Origin: Bacillus sp. ISL-37
Lineage (GTDB): Bacteria; Bacillota; Bacilli; Bacillales; Cytobacillaceae
Assembly: GCF_018613315.1 (NCBI RefSeq)
Contig: NZ_JAGGQL010000011.1
Location: 1-64,000, forward strand
DNA length: 64,000 bases
Reading direction: 5' to 3'
A program made the position numbers and the translations under genes. The notes below the pieces were generated by a model. The model was not told the DNA's origin and ran no database searches. It worked only from the letters and a program-made list of their open reading frames with translations. The stretch's first letter is position 1, and each line of letters begins with the position of its first letter. Shown one piece after another: positions 1-64,000 of this stretch.

Positions 1-181
1 GAAAAGCTGTCAAGAAAGAGTCGTTATTGTGACAGGTTCGGGCTATTAGGATGAAAAGCTGTCAAGGAACGATTTGTATTTCAGACAGGTTTGGGTGTAA
101 TCGGCTCTACGCTGTCAAAAGTCAACCAAAGTTCAGACAGCTTCCCGAGGAAACCCGACAAAGCTGTCATTCATCCAAAAC
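1..181. repeat. Tandem intergenic repeat, GCTGTCA family (52-53 bp units)
   Basis: GCTGTCA starts recur at 6, 58, 111 and 163, so the units are 52, 53 and 52 bp. The first units also carry a downstream GACAG, giving a CTGTC/GACAG inverted repeat in each unit. The same family recurs at about 22.1 kb and 61.1 kb. It lies just beyond the 3' end of the minus-strand monooxygenase gene and runs off the left edge of the window. No coding potential is apparent. Confidence 0.85.
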
Positions 182-185
182 TCGA

Positions 186-1337
186 TTACAACGCATCCAT
201 ATCCTCTTCAATCTCTACTACCCTCCTCAGCTTAGCATTATGGTATGAAGCAGGTGTCATCTGAAGAAGCTTGTTACGGAGTGAGCAAAGTACGGGGAAA
301 TCGATCCGCGATGCCAACCCGTATATTTTCATTTCATCTTTCACTGTTTTCATACGATCCTGTCTGTGTGTTTCATACTTGGAAAATGCCTTAACAATTG
401 TTACTTCGCTGCTGATCCATTTAGCCAGGTAAACGGCATCCTCAGCTGCCTGTGATGCTCCCTGGCCTATATTGGGCATTGAAGCGTGTGCTGAATCACC
501 GAGTAGCAGGATCTTACCATATTGGAGCGGGGTTAAGGGTTTCAATTCATATAGGTTGTCGTAAATGATATGGTGTGGTGAGGTACTTTCCAGTATTTCC
601 TGGATTGGTTCATGGTAGTAGAAAAAGTTGAACAATAAATCGATAGGGGACCAATCGCTCTTGTCGCCGTTTTCTTCAGAGGATTTTTTTAATGCATACC
701 AAAACACCTGATTATCTATTAACGGAGCAATCCCGAATCGTCCCCTCGCTCCCCAGGTTTCAGTGTAAGCATTCACCTTGATTGGCGGGTCTTCAATGAT
801 GCCTCTCCAGCAGGAGAAACCCGAATATGTCAAACCGCTATTTGGAAATAGCTTTGTGCGGATTTGTGAAGCTGCACCGTCGCAGCTTATAAGATAATCT
901 GATTCTACAATGGTACCATCTTTGAAAAATAATGATATTGAATTGTCGTGTTTAAAATCGATCATATGCTTATCTAAATGGAGAGAACCAGGGAGGAGCG
1001 CATCTGTCAAAATTCTTTGAAGTTCGGAACGGTGGATGAACAGGTAATTCGGGATATGTGATGGCGCATGGTAGTCGAATTCGGCAATGATTTTTCCAGA
1101 ATCGGATTTAAGCAGACAGCCGTCAGAATCCAATCCATTTGCTCGCAATTCGGGTCCTAATCCCATAATGTAGAAGGCTCTTATGGCGTTGCCACTTAAG
1201 ATGATTCCGGTATCCGGTTCATGTAGTTTTTTTTCTTTTTCATAGACATTCGCATGAATTCCTTTTCTCTGCAGGGCAATCGCTGTGCATAATCCGCTAA
1301 TTCCGCCGCCAACGATTGAAATGCTTGCATCGTCCAT
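186..1337 (-). CDS. FAD-dependent monooxygenase (UbiH/PHBH-like)
   Basis: This is a soluble class A flavoprotein hydroxylase. An N-terminal Rossmann motif (IVGGGISGLCTAIALQRKG) binds the ADP part of FAD, and a C-terminal GDSAHASMPNIGQGASQAAEDA-type motif contacts the flavin. Members hydroxylate aromatic or related substrates using NAD(P)H and O2; the substrate cannot be told from sequence. An ATG lies 15 bases further upstream, but the Shine-Dalgarno GGAGG sits inside that extension, 8 bases before ATG 1337, so the 383-residue start at 1337 is preferred. The gene is a single unit downstream of the mrp operon on the same strand, with the mrpG terminator in between. No functional link to the antiporter is implied. 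Confidence 0.85.
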   Translation of the reverse strand: MDDASISIVGGGISGLCTAIALQRKGIHANVYEKEKKLHEPDTGIILSGNAIRAFYIMGLGPELRANGLDSDGCLLKSDSGKIIAEFDYHAPSHIPNYLFIHRSELQRILTDALLPGSLHLDKHMIDFKHDNSISLFFKDGTIVESDYLISCDGAASQIRTKLFPNSGLTYSGFSCWRGIIEDPPIKVNAYTETWGARGRFGIAPLIDNQVFWYALKKSSEENGDKSDWSPIDLLFNFFYYHEPIQEILESTSPHHIIYDNLYELKPLTPLQYGKILLLGDSAHASMPNIGQGASQAAEDAVYLAKWISSEVTIVKAFSKYETHRQDRMKTVKDEMKIYGLASRIDFPVLCSLRNKLLQMTPASYHNAKLRRVVEIEEDMDAL

Positions 1338-1440
1338 ATCCTTAACCTCCATTCCGCAAAACAGGAATCATAACTCTTCCTACCTAAACTATACTTGACT
1401 GACCCTTGGGTTGGTATGGATAAAAATTGAATTTTTCATG

Positions 1441-1476
1441 GACAAAAAAAGCCATCAGGTGGATATACCTGATGGC
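1441..1476 (-). terminator. Rho-independent terminator of the mrp operon
   Basis: A perfect 10-bp stem (GCCATCAGGT / ACCTGATGGC) with a 6-base loop is followed on the minus strand by seven T residues. It sits 12 bases after the mrpG stop codon. Confidence 0.9.
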
Positions 1477-1488
1477 TGTTCATCATCT

Positions 1489-1863
1489 TTATTTCAGATG
1501 TCCTTCGGCTTTCATCTTTTTCCGTGCTTTTGCAAGGTCATCCTGGACAGTACGGTCCGAAAGCTTAACCCCGCTGTTATAGGCTGCCCTCGCAATCAAA
1601 TGCCCTGCAACTGGAGAAGTGAGGAAGATGAACAGAACTCCCAGCAATAAACGGGAATTGAAATGATGTTCTACCAACCAAAAGTATAGGAAGGTGCCAA
1701 GCAAGACAAGCATGACCCCCATTGTTGCACTTTTCGATGCTGCATGGTTCCTTGTATAAACATCTGGAAGCCTGATCAGTCCAAAGGCAGTTACAAGGCT
1801 AAGAAATGCTCCGAGCAGAATGAACAATCCTGCAAAAAATTTAACGATTTCCATTTCTGTCAT
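1489..1863 (-). CDS. mrpG: Na+/H+ antiporter subunit G
   Basis: Smallest-class membrane subunit of the Mrp (Mnh/Sha) cation/proton antiporter. It has about three hydrophobic helices, the family motif around GLIRLPDVYTRNHAASK (residues about 27-43) and a charged cytoplasmic tail, in a 124-residue protein typical of the family. It is the last gene of mrpABCDEFG. Its ATG lies inside the end of mrpF (23-base overlap), which suggests translational coupling. All seven subunits are normally needed for one large antiporter complex that exports Na+ and supports growth at alkaline pH. Confidence 0.95.
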   Translation of the reverse strand: MTEMEIVKFFAGLFILLGAFLSLVTAFGLIRLPDVYTRNHAASKSATMGVMLVLLGTFLYFWLVEHHFNSRLLLGVLFIFLTSPVAGHLIARAAYNSGVKLSDRTVQDDLAKARKKMKAEGHLK

Positions 1864-2131
1864 ATTCCATGATTACTCCCTTCTCAAGGAATTTTGAAAA
1901 GGCAACTGTTCCGATGAATGTCAGGATACCGATCAATAGGATGATATCAAGAAAAGCACTAGTTTCCAGAACAATTGATACTAAAGCAATCACAGAAACA
2001 AGGCTGATGCCGATGGCGTCAAGGGCAACTACCCGATCTGCTACGGTAGGCCCCTTGATTACTCGGTAAATCAGGCCGATCATCGCAAGTGATATGAAGG
2101 TAACTGATATCCATAAAACCGCTTCAAACAT
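1841..2131 (-). CDS. mrpF: Na+/H+ antiporter subunit F
   Basis: A 96-residue, three-helix membrane protein. The family motif GPTVADRVVALDAIG is at residues about 27-41, between the first two helices. MrpF packs against MrpG and MrpE in the complex. The start codon overlaps the mrpE stop by one base, and the 3' end overlaps mrpG by 23 bases. The overlapping arrangement indicates one polycistronic message and fixed subunit stoichiometry. Confidence 0.95.
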   Translation of the reverse strand: MFEAVLWISVTFISLAMIGLIYRVIKGPTVADRVVALDAIGISLVSVIALVSIVLETSAFLDIILLIGILTFIGTVAFSKFLEKGVIMEYDRNGNR

Positions 2132-2607
2132 TATCGGCTCACCTCCATAATCGCTTTTTCAAACGTATTTTTGATACTCTGGATTGCTTCATCCGCATCA
2201 GTGATGTCCATTGCATGCACATACAATATTTTGTTGTCAGATGAAACATCGACGACAAGTGTACCAGGGGTCAAAGTAATCAGGTTTGCGAGCATCGTAA
2301 TCTCCCAGTCTTCTTTCAATTCTGTCGGGAATGCGAAAATGCCCGGCTTGATATTAAGCTTTGGCCTAAGGACTGCCTTTAAAACGGCTACATTCGAAAG
2401 AATCAGTTCCAAAGTAAAAATATAAATCAAGTTCAGCACGGCCACTACCCTCAGTAAATAGAAGCGGGAAGTGAAGAAACGCCTGAAAATATAAATGATG
2501 AGCAGGCCGAAGAAATACCCGACAAAAAAGGAGGCCGGGGAGTAGGATGTCTTAAGGAACATCCAGACAAAGGCCAGTATAAAATTTAGCAAGATTTGAA
2601 AAGCCAT
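2131..2607 (-). CDS. mrpE: Na+/H+ antiporter subunit E
   Basis: A 158-residue subunit with N-terminal hydrophobic helices followed by a cytoplasmic alpha/beta region. It contains the recognisable LANLITLTPGTLVVDVSSD segment (residues about 105-123). MrpE supports assembly and stability of the Mrp complex. It lies 6 bases after mrpD and overlaps mrpF by one base. Confidence 0.95.
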   Translation of the reverse strand: MAFQILLNFILAFVWMFLKTSYSPASFFVGYFFGLLIIYIFRRFFTSRFYLLRVVAVLNLIYIFTLELILSNVAVLKAVLRPKLNIKPGIFAFPTELKEDWEITMLANLITLTPGTLVVDVSSDNKILYVHAMDITDADEAIQSIKNTFEKAIMEVSR

Positions 2608-2613
2608 AGCTCA

Positions 2614-4095
2614 TCACTCCTTCAAAACAGCATTGATGTAGATTTCCGGATTGGCAAGCGTTTCGGCGGCTGTTGAAATAACCGGATAAATAGCCTCAGT
2701 TCCGAAGCCGTATAGCACAGCGAATACAGTCAGAATTACAGGTGCAACGAGCAGCCATTTTACAGGTGCTTTTTCCTCATTCTTATAGGCCCTTGGCGTT
2801 CCCCAGAAGCCTCTGATAAAAATCCTCATGACTGAAAACAGGACAAGCAAGCTCGACATTAGTACAACGAAAGCACCAATATAGTTTTCAGTTTCAAATC
2901 CAGAGCGCACAACCATCAATTTGCCTGCGAAACCGCTAAGCGGCGGAATGCCGGCAAGTGCGGCTGTAGCAATGAAGAACGTCCACCCAAGTGCAGGGTA
3001 TCTATTGATCAGACCGCTGATTTTCTCAAGGTCGCTCGTTCCGGTAATCATAACGATAATCCCAATCAACAGGAACAGCGTCGCCTTGATGTTCATGTCA
3101 TGGATCAGATAAAAGATCGATCCAGTGAGAGATTCAGGTGTCAGGATTGATACCCCGAATAAGATGACACCGACTGCAACAATGATGTTATAGATAATGA
3201 TTTTTTTGATATCAGTATAAGCCAGTGCCCCGATGACCCCAGCAATGATCGTCATGACAGCGAGGATTTGCAGCAATTGATGCGTATAGCCGACATCATG
3301 GTAAAAGAACAATGTGTATGTCCTGGTGATTGAGTATACGCCAACCTTGGTCAGCAGTGCTCCGAACAGTGCCATTACTGGTGCTGGCGGTGCGTAATAC
3401 GATCCTGGCAGCCAGAAATAAAGCGGGAAAATCGCGCCTTTCAGTCCGAATACAATCAAGAACAATACGGCAATCACCGTAATAATCCCAGCACTCCCAA
3501 TTTCGCTGAGTCTCACCGAGATATGCGCCATATTCAGGGTCCCTACCACTGAATACAAATAGGCAACGGCGATAACAAACAAGGCGGATGAAATAACGTT
3601 CACGAGTATGTATTTAATCGACTCGCGGAGCTGGATTTTCGTCCCGCCCAATACAATCAATACATACGAGGACATCAGCATCACTTCGAAAAATACAAAC
3701 AAGTTGAAAATATCGCCCGTCGTAAAGGCTCCGTTAACCCCGACAATCAAGAAGTTGACGACTGGATAATAGAAAAATCTTTCACGAGCTTCTCCTATTG
3801 ATTTAAAGGAGTAAAACAACGCCGCAAAGGCGATGATACTTGTCGTCAATACAAGCAAGGCGGAAAGCATGTCCGATACAAGCGTTATGCCGTATGGTGC
3901 TTCCCAGTTACTGAGATCCATCGTCTGGATGCCATTCCGATAAACATGGTTTGCCAGCATGAAGGAGGCAATAATCGTGAGCAGTGCGCTTATCGCTGAA
4001 ATCCATCGCTGGACCATGATGTTTTTAGTGAAAAAAATAAGTACAACCCCTGTAATCAGAGGAATCAAGATGGGTAATATGATTAGATTATTCAT
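2614..4095 (-). CDS. mrpD: Na+/H+ antiporter subunit D (NuoN/NuoM-like)
   Basis: A 493-residue polytopic membrane protein homologous to the proton-pumping ND2/ND4/ND5 subunits of complex I. It has about 14 hydrophobic segments and the typical [17 protein letters not shown] motif near residues 225-241 in the antiporter core, with charged residues buried in helices (for example [10 protein letters not shown]). MrpA and MrpD form the ion-translocating modules of the antiporter. The 5' end overlaps mrpC by 8 bases. Confidence 0.96.
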
Positions 4096-4429
4096 GTCCT
4101 TCCTTTCCTCTCAAGCGATCCATATTATCGGTTCCAAGCTCCTGGTAGGCGCGGTAGGCCACAACCAGGAAGAATGCCGTAACACCAAAGCTGATGACAA
4201 TCGCTGTCAGGATCAGTGCCTGTGGCAGCGGATCGGCATAGGATGGGGCATGTTCTCCCAGGAGCGGGGCTGCACCTCTTTTTAAGCCTCCCATTGTCAG
4301 CAGGAGTAGGTGGGCACCGTGACTTAACAGCCCTGTCCCGATAATGATCCTGAGCAAGCTTTTTGAAAGCATGAGGTAAGTGGCTGTCATAAATAAAATT
4401 CCAATTAGAAACGCCATTAAGATTTCCAT
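4088..4429 (-). CDS. mrpC: Na+/H+ antiporter subunit C (NuoK-like)
   Basis: A 113-residue, three-helix membrane protein related to NuoK. Typical features are the [13 protein letters not shown] stretch and the conserved [14 protein letters not shown] segment (residues about 67-80). It forms part of the membrane arm between MrpA and MrpD. Overlaps of one base with mrpB and 8 bases with mrpD show tight operon coupling. Confidence 0.95.
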
Positions 4430-4851
4430 TATTCGCTCTCTCCAATCGTTTGAATAATGGTCATTGTCACACCAATGACGACAAGGAAGACCCCTGTATC
4501 AAACAATACCGCTGTATGCAAAGATGTCTTGCCGAGGAGCGGCAAATAAGCGTAAGTATATGCATGTGTCAGGAACGGCATATTGAAAAATAACGCACCG
4601 GCACCTGTTCCGATCGCAATGAGCAGACCGACAGCGACAACTTTAATATAATCAAACGGCAAAATCATTTTGACTGTCTTAATATCGAATGCTAGTAAAA
4701 GCAATACAATCGCTCCAGAGGTCATCAATCCGCCGATGAATCCACCGCCCGGATAATAGTGGCCTGCGAAAAACAGGTGGATCGAAAACAGGATGATGAC
4801 GAACAAGACGAACTTTGTAACAGTCTGGAGGATGACATCATTTGTTTTCAT
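4429..4851 (-). CDS. mrpB: Na+/H+ antiporter subunit B
   Basis: A 140-residue, four-helix membrane protein. The [20 protein letters not shown] motif (residues about 31-50) is the MrpB signature, and the [18 protein letters not shown] segment near the C terminus is also typical. It overlaps mrpA by 14 bases and mrpC by one base. Confidence 0.95.
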
Positions 4852-7255
4852 CCAATTCCCTCCCCCTTGTCAGCCGAAGCTTAATCATCGCAAAAATACC
4901 AAGGGCCGCGATGCCAAGAACGGCAATTTCAAACATTGTATCGAAGCCGCGGAAATCAACGAGGATAACGTTGACCATATTTTCGCCGCCAGCTTTTTTA
5001 TAAGTATTTTCAACATAATACTCCGAAATGGAGCCAAACGTCTTGTTACTATGGGCAGATAAGGCAATCATCGTCACAATTGCCCCTACGGCAATCGAGA
5101 TTAGCGCGTTTGTGGCCCTGAAGCGGATTCTCTCCTCATTTCTCCTAATCTGCGGCAGGTGATAAAACGCCAGAAGGAACAATGCAACAGATACAGTTTC
5201 AATGACCAGCTGTGTCAGTGCCAGGTCAGGTGCCCTGAAAAGGACGAAAAACAGTGCTACTGTATAGCCAACAGCGCCAAGCAGGATGATGGAAGTCAGC
5301 CTTGATTTGGCAAACAAGATGGTAATCGCAGATACGGCCATGATCAACACGAGCACAACTTCAAAAAAGCGGATAGGTGCAACATCGCTCAAATCCAGTT
5401 TGAATGCGTTTTTGAAAATGAGTGTCGAAGCAAGAGCCAAAATAAAGAATGAGAAGATATAAACGAGATACGTCCGTATGAATCCGGTCATGTAAGACTT
5501 TGTAATATTTTTAGACGTTAGCTCAATGAGTTCCAAACCGCGGTCATAGAAACGATTGAATGACATGCGTGAAGGAAGCTTACTATAGATCCCTGCCCAT
5601 TTAGGCATGAACTTGTAGAGCAATAATCCGAATGCAATAACACCGATTGTCATGAACAATTCAGCTGTTGGCCCGTGCCAGTGAGAGATATGGACATCGA
5701 ATCCTTCACCGTTTTCGAGCAATGATGGAAGTATCGACCCCATGGCAGGCGAAATGATGTTATGTGACAGTACATTCGGAAAGATACCGAAAATGATGAC
5801 AAGTGACGCTAGAATAACCGGTGAAATCAGCATACCGATCGGTGCCTCATGCGGTTTCTTTTCCAATTTTTCAGGCTGGTACTTCCCTGTGAAGGTCTTG
5901 AATACATACATCATGCTGTAAAGGAATGTGAAAACACTTGCTGACCAGGCAATGATGGGGAACAGTATGCCCCATGTATCCATATTGAAAAAATCCATTT
6001 CTGCAACGCGCAGCATACCTGTAAAGAACATTTCTTTGCTCAGGAATCCGTTGAATGGCGGAATTCCGGCCATTGAGAATGTTCCAATGATCGCTAGTGT
6101 GAATGTAATTGGCATGAAATTCATCAAACCGCCAAGCTTGCGTATATCCCTTGTCCCCGTTTCATGGTCAATAATCCCTGTCACCATGAACAAGCTTCCC
6201 TTGAATGTGGCATGGTTGATCAAATGGAAGACCGCGGCAGTGACCGCAACAATATAATAGCCATCTTCAATCGTGCCATAATGAAGGGCTGCAGCACCTG
6301 CTCCAAGAAGTGACATGATCATCCCCAGCTGGCTGACAGTTGAAAAAGCGAGAATCGCTTTTAAATCCGTTTGTTTTACAGCTGAGAAAGAACCCCAGAA
6401 TAGCGTGAGTACCCCAACTCCGGCCACGAGCCAGACCCATGTGCCTGAATGTGCGAATACTGGTGTCATACGGGCAACAAGATAGATTCCCGCTTTAACC
6501 ATCGTCGCAGAGTGCAGGTACGCACTGACTGGCGTAGGTGCTTCCATCGCGTCAGGAAGCCAGATGTGGAATGGGAACTGAGCAGATTTTGTAAAAGCCC
6601 CGAGCAAGAACAAAATCAATGTCGCCGTGAATAAAGGATGGTTGACGACCTCATTGGACATTTGGATTGTTTCAGAAATGCTGAAGGTCCCTGTGATGAT
6701 ATAGAGCATCAGGATCCCACCGAGCATGGATAATCCCCCGAAAACAGTGATCAGCATTGACTTTTGGGCACCATAGCGGGAACGCTCGCGATGGTTCCAA
6801 TATCCAATCAGCAAGAAAGAAGAAAAGCTGGTCAACTCCCAGAAGGTATAGAGAACAATCAGGTTGTCGGATAAAACGACTCCGAGCATCGCACCCATGA
6901 ACAAAAGCAGGTAGACATAGAAAGTATTCAGTTTTTCCTTGTCCGGATTTAAATAATAAATCGAATACAGCACAACCAATGCGCCGATTCCCGTGATCAG
7001 CAGGGCGAATAATAGCCCAAGGCCGTCAACTTTTAGCGTGAAATTAATTCCAAGAGAAGAAATCCAAGCAACAGTTTCCATAACGGTACCGCCATGGCTG
7101 GTCGTGCTAATGAATTGTAAGAAATAAGCAAACAGCACGGCAGGCAGCGGCAAAAGGAACCAGCCTGTATGAATGTTCTTGAAATACTTATGTAAAAATG
7201 GAATTAAGATCGCGAGTAAAAGCGGTGATAAAACTGCAAGATGAAGTAAAGACAA
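4838..7255 (-). CDS. mrpA: Na+/H+ antiporter subunit A (NuoL-like)
   Basis: The largest Mrp subunit, 805 residues. The N-terminal two thirds are ND5/NuoL-like, with the antiporter core including FPFHIWLPDAMEAPTPVSAY at about residue 227. The C-terminal part carries the extra hydrophobic domain that includes the MrpA-specific RAPDLALTQLVIETVSVAL segment. Translation starts at TTG 7255, 8 bases after a strong AAGGAGG. It is the first gene of the seven-gene operon. Upstream (7256-7473) I see an AT-rich promoter region with a TATAAT-like hexamer on the minus strand near 7358, but no clear -35. Confidence 0.96.
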   Translation of the reverse strand: MSLLHLAVLSPLLLAILIPFLHKYFKNIHTGWFLLPLPAVLFAYFLQFISTTSHGGTVMETVAWISSLGINFTLKVDGLGLLFALLITGIGALVVLYSIYYLNPDKEKLNTFYVYLLLFMGAMLGVVLSDNLIVLYTFWELTSFSSFLLIGYWNHRERSRYGAQKSMLITVFGGLSMLGGILMLYIITGTFSISETIQMSNEVVNHPLFTATLILFLLGAFTKSAQFPFHIWLPDAMEAPTPVSAYLHSATMVKAGIYLVARMTPVFAHSGTWVWLVAGVGVLTLFWGSFSAVKQTDLKAILAFSTVSQLGMIMSLLGAGAAALHYGTIEDGYYIVAVTAAVFHLINHATFKGSLFMVTGIIDHETGTRDIRKLGGLMNFMPITFTLAIIGTFSMAGIPPFNGFLSKEMFFTGMLRVAEMDFFNMDTWGILFPIIAWSASVFTFLYSMMYVFKTFTGKYQPEKLEKKPHEAPIGMLISPVILASLVIIFGIFPNVLSHNIISPAMGSILPSLLENGEGFDVHISHWHGPTAELFMTIGVIAFGLLLYKFMPKWAGIYSKLPSRMSFNRFYDRGLELIELTSKNITKSYMTGFIRTYLVYIFSFFILALASTLIFKNAFKLDLSDVAPIRFFEVVLVLIMAVSAITILFAKSRLTSIILLGAVGYTVALFFVLFRAPDLALTQLVIETVSVALFLLAFYHLPQIRRNEERIRFRATNALISIAVGAIVTMIALSAHSNKTFGSISEYYVENTYKKAGGENMVNVILVDFRGFDTMFEIAVLGIAALGIFAMIKLRLTRGRELDENK

Positions 7256-7473
7256 GTGATAATACCTCCTTATTTAATTCCAAATTCATGGCTTAACATT
7301 ATATTTTTTGCCAATTTAACTAAGTTCATGCCCCCAACTCACTGATGTGAAAATTATATCGTAAAAAAGTTGCAGATGCATGTCATCGACCTTGATGAAT
7401 CAAGGTTTTGTTCGACCACTGAATAAAATCCTGATTCTTTTTGCATACTAACAGTGAATAGGGGGGATAAGCC

Positions 7474-7677
7474 ATGGCCCGAAAGCTGACAGTATGCATT
7501 GGGATATTCCTTAGTTTATTTTCGGGGTTCATGTTTCTTGATAACAGGGATGACAAAGCGTTGTCAAAGCAAGGACCTGGAGTGCTGAAAGTCCAGCAGT
7601 CAGAGTTGGACGAGGTTGAAACTGCCAAATATGTACCATTCGGTTCAAGAGAATACGTCCGGATCGTGCCACAATAA
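7474..7677 (+). CDS. Small exported or membrane-anchored hypothetical protein
   Basis: 67 residues from ATG 7474, preceded by a purine-rich AGGGGGG ribosome site. One hydrophobic segment (VCIGIFLSLFSGFMFL, about residues 7-22) could be a signal peptide or anchor. The rest is polar and has no recognisable motif. It is divergent from the mrp operon and upstream of yufK. I do not recognise the family. Confidence 0.6.
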   Translation: MARKLTVCIGIFLSLFSGFMFLDNRDDKALSKQGPGVLKVQQSELDEVETAKYVPFGSREYVRIVPQ

Positions 7678-7824
7678 CACCAATCTTTTTATACGGACGA
7701 GCCTCATAAAGGTTTCAAAAAAATTAAAGTTCCTGCAAAGGGGCTTTTTTTCTTTTTCTTGCTGGTCTCCACAATTTCTTTCATAATACATAGTAGGATT
7801 TGAAAGAATTGAGTGAAGTGTCAT

Positions 7825-8382
7825 ATGAGAAACCCATATTTAACAAGCTACTTCCCGCTGCTGTCGATTATTTTGTTCAGTTTGGCCTTATCCGTGCGCA
7901 CGGAAATGGAGTTGATCTCCATCCTGAAAAATGCCGGGATATACGATGGAATGCTTGAGTTCTTTTCTGATACCGGGATTAAATTATCATTGCTGGCTTT
8001 ACTGATGGTGGTGTATTTCATGGTGTTTGCGGCCATGAAGCTGATTGCCGATACTATAAACGAGGTCAGTCTCTTGTTTTTCTCGAAAGATCATGAAGGG
8101 GAGAGCCTGTATCTGATTCGCGATGGTGCAACGATTTATTTTGTGGGCAGCGTAGTATCCTTGCTCAGCTTCTACAGCTTTATCGGTATAATGGCTATTT
8201 TCGCTGTTGCAACAATGGTATATTTCATTTATTTTGTCTATAAAATCAGCCCCAAGCTCACCATGGCTGGTTTGATCGGAATCGTGTTCTTCCAGGTCAT
8301 TCTCTGGAGTACGCTTGTCCTTGGCATCATTTATCTTGCGGTAAAAGTGTATAACAGCTTACTCGCCAGCTTGCCGATTTAA
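7825..8382 (+). CDS. yufK: YufK-like membrane protein
   Basis: About 185 residues with roughly five hydrophobic helices (for example LLALLMVVYFMVFAAMKLIA and the C-terminal IVFFQVILWSTLVLGIIYLA). Position next to mrpA and overall size match YufK of B. subtilis, a protein of unknown function; the symbol rests mainly on synteny. A GTG four codons upstream (7813) is in frame, but ATG 7825 gives the more usual N terminus. The ribosome site is weak for both. A 52-bp repeat array follows directly. Confidence 0.65.
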   Translation: MRNPYLTSYFPLLSIILFSLALSVRTEMELISILKNAGIYDGMLEFFSDTGIKLSLLALLMVVYFMVFAAMKLIADTINEVSLLFFSKDHEGESLYLIRDGATIYFVGSVVSLLSFYSFIGIMAIFAVATMVYFIYFVYKISPKLTMAGLIGIVFFQVILWSTLVLGIIYLAVKVYNSLLASLPI

Positions 8383-8390
8383 ATGTGAAT

Positions 8391-8823
8391 GATGACGGAC
8401 AGAAATAGGCGAGAATAAGGAAAAAGTATCCGTCATAGCGGTGATGACGGACAGAAATAGGCGAGAAGAAGGAAAAAATGTCCGTCATAGTGGTGATGAC
8501 GGACAGAAATAGGCGAGAAGAAAGAAAAAGTGTCCGTCATAGCGGTGATGACGGACAGAAATAGGCTAGAAGAAGGAAAAAATGTCCGTCATAGTGGTGA
8601 TGACGGACAGGAATAGGCTAGAAGAAAGAAAAAGTGTCCGTCATAGTGGTGATGACGGACAGAAATAGGCGAGAAGAAAGAAAAAGTGTCCGTCATAGTG
8701 GTGATGACGGACAGAAATAGGCGAGAAGAAAGAAAAAGTGTCCGTCATAGTGGTGAAGACGGACAGAAATAGGTGAAAAGAAAGAAAAAATGACCGTCAT
8801 AATGGTGATGACGGTCAAAAATA
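8391..8823. repeat. Tandem array of 52-bp units, GACGGACA...TGTCCGTC family
   Basis: Eight complete units and a partial ninth begin at 8391, 8443, 8495, 8547, 8599, 8651, 8703, 8755 and 8807, always 52 bases apart. Each contains GACGGACA and TGTCCGTC as inverted arms around a purine-rich centre (gaaataggcgagaagaa). The eighth starts GAAGACGG and the ninth has GACGGTCA, each with a compensating change in the partner arm nearby. The array fills the space between convergent yufK and pbpD. A related single unit lies at about 31.0 kb. Confidence 0.95.
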
Positions 8824-8838
8824 ATGATTTAAGTGGAG

Positions 8839-8868
8839 CCGGGCGGAATTTCTGCCCGGTTTATTTTT
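8839..8868 (+). terminator. Possible terminator hairpin at the pbpD 3' end
   Basis: A CCGGGC/GCCCGG stem with a 9-base loop is followed on the plus strand by a T-rich run that overlaps the pbpD stop codon. It could end transcription arriving through the repeat array. On the minus strand there is no clear T tract, so its role for pbpD is uncertain. Confidence 0.5.
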
Positions 8869-10732
8869 TCGTAATATCACGCCAAATCAAAAGATGCGGC
8901 GACTGGTGATTGATATTTTCCATGCTCTCTGGCTGGTCTTTGCCGACCCACACACCTGCAGTCAGCGGCCCGTTGAAGCCTATGAACCAAAAATCTTTAA
9001 ATTCATTTGTCGTTCCGGTCTTCCCGCCAGCACCAGGGCCGGCACCCGCCACTTTTCGTGCAGTTCCTGAAGTTACGGTCTTCTGCATGAGGCTTCGGAC
9101 TTTTTCGGCGGTGCTAGGATTCCAAACCTGGACAGGTTCGTCATTCCATTTATAAAGTACCTCTCCGTTAAAACCTGTTACCTTCGAGATTGCCCTTGGC
9201 TTCAGGAAAAGACCTTTATTGCTGAAAACTGTATAAGCTGATGTCATTTCTAGCGGGCTCATTCCAGTTGTGAACCCGCCGACTGCTGATGCCAGTACAT
9301 GGTCTTGTTCTGTGACTTTTCCAAAATCAAATGCTTTAAGGTCACCGAACGCTTCGTCCACGCCAACCTGCTGTAAAACTCTCACGGCAGATGTGTTGTA
9401 GGAATTAATGAACGCCCTTTCAAGTGTAACCTTCCCATAAGTGGAACCTCCGTAGTTTTTCGGACAATATCCTTTGATGCAAAGAGGGCCTGCGTTAATT
9501 GGAGAATCCTGGTTTGCATCAAACCTTTCAAAGTATGGGGCATAGACAAGCAATGGCTTGATTGATGAGCCAGGCTGGCGAAAAGCCTGGTATGCGCGAT
9601 GGAAGTCTCCGCTCTGATAACCCTTTCCTCCTGAAATAGCAACAATCTGGCCAGTTTCATGGTTGATCACTGTGGCAGCTCCCTGGACCTTTGCGTTTGG
9701 CAGGTGAGCAGCGACTGCCTGGACTGTCCGTTTTTGCAGTTCAATATCAAGATTTGTATGGATGGTCACCCCTAAACGAAGCAACTCCTCGATTCTAGCG
9801 GTTAAATCATCAGTATTATCGATATTTTCCTGTTCGGAAATCAGTTCTCTCAGTTCATGTAATGCATAGGAAGAATAATCTGGATTTGAATTTTTCCGGG
9901 AATCAACTTTCAGGGTGATTGGTTCCTTTTTTAACATTTCAGCAGCTTCAGATTTGATTTTTCCATGTTGTGCAAGCTGATCGATCAGCCGTTCCTGGCG
10001 CTTCTTCGTCCGTTCAAAATGCTTGATTGGGTCATAATAGGACGGATTATTAGGAATGGCAGCGAGGAAAGCTTGTTCTGCCTCAGACAATCTTGCAGGC
10101 GTTTTTTTAAAATAAAGATCCGCTGCAGCCTTGATCCCATAAGCATTATTGTGGAAATAAATCGCATTCATATATTGCTCTAGAATTTCTGCCTTTGAAA
10201 AAGACTTCTCCAGCTGGTAGGCATATAAAACTTCGCTCAGCTTGCGATTATAAGATTTGTGATGGTTTAAGTATTGATTCCGTGCCAGCTGCTGGGTAAT
10301 GGTGCTCGCGCCTTGTTCAATGTCGTCTGAGTGAATATTGATTGCCAGAGCGCGGCCGATTGCCGGAAGGTCAAAGCCAGGATGCTTTTCAAAATTACGA
10401 TCCTCAGAAACAATGAACACTTCTTTTATAAAATCAGGGATTTCATGCCCCGCAACATAGCTCCTGTTCATCGGTCGATAAATTTCGGTGATGATCTCGC
10501 CGTTACTGGCAAGGATTAAACTGGTTTGAGAAAGTTTCGTCTCTGAAAGATCGATCTTTTTATCAAGAGTATCACTGAAGCTCACAGCATTGCCCGCTTC
10601 TGTATAAGTTAAAATGACAACTGCAATAAACGCTGGGATCAATAGTAAAATCAAAAGATAGCCTGTAATAATCCTCACGGGAATTCCTTTCTTTGAACTC
10701 TGTCGAGAGTTTGTGAAAAATGATTTGAGCAC
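8861..10732 (-). CDS. pbpD: Class A penicillin-binding protein (PBP4/PbpD-like)
   Basis: A bifunctional peptidoglycan synthase anchored by one N-terminal transmembrane helix (about residues 21-43). The glycosyltransferase domain has catalytic Glu110 in SEDRNFEKHPGFD and the QGASTITQQLARN motif (140-152). The transpeptidase domain has SxxK at 389-392 (SSIK), SxN at 444-446 (SYN) and KTG at 571-573. All key residues are present. The 623-residue length matches B. subtilis PbpD closely, and the kapD/kapB neighbours match its locus. It would polymerise and cross-link cell-wall glycan outside the membrane. Confidence 0.92.
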   Translation of the reverse strand: MLKSFFTNSRQSSKKGIPVRIITGYLLILLLIPAFIAVVILTYTEAGNAVSFSDTLDKKIDLSETKLSQTSLILASNGEIITEIYRPMNRSYVAGHEIPDFIKEVFIVSEDRNFEKHPGFDLPAIGRALAINIHSDDIEQGASTITQQLARNQYLNHHKSYNRKLSEVLYAYQLEKSFSKAEILEQYMNAIYFHNNAYGIKAAADLYFKKTPARLSEAEQAFLAAIPNNPSYYDPIKHFERTKKRQERLIDQLAQHGKIKSEAAEMLKKEPITLKVDSRKNSNPDYSSYALHELRELISEQENIDNTDDLTARIEELLRLGVTIHTNLDIELQKRTVQAVAAHLPNAKVQGAATVINHETGQIVAISGGKGYQSGDFHRAYQAFRQPGSSIKPLLVYAPYFERFDANQDSPINAGPLCIKGYCPKNYGGSTYGKVTLERAFINSYNTSAVRVLQQVGVDEAFGDLKAFDFGKVTEQDHVLASAVGGFTTGMSPLEMTSAYTVFSNKGLFLKPRAISKVTGFNGEVLYKWNDEPVQVWNPSTAEKVRSLMQKTVTSGTARKVAGAGPGAGGKTGTTNEFKDFWFIGFNGPLTAGVWVGKDQPESMENINHQSPHLLIWRDITKK

Positions 10733-10758
10733 AGTATAATATCGGAAGGCAGGGCCGA

Positions 10759-11163
10759 TTATTTACTTTCCTGTTGGAGTAGACCGTACTTTTCCATATG
10801 CTGCCTGAACAGCTTCCATCCGCTATTTTCTTTCCTGAACACTTCAACTGCGAGGGCTGAGGCTACTTTTTGCTCGGAAAAATAAAAATCAACGATGGAT
10901 GATAAAATTAGTTCATTTTCTTCCCGCAAGCTATGGGTCAAGTCGTTATAAACCCAGGAAGGTTTTTTTTCTTCATACATTTTAAAGGTTTCAATATTAT
11001 CGAGTCTGTATTGCTCACCGTGATAAACTTCGTACTCACGATCCTCGTAATAACCAAAGTAGCCAATGAAATCATCAGAAATCCATTTATTGATTTCTCG
11101 TACCTTTCCTGTATTCAATAACTTTCTGTAATCTTTTACTGCGTTCAATCCTTCATTTAGCAT
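10759..11163 (-). CDS. NTF2-like (DUF4440/SnoaL-type) hypothetical protein
   Basis: 134 residues, soluble, with the alternating helix-sheet pattern of the NTF2 fold: an N-terminal helix (NAVKDYRKLLNTG), WISDDFIGYFGYY, then strands such as LILSSIVDFYF and VASALAVEVFRKENSGWKL. Such proteins are small-molecule binding or enzyme-like, but no catalytic residue can be assigned. It lies upstream of pbpD on the same strand with 26 bases between, so co-transcription is likely. Function unknown. Confidence 0.6.
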   Translation of the reverse strand: MLNEGLNAVKDYRKLLNTGKVREINKWISDDFIGYFGYYEDREYEVYHGEQYRLDNIETFKMYEEKKPSWVYNDLTHSLREENELILSSIVDFYFSEQKVASALAVEVFRKENSGWKLFRQHMEKYGLLQQESK

Positions 11164-11286
11164 AAGGACACACCCTTGTTTTTTACATATTTTAACACGA
11201 AAAATAAGAGCTGATATGAAAATTACGAAAGCCGAAAAAAATGCTAAGTTTAAATTGCAGAAAATTTAAAAATTTACCAAGGAACG

Positions 11287-11295
11287 TGATATAAT
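11287..11295 (+). promoter_or_regulatory. Extended -10 promoter of kapD
   Basis: TGATATAAT is a full TGN-TATAAT extended -10 element. No good -35 hexamer lies 17 bases upstream. The predicted leader is about 65 bases long. Confidence 0.55.
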
Positions 11296-11367
11296 AGAAA
11301 AAATAATCGACCGAAAAGCATATACTGGTTACATACAACTACTGGCTTTTCAGAAAGTTGGGGAAGC

Positions 11368-11991
11368 ATGAGCGAAAAAGAAAGGACAACATTATTTATT
11401 GATTTTGAATTTACGATGCCTGATCGCAACAGCAGGAGAAGGGGCTTTTACCCGGAAATCATTGAAGCTGGAGCTGTTCTTGTTGAGAACGGCAAGGTGG
11501 TTGAACAATTTTCTTCTTATGTACGGCCGATGGCTTTTCCAATTTTGACCGAACGCTGCCGTTCTTTCCTGAGCATCTCTCAGGAGCAGGTGAATTCAGG
11601 TATCACGTTCAAGGCTTTGGTAGATAAGCTTATCTCAATGGGTGGAAGCAAGAATTGCCAGATTGTCACCTGGGGCAATATGGACATGAAGGTATTACAG
11701 CAAAATTGCCAGCAGGCTTCAGTATCTTTTCCGCTGCCAGGAAAGCAAATTGATCTATCAATGGAGTATAAGCGTTTCTTCGGCGACCAGAATCAGACGG
11801 GTCTATGGAAGGCTGTTCAGGAATATGGGAGGGAAGGGACAGGAAAACATCACCGCGCGCTGGATGATGCTTTGACGACATACCATATTTACAAGCTCGT
11901 GGAGAAAGACAAACAATATCTTCAAAAACCAGAACCAGCAACAATCGGGGACATGGTCGATTTTTCCAAACTGCTCAATAAATTCGCATAG
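11368..11991 (+). CDS. kapD: 3'-5' exonuclease-like inhibitor of the KinA pathway (KapD)
   Basis: A 207-residue DEDDh-type exonuclease fold. Exo I is FIDFEFTMPD (Asp and Glu), Exo II is around WGNMDMKVLQQNC, and Exo III is HHRALDDALTTYHIY, with the catalytic His and Asp. KapD of B. subtilis, recognised by sequence and by the neighbouring kapB, inhibits the KinA pathway to sporulation when overexpressed; whether nuclease activity is used is a separate question. The start ATG 11368 follows GTTGGGGAAGC. A strong terminator follows, and kapB is convergent, unlike a simple kapB-kapD operon. Confidence 0.88.
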   Translation: MSEKERTTLFIDFEFTMPDRNSRRRGFYPEIIEAGAVLVENGKVVEQFSSYVRPMAFPILTERCRSFLSISQEQVNSGITFKALVDKLISMGGSKNCQIVTWGNMDMKVLQQNCQQASVSFPLPGKQIDLSMEYKRFFGDQNQTGLWKAVQEYGREGTGKHHRALDDALTTYHIYKLVEKDKQYLQKPEPATIGDMVDFSKLLNKFA

Positions 11992-12024
11992 AAAAGCCAG
12001 ATTGGATAATACAATCTGGCTTTT
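11992..12024. terminator. Bidirectional terminator between kapD and kapB
   Basis: AAAAGCCAGATTG and CAATCTGGCTTTT form a perfect 13-bp stem with a 7-base loop, directly after the kapD stop and 22 bases from the kapB stop. The A and T tracts serve both strands. Confidence 0.9.
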
Positions 12025-12046
12025 GGCGTTATTAGGCTTCTTTTCT

Positions 12047-12430
12047 CTAGTTTTTAAAATAATCCTTCTCCAAAGACTCCAAATTTCTCAGGCTTTGCTG
12101 TGCCCAGGCGGAATCGTCGCCTTGTAGTTCGGCACGAAGCTTGCTGGTCGCTTCTTTTAATGACTCAAGGTATTCTGGGATTTCACCATCGAATGGCTTG
12201 ACCATTTTTTCAGGGATGTTTGCCTGTTCGCGGAAAGACAGTGCTTTTCTTTCGTGGAAAAAGCCAACCGCTGCATCCTTAGGGTTATGGAGGTCACCCT
12301 GCATCGGATGTTTTGCGACAGCCAATACTCGGACAAGATAGTGCTGTGGCCTGCGTTCCGTGATTTCGCCTATGTATTTGCCGGTCTTATAAATGGCGGT
12401 TACCTGATCGCCAATGTTTAATTCAGCCAT
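12047..12430 (-). CDS. kapB: Sporulation phosphorelay modulator KapB
   Basis: A 127-residue soluble protein. The N-terminal half is a small beta-barrel-like segment (GDQVTAIYKTGKYIGEI ... HYLVRVLAV) and the C-terminal part is helical. Length and the HPMQGDLHNPKD/FHERKAL segments match the KapB family, described in B. subtilis as needed for KinB-dependent activation of the sporulation phosphorelay. Notably no kinB is adjacent here. It has its own extended -10 promoter at 12467-12475. Confidence 0.85.
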   Translation of the reverse strand: MAELNIGDQVTAIYKTGKYIGEITERRPQHYLVRVLAVAKHPMQGDLHNPKDAAVGFFHERKALSFREQANIPEKMVKPFDGEIPEYLESLKEATSKLRAELQGDDSAWAQQSLRNLESLEKDYFKN

Positions 12431-12466
12431 ATTGAAGCTCCTTTACGGTTCATGTTAATTTCTTAT

Positions 12467-12475
12467 ATTATAGCA
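12467..12475 (-). promoter_or_regulatory. Extended -10 promoter of kapB
   Basis: On the minus strand TGCTATAAT is a complete TGN-TATAAT motif about 37 bases upstream of the kapB ATG. No convincing -35 is present, as expected for extended -10 promoters. Confidence 0.55.
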
Positions 12476-12537
12476 AAAAAGACAGATGCAAAACATTTTG
12501 TAATCGTTTAAAGTGTCTAATAGGAGGGATACATACA

Positions 12538-13266
12538 ATGACTAAAAAAATATTCGCGATTTTATTTGCAATGATGGTTGTACTTGCAGGCTGCGGGACA
12601 GCTGATGAAAAGCAGGAAGCAGACAAGCAGAAGGAAGAAAGAACTAATGCTGGACAAGCTGGCCAGGCCGAGGAGGATCTTGATTACCCTCAAGCGACTG
12701 CCGAAGTCCAGGATAATGAAAGGCTTGTGGAAATGGTCACTTCGATGGGAACTGTTAAAATCAAGCTTTTCCCTGAGCAGGCTCCAAAGGCAGTAGAGAA
12801 TTTTATTGAGCACAGCGAAGAGGGCTACTATGAAGGAGTCATCTTCCACCGCGTTATTGAAGGGTTCATGATTCAAGGCGGCGATCCTGATGGAACTGGA
12901 ATGGGCGGCGAAAGTATTTACGGCGGTCCGTTTGAAGACGAATTTTCACGGGAGCTTTTCAACATTCGCGGAGCACTGTCGATGGCTAATTCAGGACCGA
13001 ACACGAACGGAAGCCAGTTCTTCATCGTCCAGAATAAAGAGCTTGATGCTAGTTTGCCAGAGAAGATGAAGCAGGCAGGCTACCCCGAAGAAGTGCTGAA
13101 GATGTATGAAAATGGCGGAACACCACATCTTGATGGCGGACATACCGTCTTCGGCCAGGTTGTAGAGGGAATGGATGTCGTCGACAAGATTGCCGCTACG
13201 CCAACAGGCGCACAGGATAAGCCAGAGAAGGATGTCGTCATCGAAAAAATCAATGTATTGAAGTAG
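12538..13266 (+). CDS. Cyclophilin-type peptidyl-prolyl isomerase lipoprotein
   Basis: A 242-residue membrane-anchored foldase. The N terminus is a lipoprotein signal (MVVLAGCG, lipidated Cys19), followed by a charged linker and a cyclophilin domain from about residue 60. Core motifs are [21 protein letters not shown] (catalytic Arg and the Gln-Gly-Gly-Asp loop), [16 protein letters not shown] and [17 protein letters not shown]. It would catalyse proline cis-trans isomerisation of proteins outside the membrane. ATG 12538 follows AGGAGGG. It is monocistronic. Confidence 0.93.
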
Positions 13267-13339
13267 AACATATCATCATATTGGACGGATTCCTAAAGCT
13301 TGATATAATGTTTTGAGAGCTTAAGAAAGGAAGATGAGA

Positions 13340-13552
13340 ATGAGTAAGTGGTTTGTCATCTCATTGTTTTTATATTTTCCAGAAGACAAGTCTGAATATA
13401 TACCGGCTGCGATCACTTCCCTCGTTTTCCTGATTGGGGCAATCCTGACGATGCGATACATCATTAAAGTTTCCAAAAGGGAAGCCCAGAAAGCAAAGGA
13501 ACACGAGCAGGCAATTATGAAACAAATGAATGATACGAAGGAGAACAGCTGA
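13340..13552 (+). CDS. Small single-pass membrane protein with charged tail
   Basis: 70 residues from ATG 13340, 6 bases after AAAGGAAG; an ATG at 13334 is too close to the ribosome site. Hydrophobic stretches WFVISLFLYF and AITSLVFLIGAILTMRYII are followed by a strongly charged C terminus (KREAQKAKEHEQ), giving a membrane anchor with a short cytoplasmic helix. The family is not recognised. A terminator overlaps the stop codon. Confidence 0.6.
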   Translation: MSKWFVISLFLYFPEDKSEYIPAAITSLVFLIGAILTMRYIIKVSKREAQKAKEHEQAIMKQMNDTKENS

Positions 13553-13573
13553 TTTACTGGCTGTTCTTTTTTT
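13543..13573 (+). terminator. Terminator overlapping the stop codon of the 70-aa membrane protein
   Basis: GAACAGC and GCTGTTC arms are separated by 10 bases and followed by eight T residues. The left arm includes the last codons and abuts the stop codon. Confidence 0.85.
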
Positions 13574-13611
13574 GCTCCATTTGGAACTGGAAAAAAACGC
13601 GCGGAATTTCC

Positions 13612-13800
13612 AGTTCACGGAATTATGATAAAATTTCGCGGAATTCCGATTGTTTTTCGCGGAATCAAGCAAAGGTTTCGCGGGATTATCCTCCCTTTTC
13701 GCGGAATCAAGCACCGATTAGCGGGATTATCCTCCTTTTCGGGGAATCAAGCACTGATTCAGGGGATTATTCTCTCTTTTCGCGTAATTAAACTATTATT
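13612..13800. repeat. Intergenic repeats, CGCGGAATCAAGCA family (40-42 bp spacing)
   Basis: CGCGGAATCAAGC-like blocks start at 13658, 13700 and 13740 with a degenerate copy at 13781 (spacings 42, 40, 41), interleaved with CGGGATTATCCTCC-like blocks. The remainder of 13574-13914 has no gene; a TATAAT at about 13871 may serve the downstream gene. Confidence 0.8.
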
Positions 13801-13914
13801 ATGTTCCAAAAAAGGTTTAGATAATTAAAAACCGGGGTAAAAGTCATGTTTTCATTATTTTACAAAAGCGTTATAATACAATTTATATTCTAAAGTCAAG
13901 AGTAGGGGTATAAA

Positions 13915-14364
13915 TTGAAGAACTTACAGATAGAGAATATTGTCGAAACAATTCTTGTCCAATCTGGCAGCAGTGTCCAGGTTGAACTTGAGGATTTTTT
14001 TCCTGGAGACCGGTTTGCGGGCGGGAAATATAATTTTGGAACTCATACGATTACTTTATATATTGAAGAGATCAAGGCGCAATGCCTGCAGCTCTTTTCG
14101 TCATTAGATCAATTTGAAGATTATCTTGCGGTCGTCTTTGCACATGAAATTGGCCATTCCGAGGACCGCGAACTTGCGGAGCTAATCCAGCAGATGGAGG
14201 AAACCGGCAATGACGTGTTAAAAAAGAAGGTTGCTCTCCAGATTGAGATGAATGCCTGGGATTACGCACGCATGCTGATTCCGGAAAAGCTGCATCCATT
14301 CATGGACACGATCATCGGATATTCCTTAGAGCCATATTACGAAGCGCTGGAAGTGAGCGCATAA
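13915..14364 (+). CDS. HExxH-containing putative zinc metallopeptidase-like protein
   Basis: 149 residues from TTG 13915, preceded by AGTAGGGG. The segment VVFAHEIGHSEDRELAEL (about residues 77-94) is a clear HExxH zinc-binding motif with a downstream Glu as possible third ligand, as in ImmA/IrrE-type or gluzincin-like domains. The N-terminal part has GTHTITLYIEE, a strand preceding the zinc helix. There is no signal peptide, so it probably acts in the cytoplasm. The family is not recognised and the substrate is unknown. A bidirectional terminator separates it from patB. Confidence 0.65.
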   Translation: MKNLQIENIVETILVQSGSSVQVELEDFFPGDRFAGGKYNFGTHTITLYIEEIKAQCLQLFSSLDQFEDYLAVVFAHEIGHSEDRELAELIQQMEETGNDVLKKKVALQIEMNAWDYARMLIPEKLHPFMDTIIGYSLEPYYEALEVSA

Positions 14365-14400
14365 AAAATGGAGCCTGCCCGAATGGGACGGCTCCATTTT
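14365..14400. terminator. Bidirectional terminator between the HExxH gene and patB
   Basis: AAAATGGAGCC and GGCTCCATTTT form an 11-bp stem. A tracts on one side and T tracts on the other allow termination in both directions between the convergent genes. Confidence 0.9.
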
Positions 14401-14413
14401 TGCTTTTAAAAGT

Positions 14414-15583
14414 CTAACTGAATGCCAGCTTCAATCTTTCCAGACCTTCATTCAATGTATCGCGTGGGCAGGCGAGATTCATCCGTACAAAGCCTTCTCC
14501 GCCTTCACCGTACTTCGTGCCTGGTTCAAGTCCAAGCTTGCCTTTGTTGAGCAGCGTATCCTTTATCTCCTCGTCACTCAAACCAAGTTCTCGGCAGTCA
14601 ATCCACAAAAGATAAGTGGCATCTGCTTTCATCGGCTTGAGTGCAGGCAGGTGTTCTGCCATAAAGTCTGTAGCTATTTTCATATTCTCATCCAGATAAG
14701 CTAATAGCTGGTCAAGCCACTCCTCGCCGCCGCGATAGGCTGCCTCCATTCCGGCGATCGCGAAGGCATTCAAGGTAAAAAAGCCTTGCTGATCATGGAT
14801 TTCCTTGAATTTTGCCTTCAACTCTTTGTTGGGAATCAATGCGGCGGATGCCTGCAGGCCAGCAAGGTTGAATGTTTTGCTTGGCGCAACGAATGTCGTC
14901 GTGATTTCTCTGAACTCTTCCTTGATTGATGCGATTGGGATATGGACATTAGGTTTAAATACTAAGTCGGAGTGAATCTCATCAGAAACGATCAGGCAGT
15001 CATGCTCCACGCACAGGTCGCCGATTTTTTCCAACTCTTCTCTCGTCCATACCCTGCCACCCGGGTTATGAGGGTTACAAAGGATGAACATCTTCACTCC
15101 TTCTTTCAGCTTTGCTTCAAAGTCAGCAAAGTCGAGTTCGAATCTCCCGTTATCGTATAGGAGATTAGATGTTACCAGAGTTCGTTCATTATTATTGACC
15201 ATGTTGAAAAATGGTGGGTACACAGGAGAATGAACAAGCACCTTATCGCCTTTTTCCGTAAATGCCCGAATTGCGGTGCTGATCGAAGGGACGACCCCTT
15301 CACTAAAAACAATAGATGATTTCTTGAACTCGCAGTCATGGCGCTTTTTCATCCAGTCCTGGATGGCTTCTGTCACTGACATCGGGACAAAGGTATATCC
15401 GAAAATCCCGTGTTCGATCCGGTCCTTTAGCGCATCGGTAACTGCCTGGGGAGGATGGAAGTCCATATCCGCGACCCACATTGGCAGGACATCGTCTTTG
15501 CCAAAAACCTTATCGATTGCATCCCACTTCACTGAATGCGAATTGTTCCGGTCAACTATTTTGTCAAAATCTATTCTTTCCAT
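14414..15583 (-). CDS. patB: PatB/MalY-type PLP aminotransferase (C-S lyase)
   Basis: 389 residues, fold type I pyridoxal-phosphate enzyme. Motifs: PMWVADMDFHPP near the N terminus, NPHNPGGRVWTREEL, DEIHSDLVF and the PLP lysine in APSKTFNLAGLQ. The PatB/MalY group cleaves cystathionine and other cysteine conjugates to a thiol or homocysteine, pyruvate and ammonia. Synteny with kapB and yugE/yugF matches B. subtilis patB. ATG 15583 follows AAGGGCGG. Confidence 0.9.
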   Translation of the reverse strand: MERIDFDKIVDRNNSHSVKWDAIDKVFGKDDVLPMWVADMDFHPPQAVTDALKDRIEHGIFGYTFVPMSVTEAIQDWMKKRHDCEFKKSSIVFSEGVVPSISTAIRAFTEKGDKVLVHSPVYPPFFNMVNNNERTLVTSNLLYDNGRFELDFADFEAKLKEGVKMFILCNPHNPGGRVWTREELEKIGDLCVEHDCLIVSDEIHSDLVFKPNVHIPIASIKEEFREITTTFVAPSKTFNLAGLQASAALIPNKELKAKFKEIHDQQGFFTLNAFAIAGMEAAYRGGEEWLDQLLAYLDENMKIATDFMAEHLPALKPMKADATYLLWIDCRELGLSDEEIKDTLLNKGKLGLEPGTKYGEGGEGFVRMNLACPRDTLNEGLERLKLAFS

Positions 15584-15669
15584 ATGTACGCACCGCCCTT
15601 TTCCTGAAAAATTTAACTCTCACTAACAATATGATAAGATATTTTTAAAAAATAATCAGGTGATTGAAT

Positions 15670-15930
15670 TTGGAATCTAAAGAACTCAGTTATAAATTGA
15701 TCGATGTCTTAAATAAATGGGACCCTTTCAAAGTTGGAGAAGGAGAATTCGACCCGGAAATCGCTGATATTCTCCAGACTGTCCACGATCATGACGAAGC
15801 AGATAAAATCGCCCGCAGGATTCAGTCTGTATTTGAATTTTCGTTTGAACAAGTTTTGCCATACCAAGAGTGTCTTTCAATAGCAAACACCTTGCTGGCC
15901 ATCAAGAACGAAGATGTCTGTTCCTTATAA
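15670..15930 (+). CDS. yugE: YugE-like protein (DUF1871 type)
   Basis: 86 residues from TTG 15670, 6 bases after AGGTGA; the in-frame TTG at 15664 lies directly on the ribosome site and is less likely. It is a small acidic helical protein with the stretch LNKWDPFKVGEGEFDPEIADIL and a C-terminal LSIANTLLAIKNEDVC. Position between patB and yugF matches yugE of B. subtilis. Function unknown. Confidence 0.75.
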   Translation: MESKELSYKLIDVLNKWDPFKVGEGEFDPEIADILQTVHDHDEADKIARRIQSVFEFSFEQVLPYQECLSIANTLLAIKNEDVCSL

Positions 15931-15966
15931 AAAACTGTACCAACTCACTAGCAGAAACGGCAGCCA

Positions 15967-16845
15967 TCAAAGGCTGCCGTTTGCTGTTGCTTCTGCTGTT
16001 GCTTCTGCTGTTGCTTCTGCTGTTTCCTCTGCTGCCATGAACCTGTTGATCAGCTGATGGACATCTTCAGGGCGTTCCTCGGGGACAAGGTGGCCGGTTT
16101 CCTTTAAAATGACCAGCTCGGAATTCTTCAAATCCTTATTCAACTTTCTCCCGATACGGACCGGGACAACTTTATCATGTTCACCCCAGATCAGCAGGCA
16201 TGGTGCTTGTATTTTTCGCAGTTCCTCAGCTGAAAGATCGCCCTCTCGGTGGCGGATCATCATCGTCAAGGCTTTGAAAATATCATCCTCTAAAAATGGG
16301 GAGAGATAGCCATACAGCATTTCATCATTGATCATTGAATGGTCATAGACAACGTTCTGCAAGTTCTGCTTTACTCCTGAGCGTGCCAGGTGGAACTTTA
16401 CATAGAGGTGGAAATACGGGATGTAGCTTGAAAGTACGAGCGGCAGCTTTGCCTTTTTCAAATACCCCGAACTGCAAAGCAAAATTCCCTTTTTCGCATA
16501 TTCCGGGTGATGCAACAGAATGTTCATGGCAATTTGACCGCCCATCGAATGGCCAACGACATTAAATTCGCGGATGCCAAGGGATTTCATCAATTCAACA
16601 ACCGTTGCGGCAAGGTTTTGATAGGAATATTTAAAGCTGGAAATCTTGCCGCTTTTCCCAAAAGGGGGAAGGTCCACGGAAATGACATTATAATCCTCTT
16701 TTAGCAGGGGGACCAAATGCCTGAAGCTGAAAGTTGAGGAAAGAAATCCATGAAGCAAAACCAGTGTTTCCTTCGACTCTGGGTTCTGGTAGTGCTCATA
16801 GTAAAGATCGATTCCTCTTACGGTTTTATTCCTGGCGAATTCCAT
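15967..16845 (-). CDS. yugF: Alpha/beta hydrolase (YugF-like)
   Basis: 292 residues. The canonical alpha/beta hydrolase signature is VVGHSMGGQIAMN (nucleophile Ser, residues about 97-109), the oxyanion segment is LVLLHGFLSS, the acidic residue lies in LLIWGEHDKVVP and the catalytic His in KETGHLVPEERP. The substrate is unknown. The C terminus is unusual: four near-identical four-residue blocks (TAEA) are encoded by a 12-bp tandem repeat and follow the natural end of the fold. A GGCAGCC/GGCTGCC hairpin overlaps the stop codon and may act as a weak terminator for convergent yugE as well. Confidence 0.85.
   Translation of the reverse strand: MEFARNKTVRGIDLYYEHYQNPESKETLVLLHGFLSSTFSFRHLVPLLKEDYNVISVDLPPFGKSGKISSFKYSYQNLAATVVELMKSLGIREFNVVGHSMGGQIAMNILLHHPEYAKKGILLCSSGYLKKAKLPLVLSSYIPYFHLYVKFHLARSGVKQNLQNVVYDHSMINDEMLYGYLSPFLEDDIFKALTMMIRHREGDLSAEELRKIQAPCLLIWGEHDKVVPVRIGRKLNKDLKNSELVILKETGHLVPEERPEDVHQLINRFMAAEETAEATAEATAEATANGSL
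15978..16024. repeat. 12-bp coding microsatellite in the 3' end of yugF
   Basis: The unit GCTTCTGCTGTT (plus strand) repeats about three and a half times, adding Thr-Ala-Glu-Ala blocks to YugF. A 12-bp period keeps the frame, so copy-number changes alter only tail length. Confidence 0.85.
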
Positions 16846-16940
16846 CGGCCTTCACTCCTGACATTATTAGCAAATTAGGCAAGGTATGCCATTTATTTTC
16901 CCCGCAAATTCCAACTTCACACAAAAAATACAAAAAAATA

Positions 16941-16962
16941 TGGACACCAATACTGGTGTCCA
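16941..16962. terminator. Orphan bidirectional terminator-like hairpin
   Basis: TGGACACCA and TGGTGTCCA form a 9-bp stem. On the minus strand it is followed by ATATTTTTTTG. No gene ends nearby: the closest minus-strand gene already has its own terminator at 17258-17289. It may end an unannotated RNA. Confidence 0.6.
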
Positions 16963-17257
16963 TTAAAAAAGGGGGGGAATACTAGAAAGCCTTATGGGAC
17001 TAGGATAGCCAGATTGGCAGAATAATATACATTAATTTTCAAGATTTTTAACGAAAAAGGTTTATATAAAAGGCTCTTTTTCAAACTTTATTGCTATTGA
17101 ATATAAAATTGGATTGAATTACCTATATTCCTTCGTAAAGTTGACGCTTCTTATGAGAAAAGAGCGTGCAAACTTATTACCGACCTGCAAAGTGGCCTTA
17201 TATTACGTTAAAATCGGCTTTAGGATTTTAACAATAATCTTTACGAAAACTGCCTTA
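16963..17257. other. Gene-free AT-rich stretch
   Basis: No convincing open reading frame with a ribosome site was found on either strand. The stretch lies between two terminators and might encode a small RNA, but no promoter is clear enough to claim one. Confidence 0.4.
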
Positions 17258-17289
17258 TAAAAAAATAAAACAGGCAGAAAGTCTGCCTG
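17258..17289 (-). terminator. Terminator of the XRE regulator gene
   Basis: CAGGCAGA and TCTGCCTG form an 8-bp stem with a 3-base loop, followed on the minus strand by TTTTATTTTTTTAT. Confidence 0.88.
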
Positions 17290-17314
17290 CTACGGTGTAT
17301 GATGATTATTCAAG

Positions 17315-17560
17315 TTACAAGCTGGTTGGTCTTTGGTCGAGTTCTGGCGGTGCAGCGTAATGAATTTCTCCCATTAACTCTGACGCAGGGACATCAAGGG
17401 CTGTCGAGATCTTTAGAATCGTCTGCAATTTAGGTGTCTGCTCGCCGCTTTCGTATCTTTGGATTGTCCGCGTACCTACCCTGATTTTTAAAGCGAGCTC
17501 CTCCTGGGAAATTCCGACTCGTTCACGGCACATCTTGATATTCTGTCCAATTGCAGTCAT
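17315..17560 (-). CDS. XRE-family helix-turn-helix regulator
   Basis: 81 residues, consisting almost entirely of a Cro/C1-type HTH (residues about 8-62: IKMCRERVGISQEELALKI, then the recognition region VGTRTIQRYESGEQTPKLQT). The short C-terminal tail (YAAPPELDQRP) has no known domain. It starts at ATG 17560, preceded by GGAGGTGAT. It lies downstream of the NSS transporter gene on the same strand with 93 bases between, and may regulate it or itself. The target is unknown. Confidence 0.85.
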   Translation of the reverse strand: MTAIGQNIKMCRERVGISQEELALKIRVGTRTIQRYESGEQTPKLQTILKISTALDVPASELMGEIHYAAPPELDQRPTSL

Positions 17561-17653
17561 CGCTCATCACCTCCAAAAATAAAATATCTCTTACTATAAG
17601 TTTATCATTAAATTTTTGAAAATATCGACAATAATGTGAACGTTTTCTTAACT

Positions 17654-18997
17654 TTAGATTATACCAACCGATTGTAAAAACACAATGCCAATACCTATTG
17701 GTACGATGTAGCGGATGGAGAAGTACCAAATGTTGAATAACAACAGATTACTTCCAGTCCCTTCCTCCATTTCGCGTCTGACCATTTTTCGGGGAAGCAC
17801 ATAGCCGACGAATATGGCGATGAAAAAGGCGCCAAGCGGCAGGGCGATATTGCTCGTCAGGAAGTCAGCGAGGTCAAAGAAAGTTTTTCCGAAAAGTTTC
17901 ACCTCTGATAAAACACCGAAGGAGAGGGCATTCGGGATTCCTGCGGCAAAAACAAGCAAACCTGCAATCCAGGAAAACTTTTTCCGCTTATTTTGGTCTC
18001 CTTTAGATAGAACTGCAACGATGATCTCAAGAATTGAAAATGCCGAGGTTAGTGTCGCGAATAGCAGCAAAATCAAGAAAATCGTCAGGAATAACCCGCC
18101 AAAGGCTATTTCATTAAAAACGGCTGGAAGTACAACGAAAACAAGCCCAGGTCCTGCTTCCGGCTCAAAGCCAAGCGCGAATACAGCCGGGAAAATAACA
18201 AGGCCGGCGAGCAGAGAGATGAGGATATTCAACCCGACTACTGAAAAAGCGGATTTCGCAAGGCTCTCTCCCTTGGACAAATAAGAAGCATAAGTCACCA
18301 TTACTGACAGTCCGACACTTAGTGCAAAAAAGGACTGCCCCAGCGCCATCAAAATGGTTTGACCTGTAACTGCTGACCAGTCAGGCTTCAGGAAAAATTC
18401 GACCCCGGCCATCGCTCCATCCAGTGTCAAAGACCTGATGACCAGGATTATAAATAGGATGAACAGAGCAGGCATCATGTATTTGCTTGCCTTTTCAATG
18501 CCCTGCTGGATGCCGCCCTGTACGACCCAAATGGTTAGAATCAAAAATAAAAGCTGTACTACAACTGCCTCAATAGGATTGGATATGATGCTTTCAAATG
18601 TTGCCCCGTATTCCGCCTGGGTCAATCCTGAAAGTGATCCGGTGAAGCTCCGCGCCAAATAGGAAAGGATCCACCCGCCAACAGCACTATAGAAAGACAG
18701 AATCAGGAATGAGGCAATGACACCGCCATATCCAAGCAAAGGCCATGCGCTTTTCGGAGCCAGGTGCTTATAAGACATAACAGCGTCCTTCTGGGTATTG
18801 CGGCCAATGATGAATTCAGCCAGCAATATAGGTGCGCCTATAAAAATGGTCATCAGTAAGAAGAAGATAAGAAAAATGCCGCCTCCATTTGTACCTGCCA
18901 TATAGGGAAATTTCCAAATTGCCCCGAGCCCAATGGCAGATCCAGCCGCAGCGAGGATGAACCCGAGCTTTGAAGTCCATTGTTCGTGCTTGTTCAT
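17654..18997 (-). CDS. Sodium-dependent transporter, NSS (SNF) family
   Basis: A 447-residue polytopic membrane protein. The N-terminal signature AAAGSAIGLGAIWKFPYM (residues about 16-33) forms the Na+ and substrate site of neurotransmitter:sodium symporters. About 11-12 hydrophobic helices follow, which fits bacterial members of 11-12 TM. Bacterial NSS proteins import amino acids or related amines with Na+. The substrate cannot be assigned. The upstream 272-base gap to the divergent sigma factor gene holds both promoters but no riboswitch that I can recognise. Confidence 0.9.
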   Translation of the reverse strand: MNKHEQWTSKLGFILAAAGSAIGLGAIWKFPYMAGTNGGGIFLIFFLLMTIFIGAPILLAEFIIGRNTQKDAVMSYKHLAPKSAWPLLGYGGVIASFLILSFYSAVGGWILSYLARSFTGSLSGLTQAEYGATFESIISNPIEAVVVQLLFLILTIWVVQGGIQQGIEKASKYMMPALFILFIILVIRSLTLDGAMAGVEFFLKPDWSAVTGQTILMALGQSFFALSVGLSVMVTYASYLSKGESLAKSAFSVVGLNILISLLAGLVIFPAVFALGFEPEAGPGLVFVVLPAVFNEIAFGGLFLTIFLILLLFATLTSAFSILEIIVAVLSKGDQNKRKKFSWIAGLLVFAAGIPNALSFGVLSEVKLFGKTFFDLADFLTSNIALPLGAFFIAIFVGYVLPRKMVRREMEEGTGSNLLLFNIWYFSIRYIVPIGIGIVFLQSVGII

Positions 18998-19269
18998 AAG
19001 AAAACTCCTTTAAAAAAGTCTGAATATTTATATTTTCTGACAAAATAAAAAAATACCTTTTCATGTTACTATTTTTTCAGGAAAAAGCATAGTATTTTCA
19101 GGCTTTAAACAATTATTAAGTGATTTGTTATTTTTTTGAAACAAAAAACAAAAAGCGTCGTTTTATAGATAAAGTGATATTCGCTTGAAGAGACTGAATC
19201 GCCAGCGGCCGCAGCAGTCGTCTACGTTAAAAAAGAAAAAAGATAAGGTATCAGTTTGGGGGATCCAAA

Positions 19270-19827
19270 ATGAATGATGATGAATTAGTGTTCCGAGCCC
19301 GGAACGGCAATATGCAGGCTTTCGCGGAGTTGATCGATATCCATACTCCAACCGTCAAGCGCTTTGCTTTCCAGCTTGGGAACAAATATGACGACATAGA
19401 TGATATTACCCAGGAAGTGTTCGTCAGGGTATACCGCTTCCTCGACCAATTTTCTCATGCCAAATTCACTACCTGGCTCTATAAAATTACCTTGAATGTC
19501 ACGAGGGATTTTGCCCGCAATAAACAAAGACAGATTAAAAAGGTCCTGAAGGTTGGCAAGGAGCGGACATACAACGGGAAGACAGCAGAAGAAAGCATCC
19601 TTCAGTTTGAAGAAGACAGGACACTGCATGAGTGTATCCAAAAACTTGATGAGAAGTATCGAGTACCGATCGTGCTCTTTTACTTTCACGATAAAAGCTA
19701 TGAAGAAATCTCTGAAATTTCAGGAGCATCGCTGGCAAATGTAAAGACACGGATGTCAAGAGGGAAGGAACATTTGAAGAAATTGCTCACTCTAGCCGAA
19801 AAGAAGGAGGGTGAAAACCATGGATGA
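19270..19827 (+). CDS. Sigma-70 family (ECF-type) RNA polymerase sigma factor
   Basis: 185 residues with sigma region 2 (DDIDDITQEVFVRVYRFLDQF, about residues 42-62) and region 4 (KSYEEISEISGASLANVKTRMSRGK), and no region 1 or 3: the ECF layout. It would direct RNA polymerase to a specific promoter set. ATG 19270 follows TTGGGGG. It overlaps the next gene by 8 bases, the usual arrangement for a sigma factor with its membrane regulator. Confidence 0.9.
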   Translation: MNDDELVFRARNGNMQAFAELIDIHTPTVKRFAFQLGNKYDDIDDITQEVFVRVYRFLDQFSHAKFTTWLYKITLNVTRDFARNKQRQIKKVLKVGKERTYNGKTAEESILQFEEDRTLHECIQKLDEKYRVPIVLFYFHDKSYEEISEISGASLANVKTRMSRGKEHLKKLLTLAEKKEGENHG

Positions 19828-21505
19828 TCAGTTATTGGAAAAGCGTCTGGAAAGCCTTAAAAAAGCATACGACTACATGCCGGAAGAAGAGAATCGTTCA
19901 GCGATCCTTGCGGCGATAAAAAAGGATCAAAAGAAGAAAAGCGCGAATAAATGGATTCACTTGCCTTATGCCGCGAGCTTTATTGGAGTAGGGATGATCG
20001 CAGGGATTTTGATGATGCAGTATATCGGCGATCATGCACCTTCCGGCGAGAAAACAGAACAGCAGCAGGCATCTGGAGAAAATGCAGCAGTCGAACTGAA
20101 TAAAGCTGACGTGAAGGAGGAGTTTGAAGAACTGCGAAAATATTATTCAGACAGGCAGAAGGAGACGAAAGAAAAATTAGGGCTTGGTGCAGGGTATGAA
20201 AATTGGCTGTTTCATAGCATGGATGAACTGAAGGCAACTGAAGCGGAAATTCTTCAAAATCTTGAAAACACAGATCGAACTGAATTCAAAGAAGTTGTCA
20301 GGGAACTAAGGGGAACAATCGATGAGGGATTTACTCTGCCTGCAGAACTCATCGCTGACATTTCAAAAGGCGATGCCAACAAAGAAGTTGGGCGAAGAGA
20401 AGAGTTGTTATCTTTACAGCTCGAATCCTATTTGGGAGCTTATATCCAATCCATGGTGTTATATGAATGGGATTTAGATCAGGCCATGAAAAAGGAAATG
20501 GCTTCAGAAGTAGTTGAAAAGCTAAATGGGGGCGGGAAAGGCTTGCCATCAGAAAGATTGAAAGAGCTGGCGGCAGGAGCTGTTGATAATGGTTATGCTT
20601 TCAGGGAAGAGGAAGGGAAGATTCTTCCTTACATTGATTTCCTGAGAGTCGCTGAGCGCTTGAAGCCACACGGAAACGAGGATTTTATTAAATACTTGGT
20701 TTTAAGAAGCAATACCATCCAGGATCGAAATGGGGTTGTTACGTCCTACGAGAAGCTAGGGGAGCTATTAGTCAAGCTGGAGAAGGAAAGCGAAGGCGTG
20801 AAGGATAGCACGATCCACCAAACGATAGTCAACGATGCCGAATCTTTATATTCATTGTTTGTACGGGGCTCATCTTCAAACCCTTTATTTGATGAGAATA
20901 ATCTTTTAAAGAATGAAGTTAAAAAGGGGTATCAATACGTAATCAACCAGTATCCAGATACTGATACAGCGAAGGCATTGAAAACTCACTATGATAAATT
21001 GGAGAAATCCGGTTTTAAAAAACCACCTGAGTTAAGGGTTGAACTTTTCCCTGAATACCTGCAGATTCCAGCGCAGCGAGGGTACCAGGAAGAGAGGTTT
21101 ACCAAGAGTATTCACTTGTTGTCGGATGACCTTCTGGCAGCCTACAAGGGATTTAAGGTCCAAAAGGATTATAACATCCTAAAGGATTATGGTCCCTTCG
21201 AAATCATGCAGCTGTACTTCTATGCTGACAGCCTAAAGGATTACGAAACGAAGTATGCTTTGTATAGCCAGAATGACGGGAAGCCAACAATGGAACAATA
21301 TATAAAAGAACATGAGATGGCCAATATGGATCTGGGCGATGTCCTTTTGAAAGGATATGAATATGCCACACTTTACCATCCGGATGATGATCCGGAAAAA
21401 GTGATTGGAATCCAGCTTCATTTCAATGATCGCTCGGATGCTCCAGTCTTTCAGATGGTCCAGGAGGACGGCTTCTGGAAAGTCCAGTATTTGCCATTAC
21501 AATAA
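19820..21505 (+). CDS. Membrane-anchored partner of the ECF sigma factor, large extracellular region
   Basis: 561 residues from ATG 19820, 9 bases after AAGGAGG; an in-frame GTG at 19811 lies on the ribosome site and is unlikely. Layout: a 45-residue cytoplasmic part rich in Lys and Glu, one transmembrane helix (about 48-69), then about 490 residues outside, mostly helical and charged. The end (NDRSDAPVFQMVQEDGFWKVQYLPLQ region) resembles NTF2-like tails. It is translationally coupled to the sigma gene, so an anti-sigma role is inferred from context; no zinc-binding HxxxCxxC motif is seen. The size is far above the usual anti-sigma factor. Confidence 0.7.
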   Translation: MDDQLLEKRLESLKKAYDYMPEEENRSAILAAIKKDQKKKSANKWIHLPYAASFIGVGMIAGILMMQYIGDHAPSGEKTEQQQASGENAAVELNKADVKEEFEELRKYYSDRQKETKEKLGLGAGYENWLFHSMDELKATEAEILQNLENTDRTEFKEVVRELRGTIDEGFTLPAELIADISKGDANKEVGRREELLSLQLESYLGAYIQSMVLYEWDLDQAMKKEMASEVVEKLNGGGKGLPSERLKELAAGAVDNGYAFREEEGKILPYIDFLRVAERLKPHGNEDFIKYLVLRSNTIQDRNGVVTSYEKLGELLVKLEKESEGVKDSTIHQTIVNDAESLYSLFVRGSSSNPLFDENNLLKNEVKKGYQYVINQYPDTDTAKALKTHYDKLEKSGFKKPPELRVELFPEYLQIPAQRGYQEERFTKSIHLLSDDLLAAYKGFKVQKDYNILKDYGPFEIMQLYFYADSLKDYETKYALYSQNDGKPTMEQYIKEHEMANMDLGDVLLKGYEYATLYHPDDDPEKVIGIQLHFNDRSDAPVFQMVQEDGFWKVQYLPLQ

Positions 21506-21626
21506 GCTCGGATGGAAACACTCTTTGAGAATTATCTTATTCCTTTTGATAAATGCTACAGAATATGATATAATTTTTAATTGCGTATTAATGGGATAAA
21601 ATAAAACAATATTTAGGAGTGTTTCC

Positions 21627-22022
21627 ATGTCAGAAAATATTCAAGTAGGCAGCGTTTTAACAGGAAAAGTTACAGGAATACAGCCATATGGCGCTTTTGT
21701 AGCGTTAGATGAAAATACACAAGGTCTTGTGCACATTTCAGAAATCACACACGGTTATGTTAAGGATGTTAACGAGCACCTTACAGTTGGCGATGAAGTG
21801 AAAGTGAAAGTTTTGTCAATTGATGAAGCTGCTGGAAAAATTGGTTTATCAATCCGTGCTACTGAAGAAGCACCAGAACAACCACAACGCGCAAAGAAGC
21901 CACGCGGCGCCAAGCGTCCAGCTGCTGTAGTTCAGCACCAGGATGACTCAGCTCAAGGCTTCAACACTTTGAAGGATAAGCTTCAAGAGTGGATCAACCA
22001 GTCAGATATGGCTAAGAAATAA
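21627..22022 (+). CDS. yugI: General stress protein 13-like S1 RNA-binding protein (YugI)
   Basis: 131 residues. Residues about 5-78 are a complete S1 domain (GSVLTGKVTGIQPYGAFVAL, LVHISEITHGYV, VGDEVKVKVLSID, KIGLSIR). A basic linker (RAKKPRGAKRP) and a short C-terminal helix follow. B. subtilis YugI/GSP13 is a ribosome- or RNA-associated stress protein, and its position before yuzA/yugJ is conserved. ATG 21627 follows TTAGGAGTG. Confidence 0.9.
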   Translation: MSENIQVGSVLTGKVTGIQPYGAFVALDENTQGLVHISEITHGYVKDVNEHLTVGDEVKVKVLSIDEAAGKIGLSIRATEEAPEQPQRAKKPRGAKRPAAVVQHQDDSAQGFNTLKDKLQEWINQSDMAKK

Positions 22023-22032
22023 GTTTTAATGC

Positions 22033-22062
22033 AAAAACCGGACACTTTCGTCCGGTTTTTTT
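22033..22062 (+). terminator. Terminator of yugI
   Basis: AAAACCGGAC and GTCCGGTTTT form a stem with a 6-base loop followed by further T residues, 11 bases after the yugI stop. Confidence 0.92.
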
Positions 22063-22071
22063 ATTGCCTGC

Positions 22072-22215
22072 AAATGCAGAACATGAGCCAACTTCCGACA
22101 GGTTTCAGAGGAAGCCATGAAAAGCTGTCAGAACATGAGCCAACTTCGGACAAGTTCCGAAGAAAACCGTGAAAAGCTGTCAGAACATATAGCTGCTGCA
22201 GACAAGTTCCGCGGA
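22072..22215. repeat. GCTGTCA-family intergenic repeats, 52-bp spacing
   Basis: GCTGTCAGAACAT starts at 22124 and 22176, exactly 52 bases apart, with a truncated copy before (GAACATGAGCC at 22079). Each unit contains GACA(A/G)GTTCCG or GACAGGTTT. It is a divergent local variant of the family at 1-181 and 61086-61801. Confidence 0.8.
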
Positions 22216-22314
22216 AAACTGCCCTCAATCTTTTTTTGGGGGTTAAAATGAAAGAGCTTACAGGTTACAATATGATTGTCTAACCAATTTTTTCATTGGA
22301 ACGGAGGAAGGTTC

Positions 22315-23508
22315 ATGGCAACAAAAACTAGTTCTTTGATCGAGCAGACTCAAAAGTATGGTGCGAATAACTATCATCCGCTGCCAATTGTTATTTCGAA
22401 GGCAGAGGGAGTTTGGGTAGAGGATCCTGAAGGCAACAGATATATGGACATGCTGAGTGCGTATTCAGCTGTCAACCAGGGGCACCGCCATCCGAAGATC
22501 ATCCAGGCGCTTAAAGACCAGGCTGACCGTGTGACTCTTACTTCAAGAGCATTCCACAATGACCAGCTTGGACCATGGTATGAAAAGATTTGCAAGATGA
22601 CGAATAAAGAAATGGCTTTGCCGATGAACACTGGAGCGGAAGCGGTTGAAACGGCTATTAAAGCTGCTCGCCGCTGGGCATACGATGTTAAAGGTGTTGC
22701 GGACAACCAGGCTGAAATCATCGCTTGTATCGGCAACTTCCATGGCCGCACAATGACGGCGGTCTCTTTATCTTCTGAAGACGAATACAAACGCGGCTTC
22801 GGCCCAATGTTGCCAGGGATCAAACTGATTCCTTACGGTGACCTTGATGCGCTGAAGGAAGCGATCACTCCTAACACTGCAGCCTTCCTGATTGAACCGA
22901 TTCAGGGTGAGGCGGGAATCGTTATTCCACCAGAAGGATTCATGAAAGCTGCCTACGATGTATGTAAAGAAAACAATGTCCTGTTCATCGCTGATGAAAT
23001 CCAGGCCGGTCTCGCAAGGTCTGGAAAAATGTTCGCATGCGAATGGGAGGATATCGAGCCCGACATGTACATCCTTGGAAAAGCACTTGGCGGTGGAGTA
23101 TTCCCGATTTCCTGTGTTGTAGCTGACAATGATGTATTGGGTGTGTTCAATCCAGGTTCACACGGTTCAACTTTCGGTGGTAATCCGATGGCATGTGCAG
23201 TTTCGAACGCATCCCTGGATGTATTAATCGACGAGAAGCTTGCAGACCGCTCCCTTGAACTTGGAGAATACTTCATTCGCAAGCTCCGTGAAATCGATAA
23301 TTCCATCATCAAGGATATCCGCGGCCGCGGTTTGTTCATTGGTGTTGAGTTAACGGAACCTGCACGTAAGTATTGTGAAGATTTGAAAGAAGAAGGTCTG
23401 CTTTGTAAGGAGACTCATGATACCGTCATCCGCTTCGCACCGCCTCTTGTCATCAGCCAGGAAGAGCTGGACTGGGCAATTGAACGAATCAAGAAAGTAT
23501 TATCATAA
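22315..23508 (+). CDS. rocD: Ornithine-oxo-acid aminotransferase
   Basis: A 397-residue, class III PLP aminotransferase from ATG 22315, 8 bases after GGAGGAA; an in-frame TTG 39 bases upstream is not supported. Motifs: [36 protein letters not shown], the PLP region [15 protein letters not shown] and catalytic lysine in [13 protein letters not shown]. It converts ornithine plus 2-oxoglutarate to glutamate semialdehyde and glutamate in arginine breakdown or proline supply. It is a single gene here, without rocE/rocF neighbours. Confidence 0.94.
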
Positions 23509-23515
23509 AAATGAG

Positions 23516-23546
23516 AAAACCCGCCTCGATATGGCGGGTTTTTTCA
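23516..23546 (+). terminator. Terminator of rocD
   Basis: AAAACCCGCC and GGCGGGTTTT form a stem with a 7-base loop and T tail, 8 bases after the stop codon. Confidence 0.92.
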
Positions 23547-23557
23547 TGTAAACATCG

Positions 23558-23588
23558 GTGGAGCTGACCAAGGCGCTTGCGCTTTTCG
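23558..23588. repeat. Fragment of the GC-rich dispersed repeat (3' end)
   Basis: GGAGCTGACCAAGGCGCTTG and the following CGCTTTT match the 3' end of the structured element at 32656-32830 (GGGGCTGAACGAGGCGCTTG then CGCTTTTT). Only the terminal part is present, between rocD and yuzA. Confidence 0.65.
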
Positions 23589-23590
23589 AA

Positions 23591-23824
23591 TTATCGAGTA
23601 GCTCGTGGCTCTGCCGCTCTTTCCTCTCTCTCGCTTGGTGCGAAAAGAAGACCGATGTTTATTAGACCAGCAAGACCAACCAGGCCATAAATGATTCGAG
23701 CCAATGCTGAATCCTGTCCGCCGAAAATTGCTGCAACAAGATCGAATTGGAAGAATCCTACTAACCCCCAGTTGATGGCCCCGATAATGGTAAGAACAAG
23801 TGCTGCACGTTGAATACCGCTCAT
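23591..23824 (-). CDS. yuzA: DUF378-family small membrane protein (YuzA)
   Basis: A 77-residue protein with two hydrophobic helices. The first contains the DUF378 signature ALVLTIIGAINWGLVGFFQFD; the second is IIYGLVGLAGLINIGLLF. Its charged tail (SEREERAAEPRATR) is likely cytoplasmic. The place between yugI and yugJ matches yuzA of B. subtilis. ATG 23824 follows AAGGAGG. Function unknown. Confidence 0.88.
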   Translation of the reverse strand: MSGIQRAALVLTIIGAINWGLVGFFQFDLVAAIFGGQDSALARIIYGLVGLAGLINIGLLFAPSEREERAAEPRATR

Positions 23825-24025
23825 GGGTGTTTCCTCCTTAAAATAAATTTGTTCTTTTATAGAGTGATTCAGCAGATGATGAATTATTCATCCTGAACAT
23901 ATTAAATCTTTATCCGTAAGTAAAAAGATGAAACATTTTGGAGCACATTGGAGAACATTAAGAAGTGTATTTTTTGCATTGCTTTTTAAAAAGGAACATA
24001 ATTAACCTTGAGGAAGGTGATAAAA

Positions 24026-25189
24026 ATGGATAACTTTACATTTTATAATCCAACTAAGCTTATTTTTGGAAAAGGTCAGCTTGAGGAACTGAAGAATGAG
24101 GTCCCTCAGTATGGCAAGAAGGTTCTGCTCGTGTACGGTGGTGGCAGCATTAAGCGAAACGGACTTTATGATTCTGTCATGAACACTCTCAATGAAATTG
24201 GCGCGGAGGTATTCGAACTTTCGGGTGTTGAACCAAACCCTCGGCTGTCAACTGTTCATAAAGGTGTAAAAATATGCAAAGAAGAAGGTATTGAATTCCT
24301 GCTTGCAGTGGGCGGCGGCAGTGTAATTGACTGCACGAAAGCTATTGCAGCCGGAGCCAAATACGATGGCGATGCATGGGATCTTGTTACTAAGAAGGCT
24401 TTTGCATCAGAAGCACTTCCATTCGGGACTGTATTGACATTGGCCGCTACAGGTTCTGAGATGAATGCCGGTTCTGTCATCACCAATTGGGAAACGAACG
24501 AAAAATATGGCTGGGGCAGCCCAGTGACGTTCCCTAAATTCTCAATTTTGGATCCTGTAAATACATTTACAGTTCCTAAGGACCAAACCATATACGGCAT
24601 TGTTGACATGATGTCGCATGTATTCGAGCACTATTTCCATCTGACGGAAAACACTGAATTCCAGGATCGCATGGCGGAATCCTTGCTTTTGACAGTGATG
24701 GAAACAGCTCCAAAACTGCTTGAGGACCTGGAGAACTACGAGTATCGTGCAACGATTCTTTACTCGGGAACGATGGCATTGAATGGGATCCTTAACATGG
24801 GATACCGCGGCGATTGGGCGACTCATAATATCGAGCACGCCGTATCAGCAGTGTATGATATCCCACACGGAGGCGGGCTAGCCATCCTGTTCCCGAACTG
24901 GATGAAGCATAATCTTAAGGTGAAACCAGAACGCTTCAAGAAAATGGCTGTTAGAGTTTTCGGAGTAAATCCAGAAGGCAAGACAGACGAAGAAGCAGGT
25001 TTGGAAGGAATCGAAAAGCTGCGTGAATTCTGGAACAGCATTGGTGCACCATCAAGACTTGCTGATTATGACATTGATGACAGCAAGCTGGAAGTAATGA
25101 CAGATAAGGCGATGGTAAATGGCGAGTTTGGCAACTTTGCAAAATTAAATCGAGACGACGTACTGGAAATCTATCGTAAGTCGTTATAA
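24026..25189 (+). CDS. yugJ: Iron-containing (butanol-type) alcohol dehydrogenase
   Basis: 387 residues from ATG 24026, preceded by GAGGAAGGTG; an in-frame TTG at 24008 overlaps that site and is rejected. The protein belongs to the group III Fe-ADH fold: the nucleotide loop is [18 protein letters not shown] (about 93-110), and the metal-site residues lie in [11 protein letters not shown] and [20 protein letters not shown]. It should be an NAD(P)H-dependent dehydrogenase reducing aldehydes to alcohols such as butanol. It matches YugJ in length and locus. Confidence 0.92.
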
Positions 25190-25198
25190 AGAGCTTAA

Positions 25199-25231
25199 GG
25201 ACTCAGGGCATACCCTGGGTCCTTTGTCTTT
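25199..25231 (+). terminator. Terminator of yugJ
   Basis: GGACTCAGGG and CCCTGGGTCC arms (one wobble or mismatch) with a 4-base loop are followed by TTTGTCTTT. Confidence 0.85.
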
Positions 25232-25444
25232 ACATGGGCAAAACATCTCATGAATTTCCTTTAAAAATAGAGCCCTAAGCACTGAATTCATCATCTTTTT
25301 CGGGTAAATAAAGAAAATAAAGAAAAATTTACCAATATTTTTTTCTAGGACTAAATGTTTAAGTAGCTGGGTAACTGTGGTAAGTCTCTAAATGTAAGAC
25401 AATGGAGCAGTAGGAATTATTTACATAAGAATTCATATTAACAC

Positions 25445-25552
25445 CAATCATGCTCAAGGCAAACCTGTTGAAAGACAGGGACGCAAAGCAAGGGGTCTAA
25501 GGCTGCAGTGTTCCAGCTAAGATTGACCTAGCTGCCATGAAATTAGAGATAT
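25445..25552 (+). promoter_or_regulatory. Cyclic-di-GMP class I (GEMM-I) riboswitch
   Basis: The conserved core is directly readable: AAGGCAAACC at 25457-25466, a P2 hairpin with GAAA loop (CCTGT/ACAGG), the invariant GACGCAAAGC at 25480-25489, GGTCTAAGGCTG at 25494-25505, a second arm with CAGCTAAG, and the closing AGCTGCCATG at 25530-25539 that pairs back to GGCA to form P1. It binds c-di-GMP (or, in some variants, cyclic AMP-GMP) and controls downstream expression. The next gene, 126 bases on, is an LPXTG surface protein. A TAACTGAA/TTCAGTTTA inverted repeat at about 25619-25638 is a candidate expression platform; I cannot tell whether the switch is on or off. Confidence 0.9.
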
Positions 25553-25677
25553 TCTGGCTGTTGTTTTGTCTAATAAAAAGTATGAATACATGGAAAAGGA
25601 GGCGAGAACTCTCTTTAAATAACTGAATATTCAGTTTATTAGTTGTGCACAATTTTATTCGAAAAGGGGTAGAAATT

Positions 25678-27066
25678 TTGAAAATTAAAAAGCGCATATC
25701 CATTTTAGTTGCATTCATGTTATTGTTTATGATTACTTTTCCGGTTACAGGTGCGTTTGCTGCTGAAAATAGCGAGCAAAAAACAAACTCCCAGCAAGAA
25801 AGTACTGTTAAACAAAAAAGTAGCAAAGTAGCTGCAAAGACTACGGATCAAAAAGAAAAGTCTAATGGTGTTGTAAAAGCGGCATCTACGGAAAATGAAG
25901 CCTATACTGAGGAAGATTCAGAAACTGAAACAACAGCTGACCAAACGGAAATCAACTCTGAACAAGAAACAACAAATCAACCTAAAGCATCTGAAAATAG
26001 TGACAATCAGGAAGACAATGCTGAAGAGGGAAATAATGCTTCAGGTGAAAATAATACTCAAGAAGAAACTAATGATGCAGAAGAAAATAATGCACCAGAA
26101 GGAGATAATGCTTCAGAAGGAGAGAATGCATCAGAAGAAGATAAAGATTCAGAAGAAAATAATGCTGCTGAAGAAAGCGAAAATGAGTGGACACCAGCTG
26201 ATGATGGTACCGTACCAGGAGATGAAAATAAAAGCACGCAGATTCACCTGCACATCGACAAATGTGTCAATTCTGTTGAAACAGCCTTTGTTCAGGTTAA
26301 TGGCCAGTGGGAGGAAATGACGAATCCGGGTTCATCCCCTTTATATAAATCTTTTGATGATGGTGAATTCATAAAAGATGATGTTACGGCTTTCAAACTG
26401 ATTTTTACAACAGGTGAAGAGCTTGTCATCCCAGTCAGTGAAGTAAGAGTAGGAGTGGAAGCAGAGGGCTCGGTTAATTATTGGCTGGATATTTGTGAAC
26501 TTCCTGTAGAAGAACCATCTGAACCGGGTGATTCAGAGGATACTGATGAAACTATGAACATACTATCAATGATTAGAATCTTGATAGACGAGACTCCACG
26601 TCCAATTGAAAAAGTAACATTGGTAATGATGAGCGGCAAGAGAATTGATCTTGAAAGAATCAATGAACTATTTAGCCTCACTCTGACGGAAGAAATACAA
26701 CTGGAATTGATTCGTGGCCTTGAAATTACCAGCAACGGCGAAACCAAATTAATTCTGCTTTCGCAAATCGAGTCCCTGGAAATTGTCGATAGTGTGCTGA
26801 CACTACAATTAAGCTGGGATATGGAAGGTGAAATGGTAGAGGAAGAATCAGAAGAGGCGGAATCAGACGAGGATACTAATACGACAGCACCAGGAAATAA
26901 TTCAGGATCCGGAAATACATCTGATGGCACAACAAATAAACAGCTATGGAACGGCGAGGTCCTTCCTCAAACCGGTGAAAGCAGCAGGACAATGTTCTAT
27001 GTACTTGGCTTCTTGATTGCAGCAGGAGGAGTCATGCTAAGATTCAGGAATCCATTGAGGAACTAA
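25678..27066 (+). CDS. LPXTG-anchored surface protein under c-di-GMP riboswitch control
   Basis: 462 residues from TTG 25678, 8 bases after AAAGGGG; upstream in-frame GTG 25645 lacks a ribosome site. Order: Sec signal peptide ending GAFA-AE (about 1-29), a long low-complexity Glu/Asn/Ser region (to about 170) with EENNA-type repeats, a folded region about 185-275 (begins TQIHLHIDKC), a second folded region with MSGKRIDLERINELF, then an acidic linker, LPQTG at 429-433, a hydrophobic helix and a basic tail. A sortase gene follows. No adhesin domain is recognised. A role in attachment or biofilm fits the riboswitch but is inferred. Confidence 0.88.
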   Translation: MKIKKRISILVAFMLLFMITFPVTGAFAAENSEQKTNSQQESTVKQKSSKVAAKTTDQKEKSNGVVKAASTENEAYTEEDSETETTADQTEINSEQETTNQPKASENSDNQEDNAEEGNNASGENNTQEETNDAEENNAPEGDNASEGENASEEDKDSEENNAAEESENEWTPADDGTVPGDENKSTQIHLHIDKCVNSVETAFVQVNGQWEEMTNPGSSPLYKSFDDGEFIKDDVTAFKLIFTTGEELVIPVSEVRVGVEAEGSVNYWLDICELPVEEPSEPGDSEDTDETMNILSMIRILIDETPRPIEKVTLVMMSGKRIDLERINELFSLTLTEEIQLELIRGLEITSNGETKLILLSQIESLEIVDSVLTLQLSWDMEGEMVEEESEEAESDEDTNTTAPGNNSGSGNTSDGTTNKQLWNGEVLPQTGESSRTMFYVLGFLIAAGGVMLRFRNPLRN

Positions 27067-27076
27067 ACTCGAGTTG

Positions 27077-27107
27077 GAGGGGAAGCGATTCCCCTCTTTT
27101 ATTTTTA
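27077..27107 (+). terminator. Terminator between the surface-protein gene and the sortase gene
   Basis: A perfect 8-bp stem (GAGGGGAA / TTCCCCTC) with a GCGA tetraloop is followed by TTTTATTTTTAT, 10 bases after the LPXTG gene stop and 15 bases before the sortase ATG. It should reduce read-through into the sortase gene. Confidence 0.88.
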
Positions 27108-27121
27108 TACGAGGTGAAATT

Positions 27122-27805
27122 ATGAGAAAAGTATTGTCGTTATTAATGATTCTTGCTGGTCTATCGGTCTTCTTTTATCCAGCTGCAAAAGATTATTATA
27201 CTTCCTACAATCAGGAGAAAATGATTGATACATGGGAGGACAGCGGTCAGGAGAATCAGGTGGCTGCCGAGAGTCTGAGGGAACTTGAGGAAGTATTCAG
27301 TATTGAAACACATGCAGAGAGCAGTGTGGATGAAGTTCCGCCAGCTGAAAAACAAGAGGCTGAAAAGCTACCGGCCGAAAATAAAAAGGAGACAAAACAG
27401 AAACTGTCCGCCGGCATGGTCGGTGTAATTGAAATAGACAAGATTGGCGTGAAGCTGCCTATATTAAATGGTGCGTCGGATGCAAATTTGGATAAAGGAG
27501 CTGGTCTGCTGGAAGGAACGCCGGCTCCGGGAATGCCAGGGAACAGTGCCATTGCCGCCCACCGGAACCGAGCTTATGGAAGTATGTTTAACAGGCTTGA
27601 TGAAATAAGCAAAGGCGATACCGTTACTGTAAGGGATAAAGGCAACACCTACCAATATGAAGTATACGAAACTTTAGTGGTGGAGCCACATGAAACTTCC
27701 GTATTAAATGGCAGCCAGGATGAAAAGGTACTAACCCTTATTACATGTACGCCAATTGATACGGCAACACACAGACTGATTGTCAAAGCGAAAATCAAAC
27801 CATAA
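27122..27805 (+). CDS. Class D sortase
   Basis: 227 residues from ATG 27122, preceded by GAGGTGAAA; the longer in-frame start at 27074 lies before the terminator and is rejected. One N-terminal helix (about 5-22) anchors it; a charged linker and the sortase barrel (about 98-227) follow. Catalytic residues: His147 in AIAAHRNRAYGSMFNRLDE, Cys209 in LTLITCTPID (TLxTC) and Arg218 in THRLIVKA. It cleaves LPXTG-type motifs and joins the protein to the cell wall; the adjacent LPQTG protein is the obvious substrate. Confidence 0.93.
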   Translation: MRKVLSLLMILAGLSVFFYPAAKDYYTSYNQEKMIDTWEDSGQENQVAAESLRELEEVFSIETHAESSVDEVPPAEKQEAEKLPAENKKETKQKLSAGMVGVIEIDKIGVKLPILNGASDANLDKGAGLLEGTPAPGMPGNSAIAAHRNRAYGSMFNRLDEISKGDTVTVRDKGNTYQYEVYETLVVEPHETSVLNGSQDEKVLTLITCTPIDTATHRLIVKAKIKP

Positions 27806-27876
27806 TAGATTCTGTGTTTTTGCCATCGATGAGAGGGTAAGGGATTAAGAGAAATGATTATATCTAGGAGGAGAAA

Positions 27877-29304
27877 ATGGAATTTAACAGTGTTCTGCTT
27901 GCATTCGTCTTTATTGCAGTCTTGCTGGCTGCGGGAATGCTCCTACGGATGACGATTCCTTTTTTCCAAAAGTATTTTATCCCTACCTCCCTTATTGCAG
28001 GTCTAATTGGATTGTTAATGAGTAAGGAAGCATTGGGAAAACTGGGGTCGATCATTCCGGGAGCAGACTTTCTGGAAAATGGCGTATATCCTGAAAAAGT
28101 GTACGACGTGATGCTTTCGATTCCTGAAGTCGCGATTACCATCATTTTTGCGTCCCTTTTTTTAGGTAAAAAAATACCGGGAATCAAAAAGATATGGAAA
28201 ATTGCCGGTCCTCAAGTGGCTTATGGCCAAATTGTATCATGGGGCCAGTATGTGGTCGGAATCCTCTTGGCGATTTTCATTTTGAAGCCAGTTTTTGGAC
28301 TGCCTCCTATGGCAGGAGCATTGATTGAAATCGGATTTGAAGGCGGTCCAGGTACGGCTGCCGGGATGAGAGGAACCTTTGATGCACTGGATTTTTCCGA
28401 AGGGGCCAGCATCGCGCTTGGCCTGGCAACAGTCGGAATCCTGACTGGTGTGATCACCGGCATTATCATTGTCAATTGGGGAATCAGGAAAGGAATTGCC
28501 AAGGAAGCGAAAAAAGCTTCCGAGCTTTCTGACCGAGAGCAAAAAGGCCTGTATCCTGAGGATGAAGAACAGTCGGCTGGAGAATTATCAACAAGATCGG
28601 AATCGATTGAATCGCTGACAGTCAATTTCATGTTCATCTTTGTGGCAGTCGGCGCAGGAATGGTTTTATTAAAAGGGCTGTTGTTCCTGGAAAATACCAC
28701 CTGGGGACCGGCTTACGATATAGAAATTATCAAGCATGTCCCATTGTTTCCGATGGCCTTGCTTGGAGGTGTGGCAACACAGCTGCTATACGACCGGTTC
28801 AGCCCGTTCAAGCTTATTGATAAAAAGGTGCTCGGCAGGATTGAAGGCTTTTCCCTGGATGTTTTGATCGTTGCATCTATAACAACCCTATCCGTTACAG
28901 CGATCAGTGAGCATATTCTGCCATTCCTTATCCTAGCTGGAGCAGGGATCGCGCTGAATCTCGCTGCGTTTTTCTTGCTTGCGAAAAGAATAATGCCGGA
29001 GTTCTGGCTTGAAAGAGGGATTCTTCAATATGGGCAATCAATGGGCATGACAACTACTGGTTTGCTTTTGCTCCAGATTGTCGATCCGGAAAATGAAACA
29101 CCGGCGCTTGAAGGATTTGGCTATAAACAAATTCTGTTTGAGCCGATTGTTGGAGGCGGTTTGTTCACCGCTGCGTCCATGCCGCTCATCGCACAGTTTG
29201 GCCCGGTACCGGTTTTGATTGGGACAGGAATCCTGTTTGCGGTCTGGCTTTCAATCGGACTCTTTTATTTTGGAAAAAAGGACAATAAGGGTGCCCAATC
29301 GTGA
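27877..29304 (+). CDS. Sodium/glutamate symporter-like protein (GltS/ESS family)
   Basis: A 475-residue polytopic membrane protein with two related halves: about five helices, a cytoplasmic loop of about 50 charged residues near 205-250 (KKASELSDREQKGLYPEDEEQ), then about six helices. Gly-rich family segments are IEIGFEGGPGTAAGMRGTF (about 147-165) and YGQSMGMTTTGLLLLQIVDP, which correspond to the re-entrant binding loops of GltS. It would import glutamate or a similar dicarboxylate with Na+. ATG 27877 follows TAGGAGGAG. Its stop codon is within a large inverted repeat. Confidence 0.8.
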   Translation: MEFNSVLLAFVFIAVLLAAGMLLRMTIPFFQKYFIPTSLIAGLIGLLMSKEALGKLGSIIPGADFLENGVYPEKVYDVMLSIPEVAITIIFASLFLGKKIPGIKKIWKIAGPQVAYGQIVSWGQYVVGILLAIFILKPVFGLPPMAGALIEIGFEGGPGTAAGMRGTFDALDFSEGASIALGLATVGILTGVITGIIIVNWGIRKGIAKEAKKASELSDREQKGLYPEDEEQSAGELSTRSESIESLTVNFMFIFVAVGAGMVLLKGLLFLENTTWGPAYDIEIIKHVPLFPMALLGGVATQLLYDRFSPFKLIDKKVLGRIEGFSLDVLIVASITTLSVTAISEHILPFLILAGAGIALNLAAFFLLAKRIMPEFWLERGILQYGQSMGMTTTGLLLLQIVDPENETPALEGFGYKQILFEPIVGGGLFTAASMPLIAQFGPVPVLIGTGILFAVWLSIGLFYFGKKDNKGAQS

Positions 29305-29352
29305 CAAAAAAACTTTTTTGAAAAGTTTACTTAAAATTTCACAATTGGGCAC
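29291..29352. other. Large inverted repeat overlapping the end of the GltS-like gene
   Basis: GTGCCCAATCGTGA (29291-29304, ends at the stop codon) pairs with TCACAATTGGGCAC (29339-29352), 13 of 14 bases. The 34-base loop contains another AAACTTTT/AAAAGTTT element. There is no T tract after the outer stem, so it is not a standard terminator; it may protect or process the message 3' end. Confidence 0.75.
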
Positions 29353-29434
29353 GCTTACATCTGAGAGTGTTTCTTGATTATTGGGATTCATTTCGATAAA
29401 GTGATAGAGAATATAAAATAATGGAGGATCAGAC

Positions 29435-30784
29435 ATGACACATGTTCGTTTTGATTACTCAAAGGCGCTAAGCTTTTTTGGTGAACACGAAGTTACATAC
29501 TTAAGGGATTTTGTAAAAGTAGCCCATCATTCATTACATGAAAAGACTGGTGCAGGCAGCGACTTTTTAGGCTGGATTGATCTGCCTGTAGACTATGATA
29601 AAGAAGAATTCGCACGCATCCAGAAATCTGCGGAAAAGATTAAGAGTGATTCTGATGTTCTGCTTGTTGTAGGGATTGGCGGCTCTTATCTTGGTGCACG
29701 TGCTGCGCTTGAATTTTTACAGCACAGCTTCTATAATGCTCTTCCAAAAGAAAAGCGCAAGACACCGCAAATTATCTTTATCGGCAACAACATCAGCTCA
29801 TCTTATATGACAGATGTTATGGATCTTTTAGAAGGAAAAGATTTCTCGATCAATGTCATCTCAAAATCTGGAACAACGACTGAGCCTGCAATCGCATTCC
29901 GTATTTTCCGCAAGCTTCTTGAAGAGAAGTATGGAGTGGAAGCAGCCCGCAAACGCATTTATGCAACAACGGATAAAGCACGCGGTGCATTGAAAACACT
30001 TGCGGACGAAGAAGGCTATGAATCATTCGTGATTCCTGATGATGTTGGCGGACGTTACTCTGTATTGACGGCTGTAGGCTTGCTGCCAATCGCTGTCAGC
30101 GGTTCAGATATCGAAGCCATGATGAAAGGCGCGGCACAGGCAAGAGAGGATTTCGGAAAGTCAGAGCTTGAAGAAAATCCTGCCTACCAATACGCAGCAG
30201 TCCGTAACGCGCTTTACAACAAAGGCAAGACAATTGAAATGCTGATCAACTATGAGCCATCTCTTCAGTACTTCTCTGAGTGGTGGAAGCAGTTATTCGG
30301 CGAAAGCGAAGGAAAAGACCAGAAGGGGATTTATCCTTCTTCAGCAAACTTTTCGACTGACCTTCACTCACTTGGACAATATGTGCAGGAAGGCCGCCGT
30401 GACTTGTTCGAAACAATCATCAAGGTCGAGAGCCCTCGCCATGAAATGACAATTGAAGAAGCTGCAAGCGATCTTGACGGCTTGAACTATCTAGCTGGCA
30501 AGACGGTTGATTTCGTCAACAACAAGGCGTTCGAAGGAACAATGCTTGCTCATACTGATGGCGGCGTGCCGAATCTTGTTTTGACAATCCCTCAGCTTGA
30601 TGAGTATACTTTCGGATACCTTGTATACTTCTTCGAAAAAGCATGTGCAATGAGCGGCTACCTGCTTGGAGTGAATCCATTCGACCAGCCAGGTGTTGAA
30701 GAGTACAAAGTGAACATGTTCGCACTGCTTGGCAAACCAGGCTTCGAAGAAAAGAAAGCAGAATTGGAAAAGAGACTTAAATAA
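29435..30784 (+). CDS. pgi: Glucose-6-phosphate isomerase
   Basis: 449 residues, the usual length in Firmicutes. Motifs: [14 protein letters not shown] (about 79-92), [16 protein letters not shown] (phosphate-binding), [16 protein letters not shown] (signature 1) and the C-terminal [16 protein letters not shown] (signature 2, catalytic Lys). It interconverts glucose 6-phosphate and fructose 6-phosphate in the cytoplasm. Placement between yugJ and yugN follows B. subtilis. A strong terminator follows. Confidence 0.97.
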
Positions 30785-30789
30785 TAGTG

Positions 30790-30828
30790 AAAAGGAGCAC
30801 CCAATACAAGCGGGTGCTCCTTTTGTGT
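30790..30828 (+). terminator. Terminator of pgi
   Basis: AAAAGGAGCACCC and GGGTGCTCCTTTT form a 13-bp stem with a 9-base loop ending in a T run, a few bases after the pgi stop. Confidence 0.93.
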
Positions 30829-30869
30829 AGATGATTTTTTGAAAACTGGAAAAAACCGCGTGAAATTTC

Positions 30870-31070
30870 CAGTTCGCCAATAAATTTTGATAATCGCCAA
30901 TAAAGTTGTGAAAATCGCCAATAAAGTTGGATTATCGCCAATAAAGTTGTGAAAACCGCGAATAAAAATAAATTATCGCCAATAAACGTAATGACAGTAG
31001 AAAAAATGTCCGTTATCCAGCCTATGACGGACAGAAATAGCAAAATTACCGAAGAAAGTGTCTGTCATCA
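30870..31070. repeat. CGCCAATAAAGTT repeats (about 20.5 bp) plus one GACGGACA unit
   Basis: CGCCAATAA or CGCGAATAA blocks start at 30875, 30895, 30916, 30936, 30957 and 30977, alternately 20 and 21 bases apart. At about 31004-31069 a diverged copy of the 8.4-kb array follows (TGTCCGTTAT, GACGGACAGAAATAG, GTGTCTGTCAT). The rest of 30829-31173 is gene-free. Confidence 0.88.
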
Positions 31071-31173
31071 CCAACCTAAATCAGTTTCAGACCTGAGTCT
31101 AGCTTTCGCCACTCATTAAAATATCCCTTTTGGTTAAAACTAAGCGAAAATGAATGGAAAGGCGGAACGACCA

Positions 31174-31578
31174 TTGATTGAGATACAATCTGAGCTTGAG
31201 GGCAAACATTTTGATCTATTTAAACTGGAGCAACTGCTTAAACCTTTAGGATATTCCATCGGGGGAAACTGGGATTATGACCATGGTGCTTTTGATTATA
31301 AAATTGATGATGAAGTGGGTTATCAATTTTTGCGTCTGCCATTTAAGGCAATTGACGGCCAGCTTGATTCCAAAGGCTGCACTGTAAAATTACAGCGCCC
31401 ATTCCTTCTCTCGCATAAATATCAGCGAGGAATCGATGACCATGCAGAGATCGGGAATGCCAGCGCCTCATTCAATCAATTTCAGGAACCTGTGGACAAG
31501 GATGCGAGCTTTCCGGAAAAATACATCGAAGTCGGAAAGTCGCTTGTCCGCGAAGTAGAATCTGCTTTGCTTCATTGA
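31174..31578 (+). CDS. yugN: YugN-like protein
   Basis: 134 residues from TTG 31174, 8 bases after AAAGGCGG; an ATG at 31150 is in frame but has no ribosome site. It contains the LFKLEQLLKPLGYSIGGNWD and FDYKIDDEVGYQFLRLPFKA segments typical of YugN-like proteins. It is soluble and of unknown function. Its stop codon abuts that of the convergent yugO (TGATCA at 31576-31581), with no spacer. Confidence 0.82.
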   Translation: MIEIQSELEGKHFDLFKLEQLLKPLGYSIGGNWDYDHGAFDYKIDDEVGYQFLRLPFKAIDGQLDSKGCTVKLQRPFLLSHKYQRGIDDHAEIGNASASFNQFQEPVDKDASFPEKYIEVGKSLVREVESALLH

Positions 31579-32574
31579 TCATTGATCATTGGAAATCGCA
31601 AGCAACTGATCATCGTACTTAATTTTGATATTGTTTTTGGGGTTGACGATTATGTCATCCCCTCTTTTGCGTCCAATCAATATAATATTGCGCTCGTTCA
31701 GCAGAAAGCTGCTTGCCTCCTGGAAATTTTTATCAATAAGAGAAGCTTCCGGTTCAATATAAGACAAGCGCTTTCCGTTTAATTCCCCAAGTAAATCCAG
31801 CAAAGGGTTCACAACTTCCGCAGAAGCGATACTGTTTAATAGTACGGCGCTAGTCAAAGAATTAGCAGGAATCAGTTCATCTGCTCCCGCTCTCCTAGCA
31901 TTATTGATCTGTTCGCTGGTTTGGATTTCTGCAATGCAGCGGATATCCGGATTCAATCCTTTGATGGCTAGCAGCGTGAGGATGGTGTTCATGTCAGCTT
32001 GCAGTTCATCAAGGTTTTGGTCGGATGTAATAATTACTTTTCTGGCTGTTGAGATACCGGCATTCAATAAAGTTTCATCTTTGTTCGCCCTTCCCCTGAT
32101 GAAATGAACATTGTCATCCTTAATGGGATTAGACCCCAATGAATCGTCCACCAATATGATTAGTTCATCAGATTCAATGAGAGACCTGATAACAGAACGA
32201 GACCTTTCGTTCCACCCGATGATGATAATCTGATCATTACCCTTAAAGCCTACTTTCCCCTCTGCATAGGCATTTTGTTTGGTAACAGTTGCTGCTGAAA
32301 GGTGGATAAAATAGGACGATAAAAATCCTGTACCAATCAGCAGGAGAAGTATTGCTGTTATTCGTCCCCATGTAGATACGGGATAGTAATCTCCGAACCC
32401 TACTGTTGATGCAGTAATGATAGCCCACCAGACCCCATCAAAGATTGTTGGAAAGCTTTTCGGTTCAACAAAATGAATGACGACTCCAAACAGAGTAATC
32501 ATCATAGAGGCAATCATTAGGATCCTTGCTAATATCGGCAGCTTGATAAAACGCATATATAAGTGACTGGTCAT
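31579..32574 (-). CDS. yugO: Two-TM potassium channel with RCK domain (YugO)
   Basis: 331 residues. N-terminal pore module: helix about 14-36, pore helix, selectivity filter TVGFGD at 57-62, second helix about 72-95. The cytoplasmic RCK/TrkA-N domain begins near 115 with a Rossmann motif (IIIIGWNERSRSVIRSL) and continues to a C-terminal TrkA-C-like part. B. subtilis YugO is the K+ channel used in biofilm electrical signalling and lies in an operon with mstX; I see no mstX homologue upstream here. The filter GFGD rather than GYGD is also seen in other YugO-type channels. Confidence 0.92.
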   Translation of the reverse strand: MTSHLYMRFIKLPILARILMIASMMITLFGVVIHFVEPKSFPTIFDGVWWAIITASTVGFGDYYPVSTWGRITAILLLLIGTGFLSSYFIHLSAATVTKQNAYAEGKVGFKGNDQIIIIGWNERSRSVIRSLIESDELIILVDDSLGSNPIKDDNVHFIRGRANKDETLLNAGISTARKVIITSDQNLDELQADMNTILTLLAIKGLNPDIRCIAEIQTSEQINNARRAGADELIPANSLTSAVLLNSIASAEVVNPLLDLLGELNGKRLSYIEPEASLIDKNFQEASSFLLNERNIILIGRKRGDDIIVNPKNNIKIKYDDQLLAISNDQ

Positions 32575-32655
32575 TCTAATCCTCCTCTTTTTCTCTCGTT
32601 TAATAGGAATTTATAAAACAATTTAGTTCTGGATCATTACATTTAGTCATCTTAA

Positions 32656-32830
32656 TCCAGCTCCAGCGCCTAGCCCCTCGAGTCGCTTCGGACCGCCCAA
32701 GGAAGTCAAAGAACGACTTCATCGGTCGGCCCTCCGTGGCACACGATGTGCTAGCCCCGCCAGCCACAGGACGTGGCGTTATAGGCGGGCAGCGCTTGTC
32801 GGGGCTGAACGAGGCGCTTGCGCTTTTTGT
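32656..32830. repeat. GC-rich, highly structured dispersed repeat element
   Basis: A GC-rich island in AT-rich DNA. The ends pair: AGCGCCT and AGCCCC on the left with GGGGCT and AGGCGCT on the right. Inside are GGAAGTC/GACTTC with GGACCG/CGGTC, GCACACGATGTGC and GCCACAGGACGTGGC hairpins. Fragments of its ends occur at 23558-23588 and 51782-51797. Similar BOX-like elements are common in Bacillaceae genomes. No coding potential. The rest of 32575-33010 shows no gene. Confidence 0.8.
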
Positions 32831-33010
32831 TCCTATATGTATGAAAACAATATTTACTTTTCCCCTGTTTCTCTAATCAAAAACTGAAATATGTAATTCT
32901 ATTCTTGTCGAGCAAAATCTTTTTTACACAGAAAATAAGTAATTGTTCATTAGCCCGTACCAAAAATACTGTACATACATATGTTGGGTAGTAAAGGAGG
33001 GGATTATGAT

Positions 33011-33217
33011 ATGTCATTCAACTGGGGATCTAATGTATTGCTTTTTCTTGCTTGCATGCTCGCGGGATGGGCGCTGATTGAATTTGGTCCGTTGCTGCTG
33101 ACCCTTGCAGGGCTGGGCATTTTCGGTATTATTGGAGTAATTGTCATTGTGCTTTTTGCTTTCGTCATTATCTTTATTGGCTTAAGGGTATTATTCAGAG
33201 GCGGTTGGCGCGGCTGA
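33011..33217 (+). CDS. Small hydrophobic membrane protein
   Basis: 68 residues from ATG 33011, 8 bases after AAAGGAGGGG; an upstream in-frame ATG 32981 lies before this site. Two long hydrophobic helices (about 8-26 and 30-58) make up nearly the whole protein, and the C terminus is basic and Gly-rich (RGGWRG). The family is not recognised. It has its own terminator. Confidence 0.7.
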   Translation: MSFNWGSNVLLFLACMLAGWALIEFGPLLLTLAGLGIFGIIGVIVIVLFAFVIIFIGLRVLFRGGWRG

Positions 33218-33230
33218 CTTTCCTTGTAAA

Positions 33231-33258
33231 GAACCTGTCTAATCGGCAGGTTCTTTTT
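33231..33258 (+). terminator. Terminator of the small membrane protein gene
   Basis: GAACCTG and CAGGTTC arms with a 9-base loop are followed by TTTTT. Confidence 0.82.
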
Positions 33259-33339
33259 CGTGTTGTTTCGAAAAATAGAGATAAACTTGGACATCCATAA
33301 ATATATTTTTTAAGAGTGCAAGGAATAGGAGTGGTATAC

Positions 33340-33924
33340 ATGCATGAATTTATTATGACTGTTTTGGACTGGCTGGCCAGTCTTGGGTACATAGGGATAG
33401 CCCTCGGATTAATGCTTGAGGTCATCCCAAGCGAGATCGTCCTTGGTTACGGAGGATATATGGTTTCTGAAGGGGCAATTGGTTTTATCGGTGCGGTCGT
33501 TGCTGGTACAATTGGCGGGACCATCGCGCAGTTATTCTTATATTGGCTCGGATATTATGGCGGCAGGCCGATGCTGGAGAAATACGGGAAGTATTTATTG
33601 ATCAAACAGCATCATCTGGATGTTTCTGAAAGATGGTTCAAGCAATATGGACCTGGTGTGATTTTCTCGGCAAGGTTCATCCCGGTGGTCAGGCATGCCA
33701 TATCTATTCCTGCGGGCATCGCCGGGATGTCAGCGCTCAAATTCACACTGTATACAATAGCAGCAATGGTTCCATGGACAATTTTTTTCCTCTATCTCGG
33801 CATAGTTCTCGGCGAAAATTGGTCAGGCATCAAGGAAGTGGCCCAACCTTTCATAATACCTGTAAGTATTATTGCATTAGGTGCAGGAGCTGTTTATTTA
33901 CTGGCGGCACGTAAACGAATATAA
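33340..33924 (+). CDS. DedA-family membrane protein
   Basis: 194 residues from ATG 33340, with AGGAGTGG upstream; GTG 33316 is in frame but unsupported. The family signatures are E-x-x-P-S-E near the N terminus (MLEVIPSEIVLGYGGYM) and FSARFIPVVRHAISIPAGIAGM (about 117-138). DedA/VTT-type proteins have re-entrant loops and act as lipid flippases or scramblases. B. subtilis homologues are implicated in undecaprenyl-phosphate or phospholipid recycling; the exact substrate here is unknown. Confidence 0.9.
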   Translation: MHEFIMTVLDWLASLGYIGIALGLMLEVIPSEIVLGYGGYMVSEGAIGFIGAVVAGTIGGTIAQLFLYWLGYYGGRPMLEKYGKYLLIKQHHLDVSERWFKQYGPGVIFSARFIPVVRHAISIPAGIAGMSALKFTLYTIAAMVPWTIFFLYLGIVLGENWSGIKEVAQPFIIPVSIIALGAGAVYLLAARKRI

Positions 33925-33934
33925 GGAATAATGA

Positions 33935-33960
33935 ACTCAGGAACTTTCCTGAGTTTTTTT
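33935..33960 (+). terminator. Terminator of the dedA gene
   Basis: ACTCAGGA and TCCTGAGT form an 8-bp stem with a 4-base loop, followed by six or more T residues. Confidence 0.9.
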
Positions 33961-34045
33961 CATGCTCAAAACTCATAAAACATAGCAGATTAGTAAAAGT
34001 TAAGAAAAGGAAGAAATATTCCGTGCGGCAGGGAGAAGGTTCACG

Positions 34046-35590
34046 ATGTTAAAGGAAATGCTCAGGCTGATTACGAAACAGCAGAGGAATACAGCTCCCG
34101 CAGTGGATAAGCTGGAGGGAGAGCAGACATCCCTTAAGGAAAAGGGATTCAGCAGAAATCTCCAGGAAAATCTATCGATATTAAAGCAGCTTTACAGCAT
34201 TCCTGATAATAAGGATGTTAAATTGCGACAATTGTACCTTGAAGGCTTTAATAAGCAGGCAGCATTATTGTTTATTAGCACGATTACAGATGTTAAGAGT
34301 ATCGAAGAAAATATCCTAAAGCCTCTAACGGAAAATACAGCTTCCAATAAAAAGGTGAAGGATATAGTTGCAATCCAAATGGTAAAAGAAATCACCTTAT
34401 TTAAGGATGCAGTCAAGGATATTAACAAAGGAAATGCGCTCCTCATCCTGGATGGAGAACCTAAGGCGTACATTATGGATTGTCCTGATTTTCAAAGCAG
34501 GGCGATTGAAAAGCCGGAAAGTGAGATTCTCATCAAGGGACCTAAGGAAGCGTTCAATGAAAAGGCTGTAGCGAATATATCATTACTCAGAAAAAAAATC
34601 AGGAACGAAAACCTTATTGTTGAAGCAGTGGAAGTCTCGCAACGGTCCCATAATGATGTTTTTGTCCTATATATTCGCGGGCTCGCTAATGAGAAATTGA
34701 TCGACAATATCAAGGAAAGATTGGGCAGTCTTGATGTGAATTCGATCCAAAATCTTTCGCTGCTGGAGGAATACATTGAGGAACGGAATTATTCATTGTT
34801 TCCTAGCATTCTTTCGACAGAGAGGCCTGACAGGGCAGCCTCTTTTTTAGAAGATGGCTATATCGTCTTGCTAATGGATAATTCACCTGATAGTCTCGTT
34901 CTCCCTGCGACATTTTGGGCTTTTTTTCATAGTCCTGAGGATCACTATCTTAGGTTTTTTTATGGGAACTTTACGAGAGCGTTAAGAATGACTGCCCTTT
35001 TCATCACGATTTTCACATCAGCTATTTACGTGGCTATCACCACTTATCATGCTGAAATGATTCCGCCAGACTTGCTGCTGGCAATTGCTGCATCTCGCGA
35101 AAAAGTTCCTTTTCCCGCGGTGATTGAAATATTGATCATGGAGCTGGCATTCGAGCTGATCAGGGAAGCTGGGTTACGTGTTCCCAGTCCGATAGGACCG
35201 ACCATCGGGATTGTTGGAGCCTTAATCCTTGGACAGGCAGCCGTCGAAGCAAATATTATCAGTCCGATTGTTATTATTGTTGTCGCACTTGGAGGACTTA
35301 GTTCGTTTGCAGTCAGTGATCTAAGTTTGAATTTCGCAGTAAGGCTAACTCGCTTTCTATTTATCCTGAGTGCAGCGATGATGGGAATTTACGGTATGAC
35401 TGCAGTGTTTGTGGGAGGCTTATTCTACATGGTTTCTATTAAGTCATTTGGCGTACCGTATTTAGCGCCTATGTCACCAAATTACAAGTCCTCGAAGGAT
35501 ACGATTTTCCGCAGGTTAACCAAAAATGAAACGTTAAGGCCTGGTTTTTTAAAAACGACGGATTTACAAAAAAAGACTACTGGAGAATAG
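34046..35590 (+). CDS. Spore germinant receptor subunit A (GerA/GerKA type)
   Basis: 514 residues. The soluble N-terminal part (about 1-290) shows the GerAA fold with the LYLEGFNKQAALLFISTITD stretch. The membrane part (about 310-490) includes the PPDLLLAIAASREKVPFPAVIEIL signature and RVPSPIGPTIGIVGALILGQ. It is located in the spore inner membrane and forms an oligomeric ion channel that opens upon nutrient binding. It is the first gene of an A-B-C-(D) operon; ATG 34046 follows GGGAGAAGG. Confidence 0.95.
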   Translation: MLKEMLRLITKQQRNTAPAVDKLEGEQTSLKEKGFSRNLQENLSILKQLYSIPDNKDVKLRQLYLEGFNKQAALLFISTITDVKSIEENILKPLTENTASNKKVKDIVAIQMVKEITLFKDAVKDINKGNALLILDGEPKAYIMDCPDFQSRAIEKPESEILIKGPKEAFNEKAVANISLLRKKIRNENLIVEAVEVSQRSHNDVFVLYIRGLANEKLIDNIKERLGSLDVNSIQNLSLLEEYIEERNYSLFPSILSTERPDRAASFLEDGYIVLLMDNSPDSLVLPATFWAFFHSPEDHYLRFFYGNFTRALRMTALFITIFTSAIYVAITTYHAEMIPPDLLLAIAASREKVPFPAVIEILIMELAFELIREAGLRVPSPIGPTIGIVGALILGQAAVEANIISPIVIIVVALGGLSSFAVSDLSLNFAVRLTRFLFILSAAMMGIYGMTAVFVGGLFYMVSIKSFGVPYLAPMSPNYKSSKDTIFRRLTKNETLRPGFLKTTDLQKKTTGE

Positions 35591-35593
35591 GCG

Positions 35594-36694
35594 ATGAAAC
35601 AGGATAAGGGGAAAATTGGCATAAAAGAATATTTCGCGCTTATCTCGTTGACTGTTGGGGCCAAATTAAGTGACGACACTCCTGCAATCATTTATGAACA
35701 CGCAAAAAATGCCGGCTGGTTGGCAGCGTTGCTAATCGGATTTATGTCATTACTTCCTATCATTTTGTTAATAAAAGTTTATTCAGCCCATAAAGGAAAA
35801 AACCTGCATGAAATTCTGCTGCATCTTTTTGGCAGGTTTTTTGGAACTCTCCTATCTATTTGCCTGTTAATCGGTGGAACAACGGCAGTCATAGCTGACT
35901 CAGGTACCTACGTGGACATTATTGGCTCGATGTATTTTACGAAAACGCCGGCTATCATCCTTTACATCATCTTGTTGGTTATTTGCGCTTACGGAGCAAA
36001 GAGGGGAATAGAACAGATTGGGACCGTTTCCTGGCTTTTGCTTCCATATATTAAAATCACTTTGTTCGTTGCCCTGATTTTTACTTTTAAAAAAGGTACA
36101 CTAGGCTACCTTTTCCCGTTCTGGGGTGAAGGACCTATTGAAGTGGCAAAAGCCTCTGTAAAAAATGTTTCGATATTTGTCGATTTTTTCTACCTTGCAT
36201 TGATCATGCCACTCATCTCATCATATAAGGATATGAAAAAAGGAACGCTCTTAGGTCTGGGATTTATTACAGTGGAACTGAGCCTTGCACTTGTGGCGTA
36301 TGTTGTTTTATTTGACTACACCACAGCTGAAATGCTGAACTATCCTTTTCATGAAACAATCCGATTTATTCAGATTGGCTTTTTAGCAAATGTTGAAACA
36401 TTATTTTTTCCTTTTTGGCTGGTCGCAACTCTCATCCGTTTTTCGTTTTATCTATATCTAATCGCAACATTGCTGGGAGGGATTCTGAAGATTAAGGAGT
36501 TTGAATATCTCATTCCTTTGATCGCGACAATCATCTTGCTAATCGGATTATCACCTGATGCTCCATCCATCACTCTCTATAATGTAAGGGAAAAAATACT
36601 TGTATTATTGAGTCCTGCCTTCATGATTCTTCCGCCATTTATGTGGATCGTGGCAAAAATTCGGGGGGATTTTAAGAATGAAACTTCACTCTAA
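35594..36694 (+). CDS. Spore germinant receptor subunit B (amino-acid permease-like)
   Basis: 366 residues with ten hydrophobic helices of the APC superfamily. The N terminus IKEYFALISLTVGAKLSDDTP (about 11-31) is the GerAB signature. B subunits bind the nutrient germinant (often an amino acid). It starts 3 bases after the A subunit stop and overlaps the C subunit by 17 bases. The ligand is not predictable from sequence. Confidence 0.94.
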   Translation: MKQDKGKIGIKEYFALISLTVGAKLSDDTPAIIYEHAKNAGWLAALLIGFMSLLPIILLIKVYSAHKGKNLHEILLHLFGRFFGTLLSICLLIGGTTAVIADSGTYVDIIGSMYFTKTPAIILYIILLVICAYGAKRGIEQIGTVSWLLLPYIKITLFVALIFTFKKGTLGYLFPFWGEGPIEVAKASVKNVSIFVDFFYLALIMPLISSYKDMKKGTLLGLGFITVELSLALVAYVVLFDYTTAEMLNYPFHETIRFIQIGFLANVETLFFPFWLVATLIRFSFYLYLIATLLGGILKIKEFEYLIPLIATIILLIGLSPDAPSITLYNVREKILVLLSPAFMILPPFMWIVAKIRGDFKNETSL

Positions 36695-37934
36695 GATAAT
36701 TAAAGTGATCTTCCTGTCGGCAGTTACATTGAGCCTGTCAGGTTGCTGGGACCATAAGGAACTGGACGAGAAAGCATATGTCATTGGTATAGGACTTGAT
36801 AAACATAATGTAGAGGGAAAGGTTAAAGTAACATATCTGATTGCAAACCCGGAGGTGGGTTCACAGCAGACTGCAGGCGGAGCGAATGAACCGTCACAGG
36901 AAATCGTGACTTTGGTCGCGGATGATTTTATCTCATCGCGTAATACAGCTAATACTATAGTGGCGAAGGAAATATCCTACGATCTTCTCCAAGTTCTTAT
37001 CGTCTCAGAAGAATTAGCCAGGGATCCTGATTTTATCAGGATGATATACAGTGCAACTAAGGACCGGGAAATTAAGCGAAGTGCGCAATTTATTGTCTCT
37101 CGGGAAAATGCAGGTGATTTTATAAAAAATAATAAGCCGAAAATTGAAACGAGACCCCATAAGTTTTTGGAACTAATGATCGAAAGGGGGCAGGAAACAG
37201 GCATGATTCCCGAAGCTGACCTGAATGGATTTTTCCGTGTCACGGAAAGCGATGCAGATTTATATCTGGCGATTTACGCAACCACAGAAAAAATAGAGAA
37301 AGATGAAGCGCAAACAACAGATGATGACTTGCTGGCTGGGGAAATTCAAGTGGAGGGTACGACGAACAATGCCCAGTTTATTGGTTCGGCAGTATTTAAG
37401 GAAGGAAAAATGATTGGCAGAATAACAGGAGAAGAGACAAGGATATCGAGTCTGTTGGACAATACATGGAATACCGAGGATATCCTGACTGCCATTAAAG
37501 ATCCGTTTGATGAAAGATATAAGCTGTCCATAAGGATATCTCAAAAAAGAGAAAATAAGTATAAGCTAATACCTGAAAAGGGCAGGCCGACCATTGAAAT
37601 AGATGTTCCGTTATTTATTGAAGTATACAGCGACCCAAGCATGATCAATTACGCAAAGAATAGAGAAAAGGTTAAAGAGCTTAAAAAGTCTCTTACTGCT
37701 GCGTTAGAAAAGAATTTCACGGAATTTATTCTGTATACCCAGCAAGAGTTAAAAGGAGATACATTTGATTTATCGATCCCCATGAGAAAAGAGTTTGCAA
37801 CTCTAGGGGCATTCAGAGAATTTGACTGGATGAAGACATATCCTGATGCAAAAGTGAAGGTAAATGTCTCCATTCGATTTGGTGAATTTGGACGCCAGAC
37901 GAAACTGCCTAAGCTTGAAGAAGTGAGGGATTAG
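36678..37934 (+). CDS. Spore germinant receptor subunit C (Ger(x)C lipoprotein)
   Basis: 418 residues. A lipoprotein signal ends at LSLSGCWDHKELDE, with lipidated Cys23 followed by the almost invariant WD(x)(K/R)E of GerC proteins. Further family motifs are VIGIGLDK and FKEGKMIGRITGEETR. It is anchored to the outer face of the spore inner membrane and needed for receptor function. It overlaps subunit B by 17 bases and is followed with no gap by a 51-residue gene. Confidence 0.95.
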   Translation: MKLHSKIIKVIFLSAVTLSLSGCWDHKELDEKAYVIGIGLDKHNVEGKVKVTYLIANPEVGSQQTAGGANEPSQEIVTLVADDFISSRNTANTIVAKEISYDLLQVLIVSEELARDPDFIRMIYSATKDREIKRSAQFIVSRENAGDFIKNNKPKIETRPHKFLELMIERGQETGMIPEADLNGFFRVTESDADLYLAIYATTEKIEKDEAQTTDDDLLAGEIQVEGTTNNAQFIGSAVFKEGKMIGRITGEETRISSLLDNTWNTEDILTAIKDPFDERYKLSIRISQKRENKYKLIPEKGRPTIEIDVPLFIEVYSDPSMINYAKNREKVKELKKSLTAALEKNFTEFILYTQQELKGDTFDLSIPMRKEFATLGAFREFDWMKTYPDAKVKVNVSIRFGEFGRQTKLPKLEEVRD

Positions 37935-38090
37935 ATGATAGTAATTATGTGGATTGCCATTGCTTTCATCATTATGTATTATTTATTATTTGGAATAACG
38001 CTCTGGCGGCAAAAAAATAAAATAGGATCTATTGTTGTCATTTTTTTAGCATTAGCGTGTATCGCATTGCATTACATTTCTTATCAATGA
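37935..38090 (+). CDS. Two-helix small protein, candidate germinant receptor D subunit
   Basis: 51 residues, starting on the base after the gerC stop codon. Two hydrophobic helices (WIAIAFIIMYYLLFGITLW and SIVVIFLALACIALHYISY) flank a short basic turn (RQKNK). Small two-helix D proteins encoded in or beside ger operons are known to modulate germinant receptor activity in Bacillus. Position and layout fit, but the sequence itself is not diagnostic. The gene is too short for usual ORF cut-offs. Confidence 0.7.
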   Translation: MIVIMWIAIAFIIMYYLLFGITLWRQKNKIGSIVVIFLALACIALHYISYQ

Positions 38091-38153
38091 ATGATGGCTC
38101 AATTGTCATTCTGGTCTCTTCCTCTTCTACAAATTTTTAAATTTTACAAACAC

Positions 38154-38171
38154 TATGATAATATATACATA
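38154..38171 (+). promoter_or_regulatory. PlcR-box-like palindrome upstream of the PlcR-like gene
   Basis: TATGATAATATATACATA has the TATG...CATA ends of the PlcR operator (TATGNANNNNTNCATA) but with 10 rather than 8 bases between them. It lies 24 bases upstream of the regulator ATG and overlaps a TATA-rich -10 region. This would fit autoregulation; the identity is only suggestive. Confidence 0.4.
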
Positions 38172-38195
38172 ATTACGTTTAAATGGGGTGTAGGG

Positions 38196-39080
38196 ATGAG
38201 CCTGGTTGGATATAACTTCGGGGAAATTCTTCAGTCTTCAAGAAATTTTAAAGGATTGAATCCGGCAGAGTTGGCCGAAGGAATTTGTTCAGAAGCGGAA
38301 ATAATTCAATTTGAGAAAGAAGAGAAATATCCAACGATCGACCAATTATATAAAATGGCATTGAAGTTGGATGTTGAGCTTAATCACTTCTTTGACTTTG
38401 CATCTACTGATACCTATAATTATGCAATCGCCGTTACGGAATTAATTAAGAAATATAAGCGTGAACGGGATTATGCTGCGATCAATGAAATCATTCAAAA
38501 AGAGCAGGGTAATCCTCTGTTCAAGCATACTTCCTTCAGCCAATTTTTGCTGTGGCATGAGGGGATCAGTACATACTATCTTGAGGAAGATAAGGAGAAG
38601 TCCGTTGGTTTGCTATTTAAAGCTTTGTCTATGACCAATAAGGCGGATACTTTGACAGAACGTGAGATCGAGATTCTGACCAGTATCGCCATTGTTGAGA
38701 AAGATAGTGGAAACCTGGACAAGGCTGTTGAAGTTTTCCTTAGTGCCTTGAATAATCTTGCAAGTCTCCCTCAGGTACAAGACTCAAGCATCTGGCTAAG
38801 GATTTTATATGGACTGGCCCAGGCATTATCGAAGCTGGAGAAATATGAAGAATCACTTATATATTGCAGTAAAGGGATCGATAACTGTATATATGAAGAA
38901 AATATGTATTTATTTGGTGAACTTCATTACCAAACAGGCATGAATTTTATAAAATTGGGTAAATTAGAAAAAGGTAAAGGCTATCTGGAAAAAGCAATCA
39001 CTATTTTTGGCCTACAGAAAAATGAGAAGTTTGCTAGTTTAGTAGAGACTGAAATGGAAAAATTATTGAAGTATTGTTAA
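38196..39080 (+). CDS. PlcR-like quorum-sensing regulator (HTH plus TPR, RRNPP type)
   Basis: 294 residues from ATG 38196 (GGGGTGTAGGG upstream). An N-terminal XRE-type HTH (about 6-60, with AELAEGICSEAEIIQFEKEE as the HTH core) is followed by about 230 residues of helical TPR repeats. Segments such as FSQFLLWHEGISTYYLEED, YEESLIYCSKGIDNC and GELHYQTGMNFIKLGKLE align by eye with PlcR of the B. cereus group in the same order and spacing. Such proteins bind a re-imported signalling peptide in the TPR groove and then activate transcription. The next gene encodes a PapR-like repeat peptide, as in plcR-papR. Confidence 0.85.
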   Translation: MSLVGYNFGEILQSSRNFKGLNPAELAEGICSEAEIIQFEKEEKYPTIDQLYKMALKLDVELNHFFDFASTDTYNYAIAVTELIKKYKRERDYAAINEIIQKEQGNPLFKHTSFSQFLLWHEGISTYYLEEDKEKSVGLLFKALSMTNKADTLTEREIEILTSIAIVEKDSGNLDKAVEVFLSALNNLASLPQVQDSSIWLRILYGLAQALSKLEKYEESLIYCSKGIDNCIYEENMYLFGELHYQTGMNFIKLGKLEKGKGYLEKAITIFGLQKNEKFASLVETEMEKLLKYC

Positions 39081-39122
39081 TCCCATAATACTGAACAACC
39101 AGTGTAAGAGGAGGATTATAAA

Positions 39123-39710
39123 ATGAAAAAAGCTCTGTTATTGACTGCGATTGCGACTGTACTTTTTGCTGCCATTGGGTTGGGCGCAACATCCTACAAT
39201 GTTGCAGACCTTCCATCACAGCATTCACTGAAGGATTCGACAGTAGCGGACCTGCCGTCCAAGCATTCACAGGAAGGCCAGACAGTAGCGGACTTGCCGT
39301 CCCAGCACTCGCAGGAAGGCCAGACAGTAGCAGACCTGCCGTCCCAGCATTCCCAGGAAGAGATAATAACAGTAGCGGACCTGCCGTCCCAGCATTCACA
39401 GGAAGGCCAGACAGTAGCGGACCTGCCGTCCCAGCATTCGCAGGAAGGCCAGACAGTAGCGGACCTGCCGTCCCAGCACTCGCAGGAAGGGCTAACAGTA
39501 GCAGACCTGCCGTCCCAGCACTCGCAAGAAGGCCAGACAGTAGCGGACTTGCCGTCGCAGCACTCGCAGGAAGGCCAGACAGTAGCGGACTTGCCGTCGC
39601 AGCACTCGCAGGAAGGCCAGACAGTAGCGGACTTGCCGTCGCAGCATTCACAGGGTGATACAGCAGAGGATCTTCCTTCTCAACATAGTTATAGTAATAC
39701 AATGTCGTAA
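39123..39710 (+). CDS. Secreted pre-pro-peptide with 12 tandem PapR-like signal units
   Basis: 195 residues. A Sec signal peptide (MKKALLLTAIATVLFAAIGLGA) is followed by eleven units of VADLPS(Q/K)HS plus a 5-6 residue spacer (mostly QEGQT) and a twelfth, EDLPSQHS. The unit is 14 residues (42 bp); unit 4 has one extra residue. The ADLP core is the same as in mature PapR (ADLPFEF), the ligand of PlcR. The gene follows the PlcR-like regulator by 42 bases with AGAGGAGG before ATG 39123. I infer a polyprotein pheromone: exported, cut in the spacers, re-imported by an oligopeptide permease and bound by the regulator. Confidence 0.88.
   Translation: MKKALLLTAIATVLFAAIGLGATSYNVADLPSQHSLKDSTVADLPSKHSQEGQTVADLPSQHSQEGQTVADLPSQHSQEEIITVADLPSQHSQEGQTVADLPSQHSQEGQTVADLPSQHSQEGLTVADLPSQHSQEGQTVADLPSQHSQEGQTVADLPSQHSQEGQTVADLPSQHSQGDTAEDLPSQHSYSNTMS
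39201..39697 (+). repeat. 42-bp tandem coding repeats of the signal-peptide gene
   Basis: Twelve units run in frame. The last full units are nearly identical at the DNA level (agcggacttgccgtcgcag repeated), indicating recent expansion. The first and last units differ at many third positions yet encode the same DLPSQHS core. Confidence 0.95.
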
Positions 39711-39728
39711 ATTTTTACGCACAGCCTG

Positions 39729-39752
39729 AACCTGTTGGTCAGGTTGTTTTTT
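39729..39752 (+). terminator. Terminator of the signal-peptide gene
   Basis: AACCTG and CAGGTT arms with a 5-base loop are followed by GTTTTTT, 18 bases after the stop codon. Confidence 0.82.
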
Positions 39753-39886
39753 ATGTTTTAAAACAATTTTGTTATACTCTTTAAAACTTTAACGTATATT
39801 TTTTCGGATTAGGAAAAGGCTCTGGGAACTTCCAGAACCTATAATATTTATTATTAAATTGCTGATGGCCACATCGGCTACAAATT

Positions 39887-40144
39887 TTAGTCGACGATAT
39901 CCATATGACTAGGGTCCATCATATTGAAGTTCTTGCTCGGCATGGCACCGTTTGTACCGTGGCAGTCATTGTACATTTGCTTGACTTCTTCATCGGACAA
40001 GCCTGGGTGCATCTTTTCGATTAACGGCTTCATTTGACCAAAATTAAAAGTACCTTTACCTTCTGTCCCTTCTTCTGCAAAGGCAGCAGTGCTTGCTCCA
40101 ATTATCAATGCTGCGCCAAAAAAACTTAACGTTAGTTTTTTCAT
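39887..40144 (-). CDS. Small secreted protein of unknown function
   Basis: 85 residues from ATG 40144 (GGAG 11 bases upstream); a longer in-frame reading to 40249 lacks a ribosome site. A clear Sec signal peptide ends STAAFA-EE (about residue 22). The mature part of about 63 residues is Met- and Asp-rich, with one Cys (NDCHGTNGAMPSKNF) and the helix LSDEEVKQMYNDC. The family is not recognised. It is divergent from the VTT-domain gene. Confidence 0.65.
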   Translation of the reverse strand: MKKLTLSFFGAALIIGASTAAFAEEGTEGKGTFNFGQMKPLIEKMHPGLSDEEVKQMYNDCHGTNGAMPSKNFNMMDPSHMDIVD

Positions 40145-40249
40145 GTCCTGGTCAGCTCCTTTCAGGTATACATAAATCTTACCGGGACAATTTGCAAAAA
40201 CTAAGCAGAAGCAGTGACAAAGTTTTGAAATTTCACTGGAGGCTGGCAT

Positions 40250-40813
40250 ATGTCATTATTAGAAACTTTATCTGGCCAGCCGGTTTGGCTTGCCATTATC
40301 ATTAGCCTTGCAGTCAGTATAGTGATCGCGATAGCAGGTATTGTTCCGAGTGCTTTTGTGACAGCTGCGAACATTGTTTATTTCGGATTTGTCTGGGGAC
40401 TTCTTCTCTCCATTCTCGGCGAAGCATTAGGGGCAGTCATAAGTTTTATTTTGTATCGGAAAGGGCTTAAAAAGCTGAGTAGCAATATCGATTCATCAAA
40501 GTCGATTAACATATTGCAAAGGCTTAAGCAAACACATGGCATAGAGGCGTTCGTGCTTGTCATTTTACTAAGGCTTTTTCCGTTCGCACCATCCGGACTC
40601 GTCACCCTGTCCGCATCATACAGTAGGATGGGGACATGGGCCTTTGCGATTTCAAGTACTATTGGCAAAATACCGGCTCTTTTTATTGAGGCGTATTCAG
40701 TTCATACAGTACTTGGCTGGGAAACCGAATACCAGCTTGCTGCAGCAATTTTTGCGGTGGTAGCTGGGATTTGCTACTATTATTGGGCAGCAAAGAGAAA
40801 ACGGAGGAAGTAG
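40250..40813 (+). CDS. VTT-domain (TVP38/TMEM64-like) membrane protein
   Basis: 187 residues with about five hydrophobic segments. The VTT/DedA-type core is visible: FGFVWGLLLSILGEALGAVISFILYR (split re-entrant segment) and VILLRLFPFAPSGLVTLSAS. These proteins belong to the DedA superfamily of lipid-handling membrane proteins. ATG 40250 follows GGAGG. It lies 3 bases before the lipoprotein gene, so both form one operon. Confidence 0.85.
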   Translation: MSLLETLSGQPVWLAIIISLAVSIVIAIAGIVPSAFVTAANIVYFGFVWGLLLSILGEALGAVISFILYRKGLKKLSSNIDSSKSINILQRLKQTHGIEAFVLVILLRLFPFAPSGLVTLSASYSRMGTWAFAISSTIGKIPALFIEAYSVHTVLGWETEYQLAAAIFAVVAGICYYYWAAKRKRRK

Positions 40814-40816
40814 AAA

Positions 40817-41821
40817 ATGTTTAAATTTAGATTAGTGTTGATCACTATCCTTACAGCAGTCATGCTCGTGTTTACCGGATGTTCAGGTCAAGTAGATCAG
40901 GAACAGGGTAATGCTGCTTCTGAAGAAAATAAAGCGGAAAACGAGGAGCAAAAGGAACCTCAGGCGGAATCAGATACTGATTTTATTATTAAGGCAGAGC
41001 AACAAAAAATTGAACATATACATGGAATTGGTTACCCGGGAAATGATGAGGGATTATATGTGGCTTCCCACCATGGTTTGAAGATATTCAAAAATGATGA
41101 ATGGCTGGAAACGACGGGTGAAAACCATGACTACATGGGGTTTCAGGCTGTTGAAGATGGCTTTTTTGCAAGTGGCCATCCAGCAGAGGGCTCAGACCTG
41201 AAAAATCCGCTTGGCCTTGTAAAAAGTACGGACAAGGGAAAAACACTTGATAAAATAGCTTTTTACGGAGAGAGCGATTTTCATTTCCTCTCTGCGAGCT
41301 ATCATGATAAAGTCTTATATTTGATTAATGAAGAACCCAATTCTGAGCTGGAGCGAGGCGTATATGTCTCCAAAGATAGAAGTGGAGCATGGGAGCCTGT
41401 AGAACTTAATGGACTGGATGCAAATTCCTTTGGTATGATCGCGGTTCATCCTGAAAACGGCGGAACCTTGGCGATGTCTACAAGGGAAGGCGTTTTTGTA
41501 TCGGGCGATTTTGGGAAAACGATGACGAGAGCTGGAGATTATCAAATGGTAACCGCTGCAGCCTATTCCAGGCAGTCCTTGTATATCGCACCAGTAATCC
41601 ATGAAAAGATTAAGCTTGTCAGACTTTCACTAGAACAGCAAAATGCAGGGGAGGAGCTTCCAATCCCCATTCTTAATTATGACAATCCGATTACCTATAT
41701 AGCAGCTGACCCAGAGCAGGAAGGGCGGATTGCATTCATCACCATCCTGAACGATCTATACGAATCCGAGGATGGAGGCAAGACATGGAATCAGCTTCTG
41801 GAGAACGGAAGAATAGAATAG
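40817..41821 (+). CDS. BNR-repeat lipoprotein (F510_1955-like glycosyl hydrolase fold)
   Basis: 334 residues. A lipoprotein signal (VFTGCSG, Cys22) and an acidic linker are followed by a beta-propeller-like domain (from about residue 55). Asp-box/BNR-type motifs (KSTDKGKTLDKI, SGDFGKTMTRAG, SEDGGKTWNQLL) recur around the propeller, and the entry motif is HIHGIGYPGNDEGLYVASHHGL. Enzyme activity is unproven; the fold resembles sialidases. It acts at the outer face of the membrane. It is co-transcribed with the VTT gene. Confidence 0.8.
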   Translation: MFKFRLVLITILTAVMLVFTGCSGQVDQEQGNAASEENKAENEEQKEPQAESDTDFIIKAEQQKIEHIHGIGYPGNDEGLYVASHHGLKIFKNDEWLETTGENHDYMGFQAVEDGFFASGHPAEGSDLKNPLGLVKSTDKGKTLDKIAFYGESDFHFLSASYHDKVLYLINEEPNSELERGVYVSKDRSGAWEPVELNGLDANSFGMIAVHPENGGTLAMSTREGVFVSGDFGKTMTRAGDYQMVTAAAYSRQSLYIAPVIHEKIKLVRLSLEQQNAGEELPIPILNYDNPITYIAADPEQEGRIAFITILNDLYESEDGGKTWNQLLENGRIE

Positions 41822-41826
41822 GTGGA

Positions 41827-41854
41827 GCCACAGCATCGTTTGCCGTGGTTTTTT
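41827..41854 (+). terminator. Terminator of the VTT/lipoprotein operon
   Basis: CCACAGC and GCCGTGG arms (one mismatch) are followed by TTTTTT, 6 bases after the stop. Confidence 0.8.
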
Positions 41855-41956
41855 GGCCTTTTCGCTATTGCAGCGACATCCAATTAGTCAGACACTACTC
41901 TCCCTGGGATACTTACTGACAAATGGTACTAAATTATTGCAAGGAATAAGCAGGCA

Positions 41957-41992
41957 CAGCAGCCAAGGCAAAATGGTTGCTGTTTTTTTTTA
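41957..41992 (+). terminator. Second, orphan terminator
   Basis: CAGCAGCCA and TGGTTGCTG form a 9-bp stem (one G-T pair) with an 8-base loop and at least eight T residues. No gene ends here. It may be a back-up terminator or the end of a short RNA made from 41860-41990. Confidence 0.75.
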
Positions 41993-42017
41993 TCTTTTTT
42001 ACAATATACGCATAGTT

Positions 42018-42037
42018 TTTACCGTAGAGGGTATATA
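42018..42037. promoter_or_regulatory. Candidate persulfide-repressor (CstR/CsoR-like) operator, operon 1
   Basis: TTTACCGTAGAGGGTATATA. Its reverse complement reads TATACCCTCTACGGTA, matching the element at 57468-57484 (TATACCCTGTAAGGTA) at 14 of 16 positions. It lies about 70 bases upstream of the first sulfur gene of the 42-kb operon. No CstR-like gene is in this window. Confidence 0.65.
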
Positions 42038-42108
42038 AACTAGGGGGGATTTTTGCAGTATGTATTCCGCGAATTCATAAATACTAATGTGTAGGAAGGG
42101 GGATTACT

Positions 42109-42687
42109 ATGTCAATTTCTGCGGATAAAGTACTGGACGCAAAAGGACTTGCGTGCCCGATGCCGATTGTCAAAACAAAGAAAACCATGAATGAGTTAGA
42201 GCCAGGGCAAGTCATCGAAGTGCAGGCTACTGACAAAGGATCTACGACAGATCTAAAAGCATGGGCTCAAAGTACAGGCAATCAATACCTCGGTACAATA
42301 ACTGAAGGAGATGTGCTTAAACACTATCTTCGTAAGGCTAGTGAAGAAGAACTAAACAATGAGTCACCTCATCCACACACAGCTTCACTTGAGGACGTGC
42401 TGGCGAAGCTTGAGGGAAATGAAAAAATAACGATTCTGGATGTCAGGGAATCAGCTGAATACGCTTTTGGACACATTCCGAATGCAAAATCAATTCCACT
42501 TGGGGAGTTGGAGCAGCGTTTCAATGAACTGGATCCTGAAGAAGATGTATATATCATTTGCCGCTCCGGCTCAAGAAGTGACATGGCAGCCAAGAAGCTG
42601 TCTGAAAAAGGATTCAAAAAAACAATTAATGTCGTTTCGGGAATGAAGGACTGGACAGGCCCTACCGAAACTTCAGTTGAAAAATAG
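42109..42687 (+). CDS. TusA-rhodanese fusion sulfurtransferase
   Basis: 192 residues. N-terminal TusA domain (about 5-76) with the sulfur-carrier Cys16 in [14 protein letters not shown]-terminal rhodanese domain (about 92-188) with catalytic Cys151 in the loop CRSGSR. The two cysteines suggest intramolecular transfer of persulfide sulfur. It is the first gene of a three-gene operon (TusA-Rhd, DsrE, Rhd-MBL) and has a close paralogue at 58080-58658. ATG 42109 follows AAGGGGGAT. Likely cytoplasmic handling of persulfide sulfur. Confidence 0.93.
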   Translation: MSISADKVLDAKGLACPMPIVKTKKTMNELEPGQVIEVQATDKGSTTDLKAWAQSTGNQYLGTITEGDVLKHYLRKASEEELNNESPHPHTASLEDVLAKLEGNEKITILDVRESAEYAFGHIPNAKSIPLGELEQRFNELDPEEDVYIICRSGSRSDMAAKKLSEKGFKKTINVVSGMKDWTGPTETSVEK

Positions 42688-42699
42688 GAGGAACCAAAA

Positions 42700-43089
42700 A
42701 TGAAAGTAGCTATCATCGCCTCTAACGGCGGAATGTTCGACGCATACAAAGTATTCAATATCGCGACTGCAGCAGCAGCAACAGACGCAGAAGTGGGAAT
42801 CTTCTTCACGTTTGAAGGGTTGAACCTGATCCATAAGGAAGCGCACAAGCAACTTCCTATGCCTGCAGGAACTGAACACTTCCAGGAAGGTTTCGCAAGA
42901 GAAAACGTTCCTCCAGTAGAACAGCTTGTTGAAATGGCAGCTGAAATGGGCGTGAAAATGATCGCTTGCCAGATGACAATGGATGTAATGTCTCTTCAGA
43001 AAGATCAGTTTGTTGATGAAATCGATGTAGGTGGAGCCGCTTCATTCCTTCACTTCGCAAGCGACGCTGACATTACATTGACATTTTAA
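42700..43089 (+). CDS. DsrE/DsrF-like sulfur carrier protein
   Basis: 129 residues. A Rossmann-like DsrE fold ([21 protein letters not shown] at the N terminus) with the conserved Cys90 in [11 protein letters not shown], which carries persulfide in DsrE-type proteins. It lies 12 bases after the TusA-rhodanese gene. It is shorter than the paralogue at 57573-58052, which has an insertion before the cysteine. Confidence 0.9.
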
Positions 43090-43117
43090 GAAATCAAAGC
43101 ATAACAGGAGGAATCAA

Positions 43118-44239
43118 ATGGTACAGACAATCTCAGCGAAAGAAATAGCGCAAAAAGTCATTAACCATGAAGACCTGTTTATCCTTGATGCAAGAAATAC
43201 AGATGACTTCGATGATTGGAAAATCGAAGGCCGAAATGTGAAAGTCCACAATACTCCGTACTTTGACCTGCTTGAAGGAATCGATCCAATAAAGGATGTT
43301 TTGCCTAAAGATCAGGAGATTTATGTCGTATGTGCAAAAGGTGGATCGTCCGAGTTTGTTGCCGAGCAAATTGAAGAGGCAGGTTACTCAAATGTTTATT
43401 CTATTGAAGGCGGCATGAAAGCCTGGAGTGAATATTTGGAGCCTGTGAAAATCGGCGGCTTTAAGGACGGCGGTTCCCTTTACCAGTTTGTCCGTATCGG
43501 AAAAGGATGCCTTTCCTACCTCGTTGAATCAAATGGCGAGGCTGCAATTATCGATACAAACCGGATGATTGAACAGTATGAAGAGTTCATGTCAGGCAAG
43601 GACTACAAGTTAGTTGCCCTGCTCGATACACACCTTCATGCTGACCATATTTCTGGTGGAAGAAAGCTAGCTGAAAAAGTGGGAGCTAAATACTACCTCC
43701 CGCCTAAAGACGCTGAAGAAGTAACGTTCCAATATGAGCCTCTTCAAGATGGCGATGAAATCAAGGTTGGAAACGCCGTAATCCGTTCAGTGTACTCTCC
43801 GGGTCATACAATCGGAAGTACTTCGTTCATCATTGATGACCAATATTTATTGACTGGTGACATTCTGTTCATTGACTCAATTGGACGCCCTGACCTGGCC
43901 GGATTGGCTCAGGACTGGGTAGGAGATTTGAGGAACACTTTATACAAACGATATAAAGAACTTGCGGATGAACTACTTGTTCTGCCAGCTCACTATATGG
44001 GAATCAATGAAATGAATGATGACGGCAGCGTTTCAGAAAAACTTGGCGTCCTGTATGCCGAGAACCACGGTTTGCAAATCGACAATGAAGATACGTTCAG
44101 GAAGACAGTTACCGAGAACCTTCCGCCACAGCCTAATTCCTACCAGGAAATCAGGCAGATGAATATGGGTAAAATCAACCCGGATATCGAAGAACAGCAA
44201 GAAATGGAGATTGGCCCGAACCGATGTGCAGTTAGATAA
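43118..44239 (+). CDS. Rhodanese-metallo-beta-lactamase fusion (persulfide dioxygenase-like)
   Basis: 373 residues. The N-terminal rhodanese domain (about 1-108) has catalytic Cys72 in VVCAKGGSS. The C-terminal MBL-fold domain has the HxHxDH metal motif at 172-177 (HLHADH), His230 (SPGHTIGST) and Asp248 ([11 protein letters not shown]), as in ETHE1-type persulfide dioxygenases. It probably oxidises glutathione- or bacillithiol/CoA-persulfide to sulfite and passes sulfane sulfur onward. Domain order is reversed relative to what I know of the CstB protein of Staphylococcus. Its paralogue is at 58702-59823, and both end in the same tail ([11 protein letters not shown]). Confidence 0.9.
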
Positions 44240-44242
44240 ATA

Positions 44243-44276
44243 GAAAGGGGTACCTAATGCAGGGTACTCCTTTTGT
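44243..44276 (+). terminator. Terminator of sulfur operon 1
   Basis: AAAGGGGTACC and GGGTACTCCTTT arms pair around a short loop and end in TTTT, directly after the stop codon. Confidence 0.85.
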
Positions 44277-44365
44277 ATATAAGGTAAAAAGGCTTTTTCC
44301 ATAAGCTTCATGCCAATCAGGACGTTTATGGAAATAGCTTTAAAAGAGGTGGAGGAGAGGATACT

Positions 44366-45796
44366 ATGACCAAGTTGACGATTATACAGCAAAACGATAC
44401 ACATGGGAGCCTGGAACTCCATCCTGAACTTTTTTGGAAAGACAACAAACCTGAACTACGTAATACAGGAGGCTTTCCGAGGCTTGCGAGATATATCAAA
44501 GATCTTAAATCACAAGCAGAAAATGTTTTATTCCTAGATGGAGGAGACCTGTTTCATGGGACACTCCCTTAAGTGGCGTCGAAAGGCGAAGCGATTTTAC
44601 CAGCATTGGAAAAAATGGGGCTGGATGGCTGGGTCCCTGGAAACTGGGATTTCGCCTACGGAAAAGAGCAGCTGTCTTCTCTGTTAAAAGCATTGCCTTT
44701 TCCTTCGGTCGCTTGCAACGTAAAGGATCAAGAAACAAATGAATCGTTTATGAAGCCATTTATCATCAAGGAGCTTGAGGAAGTTAAGGTGGGTGTCATT
44801 GGACTGACCTATCCACATGTCGATGAGACCATGCCTGAAAACTTCTCAAAAGGCCTTGCGTTCTCAAGAGGCGTGGAAGAAACGCGTAATTGTGTGGAAG
44901 AGTTAAAGGGCCAGGTGGATCTTATTGTGTTATTAAGCCATATGGGACTCCCACTTGATGTCGAGCTGGCAACCCTTGTAGATGGTATTGATATCGTCTT
45001 GTCGGGACACAGCCATGACAGGGTAGAAGAGCCGATCACCGTCAATGATACGCTCGTCGTTCAGGCTGGTTCAAGTGCATCCTTCCTTGGAAAACTGGAT
45101 ATTACCTTTGAAGGCGGAAGGATGGAGGACTATCGATACGAACTAGTGGCGATTGGCGAAAGCTTCCCTGAGGATGAGGAAATGGCGGGAATCATTTCTG
45201 AAATATTAGAGCCATACGGTAAGGAACGGGGCAATATCGTCGGCAAGACGGAAACAATTTTACACAGAATGACCTTGAATGAAGCACAGATGGACCAATT
45301 GATTACAGATGCCTATCTTCATGTCTACAATAGTGATCTGGCTTTTTCACACGGGTGGAGGTACGGTACGCCGGTTCCTGCCGGAGATATAACCGAATAT
45401 GACCTGCATACCATCATCCCGACGAATCCGGAAATGTTCACGCTTGAAATGACGGGAGAACGGCTGATGAATGCCCTAGAGAAGAATTTGGAGATGGTGT
45501 TCTCAAGAGACCCGTTTAAGCAAAAAGGCGGATATATATTAAGGTCCTCTGGGTTATTCATGTCCTTCAAGCCATACAATCCGGAAGGCAACAGGATCCA
45601 GAAGCTGCTCGTAGGCGGACAAGAGATTGATTTGAAGAAGAAATACAAGGTTGCCGGGGCCGGCAAGCAGCTGTTTAAAGGTGCTGAAGCAGATAAAACC
45701 TATCATGGTGTCCATGCTGTTGAAGTTATTAAGCAATTCTTGAAGGAAAACGGAACATTCAAAGCTGATGGGGAACCAAGGATCCTGAGTACGTAG
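44366..45796 (+). pseudogene. Metallophosphoesterase/5'-nucleotidase interrupted by one in-frame TAA
   Basis: Codons before and after the TAA at 44570-44572 are in the same frame and form one continuous protein: the first 68 residues hold the metal motif TIIQQNDTHGSLE and LFLDGGDLFHGTLP; then VASKGEAILPALEKMGLDGW, GNWDFAYGK, LLSHMG, LSGHSHD and a C-terminal 5'-nucleotidase domain (VYNSDLAFSHGWR). The expected residue at the stop may be Gln (CAA to TAA is one change) or another single-base neighbour. No second strong ribosome site precedes GTG 44573. Without read-through, the first metal ligands are lost. A sequencing error is the main alternative. Confidence 0.85.
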
Positions 45797-45814
45797 TAAT
45801 ATTTGTTTCCAGGA

Positions 45815-46118
45815 TGTTTTAATAGACATTTCGGGGTCGAAGCAAAGTCAAAATGTCTAATAAAGAAGGATTAATGGACATTTCGAAGACGAAGCAAAGT
45901 CAAAATGTCTAATAAAGTTGGTTTAATGGACATTTCGAAGGCGAAGCAAAGTCAAAATGTCCAAGAAAGAGGGTTTAATGGACATTTCGGGATCGAAGCA
46001 AAGTCAAAATGTCTAATAAAGAAGGGTTAATGGACATTTCGAAGGCGAGGCAAAGTCAAAATGTCCAAGAAAGAGGGGTTAATGGACATTTTAAAAGAGA
46101 AGCAGCGCAAAAATGTCC
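45815..46118. repeat. Tandem array of 52-bp units, ATGGACATTT...AAATGTCC family
   Basis: ATGGACATTT starts at 45874, 45926, 45978, 46030 and 46082, always 52 bases apart, after a first degenerate unit at about 45822 (ATAGACATTT). Each has GGACATTT and AAATGTC(C/T) as inverted arms around cgaaggcgaagcaaagtc. It fills the gap between the convergent nucleotidase pseudogene and the ResA-like gene. Confidence 0.95.
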
Positions 46119-46128
46119 ATTAAGACAC

Positions 46129-46162
46129 AAAAAAAGTCGCGGCCAAAGCCGCGACTTTTTTA
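46129..46162. terminator. Bidirectional terminator at the ResA-like gene end
   Basis: AAAAAAGTCGCGG and CCGCGACTTTTTT form a 13-bp stem with a 6-base loop. It overlaps the stop codon of the minus-strand gene and serves both directions. Confidence 0.93.
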
Positions 46163-46750
46163 CTTAACCCCAGTAAGGTCCTTCATCATTTTCTCATCCA
46201 TAGGGCCAACGATTTTCTTGGTAATTACGCCGTTTTCATCAAGGATGTAGCTGGTTGGGATGGTAAACGCCTGGTAGGTCGTTCCGGCATTCCCCTCTTC
46301 ATCCATAGGAATCGTAAAGGTCAAACCATATTCTTCAACGAATTTTTTGACTTCATCCTCGCCTTTGTCCATATTTGTTAGGTTGACAGCGAGAATTTCA
46401 ACGCCCTGGTCATTATATTCTTCGTAAAAATTTTGCATATGTGGCATTTCGGCCTTACATGGAGGGCACCATGTAGCCCAGAAATTGAGAATCACTTTTT
46501 TGCCACGGTAATCAGAAAGCTTGATTGTATTGCCATCAAGGGTGTTCAATTCAAAATCAGGTGCCTCAGCGCCTTCACGCAACGAAGAAAGCTTCGCGCC
46601 TGGAATGTCTTCTGTTGTTTCTACAGTTTCGCCTGCTGGAGCTGTTGTGGTGTTCTTCTCGCTTTCTGTTGATCCTGGTTTCCAGATGTTCACGACAAGA
46701 ATGACAACAGCCAGTGCTAAAATCGCCAAAGATAAAAGATTTTTATTCAA
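46160..46750 (-). CDS. ResA-like membrane-anchored thiol-disulfide oxidoreductase
   Basis: 196 residues from TTG 46750, overlapping the previous gene's stop by 4 bases. One N-terminal helix (about 5-22) anchors the protein; the TlpA/ResA thioredoxin fold faces outside. Active site CPPC lies in NFWATWCPPCKAEMPHMQ (about 91-108), and the cis-Pro loop is in FTIPTSYILDENG. ResA-type proteins reduce apocytochrome c haem-binding cysteines using electrons from CcdA, which is encoded in the same gene block. Confidence 0.88.
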   Translation of the reverse strand: MNKNLLSLAILALAVVILVVNIWKPGSTESEKNTTTAPAGETVETTEDIPGAKLSSLREGAEAPDFELNTLDGNTIKLSDYRGKKVILNFWATWCPPCKAEMPHMQNFYEEYNDQGVEILAVNLTNMDKGEDEVKKFVEEYGLTFTIPMDEEGNAGTTYQAFTIPTSYILDENGVITKKIVGPMDEKMMKDLTGVK

Positions 46751-47358
46751 TGCTGAATTTCCTCCTTATTAAAACGCTGAAAAATGATTAAGTGAATTCC
46801 GAGTGCGAAGATCAAAATGTTTTCCAATGAGAGCATATCCGAAAAAAGGCTAAGTATTAGTGCTTCAAGCATGAGAAACAATATTGCATACTCAGCAATG
46901 AGCTTAATGTTTTTGAAGAAAAACAAAATGAAGCCTAATAAAAGGCCGGCCTGTATAGCAGTTGCGAGATAATCCTGTGAGAATGCAAATAACCCTGTCC
47001 AATACAGTAAAAAGAATATAAGGTACACAGGGAGATACTCCTCTGGTTTGATGGTGCTGCCCTTTTTCCTTGTTAGCCAATATAAATAGATTGCGATTCC
47101 GATATATGCAAGAATCTGGCCCTCTGTACCGCCATTAAAGTAGACAAGGGAGAAGGGAGTATCAATGAACAGCTTGAAATTGAAAATTGCATAGCTGAGC
47201 TTATAAATCGCAATGTAAAGGAAGAAGCTGTTCCAATACCAATCATCGATACTCTTTTTCTCTCTGGCCCGGTAAATCAGGGCTCCGATAAAAATGGCAG
47301 CAAACGCTGCAAGCAAATCTGCTGGCAGTGTGAATCTGCCAAAAGTTATATAGTTCAA
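46747..47358 (-). CDS. Polytopic membrane protein of unknown function
   Basis: 203 residues from TTG 47358, overlapping the OsmC gene by 4 bases and the ResA-like gene by 4 bases. Six or seven hydrophobic helices are present, with short loops (RAREKKSIDDWYW, RKKGSTIKPEEYLP). It has a general resemblance in length and layout to Lgt-type membrane proteins, but no diagnostic motif is seen. Tight coupling with ResA-like and OsmC-like genes points to extracytoplasmic redox or sulfur chemistry. Confidence 0.75.
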   Translation of the reverse strand: MNYITFGRFTLPADLLAAFAAIFIGALIYRAREKKSIDDWYWNSFFLYIAIYKLSYAIFNFKLFIDTPFSLVYFNGGTEGQILAYIGIAIYLYWLTRKKGSTIKPEEYLPVYLIFFLLYWTGLFAFSQDYLATAIQAGLLLGFILFFFKNIKLIAEYAILFLMLEALILSLFSDMLSLENILIFALGIHLIIFQRFNKEEIQH

Positions 47359-47768
47359 GCAACATCACCTTTTTTTGGCTGGTCTGGCGTGAACTCAATC
47401 TGATAACCGATGTCGATACTTCCGATTACAGATTGGATCATGCCGCAATTTTTCAGGACAAGTCCGGCAAGCTTTTCAGCTTGATCAGCCTTATCAATAG
47501 TATCAGTCTGAACACTTACATTGAAAATCAGCTGTTCAATCCGGTTTCCTTCTTCCGGATTCCGCGTTGCTGACACTTGTACGTCGATTCTTTTATAGTC
47601 TATTCTCATTTTGGTGAGAATATTTGCGAGCACCGAGGTGCTGCATCCAGTTAAAGAGGATACGAACAGCTCCATAGGCCTATAGCCCATCTCCGTATTT
47701 GGAGATATTGGCAAGAATCCATATTCAAGCTGGCCAATTAGTTTCTCATTATAATACGTAAATTCCAT
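47355..47768 (-). CDS. OsmC-family peroxiredoxin-like protein
   Basis: 137 residues from ATG 47768, 8 bases after AAGGAGCG (GTG 47771 also possible). The OsmC fold shows the two conserved cysteines, in SSLTGCSTSVLANIL and VLKNCGMIQSVIG. OsmC/Ohr proteins reduce organic hydroperoxides or persulfides, or act as sulfur-modifying factors. Linked to ResA-like and CcdA genes and close to persulfide-handling operons. Confidence 0.87.
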   Translation of the reverse strand: MEFTYYNEKLIGQLEYGFLPISPNTEMGYRPMELFVSSLTGCSTSVLANILTKMRIDYKRIDVQVSATRNPEEGNRIEQLIFNVSVQTDTIDKADQAEKLAGLVLKNCGMIQSVIGSIDIGYQIEFTPDQPKKGDVA

Positions 47769-47836
47769 CACAATCGCTCCTTTTGTACGAAAACATCATT
47801 TACCGTCCAGTATGTGATCGTATTGTTAAGGAATGA

Positions 47837-48904
47837 TTAAGAATTCCGGTGGATTGGAATCGTTATCCAAAATGTATGATTATGCCCATCTGTATCAACT
47901 CCAATATTCCCTTGATGGGCGTCAATGATGCTTTTTGCGATGGCAAGCCCGAGTCCTGCACCATCAGCTTTTGTGCTGCGTGATTCTTCAAGCCTGAAAA
48001 ATCGTTCGAAAATGAGTTCTTTCATCTCCGGATCAATGTACTTTCCTTGGTGGGAAAAAGTAATTTTGTACACCTTACCGTCAGATTGTGCAGCGATTGA
48101 AAGGTTCCCGCCAGTATCATAATCTATGATATTCTGCAGCAGATTGGATAGGACTTGCTTTAAGCCGTCTTCATGACCAAAAATGGGGGCATGTTCTATA
48201 TGCTGATTGACTGTTTCAAATTTGTTCGATAACTTCAGCTGGAAGGCTGCCAGTGATTCTGCCATGACTTGTTTAATATCGGTTACTTCAAACTGTTTCT
48301 CAAGAAAGTAAACCTCTTTATTCCACGCGTCAAGCTCAGCAATCAGGTCGACAATCCTGGTAATCCGCTTGGATTCCTCCAAAAGAGAGCCGAACAGCTC
48401 ACGGTTGCCTGGCAATACACCGTTATGAAGGGCTTCAAGATAGCCGTTGATATTCGTTAACGGAGTCCTCAACTCATGGGCGATGTCTCTTAACATTTCT
48501 TCCCGTCTAGTCTGCACAGCAGAAAGAGTTTCTGACATTGCGTTAAAATTCGTTACAAGTTCGCCTAATTCACCGCTTGCAGTGACATCTATTTTCGAAG
48601 GGATCTTGCCTTCTTTAATTTGGTCTGCGGCAAACGCCATTGTCCTCACCGGTTTCACGATCCGCTTTACTGAAAAATAATGCAAAAGCCCGGCAATGAC
48701 AAATGCAATGATGCTAACTTTGATAAGGAATGAATTCAATGTGTCAACCAGCTGCGTCCCAGTCACCTGTTGGTTATTGACAAGGAAGCAGGCATAATCT
48801 TTCACGGATATACCTGCAAGCATGATGACAAGCAGGATGACGACGCTGTTGACTGCCACAAGTTTAGATAGTAACAAATCCGCCATGCTTTTAATTCGCC
48901 GCAA
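47837..48904 (-). CDS. Sensor histidine kinase
   Basis: 355 residues from TTG 48904, inside the end of the response regulator gene (14-base overlap); ATG 48886 is an alternative. Layout: two transmembrane helices (about 13-35 and 60-82) with a short extracytoplasmic loop of about 25 residues, HAMP (about 83-135), HisKA with the phospho-His in DIAHELRTPLTNINGYLE, then an HATPase domain with GAGLGLAIAKSIIDAHQG. The short loop, which contains one Cys (YACFLVNNQQ), leaves little room for a ligand domain. The signal is unknown, perhaps redox or membrane state. Confidence 0.92.
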   Translation of the reverse strand: MRRIKSMADLLLSKLVAVNSVVILLVIMLAGISVKDYACFLVNNQQVTGTQLVDTLNSFLIKVSIIAFVIAGLLHYFSVKRIVKPVRTMAFAADQIKEGKIPSKIDVTASGELGELVTNFNAMSETLSAVQTRREEMLRDIAHELRTPLTNINGYLEALHNGVLPGNRELFGSLLEESKRITRIVDLIAELDAWNKEVYFLEKQFEVTDIKQVMAESLAAFQLKLSNKFETVNQHIEHAPIFGHEDGLKQVLSNLLQNIIDYDTGGNLSIAAQSDGKVYKITFSHQGKYIDPEMKELIFERFFRLEESRSTKADGAGLGLAIAKSIIDAHQGNIGVDTDGHNHTFWITIPIHRNS

Positions 48905-49586
48905 ATTTATACCCCATTCCTCTTACTGTTTGGATATAATCTTTAGGCGTTTTTTCTTTAATTTTTTCCCGGAGATTCTTAATATGGACGTCAATCGTCC
49001 GCTCAGTAACAGCTTTTTCGTTGTTTTCATAGATCGTGTCGAGTATTTGGGTCCTCGAAAGGATTTGACCTGGATGCTGCATGAACATATGAAGGAGCCT
49101 GAATTCAAAATTGGTCAAATCGAGTGGCTCGCCATCAACCAGTGCCTCCCCTTTTGCAGGCTTGATTGTAAGACCTGTAAAAGTCAGTTTTCCGCATCTG
49201 CTTGCCGTCCTTCTTAACACCGCTTCAATCCTGACCATCAGCTCAGCAGGGCTGAAAGGTTTTACGACATAATCATCTGCTCCAAGCTTGAAGCCATCGA
49301 TCCTGCTTTTCTCAGAAGCCTTTGCAGTAAGCATAATGACAGGCATCATGCTTTCCAAGTCATTGCGAACCCAGCGGCAGACCTCCTCACCGCTTTTGCC
49401 GGGGAGCATCAGGTCAAGAATAAGGATGCATGGATCATATTTTTCAATCATTTCCTGAGCGACAATGCCGTTGTCAGCCTCTAGCACCTCATAGCCTTCA
49501 TTCGTCAAATAAATCTTAACAAGTGTGCGGATTTTAGGGTCATCTTCAACGACGAGTACACTTTTGCCAATCAATTCTTTCTTCAC
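48891..49586 (-). CDS. OmpR-family response regulator
   Basis: 231 residues from GTG 49586. The receiver domain has the acidic pair in VVEDDPKIR, phospho-acceptor Asp58 (LILDLMLPGKSG) and Lys in VVKPFSPAEL. The C-terminal winged helix (about 130-231) contains SRTQILDTIYENN and TERTIDVHIKNLREKI. It works with the overlapping kinase gene. Probable targets are the neighbouring redox/cytochrome genes; this is an inference from position. Confidence 0.93.
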   Translation of the reverse strand: MKKELIGKSVLVVEDDPKIRTLVKIYLTNEGYEVLEADNGIVAQEMIEKYDPCILILDLMLPGKSGEEVCRWVRNDLESMMPVIMLTAKASEKSRIDGFKLGADDYVVKPFSPAELMVRIEAVLRRTASRCGKLTFTGLTIKPAKGEALVDGEPLDLTNFEFRLLHMFMQHPGQILSRTQILDTIYENNEKAVTERTIDVHIKNLREKIKEKTPKDYIQTVRGMGYKFAAN

Positions 49587-49641
49587 TTGTTAGGTCACTC
49601 CTTACACAGCCTGGCATCAATTTTAAGCTATACAGCTCGCT

Positions 49642-50355
49642 TTATACTCCGAATAAGCTGTAAGCAGACAGCCATGCACTGATTTTCTGCATTTGCCCTG
49701 AAAGGACAAGGAAGCCCATTCCTACCATAATCATACCATTCACGAGTGCAAGCTTAGAAAGATACTTGTTGATCTTCTTAATCGCTTTCAAGGAATAAGA
49801 AATGACAAACGATATGATTAGGAAAGGAACTGCCATTCCAAGTGAGTAGGAAGTCAGCAGATACATACCCTGATACAGAGTATCGGATGAACTCGCCAAA
49901 AGCAGAATAGAGGAGAGTGCAAGTCCGACACAAGGAGACCATCCGCTCGCAAACGCCATTCCTAGAAACACTGAACTGAATGCACCTTTTGGTTTAGTTT
50001 CAGATTGGACCTTTTTCTCCATCATCAGGAACTTGTTATTCAACAAGCCAGCCATCTGCAGGCCGAAAATGATGATCAGCAATCCAGCAATTTGCATCAC
50101 AATTGTCCGGTAACTTGCGAAAACCTGTCCAAGGAATGATGCAGAGGCACCCATGACGATAAAAATTAAGCTAAAACCGATAATGAATCCAAATGAACGG
50201 GTAAAAAGTGTTGCACGATCTACAGCTACTTTAGATCCCTCAATCTTCCCGCCAGTCAAATGTGTTATGTAAGCAGGGAGAAGCGGGAACACACATGGTG
50301 AAAAAAAAGATAAGATTCCAGCAGTAAAAGCAAAGAATAATCCAATTTCAGTCAT
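49642..50355 (-). CDS. ccdA: CcdA-type cytochrome c biogenesis transmembrane protein
   Basis: 237 residues with six hydrophobic helices. The two redox cysteines of the CcdA/DsbD-like family are visible in FFSPCVFPLLPAY (about 17-29) and FASGWSPCVGLALSSIL. CcdA moves reducing equivalents from cytoplasmic thioredoxin to extracytoplasmic thiol-disulfide proteins such as ResA. It is the first gene of a six-gene block (ccdA, regulator, kinase, osmC, membrane protein, resA-like). This supports c-type cytochrome maturation for the cbb3 oxidase cluster nearby. Confidence 0.92.
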   Translation of the reverse strand: MTEIGLFFAFTAGILSFFSPCVFPLLPAYITHLTGGKIEGSKVAVDRATLFTRSFGFIIGFSLIFIVMGASASFLGQVFASYRTIVMQIAGLLIIIFGLQMAGLLNNKFLMMEKKVQSETKPKGAFSSVFLGMAFASGWSPCVGLALSSILLLASSSDTLYQGMYLLTSYSLGMAVPFLIISFVISYSLKAIKKINKYLSKLALVNGMIMVGMGFLVLSGQMQKISAWLSAYSLFGV

Positions 50356-50539
50356 AATAAAATATTCACTCCTTTTCTGTTATTATAATCTGATGTCTTT
50401 GTTAAGGATTAATTAAGAGTTTTAAAAATATACCCATGTCGGTATTATGTATATATTTTATAATTACTGTAGAAAACTTTCAAATTTATACCTCACATCA
50501 CTGCTCAAGATAATTACATTTGATTGCTAGTATACTGTT

Positions 50540-50581
50540 TTCGGGAAAAAAAATAAAACCCAGGATAGTCTCCTAGGTTTT
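50540..50581 (-). terminator. Terminator of the 61-aa membrane protein gene
   Basis: AAAACCTAGGA and TCCTGGGTTTT arms (minus strand, one mismatch) are followed by ATTTTTTTTCCC. It lies about 50 bases after the gene's stop. Confidence 0.82.
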
Positions 50582-50630
50582 ACATCTTTATTTCCCCTCA
50601 CAATTTAAACCCTGTGTGGTATAATGCAAA

Positions 50631-50816
50631 TTAATGCTCTAAATTTCTTCTGATACCGAAATAAGTGAACAGGGAAACAGTGGTTAAAATGGCCAATGAG
50701 GCAATTTCGAATTTAACGTCGCGGTATGTGACGGAATCATCCTTTGTAAAGTACATCAAGCCGAAAATAAATACAGATAATACTACAACAGTAATGATGA
50801 TATCTAACTTTTTCAT
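50631..50816 (-). CDS. Small two-helix membrane protein
   Basis: 61 residues from ATG 50816, preceded by GGAGGG; longer in-frame readings extend into the divergent lysR gene and lack a start signal. Two hydrophobic segments (IIITVVVLSVFIFGLMYF and IASLAILTTVSLFTYFGI) are separated by a charged loop. Family unknown. It shares a 42-base divergent promoter region with the LysR gene, which might therefore control it. Confidence 0.72.
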   Translation of the reverse strand: MKKLDIIITVVVLSVFIFGLMYFTKDDSVTYRDVKFEIASLAILTTVSLFTYFGIRRNLEH

Positions 50817-50858
50817 TTTATTCCCTCCAATAATATAGTATAAAGGGGTGCAATCATA

Positions 50859-51761
50859 TTGAATCTGGAACATCTCAAGACATTCATTGCTGCGGCTAAA
50901 TATGAGAGCTTCTCCCAGGCAGGGAAGATGCTGAATCTCTCCCAACCAGCCGTAAGCCATCAAATCAGCCAGTTAGAAACCTACTATAATAAACAGTTGT
51001 TCATCAGGGCCAATCGCAAAATCAAATTATCAGAGGCTGGAAAAACATTGTATGAACATGGCCAGCAGTTGATAGCATTGAATGAGAAAATGGAAAATCT
51101 TCTGGCAGAAGGGGACTCAAGTCAATCAATCAAGATTGGCTGCAGCAACACAATCGGCGAATGCCTGATCTCGAAAATGGTTCAGGATTTTATAAGGTTG
51201 AATCCTGATATAACCAGCAATCAAATCCAAATCACCATCGGCACATCTGTGCATATTACGGATTTGCTTTATGCTTCTGATATTGACCTTGCCCTTGTCG
51301 AGGGACAAGCCGGCCGATATGACTTTATTTCTCATGAGTTCTATGATGACTTGCTCGTACTTGGTGTTTCTCCACAGCTTAGGGTAGACCCGGGAAACCA
51401 GGAACCTGCGAAGCTTGAAGAAATGACCTGGCTGATCCGTGAGCCGGGTTGTGCGATGAGGCAGGCAACGCTGGATTTATGGAAAGGCTTGAATATCCAG
51501 CCGAAATCCGTCCTTGTTTACAATAGCAACACGCTCATTAAAGAAGGTGTGAAAAATGGACTTGGTGTCGCTGTCTTTTCCAAGCTGGCAATCTGTCCTG
51601 AGATTCACTCAAGGCAGCTTATTGTCAGTCCTTTTAAAGACAGGGACCGATTCCGCCCATTCTTCCTGTTAAGAAAAGATAAACAGTTCAAGTCCAATCT
51701 ACATGAAAGATTGTGGAACTTCATAAGAGAATTAGATGAAAATCCTAATGCTTCCTGTTAA
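50859..51761 (+). CDS. LysR-family transcriptional regulator
   Basis: 300 residues from TTG 50859 with AAAGGGG upstream. The N-terminal winged HTH is typical (LEHLKTFIAAAKYESFSQAGKMLNLSQPAVSHQISQLE region, residues 3-37). A C-terminal periplasmic-binding-like domain follows (SIKIGCSNTIGECLISKM, IDLALVEGQ, LGVAVFSKLAI). Effector unknown; similarity to the CysL/sulfur-responsive type is possible given the neighbours but not proven. A 14-bp-stem terminator includes its last codons. Confidence 0.9.
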   Translation: MNLEHLKTFIAAAKYESFSQAGKMLNLSQPAVSHQISQLETYYNKQLFIRANRKIKLSEAGKTLYEHGQQLIALNEKMENLLAEGDSSQSIKIGCSNTIGECLISKMVQDFIRLNPDITSNQIQITIGTSVHITDLLYASDIDLALVEGQAGRYDFISHEFYDDLLVLGVSPQLRVDPGNQEPAKLEEMTWLIREPGCAMRQATLDLWKGLNIQPKSVLVYNSNTLIKEGVKNGLGVAVFSKLAICPEIHSRQLIVSPFKDRDRFRPFFLLRKDKQFKSNLHERLWNFIRELDENPNASC

Positions 51762-51781
51762 GAAGCATTAGGATTTTTCTT
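51741..51781 (+). terminator. Terminator overlapping the 3' end of the lysR gene
   Basis: AATCCTAATGCTTC and GAAGCATTAGGATT form a perfect 14-bp stem with a 7-base loop containing the stop codon, followed by TTTCTTTT. The last codons of the gene are part of the hairpin. Confidence 0.92.
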
Positions 51782-51797
51782 TTGTCCTGCTCCAGCG
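51782..51797. repeat. Short fragment of the GC-rich dispersed repeat (5' end)
   Basis: GTCCTGCTCCAGCGCC matches the left end of the element at 32656 (CCAGCTCCAGCGCC) for 10 or more bases. It marks the gap between lysR and the propeller cytochrome gene. Confidence 0.5.
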
Positions 51798-51812
51798 CCG
51801 GAACTCTTCTTG

Positions 51813-53399
51813 TTATTCTTTATCCTTCTTTTGTTCAGCCAATTCCATTTCAAGCTCAGTTTGAATTGAAAGGGACTTATGCTCGTCTGTAGCAAGGTAG
51901 TCGATGATTTGTTGTCTTTGTTCATCGGACATTTTTGCTCCGTTCCCAGCCATACGGTCTACAACAGAAGTCCATGCCTCAGCACCTTTACTGTTGTTTC
52001 TCATGATTCGGCCGATATCGTGGCATGTCAGGCAAGTGCCGAGGAAGGCTTCTTCATTGACATTCCTCGCATCCGGGAACACAAGAGTAGAAGCTTTCTT
52101 GATTTTGTTCGCTTCTTCCTCATTGCCTTTTTGGTTAGCTAAAATTTGATCTTTTGGTACATTTGTTTTGATGGCAATTCCATTTGGATTCAAACCAACA
52201 GGTATTGTCTGTCTGAAGTCCTTTTTCTTTGTAAGGTCGATTTTTGTAAGGGTTTTGTCACCCCAGTTTGAACCGAACATCATGCTGCCATCAGGACTCC
52301 AGCTTAGCCAGTGGATATTTTGCACGCCCCAGATTTTCCTTACGATTTTATAGTTGTCTTCAGGATCGAGGACAGTCAAGAAGCCTGCACCATTCTGGGA
52401 AGTATACCAGTATCCGTCTGGACCAAGATAAGGGATGTTTGTTCCGGGACCTGTTTTAATTGTCTTGATGAACTTTAATTTTTTTGCATCTATGATGGAG
52501 ATTGACCCATCATTACGATTTCCGGTAACCAAATCGTAAGTATCACCCATGAAGCTTACGTTAACAGGTTTCGGTATATCTCCAATTTTCTTAAGAAGCT
52601 CTTCAGTTTCTGCGTCATAGATAGCAACTTCATTGTCAGCTGTATTGGATACAGCGACAAGCTTTCCATCGTTTGACATGTCCAGTCCTGAACCAGTTCC
52701 TTTTCCGTAATCAGTCTCTGTTCTTTCCAGGTATCTCATGTCACCAGTTTCAATGTCGATGACTGTGATGAACGATTCTGCCTGTAAGCTGACGAATAGC
52801 TTTTTGCCATCAGGAGTGACATTCAAATCCCTTGGCTTTTTACCAACATCTTTGAAGACTTTTACAAGTTCAGCCTTCTCAGCATCAATCATTCCAACCG
52901 CGCCAACGCCGTTCAAAGAGGTGAAGGCATATTTGCCATCCCTTGAAAACGTCATATGCTGAGGGGCAGGGTCGCTGTCAAAGCCGGGAAAATCGATATC
53001 ATGTGACTCAAGTGTCTCCATGTTGATGGCTAACACACTTGTTCCATAACGCTGAGTAGCAAAAGCCCAACTTTGGTCTTTATTTAAATGAACATGGTGG
53101 GGAGTACCCGCGCTCTGGATGTATTTTACCGGATTGCCGGTTTTGATATCAGCGATGGCAATGCCGTTACTAACTTCGTTCGCAGAAAGGATCCAGCCCT
53201 CCCCGTCCCAATCCATATTGGTATCCGCGTTGCCGTTCGGCTGGTCTTTCCACCAGTTAGAAGAATAGTCCTCATGGATTGGAGGAAGTTCTTTTTCGTT
53301 TTTATTATCAAGTGATGCATCTTTTACTGCGGCTTCAGAACAGGCAGTAAGTGAAATTGAAAGTAGTGCGAATGCTGACAGTTTCAAGATTTTATTCAT
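51813..53399 (-). CDS. Beta-propeller lipoprotein with C-terminal cytochrome c domain
   Basis: 528 residues. Lipoprotein signal (SISLTACSE, Cys20); residues about 60-400 form a YVTN/cytochrome d1-like beta-propeller (repeated patterns such as MTFSRDGKYAFTSLNGVG, LNVTPDGKKLFVSLQ, LDMSNDGKLVAVSNT, GYWYTSQNGAGFLTVLDPED). A c-type haem site CLTCH is at 456-460, with a Met-containing C-terminal region (RMAGNGAKMSDEQ). It would sit on the outer membrane face and pass electrons. It follows the ccoNOP-ccoG genes on the same strand, so it probably belongs to the same respiratory unit. Enzymatic activity of the propeller is unknown. Confidence 0.82.
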   Translation of the reverse strand: MNKILKLSAFALLSISLTACSEAAVKDASLDNKNEKELPPIHEDYSSNWWKDQPNGNADTNMDWDGEGWILSANEVSNGIAIADIKTGNPVKYIQSAGTPHHVHLNKDQSWAFATQRYGTSVLAINMETLESHDIDFPGFDSDPAPQHMTFSRDGKYAFTSLNGVGAVGMIDAEKAELVKVFKDVGKKPRDLNVTPDGKKLFVSLQAESFITVIDIETGDMRYLERTETDYGKGTGSGLDMSNDGKLVAVSNTADNEVAIYDAETEELLKKIGDIPKPVNVSFMGDTYDLVTGNRNDGSISIIDAKKLKFIKTIKTGPGTNIPYLGPDGYWYTSQNGAGFLTVLDPEDNYKIVRKIWGVQNIHWLSWSPDGSMMFGSNWGDKTLTKIDLTKKKDFRQTIPVGLNPNGIAIKTNVPKDQILANQKGNEEEANKIKKASTLVFPDARNVNEEAFLGTCLTCHDIGRIMRNNSKGAEAWTSVVDRMAGNGAKMSDEQRQQIIDYLATDEHKSLSIQTELEMELAEQKKDKE

Positions 53400-53427
53400 T
53401 TATGTTCTCACCTCGCTTTGGTTTTCT

Positions 53428-54039
53428 TTAGAACCATCCAACAAGCAGGACTAGTACAAGGGCAGTTGTTGTACCCCATGTAATCCAGACTCCTGGATGT
53501 GTAAGCCATTGTGTTTTATCATCCACACGTGAAATGCCCTGGGCAAGTCCGTATGGGCAAACCTTACAGAATGAGTTTCTTGCCTTGTAAGATAAAGCTG
53601 TATATAAGGCAGCAGTTGAAGTTACAAGGAAGAAGTATTTGTTCATTTCAAAGTTAACGAGTGATTCCCAGATCGTGATAGGGTTGTAAAAGTAACTTAC
53701 TGTCGCGTAAGCCATGAAGATGCTTACGAACAGGGCAAGCAAAAATGTTACTGCTTTGCCTTTCTCACCTAATTTTGATTCAATCTTGTTCAAAAGCATG
53801 CTGAACGTATTGTGCGGGCATGCATACTGGCAAAACGCCCTGTACACGATCATTGAAAGTGCAAGGAAAGCCATCAGGAACAAGAATAAGAAAACGAAAA
53901 ATAGATAGCCAGCTTCATAGGATAATTCGAAGCCGAATAGGAACAGCTTTGAATTGTCGATATCCATTCTGAAGCCGTTCCAGAACGGCAGAGTGAAAAT
54001 AATGATGAAAAATGCCCATCTTGTTATAGTTTTACCCAC
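53428..54039 (-). CDS. CcoG/NapH-like 4Fe-4S membrane protein
   Basis: 203 residues from GTG 54039. Four or five hydrophobic helices and two cysteine pairs, C70/C74 in RAFCQYACPHNTF and C158/C161 in SFCKVCPYGLAQG, as in the polyferredoxin-type membrane domain of CcoG/RdxA/NapH. The C-terminal ferredoxin and FixG domains of full CcoG (about 450+ residues) are absent. CcoG reduces copper for the cbb3 oxidase; the location beside ccoP supports an assembly role. Confidence 0.75.
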   Translation of the reverse strand: MGKTITRWAFFIIIFTLPFWNGFRMDIDNSKLFLFGFELSYEAGYLFFVFLFLFLMAFLALSMIVYRAFCQYACPHNTFSMLLNKIESKLGEKGKAVTFLLALFVSIFMAYATVSYFYNPITIWESLVNFEMNKYFFLVTSTAALYTALSYKARNSFCKVCPYGLAQGISRVDDKTQWLTHPGVWITWGTTTALVLVLLVGWF

Positions 54040-54055
54040 GAGAATCCTCCTTTCC

Positions 54056-54451
54056 TTATCTATAGTCCTTTAAGTATTCGTAGACCATGTCAATTTCTTT
54101 TTCGGTATAAAGATGACCGATAGCCGGCATCGTGTTACGGCCCTTTTTGATGACATTTTTAATGTCTTCCTCAGGCATCCTGTCAGTTACCCCGCTTAGG
54201 TCAGGTGCTGCACCAGTGGCGTGGCAGCTTAGGCAAGTGCCTTCAAAAATAAGTTCTCCTTTATTATCCTGTGGAGCAGCAGCAGGTTCGACTGCGAGCT
54301 TACCAGGCATGAAGATCGCATATCCGATGGCCCAGATCGCGACAACATAAAATACAGCTACCAGGAGCTTTGGCACTCTATTGTGTTCAATTTTAATATC
54401 AGAGACAATATCCGCCTCTTTGCTATCATGTTGCTGATATTCTTTTTTCAT
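54056..54451 (-). CDS. Monohaem cytochrome c subunit (CcoP-like)
   Basis: 131 residues. One N-terminal transmembrane helix (about 29-49) and one cytochrome c domain with CLSCH (about 74-78) and a Met ligand in NTMPAIGHL. Usual CcoP has two haems and about 300 residues, so this is a reduced version. It lies between ccoO and the CcoG-like gene and should be subunit III of the oxidase, carrying electrons to CcoN. Confidence 0.85.
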   Translation of the reverse strand: MKKEYQQHDSKEADIVSDIKIEHNRVPKLLVAVFYVVAIWAIGYAIFMPGKLAVEPAAAPQDNKGELIFEGTCLSCHATGAAPDLSGVTDRMPEEDIKNVIKKGRNTMPAIGHLYTEKEIDMVYEYLKDYR

Positions 54452-54488
54452 TTTTTACACCTGCCTTTAAAATGCTGTTTTAGAAAAT

Positions 54489-54521
54489 CATTACCTTAAA
54501 CCGCGGGGGTTTAAGGTAATG
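54489..54521 (-). other. Intercistronic hairpin between ccoO and ccoP genes
   Basis: CATTACCTTAAACC and GGTTTAAGGTAATG form a perfect 14-bp stem with a 5-base loop. On the minus strand it is followed only by ATTTTCTAAAA, so it is at best a leaky terminator. It may be an mRNA processing or stability element that sets different ccoO and ccoP levels. Confidence 0.7.
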
Positions 54522-54537
54522 GTTATGAAAATGAGGC

Positions 54538-55077
54538 TTAGTTAGAGTTTGATTTTGCGTCGTTCAATTCTTTCTTGTATTCTTCCAATCTTTCTTCTGT
54601 TGGCTTGAGGCTCATCAAGTATGCGACAAGATCATCAAGCTCCTGGTTGGATAGATAATCGAAAGAAGGCATGATTGTTCCAGGGCTTGTTGATTGAGGA
54701 TCAATCAAGTGCTGGCGCTGCCAGTCTTCGTTATATTTCAAGCCGACCCACATCAAGTCAGGGCCTGTACGGTTAGAGCCCAAGAGATGGGGTAAATCAT
54801 ATTTGTAGTCGCCGCCCTTAGTTACAGGACCAAGGTTTTGGTTCGTATCAGCAGGCAATGCTCTTACAAATTGTGTGTGGCAAGTCTGGCAGCCATTTTG
54901 GACATAAATTTCTCTTCCTCTTGCTTCAGCAGAATCCTCTGGATAGTTGCGGAGCTCACCGCTCGCAGTCGCAGAGTTGATTTCCTGATCGAAGAGGGGA
55001 AGGATGACCGTTCCGGCTACACCGAAAGTCCATAGAATTAAAGCAACGATTAATACAGCTGATGGTTTACGTTCCAA
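54538..55077 (-). CDS. ccoO: cbb3-type oxidase subunit II (CcoO-like)
   Basis: 179 residues. One N-terminal transmembrane helix (about 8-28), then a c-type haem domain with CQTCH (about 63-67) in VQNGCQTCHTQFVR, RTGPDLMWVGLKYNEDW, and a Met ligand around PGTIMPSF. It passes electrons between CcoP and CcoN. It lies 15 bases after ccoN. It is slightly shorter than proteobacterial CcoO (about 200). Confidence 0.88.
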   Translation of the reverse strand: MERKPSAVLIVALILWTFGVAGTVILPLFDQEINSATASGELRNYPEDSAEARGREIYVQNGCQTCHTQFVRALPADTNQNLGPVTKGGDYKYDLPHLLGSNRTGPDLMWVGLKYNEDWQRQHLIDPQSTSPGTIMPSFDYLSNQELDDLVAYLMSLKPTEERLEEYKKELNDAKSNSN

Positions 55078-55092
55078 CGTGTTCCCTCCTCA

Positions 55093-56466
55093 TTAAGCAG
55101 TAGCAGCTTGGTGCTGTGCTTGCTGTTTTTTCTCAAGTTTTGCAAGTTTAATAGTTTTATACATGTTCCATGCCAGGAAGAATTGAGCTACATACATCAT
55201 TGTTCCACCGATTGCGCGGCCTTGTACGTATGGTTCCATCATCAATACAGTCTGCAGGAATGGAACGCCTTCAATCCATGCGAATCCTTGGACAACACCA
55301 GCGATCCACAATGAGAATGCGAATACTAAGAAACCGACAGTAGAGAACCAGAAGTGTGCTTCCATTGCTCTCTTGCTGAACATTTCGCGTCCAACGATTT
55401 TAGGCAGGATGTAGTAGATTGCTGCGAAAGATGTGAAAGAGAACGCACCGAATGGTCCCATATGTGCATGCCCGACAGTCCAGTGAGTGAACTTTATGAC
55501 TGAACTTACAGATGGAAGGGCTTGCAAAGGTCCCTGGAGACATGCGAACAGGTAAAAAATCGTACCCGCAACTGTGAAACGTAGCGGTACACTCGTTCTT
55601 GTTTGTGACCAAGAACCTTTCATCGTTCCCCAGAAATTGGCTAGAACTGCCCAAACTGGGATCAAAAGAACAATTGAAGGAATAACTCCAGCTTTAGAAA
55701 TCCATCCTGGAATCGGTCCATTCATCAAGTGGTGAGGACCATTCCATACATAGAAAGTAGCGATTGCCCAGAAACCAATCATGGATAACTGGTGGCTGTA
55801 TAGCGGACGGCCAGTCAATTTAGGCAGCAGGTAATAAATTTGTCCAACACCGACTGTTGTCATCCAAAGGCCGATTGCATTATGGCCTAGGAACCAGCCC
55901 ATCAGACCTTGCTGTACCCCGCTTGGAATCCATTGTGCCGGGAAGTTACCGACAATCCAAGTCAATGGCAGCCATAGCAATGATCCAAGGAAATACCAAA
56001 GACTGACATAAAGCATTTTTTCCTGGCGGCGTCCAACTGTCTTGAAAAGGTTATAAGCAACGAGTCCAATTGCGACAAGAAGCTGAACGTCTACCCATAA
56101 TGGGAATTCTCCGTATTCGATGACCTCGGTTTGGCCAAGCAACAATGCGAAGAACCCTTCCAAAATAACAATGTTATAAAATACTAGAGCGAAATTCCCC
56201 ATCTTCTCGCTATAAACCTTCGTTTTAGCAAGCTTTGGAATCATATAGAACATTGAGCCTACATATGCCATCGATAACCATGCGTAGATGACGAGCATTA
56301 CGTGTGCCGAGCGAACATGCCCGTAAGTGAACCAGCGATTGTTCAACAATTCTGGCCAGATTTGTTTTGTTGCAGTAAGAAGTCCCATGCTCATGCCGAT
56401 GATGATCCAGAAGACAGCAGCGATGAACCAGTTCTTGGAAGAACTCCATTTTTCGTCTGTAAACAT
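55093..56466 (-). CDS. ccoN: cbb3-type cytochrome c oxidase subunit I
   Basis: 457 residues from ATG 56466, preceded by AAGGGAGTG; a reading to 56589 runs through the promoter region. Twelve hydrophobic helices carry the haem-copper ligands: RWFTYGHVRSAHVMLVIYAW (low-spin haem His), GWFLGHNAIGLWMTTVGVG, NGPHHLMNGPIPGW (CuB His pair) and FTHWTVGHAHMGPFGAF (haem b/b3 His). It reduces O2 to water with proton pumping at low oxygen tension. It heads the ccoN-ccoO-ccoP-ccoG unit. Confidence 0.93.
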   Translation of the reverse strand: MFTDEKWSSSKNWFIAAVFWIIIGMSMGLLTATKQIWPELLNNRWFTYGHVRSAHVMLVIYAWLSMAYVGSMFYMIPKLAKTKVYSEKMGNFALVFYNIVILEGFFALLLGQTEVIEYGEFPLWVDVQLLVAIGLVAYNLFKTVGRRQEKMLYVSLWYFLGSLLWLPLTWIVGNFPAQWIPSGVQQGLMGWFLGHNAIGLWMTTVGVGQIYYLLPKLTGRPLYSHQLSMIGFWAIATFYVWNGPHHLMNGPIPGWISKAGVIPSIVLLIPVWAVLANFWGTMKGSWSQTRTSVPLRFTVAGTIFYLFACLQGPLQALPSVSSVIKFTHWTVGHAHMGPFGAFSFTSFAAIYYILPKIVGREMFSKRAMEAHFWFSTVGFLVFAFSLWIAGVVQGFAWIEGVPFLQTVLMMEPYVQGRAIGGTMMYVAQFFLAWNMYKTIKLAKLEKKQQAQHQAATA

Positions 56467-56494
56467 TTTGACACTCCCTTGTTCATAAAATAAA

Positions 56495-56521
56495 CACAAA
56501 TATTTCACAATTTCTTCACAA
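56495..56521 (-). promoter_or_regulatory. Three phased TTGTG(AA) boxes, candidate ResD-type operator of ccoN
   Basis: On the minus strand TTGTGAA, TTGTGAA and TTGTG(TT) recur exactly 11 bases apart (CACAA on the plus strand at 56495, 56506 and 56517), ending about 29 bases upstream of the ccoN ATG. ResD of B. subtilis is reported to prefer TTGTGAA-type sites, and the phasing places the boxes on one helix face. This fits oxygen or redox control of the oxidase; the regulator is inferred. Confidence 0.55.
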
Positions 56522-56645
56522 TCTGCTATGTTACATGATACATCCCATACAGAAATAAAGTTATTCAAGTTTTTTATAGTGTTATCCAATTGTTTTATAC
56601 TTGCTGTATAACTGGAAAAAAACCGCGTTAATTTACAACTTTTCC

Positions 56646-56678
56646 AAAAAAAAACAGAGCGAAAAGATTTCGCTCTGT
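56646..56678 (-). terminator. Terminator of the 40-aa gene
   Basis: ACAGAGCGAAA and TTTCGCTCTGT form an 11-bp stem with a short loop, followed on the minus strand by a long T run. It separates the small gene from ccoN. Confidence 0.92.
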
Positions 56679-56688
56679 CAGGGGATTA

Positions 56689-56811
56689 TTAATTTTGTTC
56701 TTCTTTTTTATTATTCTTTTTGCGAAGTGTATCTAGGACGAAGATAATCAGGATAGGGACTCCGATATAATAAAGGAAATCGAAGTAAAAACCCAGGGAT
56801 TCATGTTCCAT
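56689..56811 (-). CDS. Tiny membrane protein beside the cbb3 oxidase genes (CcoQ-like candidate)
   Basis: 40 residues from ATG 56811, preceded by GGGAGGT. One hydrophobic helix (GFYFDFLYYIGVPILIIFVLD) and a basic tail (RKKNNKKEEQN). It lies between ccoS and ccoN, has its own terminator and shares its upstream region with ccoS. The size and single helix resemble CcoQ/FixQ stabilising subunits, but no motif proves it. Confidence 0.6.
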   Translation of the reverse strand: MEHESLGFYFDFLYYIGVPILIIFVLDTLRKKNNKKEEQN

Positions 56812-56957
56812 TTGCTTACCTCCCAAATTAATTTGAACACATTGTAATCCCAAAGTTTTTTTTTTACAACCCCTAAAATATACTCTGGACGGTTTCCGGG
56901 ATTTCTGTTAGAGTAATTCGATAGTATAGGATTTTTAACGATAGGGAGGTGTAAAAA

Positions 56958-57092
56958 ATGGCACCAGGAGCTTGGATCTTACTATTGGTTATGATCGCAT
57001 TCACTGCCTCGGCGGGGATCATCTGGGCTTGGAGCAAGAAAAACGGGCTTTACGATGAAAGTGTAAAATATAGGATGCTTGATGAAGATTAA
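56958..57092 (+). CDS. ccoS: CcoS-like cbb3 oxidase assembly protein
   Basis: 44 residues from ATG 56958, preceded by GGGAGGTG. One helix (WILLLVMIAFTASAGIIWAW) followed by SKKNGLYDESVKYRMLDED, which matches the CcoS layout FxWA-x-x-x-G-(Q)(F/Y)D(D/E) seen next to the helix in FixS/CcoS proteins. CcoS is needed for haem or copper insertion into cbb3 oxidase. It is divergent from the ccoNOP operon. Too short for standard ORF cut-offs. Confidence 0.72.
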   Translation: MAPGAWILLLVMIAFTASAGIIWAWSKKNGLYDESVKYRMLDED

Positions 57093-57439
57093 TCAAGCCT
57101 GGATCACAATCTTTACAATCTGCTAATTATAAAGATATATGAACCCGGGCTTTTATTTCTTTTTATTATTCCACTATTACTTCCACTAGTTTATTCTGCG
57201 TTATTTCTTATTATATTCACTGCACATTTCTACTTATCTTTATTTCACAAAACTTTTTTCTTCTATATAATATGTCATCAGTTCCATTTTCTTCTTTTAA
57301 AATCCCCTGCTATTCAAACTCAAATTCAAATCCACATTAAAAGCAACTATTCAGTCAAAGGAACATATCATAATCAGAAGGCGTTTTTTACGATATGAAA
57401 ATCACAAAATAAAAAGTCATAAAAAATTCATAATTACGG
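57093..57439. other. AT-rich gene-free stretch
   Basis: About 350 bases of very AT-rich sequence (many TTTATTATT and TTCCACTA-like runs) with no open reading frame that has a ribosome site. A loose AAGCCTGG/CCCGGGCTT pairing around a loop of about 50 bases may end ccoS transcription. Confidence 0.4.
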
Positions 57440-57484
57440 TTGACAAAGGTAATAATCTTTCGTAATATATACCCTGTAAGGTAT
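57440..57484 (+). promoter_or_regulatory. SigmaA promoter with CstR/CsoR-like operator, sulfur operon 2
   Basis: A consensus -35 TTGACA (57440-57445), exactly 17 bases of spacer, and -10 TAATAT (57463-57468). The operator TATACCCTGTAAGGTAT (57468-57484; arms ATACC and GGTAT) starts on the -10 and would cover the transcription start. It shares TATACCCTNTANGGTA with the element at 42018-42037. Another AACGT/ACGTT inverted repeat lies at 57488-57502. Repression relieved by persulfide is inferred from CstR biology. Confidence 0.72.
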
Positions 57485-57572
57485 TTAACAACGTAATCAC
57501 GTTAGAAAAGATATAATATTTTTTTACAGTTATAAATACCCGTTACCGTAATTAACGAGGGGGAGAGAGAAA

Positions 57573-58052
57573 ATGGGAGAACAGAAGAAAACAACAATTA
57601 TTTTATTCAGTGGGGATTATGACAAAGTCATGGCTGCTTATATCATTGCTAATGGTGCTGCTGCCTATGATCATGAAGTGACAATCTTTCACACATTTTG
57701 GGGCTTGAACGCTCTAAGAAAAGATGAGCCAATCCAGGCTGACAAAGGCTTTATTGAGAAGATGTTTGCTAAGATGATGCCAAGAGGCGCGAACAAATTG
57801 GGGTTATCAAAAATGAACTATGCAGGTTTTGGACCAAAAATGATCAAGGATGTAATGAAGAAGCACAATGCAATGCCGCTTCCAGACTTGATTGACATGG
57901 CAAAAGAACAGGATGTTAAGCTTGTTGCATGCCAAATGACAGTAGACTTATTTGGTCTTACGCAAGAAGAAATCATGGAAGGCGTAGAGTTTGCTGGAGT
58001 AGCAGCTTACCTTGCTGATGCAGAAGACGGTAACGTCAATCTGTTCATCTAA
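57573..58052 (+). CDS. DsrE-family sulfur carrier protein (long form)
   Basis: 159 residues. DsrE fold with ILFSGDYDKVMAAYIIANGAA at the N terminus and conserved Cys120 in LVACQMTVDLFG. An insertion of about 30 residues (KMMPRGANKLGLSKMNYAGFG), typical of DsrE2-like proteins, distinguishes it from the paralogue at 42700-43089. It is the first gene of the second sulfur operon, just after a strong promoter. It would carry persulfide between rhodanese and TusA partners. Confidence 0.9.
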   Translation: MGEQKKTTIILFSGDYDKVMAAYIIANGAAAYDHEVTIFHTFWGLNALRKDEPIQADKGFIEKMFAKMMPRGANKLGLSKMNYAGFGPKMIKDVMKKHNAMPLPDLIDMAKEQDVKLVACQMTVDLFGLTQEEIMEGVEFAGVAAYLADAEDGNVNLFI

Positions 58053-58079
58053 TAGAAACTTTTAATTGGAGGTCTACAA

Positions 58080-58658
58080 ATGGAATCTGTAAAAACAAAT
58101 TTCACAGTCGACGCAAAAGGGCTTGCATGCCCAATGCCGATTGTCAGAACGAAGAAAGCAATCAACAATTTAAATCCAGGCGAGGTTTTAGAAGTGCTCG
58201 CAACGGATAAAGGTTCTAGGGCAGATATCCAGGCTTGGTCTAAAAGCTCTGGCAACCAATACCTTGGAACAATTGAAGAAGGCGATGTCCTTAAGCACTA
58301 TATCCGCAAAGGCGGTTCAGGTGAAGAACAGGAAGAAACAAAATATCCAAACATTGTTTCAAACGACGATGTTGTAAAAAAGCTTGAAGCAAATGAGGAT
58401 GTTGTTGTCCTTGACGTAAGGGAACCGGCTGAATATGCTTTCGGACATATTCCAAATGCTGTATCTATTCCTTTTGGGGACCTTGAAAATCGTATCGCTG
58501 AACTAGATAAGTCCAAAACAATTCTGGTTGTTTGCCGTACAGGCAATAGAAGTGACATGGCATCCCAGGCACTTTCAAGCAAAGGCTTCGAAAACGTTTG
58601 GAATGTGGTTCCAGGTATGTCTGAATGGAATGGCCCAACTGAATCAAAATTAAACTAA
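58080..58658 (+). CDS. TusA-rhodanese fusion sulfurtransferase (second copy)
   Basis: 192 residues, the same length as the paralogue at 42109-42687. Cys17 in [13 protein letters not shown] (TusA) and Cys152 in [10 protein letters not shown] (rhodanese) are both conserved. The linker differs most ([13 protein letters not shown]). It starts 27 bases after the DsrE gene, with GGAGG before ATG 58080. Confidence 0.93.
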
Positions 58659-58701
58659 TTTTTTTTTTGATAAAAATATACCTATGGAGGTAAATCCGAA
58701 T

Positions 58702-59823
58702 ATGAAAGCAATGACGTCTAAAGAAGTGACTAAAAAAGTATTCAATAAAGAACCATTTTTCATCCTTGATGTCCGCAACGAGAGCGACTTCAACGACTGG
58801 AAAATCGAAGGCGAAAACTTCGAATACCTTAACATTCCTTACTTCGATCTTCTTGATGGAGTAGAAGAAATCCTTGATAAAGTACCAACTGATAAAGAAG
58901 TTCTTGTTGTATGTGCAAAAGAAGGTTCATCAGTAATGGTTGCTGAAATGCTTGAGGAAGCAGGCCGTGAAGTATCTTATCTTCAAGGCGGAATGAAAGC
59001 ATGGAGCGAACACCTTGAGCCAGTCAAGGTTGGCGATCTTAAGGATGGCGGAGCAATGTACCAGTTCGTCCGAATTGGTAAAGGCTGCCTATCTTACGCA
59101 GTTGTTTCAAATGGTGAGGCTGCTTTGATCGACGCGACAAGAATGACTGATGTGTATCTTGATTTCGCTAAAGAGCTTGACGTTGAAATCAAGCATGTAT
59201 TCGATACACACCTGCACGCAGACCACATTTCCGGCGGCAGAAAAATTGCTGAAGCAACAGGTGCAACTTACTGGCTGCCTCCGAAAGACGCTGATGAAGT
59301 AACATTCAGCTATCAATCTCTAGAAGATGGCAACAATGTAAAAATCGGTGAAACAAACATCGACATCAATGCACTATACACTCCAGGCCACACAATCGGT
59401 TCTACTTCATTTGTAGTAGATGAAAAATATCTTCTTTCTGGGGATATACTATTCATTGACTCAATTGGACGCCCTGACCTGGCTGGTAAAGCAGAAGACT
59501 GGGTAGCAGACCTGAGAAACTCTCTTTACACTCGTTACAAGCAGCTTTCTGATGAGCTTGTTGTTCTGCCTGCACACTTCATGATCATTGAAGAGTTGAA
59601 TGAAGATGGCAGCGTATCTGAAAAATTAGGTACACTTTTCGCGAAAAATCACGGATTGAACATCGAAGACGAAGCAGAGTTCCGCAGACTTGTAACTGAG
59701 AATCTGCCACCGCAGCCAAATGCATACCAGGAAATTCGTGAAACAAACATGGGTAAAATCAACCCAGACGATGAAAAGCAAAGAGAAATGGAAATCGGAC
59801 CAAACCGCTGTGCGGTAAGATAA
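58702..59823 (+). CDS. Rhodanese-metallo-beta-lactamase fusion, persulfide dioxygenase-like (second copy)
   Basis: 373 residues from ATG 58702, 10 bases after GGAGGT; the in-frame ATG at 58684 overlaps that site. Rhodanese Cys72 is in VVCAKEGSS, the MBL metal motif is [11 protein letters not shown], and TPGHTIGST and [16 protein letters not shown] follow. It has the same length, domain order and C-terminal [11 protein letters not shown] as the paralogue at 43118-44239. The change AKGGSS to AKEGSS in the rhodanese loop could alter sulfur acceptor preference. A weak hairpin (ATCCAGGGGA/TCCCGGGAT) separates it from tusA. Confidence 0.91.
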
Positions 59824-59899
59824 ATTGATCCAGGGGACTTAGCTCCCGGGATGGTAATCAAAAAATACTATTTTTCATACAACCAAGGAGGATTTTTAC

Positions 59900-60127
59900 A
59901 TGAACGTAGCAAAAGTATTAGACGCAAAAGGACTAGCTTGTCCAATGCCAATCGTAAAAACAAAGAAGGCAATCACTGACCTTCAATCTGGAGAAGTACT
60001 AGAAATCCACACAACTGATAAAGGCGCTGTAAAAGATCTAGCAGCTTGGGCTCAATCCACTGGTAATGAACTTCTGAAGCATGAAGAAGAAAACGGTGTG
60101 TTCAAGTTCTGGATGAAGAAGGCGTAA
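59900..60127 (+). CDS. TusA-family sulfur carrier protein
   Basis: 75 residues, a stand-alone TusA domain with Cys14 in [13 protein letters not shown] and the family's second half (DLAAWAQSTGNELLKHEEENG). It is closely similar to the TusA part of the fusions. Strong AAGGAGG before ATG 59900. It is followed by a terminator. Confidence 0.94.
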   Translation: MNVAKVLDAKGLACPMPIVKTKKAITDLQSGEVLEIHTTDKGAVKDLAAWAQSTGNELLKHEEENGVFKFWMKKA

Positions 60128-60128
60128 T

Positions 60129-60161
60129 TGAAAAAGGGGGAGCTCGTCTCCCTTTTCTTTT
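60129..60161 (+). terminator. Terminator after tusA
   Basis: AAAAAGGGGGAG and CTCCCTTTT arms pair around a 5-base loop and are followed by CTTTT. Confidence 0.85.
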
Positions 60162-60244
60162 ACATTTTCATAGGATTTTTGTGGATAGGAATGTGCCTGA
60201 TAACAGGCCTGTTTTTTAAGTTTGTTAAATAAGGAGGAAGCCTG

Positions 60245-61021
60245 ATGGATTTAACTTTTCTTATCGTCATATTTTTAATTGGTTTTATCGGGTCTTATAT
60301 TTCCGGGATGGTTGGCATCGGCGGTTCAATCATTAAATACCCAATGTTATTATATATACCGCCATTGTTCGGCATCGCAGCATTCAGTGCCCATGAGGTT
60401 TCAGGAATCAGTGCGGTCCAGGTATTCTTCGCCACAATTGGTGGTGTCTGGGCTTATCGTAAGGGCGGATATCTTAACAAGACCTTGATCATTTATATGG
60501 GTTCCGCGATCCTGGTTGGTTCCCTGATCGGAAGCTACGGTTCCAGATTCATGACTGAAGGCGGAATCAACCTGGTATACGGAATCCTGGCTTTGATTGC
60601 GGCAATCATGATGTTTGTTCCGAAAAAGGGCGTGGATGATATCCCGCTAGACCAGGTAACTTTCAATAAATGGCTGGCAGCATTTTTCGCATTTATCGTT
60701 GGGATTGGAGCAGGTATCGTAGGTGCGGCTGGTGCATTCTTGCTAGTGCCGATCATGCTAGTCGTGCTGAAGATTCCTACTCGAATGACAATCGCAACAT
60801 CACTTGCCATCACTTTCATTTCTTCAATTGGATCCACAGTTGGTAAGCTTGCCACTGGCCAGGTAGAATTTTGGCCAGCATTGATCATGGTTGTAGCGAG
60901 TCTGATCGCTTCACCACTCGGTGCAAACGCAGGTAAGAAAGTAAATACGAAGATCCTTCAGTACATCCTTGCAGTATTGATTTTGGGAACTGCGATTAAG
61001 ATTTGGATGGATATTCTGTAA
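60245..61021 (+). CDS. TauE/SafE-family sulfite exporter-like membrane protein
   Basis: 258 residues with about eight hydrophobic helices in two homologous halves. [20 protein letters not shown] near the N terminus and [20 protein letters not shown] in the second half are the paired TauE motifs. Members export sulfite or other sulfur oxyanions. Placed after persulfide dioxygenase-type genes it would remove the sulfite they make. In Staphylococcus cst operons a TauE gene also accompanies CstA/CstB. AAGGAGG before ATG 60245. Confidence 0.9.
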
Positions 61022-61024
61022 TTT

Positions 61025-61060
61025 AAACAAGACTTCGCTTCCGCGGAGTCTTGTTTTTTT
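61025..61060 (+). terminator. Terminator of the tauE gene
   Basis: AAACAAGACT and AGTCTTGTTT form the outer stem (with inner CGC/GCG) and are followed by TTTTT. Confidence 0.9.
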
Positions 61061-61085
61061 GGAGATAAAAGGTGGGAAGTCTATA

Positions 61086-61801
61086 GCCGTCAAGAAAACA
61101 TCGTTATTGTGACAGGTTTCAGGTGCAGAGCCTCAAAGCTGTCAAGAATCCGTTGTTATTGTGACAGGTTTCAAGCGCTTAGCCCCAAAGCTGTCAAGAA
61201 AGCGACGTTATTGTGACAGGTTTCAAGTGGAGAGCCGCAAAGCTGTCAAGAAAACATTGTTATTATGACAGCTTTGAAGCGCTTAGCCCCAAAGCTGTCA
61301 AGAATCCGACGTTATTATGACAGGTTTCAAGCGCTTAGCCCCAAAGCTGTCAAGAAAGCGACGTTATTAAGACAGGTTTCAGGTGCAGAGTTCCAAAGCT
61401 GTCAAGAAAGCGAGGTTATTTTGACAGGTTTCAAGTGCTGAGACTCAAAGCTGTCAAGAATCCGGCGTTATTGTGACAGGTTTCAAGTGCAGAGCTCCAA
61501 AGCTGTCAAGAAAGCGACGTTATTAAGACAGGTTTCAAGTGGAGAGCCCCAAAGCTGTCAAGAAAGCGACGTTATTTTGACAGGTTTCAAGTGGAGAGCC
61601 GCAAAGTTGTCAAGAAAACATCGTTATTATGACAGCTTTGAAGCGCTTAGCCCCAAAGCTGTCAAGAAAGCGACGTTATTATGACAGGTTTCAAGTGGAG
61701 AGCCGCAAAGCTGTCAAGAAAACATCGTTATTATGACAGCTTTGAAGCGCTTAGCCCCAAAGCTGTCAAGAATCCGACGTTATTATGACAGGTTTGGAGG
61801 A
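61086..61801. repeat. Array of fourteen 52-bp units, GCTGTCA...TGACAG family
   Basis: GCTGTCAAG (first one GCCGTCAAG) starts at 61086 and every 52 bases to 61762, fourteen units with no insertion or deletion in the phase. Each has CTGTCA and TGACAG (sometimes AGACAG) arms around AAG(A/T)(A/C)..CG.CGTTATT. The tail of each unit alternates between caagcgcttagccccaaa and caagtggagagccgcaaa variants. No open reading frame here is convincing. Confidence 0.97.
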
Positions 61802-62075
61802 AAAGCTGGAGAATTTGTCCGAGCTTGGGGTGACTTCCGACAGAATCATGAGGCTGAACTAGGGTATGACCTGAACCATTCATGAAGAGTTAACCAGTTT
61901 AAAACTATTATTTGGTTTATTATGGTAATATACCTATTTTTATAGTGAATCTTAAAAAGTTAAGCCTTTCGACTTACGTAAAAAACTATCAAACAATACT
62001 TTATCCCTATTTAGAATATACTGAATTTTTTATATTATTTAGGAAATAGAAATATTCTAATAGGGAGTGAACGAT
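61802..62075. other. AT-rich promoter region of the M6 protease gene
   Basis: After the array the sequence becomes strongly AT-rich. It holds candidate promoter hexamers but no gene or clear regulatory motif that I can defend; no PlcR-box-like TATG...CATA element was found. Confidence 0.4.
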
Positions 62076-63902
62076 GTGTTAAAAGTCCTTTCAACTTCAG
62101 CGCTTTCTCTTGCATTGGCAGGAAGCGCGGTGTTTGCAGGAGTCAGCCAAACTGATTCCGCAGTAAAGCCACAAAGTAAATATGAATTAAGCCTTGCGCA
62201 CCATGTAGGTGCCGCACCAGAGTTAGTAGATAGAGCAAAGGAATTAGGAATTGATATTTCTAAGGTCGATCCTGCTGAAAAGGCCGCACAAAATGGAGCG
62301 AAATTCCAGCAGCCAGGCGATAACCATGTGGCATACAAAGAAGCAACAGGTGATATTCCGGTACTTGTTATTCTTGCTAAGTACAAAGATGGAGATGAGC
62401 CGATCGGTGACATGCCTGGTCAGGTTCCAGCGAAATATTATGAAGACCTGATTTTCGGAACTGAGTACAATCCTTATGAGTTGGATCAATTCAAGCAATT
62501 TGATGGTCCAGACGTACCGAAGGATCGTACGATGCAAAATGCTTATAAAGAATCAAGTTACGGAAAAACCAACTTGGTTCGCAACGAGGATACTGAATTT
62601 GTATGGGTAGAACTTCCTCATGGTGCATCTTACTATCTTGACCAGGAAGGAAAATACGCAGAAAACGGTAAATACGTTCTTGGAAACGAAAACGGGGATG
62701 CACATACAGGCGAATTCATTCGTGATTTGTTAAAGGCTGCAGACGAGCAGGTTGATTTCTCACAGTATGCAGAAGATGGTGAAGTACCAAATATTTTCGT
62801 AGTCCATGAAGGAACTGGGGCTGAATTCAGCCGTGACCCAGCTCAATTCTGGTCACACAAGTGGAGCTTGCTAAGCGCGCTTTACTATGGAAAATACTAT
62901 GAAACAGGTAAGCCAGCGGATGTTCATGCGGGTATGACCCAAGGTGAATGGATTGATAAAACAATTGCTGAAGACATGACCTATGATGGCGTAGTCGTAA
63001 ACAACTACAACATCCAGCCTGGTATCGGCGGAAACGTAGCTGGTTTCGATGCAGCAACTAACTCATACAAAGAAGAAGCAAAAACGGGTCCTTTCCCTGC
63101 TCAAACTGGGGTTTATGCACATGAATTTGGACATGCTCTAGGTCTTCCGGATTTCTATGACACTGTTTATTCATCTGAAGGTGTTGGTAACTACTCCATG
63201 ATGGCAGGCGGTTCTTGGATGCGCTATCCAGATGCAGCTGTGTATGGCGGAAACTCTCCAACACACTTTGATCCATTCTCAAAGATTTTCCTTGGTTGGG
63301 TTAATCCTGTCGAAGTTAAGCAAGAGGATGGAGTTCAAACAATCACATTGCCTCCGGTTAACAAAGCAAACGCAGACAACGCGATTGTGAAAATGGAAGT
63401 TCCAGGCTCGAATGGAACAGAATACTTCCTGTTTGAGAACGTCCAGCAGGATGGATTTAATCAGGGCTTAATCCGCCAGGGCAAAGACTCTAAAGGGTTA
63501 CTTGCTTGGCATGTTGATGAAAATGTCATCAACCTTTACCAGACAGCGGGCTTCCGTCCGAACAACGTTGAAAACTGGATGAACAAGCGCTTCCAGTTCA
63601 ATCAGTCACAGACTGCAAGCAGCGGTGATGTAGTAACACACTATGGTCTATCTGTCCTTCAGGCAGACGGCAAGTATGATCTTGAAAAGAACCTTAACCG
63701 CGGTGACGCAGCTGACTTCTTCAAGACTGGAAGCAAGCTGACTCCAGTAAGCGGCAATGTCCATACAGGTTCTTACTACTTCTGGAAGGGCTATGGTGCT
63801 ACACCGGCTGATTCCGGAATTCACGTAACAGATATCAAGGAAAACGCAGATGGATCAATTACAGCTAAATTCTTCTACAACTTTAATTCAAGTGTAAAAT
63901 AA
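62076..63902 (+). CDS. Secreted M6-family metalloprotease (immune inhibitor A-like)
   Basis: 608 residues from GTG 62076, 8 bases after AGGGAG; GTG 62067 is also in frame but overlaps the site. A Sec signal peptide (about 1-22, ALSLALAGSAVFAG) and a propeptide region are followed by the M6 catalytic domain with HEFGH at 349-353 (YAHEFGHALGLPDFYD) and the Met-turn-like NYSMMAGGSWM. The C-terminal half is beta-rich. Zinc endopeptidases of this type degrade host or environmental proteins; InhA homologues belong to the PlcR regulon in B. cereus, but no such link is visible here. Confidence 0.93.
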   Translation: MLKVLSTSALSLALAGSAVFAGVSQTDSAVKPQSKYELSLAHHVGAAPELVDRAKELGIDISKVDPAEKAAQNGAKFQQPGDNHVAYKEATGDIPVLVILAKYKDGDEPIGDMPGQVPAKYYEDLIFGTEYNPYELDQFKQFDGPDVPKDRTMQNAYKESSYGKTNLVRNEDTEFVWVELPHGASYYLDQEGKYAENGKYVLGNENGDAHTGEFIRDLLKAADEQVDFSQYAEDGEVPNIFVVHEGTGAEFSRDPAQFWSHKWSLLSALYYGKYYETGKPADVHAGMTQGEWIDKTIAEDMTYDGVVVNNYNIQPGIGGNVAGFDAATNSYKEEAKTGPFPAQTGVYAHEFGHALGLPDFYDTVYSSEGVGNYSMMAGGSWMRYPDAAVYGGNSPTHFDPFSKIFLGWVNPVEVKQEDGVQTITLPPVNKANADNAIVKMEVPGSNGTEYFLFENVQQDGFNQGLIRQGKDSKGLLAWHVDENVINLYQTAGFRPNNVENWMNKRFQFNQSQTASSGDVVTHYGLSVLQADGKYDLEKNLNRGDAADFFKTGSKLTPVSGNVHTGSYYFWKGYGATPADSGIHVTDIKENADGSITAKFFYNFNSSVK

Positions 63903-63905
63903 ACA

Positions 63906-63946
63906 CCCAAAAAACCTGAGCAGGGATTCCTTGCTCAGGTTTTTGG
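63906..63946 (+). terminator. Terminator of the M6 protease gene
   Basis: AAAAACCTGAGCA and TGCTCAGGTTTTT form a 13-bp stem with a 9-base loop. The remaining 54 bases to the window end hold no identified feature. Confidence 0.92.
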
Positions 63947-64000
63947 TTCATTCATTTTTTCCTGGTACAAAAACATCCAAATGTCCAGGAAGAACCTTAG

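Follow-up and report, generated by a model that had tools for sequence, protein, structure and literature searches.

The PlcR receptor of the Bacillus cereus group is paired with the PapR peptide, whose heptapeptide PapR7 is ADLPFEF and whose PapR IV form is the His-ended SDLPFEH. The hot spots of PapR are Pro4, Glu6 and Phe7, and according to the accessible part of PMC6568020, Lys89, Gln237 and Tyr275 of PlcR contact Glu6. A PlcR paralogue, PlcRa, has a heptapeptide of its own, CSIPYEY (PlcRa-PapRa, available portion of PMC3519770). Precursors that hold their peptide more than once have also been reported: in the part of PMC9765709 accessible to us, multi-copy propeptides occur in the AimR, NprR, PlcR and Rap subfamilies with up to six copies, repeats are found among atypically large propeptides (AimR 3/11, NprR 17/17, PlcR 3/15, Rap 5/311), and the processing of internal copies is raised as an open question and called a mystery. 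The available excerpt of PMC11343458 describes tandem Phr pheromones (Rap3T-Phr3T, Rap105-Phr105) that are released and active, and mentions Phr with up to eight copies. From these two excerpts, multi-copy propeptides are a kind already known, and the three repeat-bearing cases among 15 large PlcR-subfamily propeptides in PMC9765709 do not support the initial annotation, which knew of no described multicopy PapR-type system. The survey default of PMC10075063, as given in its accessible part, is an upper limit of 100 aa for propeptides, and would therefore miss 21 of the 65 precursors of our first set, including the one described here.

Within the 64,000-nucleotide stretch of DNA that was analysed (the window), we describe a gene pair that is very likely a two-gene PlcR/PapR-type peptide quorum-sensing unit on a Mesobacillus chromosome, in which a multi-copy pheromone would be read by the adjoining receptor.

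A PlcR-type receptor gene and its twelve-core neighbour

Both genes were found where the initial annotation had placed them, with 42 nt between them and a second product of 195 aa, and the locus comprises the following features:

38154..38164, + strand: probable extended -10 promoter element (TATGATAATAT) upstream of the receptor gene, seen by eye
38196..39080, + strand: PlcR-type HTH and TPR peptide receptor, 294 aa (phmmer, Pfam, AlphaFold model)
39123..39710, + strand: putative multi-copy pheromone precursor, 195 aa, with a signal-peptide-like N-terminus, twelve cores and a short tail (42-bp tandem array)
39123..39188, + strand: signal-peptide-like N-terminus of about 22 residues (K-rich start and hydrophobic stretch)
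39204..39224, + strand: core 1, ADLPSQH
39246..39266, + strand: core 2, ADLPSKH, the sole core of the window's array with a different pentamer
39288..39308, + strand: core 3, ADLPSQH
39330..39350, + strand: core 4, ADLPSQH
39375..39395, + strand: core 5, ADLPSQH
39417..39437, + strand: core 6, ADLPSQH
39459..39479, + strand: core 7, ADLPSQH
39501..39521, + strand: core 8, ADLPSQH
39543..39563, + strand: core 9, ADLPSQH
39585..39605, + strand: core 10, ADLPSQH
39627..39647, + strand: core 11, ADLPSQH
39666..39686, + strand: core 12, EDLPSQH, followed by the tail SYSNTMS
39729..39755, + strand: intrinsic-terminator-like hairpin and T run 3' of the precursor gene (terminator scan)

The receptor start is set at 38196 as in the orthologues, the ORF list beginning this ORF at 38091. 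Its proposed likeness to PlcR was borne out by phmmer (PlcR 2qfc, E 3.5e-18), and the product matches Pfam RNPP_C (PF18768) with 74.6 bits against a cut-off of 26.5. A structure prediction, which the initial annotation had named as a check of the RRNPP type, agreed: the AlphaFold model (pLDDT 87.3, pTM 0.72) has a predicted PlcR-type HTH and five-TPR fold over the full receptor length, and its best fold matches are 2qfc, 3u3w and 4fsc, all PlcR, with 22-25% identity in the structure alignments. Among homologues of solved structure, PlcR comes closest both in sequence and in fold. As in RRNPPA systems, an RNPP-type TPR domain is joined here by an adjoining small gene for a propeptide with predicted export. 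The genome encodes eight SBP_bac_5 proteins, which permit peptide import and say little about it, since the family is also present in 11 of 14 control genomes.

The count of twelve cores in the precursor was confirmed (ten ADLPSQH, one ADLPSKH and one EDLPSQH), and the array is a 42-bp tandem repeat of 9.8 copies (score 623) whose cores start 42 bp apart, except for single steps of 45 and 39 bp. The spacers, first given as 5-6 residues, are longer, the usual one having seven (QEGQTVA) if the core is counted as DLPSQHS. A codon pattern for DLPSQH matched the whole genome exactly 11 times, always inside the precursor gene, and the reversed pattern, used as a control, gave zero matches. Searched against Pfam and NCBIfam, the window's precursor gave nothing above curated cut-off. 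Its K-rich start and hydrophobic stretch, assessed by hydropathy only, suggest that it is exported, and 61 of 64 scored precursors passed a crude test for such an N-terminus; two of the three failures were borderline (1.89 against 1.9) and the third had a wrong scripted start. The precursor thus looks exported and holds at least two copies of a putative mature peptide, and the repeated copies would be the mature peptides themselves.

Upstream of the receptor gene, the motif T(A/G)TGATAA is seen by eye in 20/20 genus loci. Because the sigma-70 scan did not return the site at 38154..38164, we infer its extended -10 status, and it is probably the promoter element of the receptor gene. A TATG-N10-CATA stretch is present upstream of the receptor gene in the window and was compared with the PlcR-box consensus. 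By eye it is not conserved within the genus; its CATA half varies, so it is better read as an extended -10 element than as a PlcR box. At the other end of the pair, the terminator call is weak taken alone, as the scan found one site and shuffles average 1.7.

By domain search, three genes with GerA, spore-permease and GerAC domains lie upstream of the pair and a VTT-domain gene lies downstream. Among twelve related loci, two of which duplicate a locus already in the set, a GerC-type gene lies upstream in 11 and a VTT gene downstream in 10; L004 ends short of the latter position, and L011 has neither gene beside the pair. A small protein of 83 aa, secreted-looking by eye, is encoded on the minus strand at 39890-40138; it has no Pfam match at E 0.001 and adjoins the pair in 10 of the 12 loci. 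The nearest named record is Mesobacillus selenatarsenatis SF-1, whose receptor is 98% identical to that of the window.

Other repeats were observed in the window. Three tandem arrays, unrelated to one another, have the same period of 52 bp (8390-8823, 45818-46123 and 61085-61795), and an inverted repeat can be made out by eye in the consensus unit of each (GACGGACA..TGTCCGTC; GACATTT..AAATGTC; CTGTCA..TGACAG). Smaller arrays with units of about 20/40 bp, of the TTTCGCGGAATT and TCGCCAATAAA types, lie at 13634-13788 and 30874-30986.

Distribution of the pair and the receptor tree

The pairing of this receptor with a multi-copy PapR-like precursor, as proposed initially, recurs across the genus and beyond it. 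The receptor is present in 20 of 21 genus genomes with a precursor directly downstream in 20/20, 2 to 12 copies being seen (two precursors are cut by contig ends and one contains Ns). The receptor has matches at E 1e-20 in 99 of 193 family genomes, and at the non-genus places with E 6e-80 or better a precursor with the core adjoins in 45/45 listed, among them L067, cut by a contig end, and the single-copy L111. No repeat precursor was seen at fifteen lower-ranked family loci (20 receptor places), one of which (L112) has a 49-aa ORF after it that ends in DLPDRH. At order level, matches at E 1e-25 occur in 181 of 397 genomes, and the 59 loci examined, a subset of all matches made up of 19 newly returned loci and 40 from the ranked list, have a precursor at 22 and none found at 37. 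The statistics include 18 of these 22, as the precursor of L151-L154 is identical to that of L150, and the plasmid locus L127 was added. With E 1e-80 as the limit, a class-level search found matches in 14 of 398 genomes, and no precursor of this kind was found at the 13 loci examined beyond the order. The first listing of precursors was made by ORF and hydropathy with the core unused, and the copy counts use the core pattern.

Phage or virus carriage of the pair was rejected, viral contigs giving no relative and phage records only two weak matches. Twenty plasmid records match the receptor, the best being a receptor from a Cytobacillus plasmid whose precursor has two GYPTQH copies; of the three plasmid loci examined, a Priestia one has a possible 40-aa ORF ending in DLPYQH, and no precursor ORF was seen at a B. 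arachidis one. On plasmid NZ_CP062791.1 (L127, 3004-4078), we observed a multicopy-branch pair whose two-copy GYPTQH precursor is annotated as a hypothetical protein. The order-level family f45 was considered as the B. cereus group; this was dropped because matches to PlcR reached only E 9e-25 and 1e-22 for the two receptor types that were tested.

A tree was built from 125 receptors, reduced to 102 by dropping those at least 95% alike. Sixty-one of them form a branch (SH-aLRT 99 in the quick tree; UFBoot 100 and SH-aLRT 99 in the careful tree) in which all 61 receptors match PF18768 at E 0.01 and all 61 have at least two precursor copies seen; 11 show two, the largest number is 16, and the counts for L012, L014 and L067, cut by contig ends, are lower bounds. 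Outside this multicopy branch lie the nine single-copy precursors on the tree and 31/31 receptors for which no precursor was found. The two-copy L169 also falls outside, so the tree needs two changes, and the branching order there is unsure because several outer rows sit on long branches. The initial annotation had held that homologues regularly lacking the repeat gene would speak against its reading; such homologues do occur (37 of the 59 order-level loci), but only outside the multicopy branch. Its expectation that copy number varies was correct, in that it differs between species.

At 15 family loci (L071, L074-L080, L082-L086, L089 and L092) a second PlcR-like receptor without a precursor lies near the orthologue, and at 12 of them the next listed ORF resembles, by eye, a LysM or NlpC-P60 cell-wall enzyme. 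This second receptor could be a listener or target unit, and the precursor-less order-level receptors (L155, L158-L197) are possibly listeners that use peptides encoded elsewhere.

Conservation of the core and its covariation with the receptor

Selection on the copies was examined in the 59 precursors with three or more copies, taken from 80 closed precursors (the 80 exclude four precursors that are cut by a contig end or contain Ns and still include close relatives, and L020 was also left out of the selection set). With the strict pattern, the cores have a pS of 0.534 and a pN of 0.005, compared with 0.526 and 0.305 in the spacers. As the strict core is found with a fixed pattern, detection was also run in relaxed form (3 of 5 matches), giving 341 copies with seven deviants in 6 of 59 precursors, a core pN of 0.0064, and a pN/pS of 0.012 versus 0.58 in the spacers. 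The copies are thus under purifying selection. Pentamer identity is 0.994 within and 0.668 between precursors, and 67 of 70 multi-copy precursors hold a single pentamer only by the strict pattern.

Short tandem arrays are prone to slippage and copy number differs among close species, and one could suppose that a one-copy precursor grew into this array recently and neutrally, by slippage, and that copy number has no function. We consider this improbable, for the cores of the window's array differ among themselves at a pS of 0.62, within the range of the receptor gene against five relatives (0.10-0.73), with the protein core fixed, and two copies is the lowest number seen anywhere in the 61-receptor branch. 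The copies are therefore old, not newly made by slippage, and nearly all kept, and copy number probably sets the signal yield.

The end of the signal was placed at the core's His (PxxH), because 44 of the 80 closed precursors, and 34 of the 70 multi-copy ones, end there. In 375 copies the residue after His is Ser in 230, Gly in 60, another in 41 and none in 44. In L089 and L092 some GLPTQH cores directly abut, and the peptide there could be no longer than six residues if all copies are used. Of the DLPSQHS core described initially, the DLPSQH part was retained and the final Ser was reassigned to the spacer, and the signal is most likely (A)DLPSQH with a free His end. Of the 375 copies, 301 have Gln and 56 have Glu at core position 6, Pro and His being fixed by the search pattern. 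The window's core shares the Pro of the PapR hot spots. The letters DLPSQH did not occur in the literature searched, which had preprints and most subscription journals outside its scope, and none of the listed matches to LPSQH, LPTQH or IPSEH was tied to quorum sensing.

Receptor and peptide covary. PlcR Gln237 aligns, in a gap-free block, to Glu242 of the window's receptor, and across the 61 receptors a Gln6 pheromone goes with Glu242 in 45/46 and a Glu6 pheromone with Asn or Ser242 in 10/10. Column 242 ranks first of 256 for covariation with pheromone position 6, largely through one clade-wide change with L106 (Gln6, Ser242) as the exception; column 91, which lies in the PlcR Lys87/Lys89 helix, ranks fourth and column 90 ninth, PlcR Lys89 aligning to column 90 beside a gap and Tyr275 lying beyond the aligned segment. 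For pheromone position 3, columns 241 and 85 rank first and second. A tree-aware count of shared changes over 275 columns and four positions, which long-branch changes may inflate, gave column 89 for position 6 (4/4 changes, p 4e-6) and column 127 for position 5 (5/6 changes, p 1e-5); column 242 is not among the twelve best columns of this test. The covariation is consistent with binding of the peptide by the receptor.

These data also bear on whether the secreted-looking tandem-repeat protein keeps its repeats uncut, has a structural or surface role and only happens to be encoded next to a regulator. This is highly improbable: the core is constant while the spacers vary, it changes together with the receptor and, of the PapR hot spots, retains the Pro, related single-copy precursors, listed at 28-60 aa, have one core at their C-terminus, and a precursor adjoins the receptor in 65/65 close orthologue loci (three cut by a contig end and one broken by Ns).

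Proposed signalling and comparison with known systems

In the signalling unit that we favour, the precursor gene would give an exported polyprotein, which extracellular proteases would cut into up to twelve short pheromones, most likely (A)DLPSQH; an oligopeptide permease would import the pheromone, which would bind the TPR groove of the adjoining receptor and alter its activity, with copy number probably setting the yield per precursor. Counted against this mechanism is that internal copies would also require a cut after His.

What the receptor then does is complicated by its recognition helix. At least two of residues 33-35 are acidic in 60 of 61 branch receptors versus 4 of 41 others, and 5 of 61 branch receptors still have the canonical Gly42, compared with 9 of 10 single-copy receptors (a group that includes the two-copy L169) and 24 of 31 precursor-less ones. 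The mean net charge of the HTH is -4.1 in the branch, -0.4 in the single-copy group and -0.7 where no precursor was found; HTH_3 is matched at E 0.01 by 49/61 branch receptors versus 41/41 others, and HTH_31 by 4/61 versus 36/41. This unusual helix places DNA binding by branch receptors in doubt, and they either recognise an operator unlike the one read by PlcR or no longer bind DNA. It is conceivable, though we think it unlikely, that the pheromone is made and branch receptors no longer read DNA like PlcR, their HTH being now protein-binding or otherwise re-tasked, by analogy with Rap receptors, which act on proteins. The acidic residues, the loss of Gly42, the lower charge and the fewer HTH matches would all fit such a change. 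HTH_3 is nevertheless still recognisable in most branch receptors, the AlphaFold model retains five HTH helices, PlcR too has a Glu at position 35 of this numbering, and the altered helix may just read another operator. A bolder and rather doubtful extension is that, in the lineage of this PlcR-derived branch, the multi-copy precursor would have become obligatory and the DNA-reading helix would have been remade as an acidic surface; DNA binding would then have given way to another mode of action, as in Rap but independently of it, fed by an amplified peptide dose.

Among the receptors examined, the branch has a multi-copy precursor throughout, and what had been an odd exception in bacterial signalling becomes a fixed design that can be tested. 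Within one receptor branch copy number runs naturally from 2 to 16, and single-copy relatives lie immediately beyond it; in this series the effect of copy number (dose, timing, cost), the cutting of internal copies and the co-change of receptor and peptide can be tested. Among the literature matches listed, which had preprints and most subscription journals outside their scope, we found no description of a PlcR-type branch with a fixed multicopy state, nor, within the same limits, of 12-16-copy precursors or (A)DLPSQH-type cores, and the matches listed did not mention Mesobacillus in the quorum-sensing or PlcR literature.

Like PlcR-PapR of the Bacillus cereus group, the pair has an HTH and TPR receptor, a core of the form [A/S]DLP-x-x-[F/H] and a precursor, with export predicted here, encoded directly beside the receptor gene. 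It differs from PlcR-PapR in that the window's precursor has twelve cores where PapR is single-copy, position 6 is mostly Gln rather than Glu with Glu242 replacing Gln237, the recognition helix of the branch is altered, and no conserved PlcR box was seen upstream of the receptor gene. The peptide differs from that of PlcRa-PapRa, for which the available portion of PMC3519770 mentions no repeats. As in Rap3T-Phr3T and Rap105-Phr105, the duplicated copies are conserved and the remainder varies, though those systems, as presented in the excerpt of PMC11343458, pair phage Rap-type receptors with Phr peptides and are not PlcR-type. With the propeptides in the accessible part of PMC9765709, the window's precursor shares several copies of a putative mature peptide in one propeptide; the three PlcR cases there possibly overlap with the multicopy branch, and NprR may be in a similar fixed multicopy state. 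What sets the present case apart from those propeptides is a branch of 61 receptors with 2-16 copies each.
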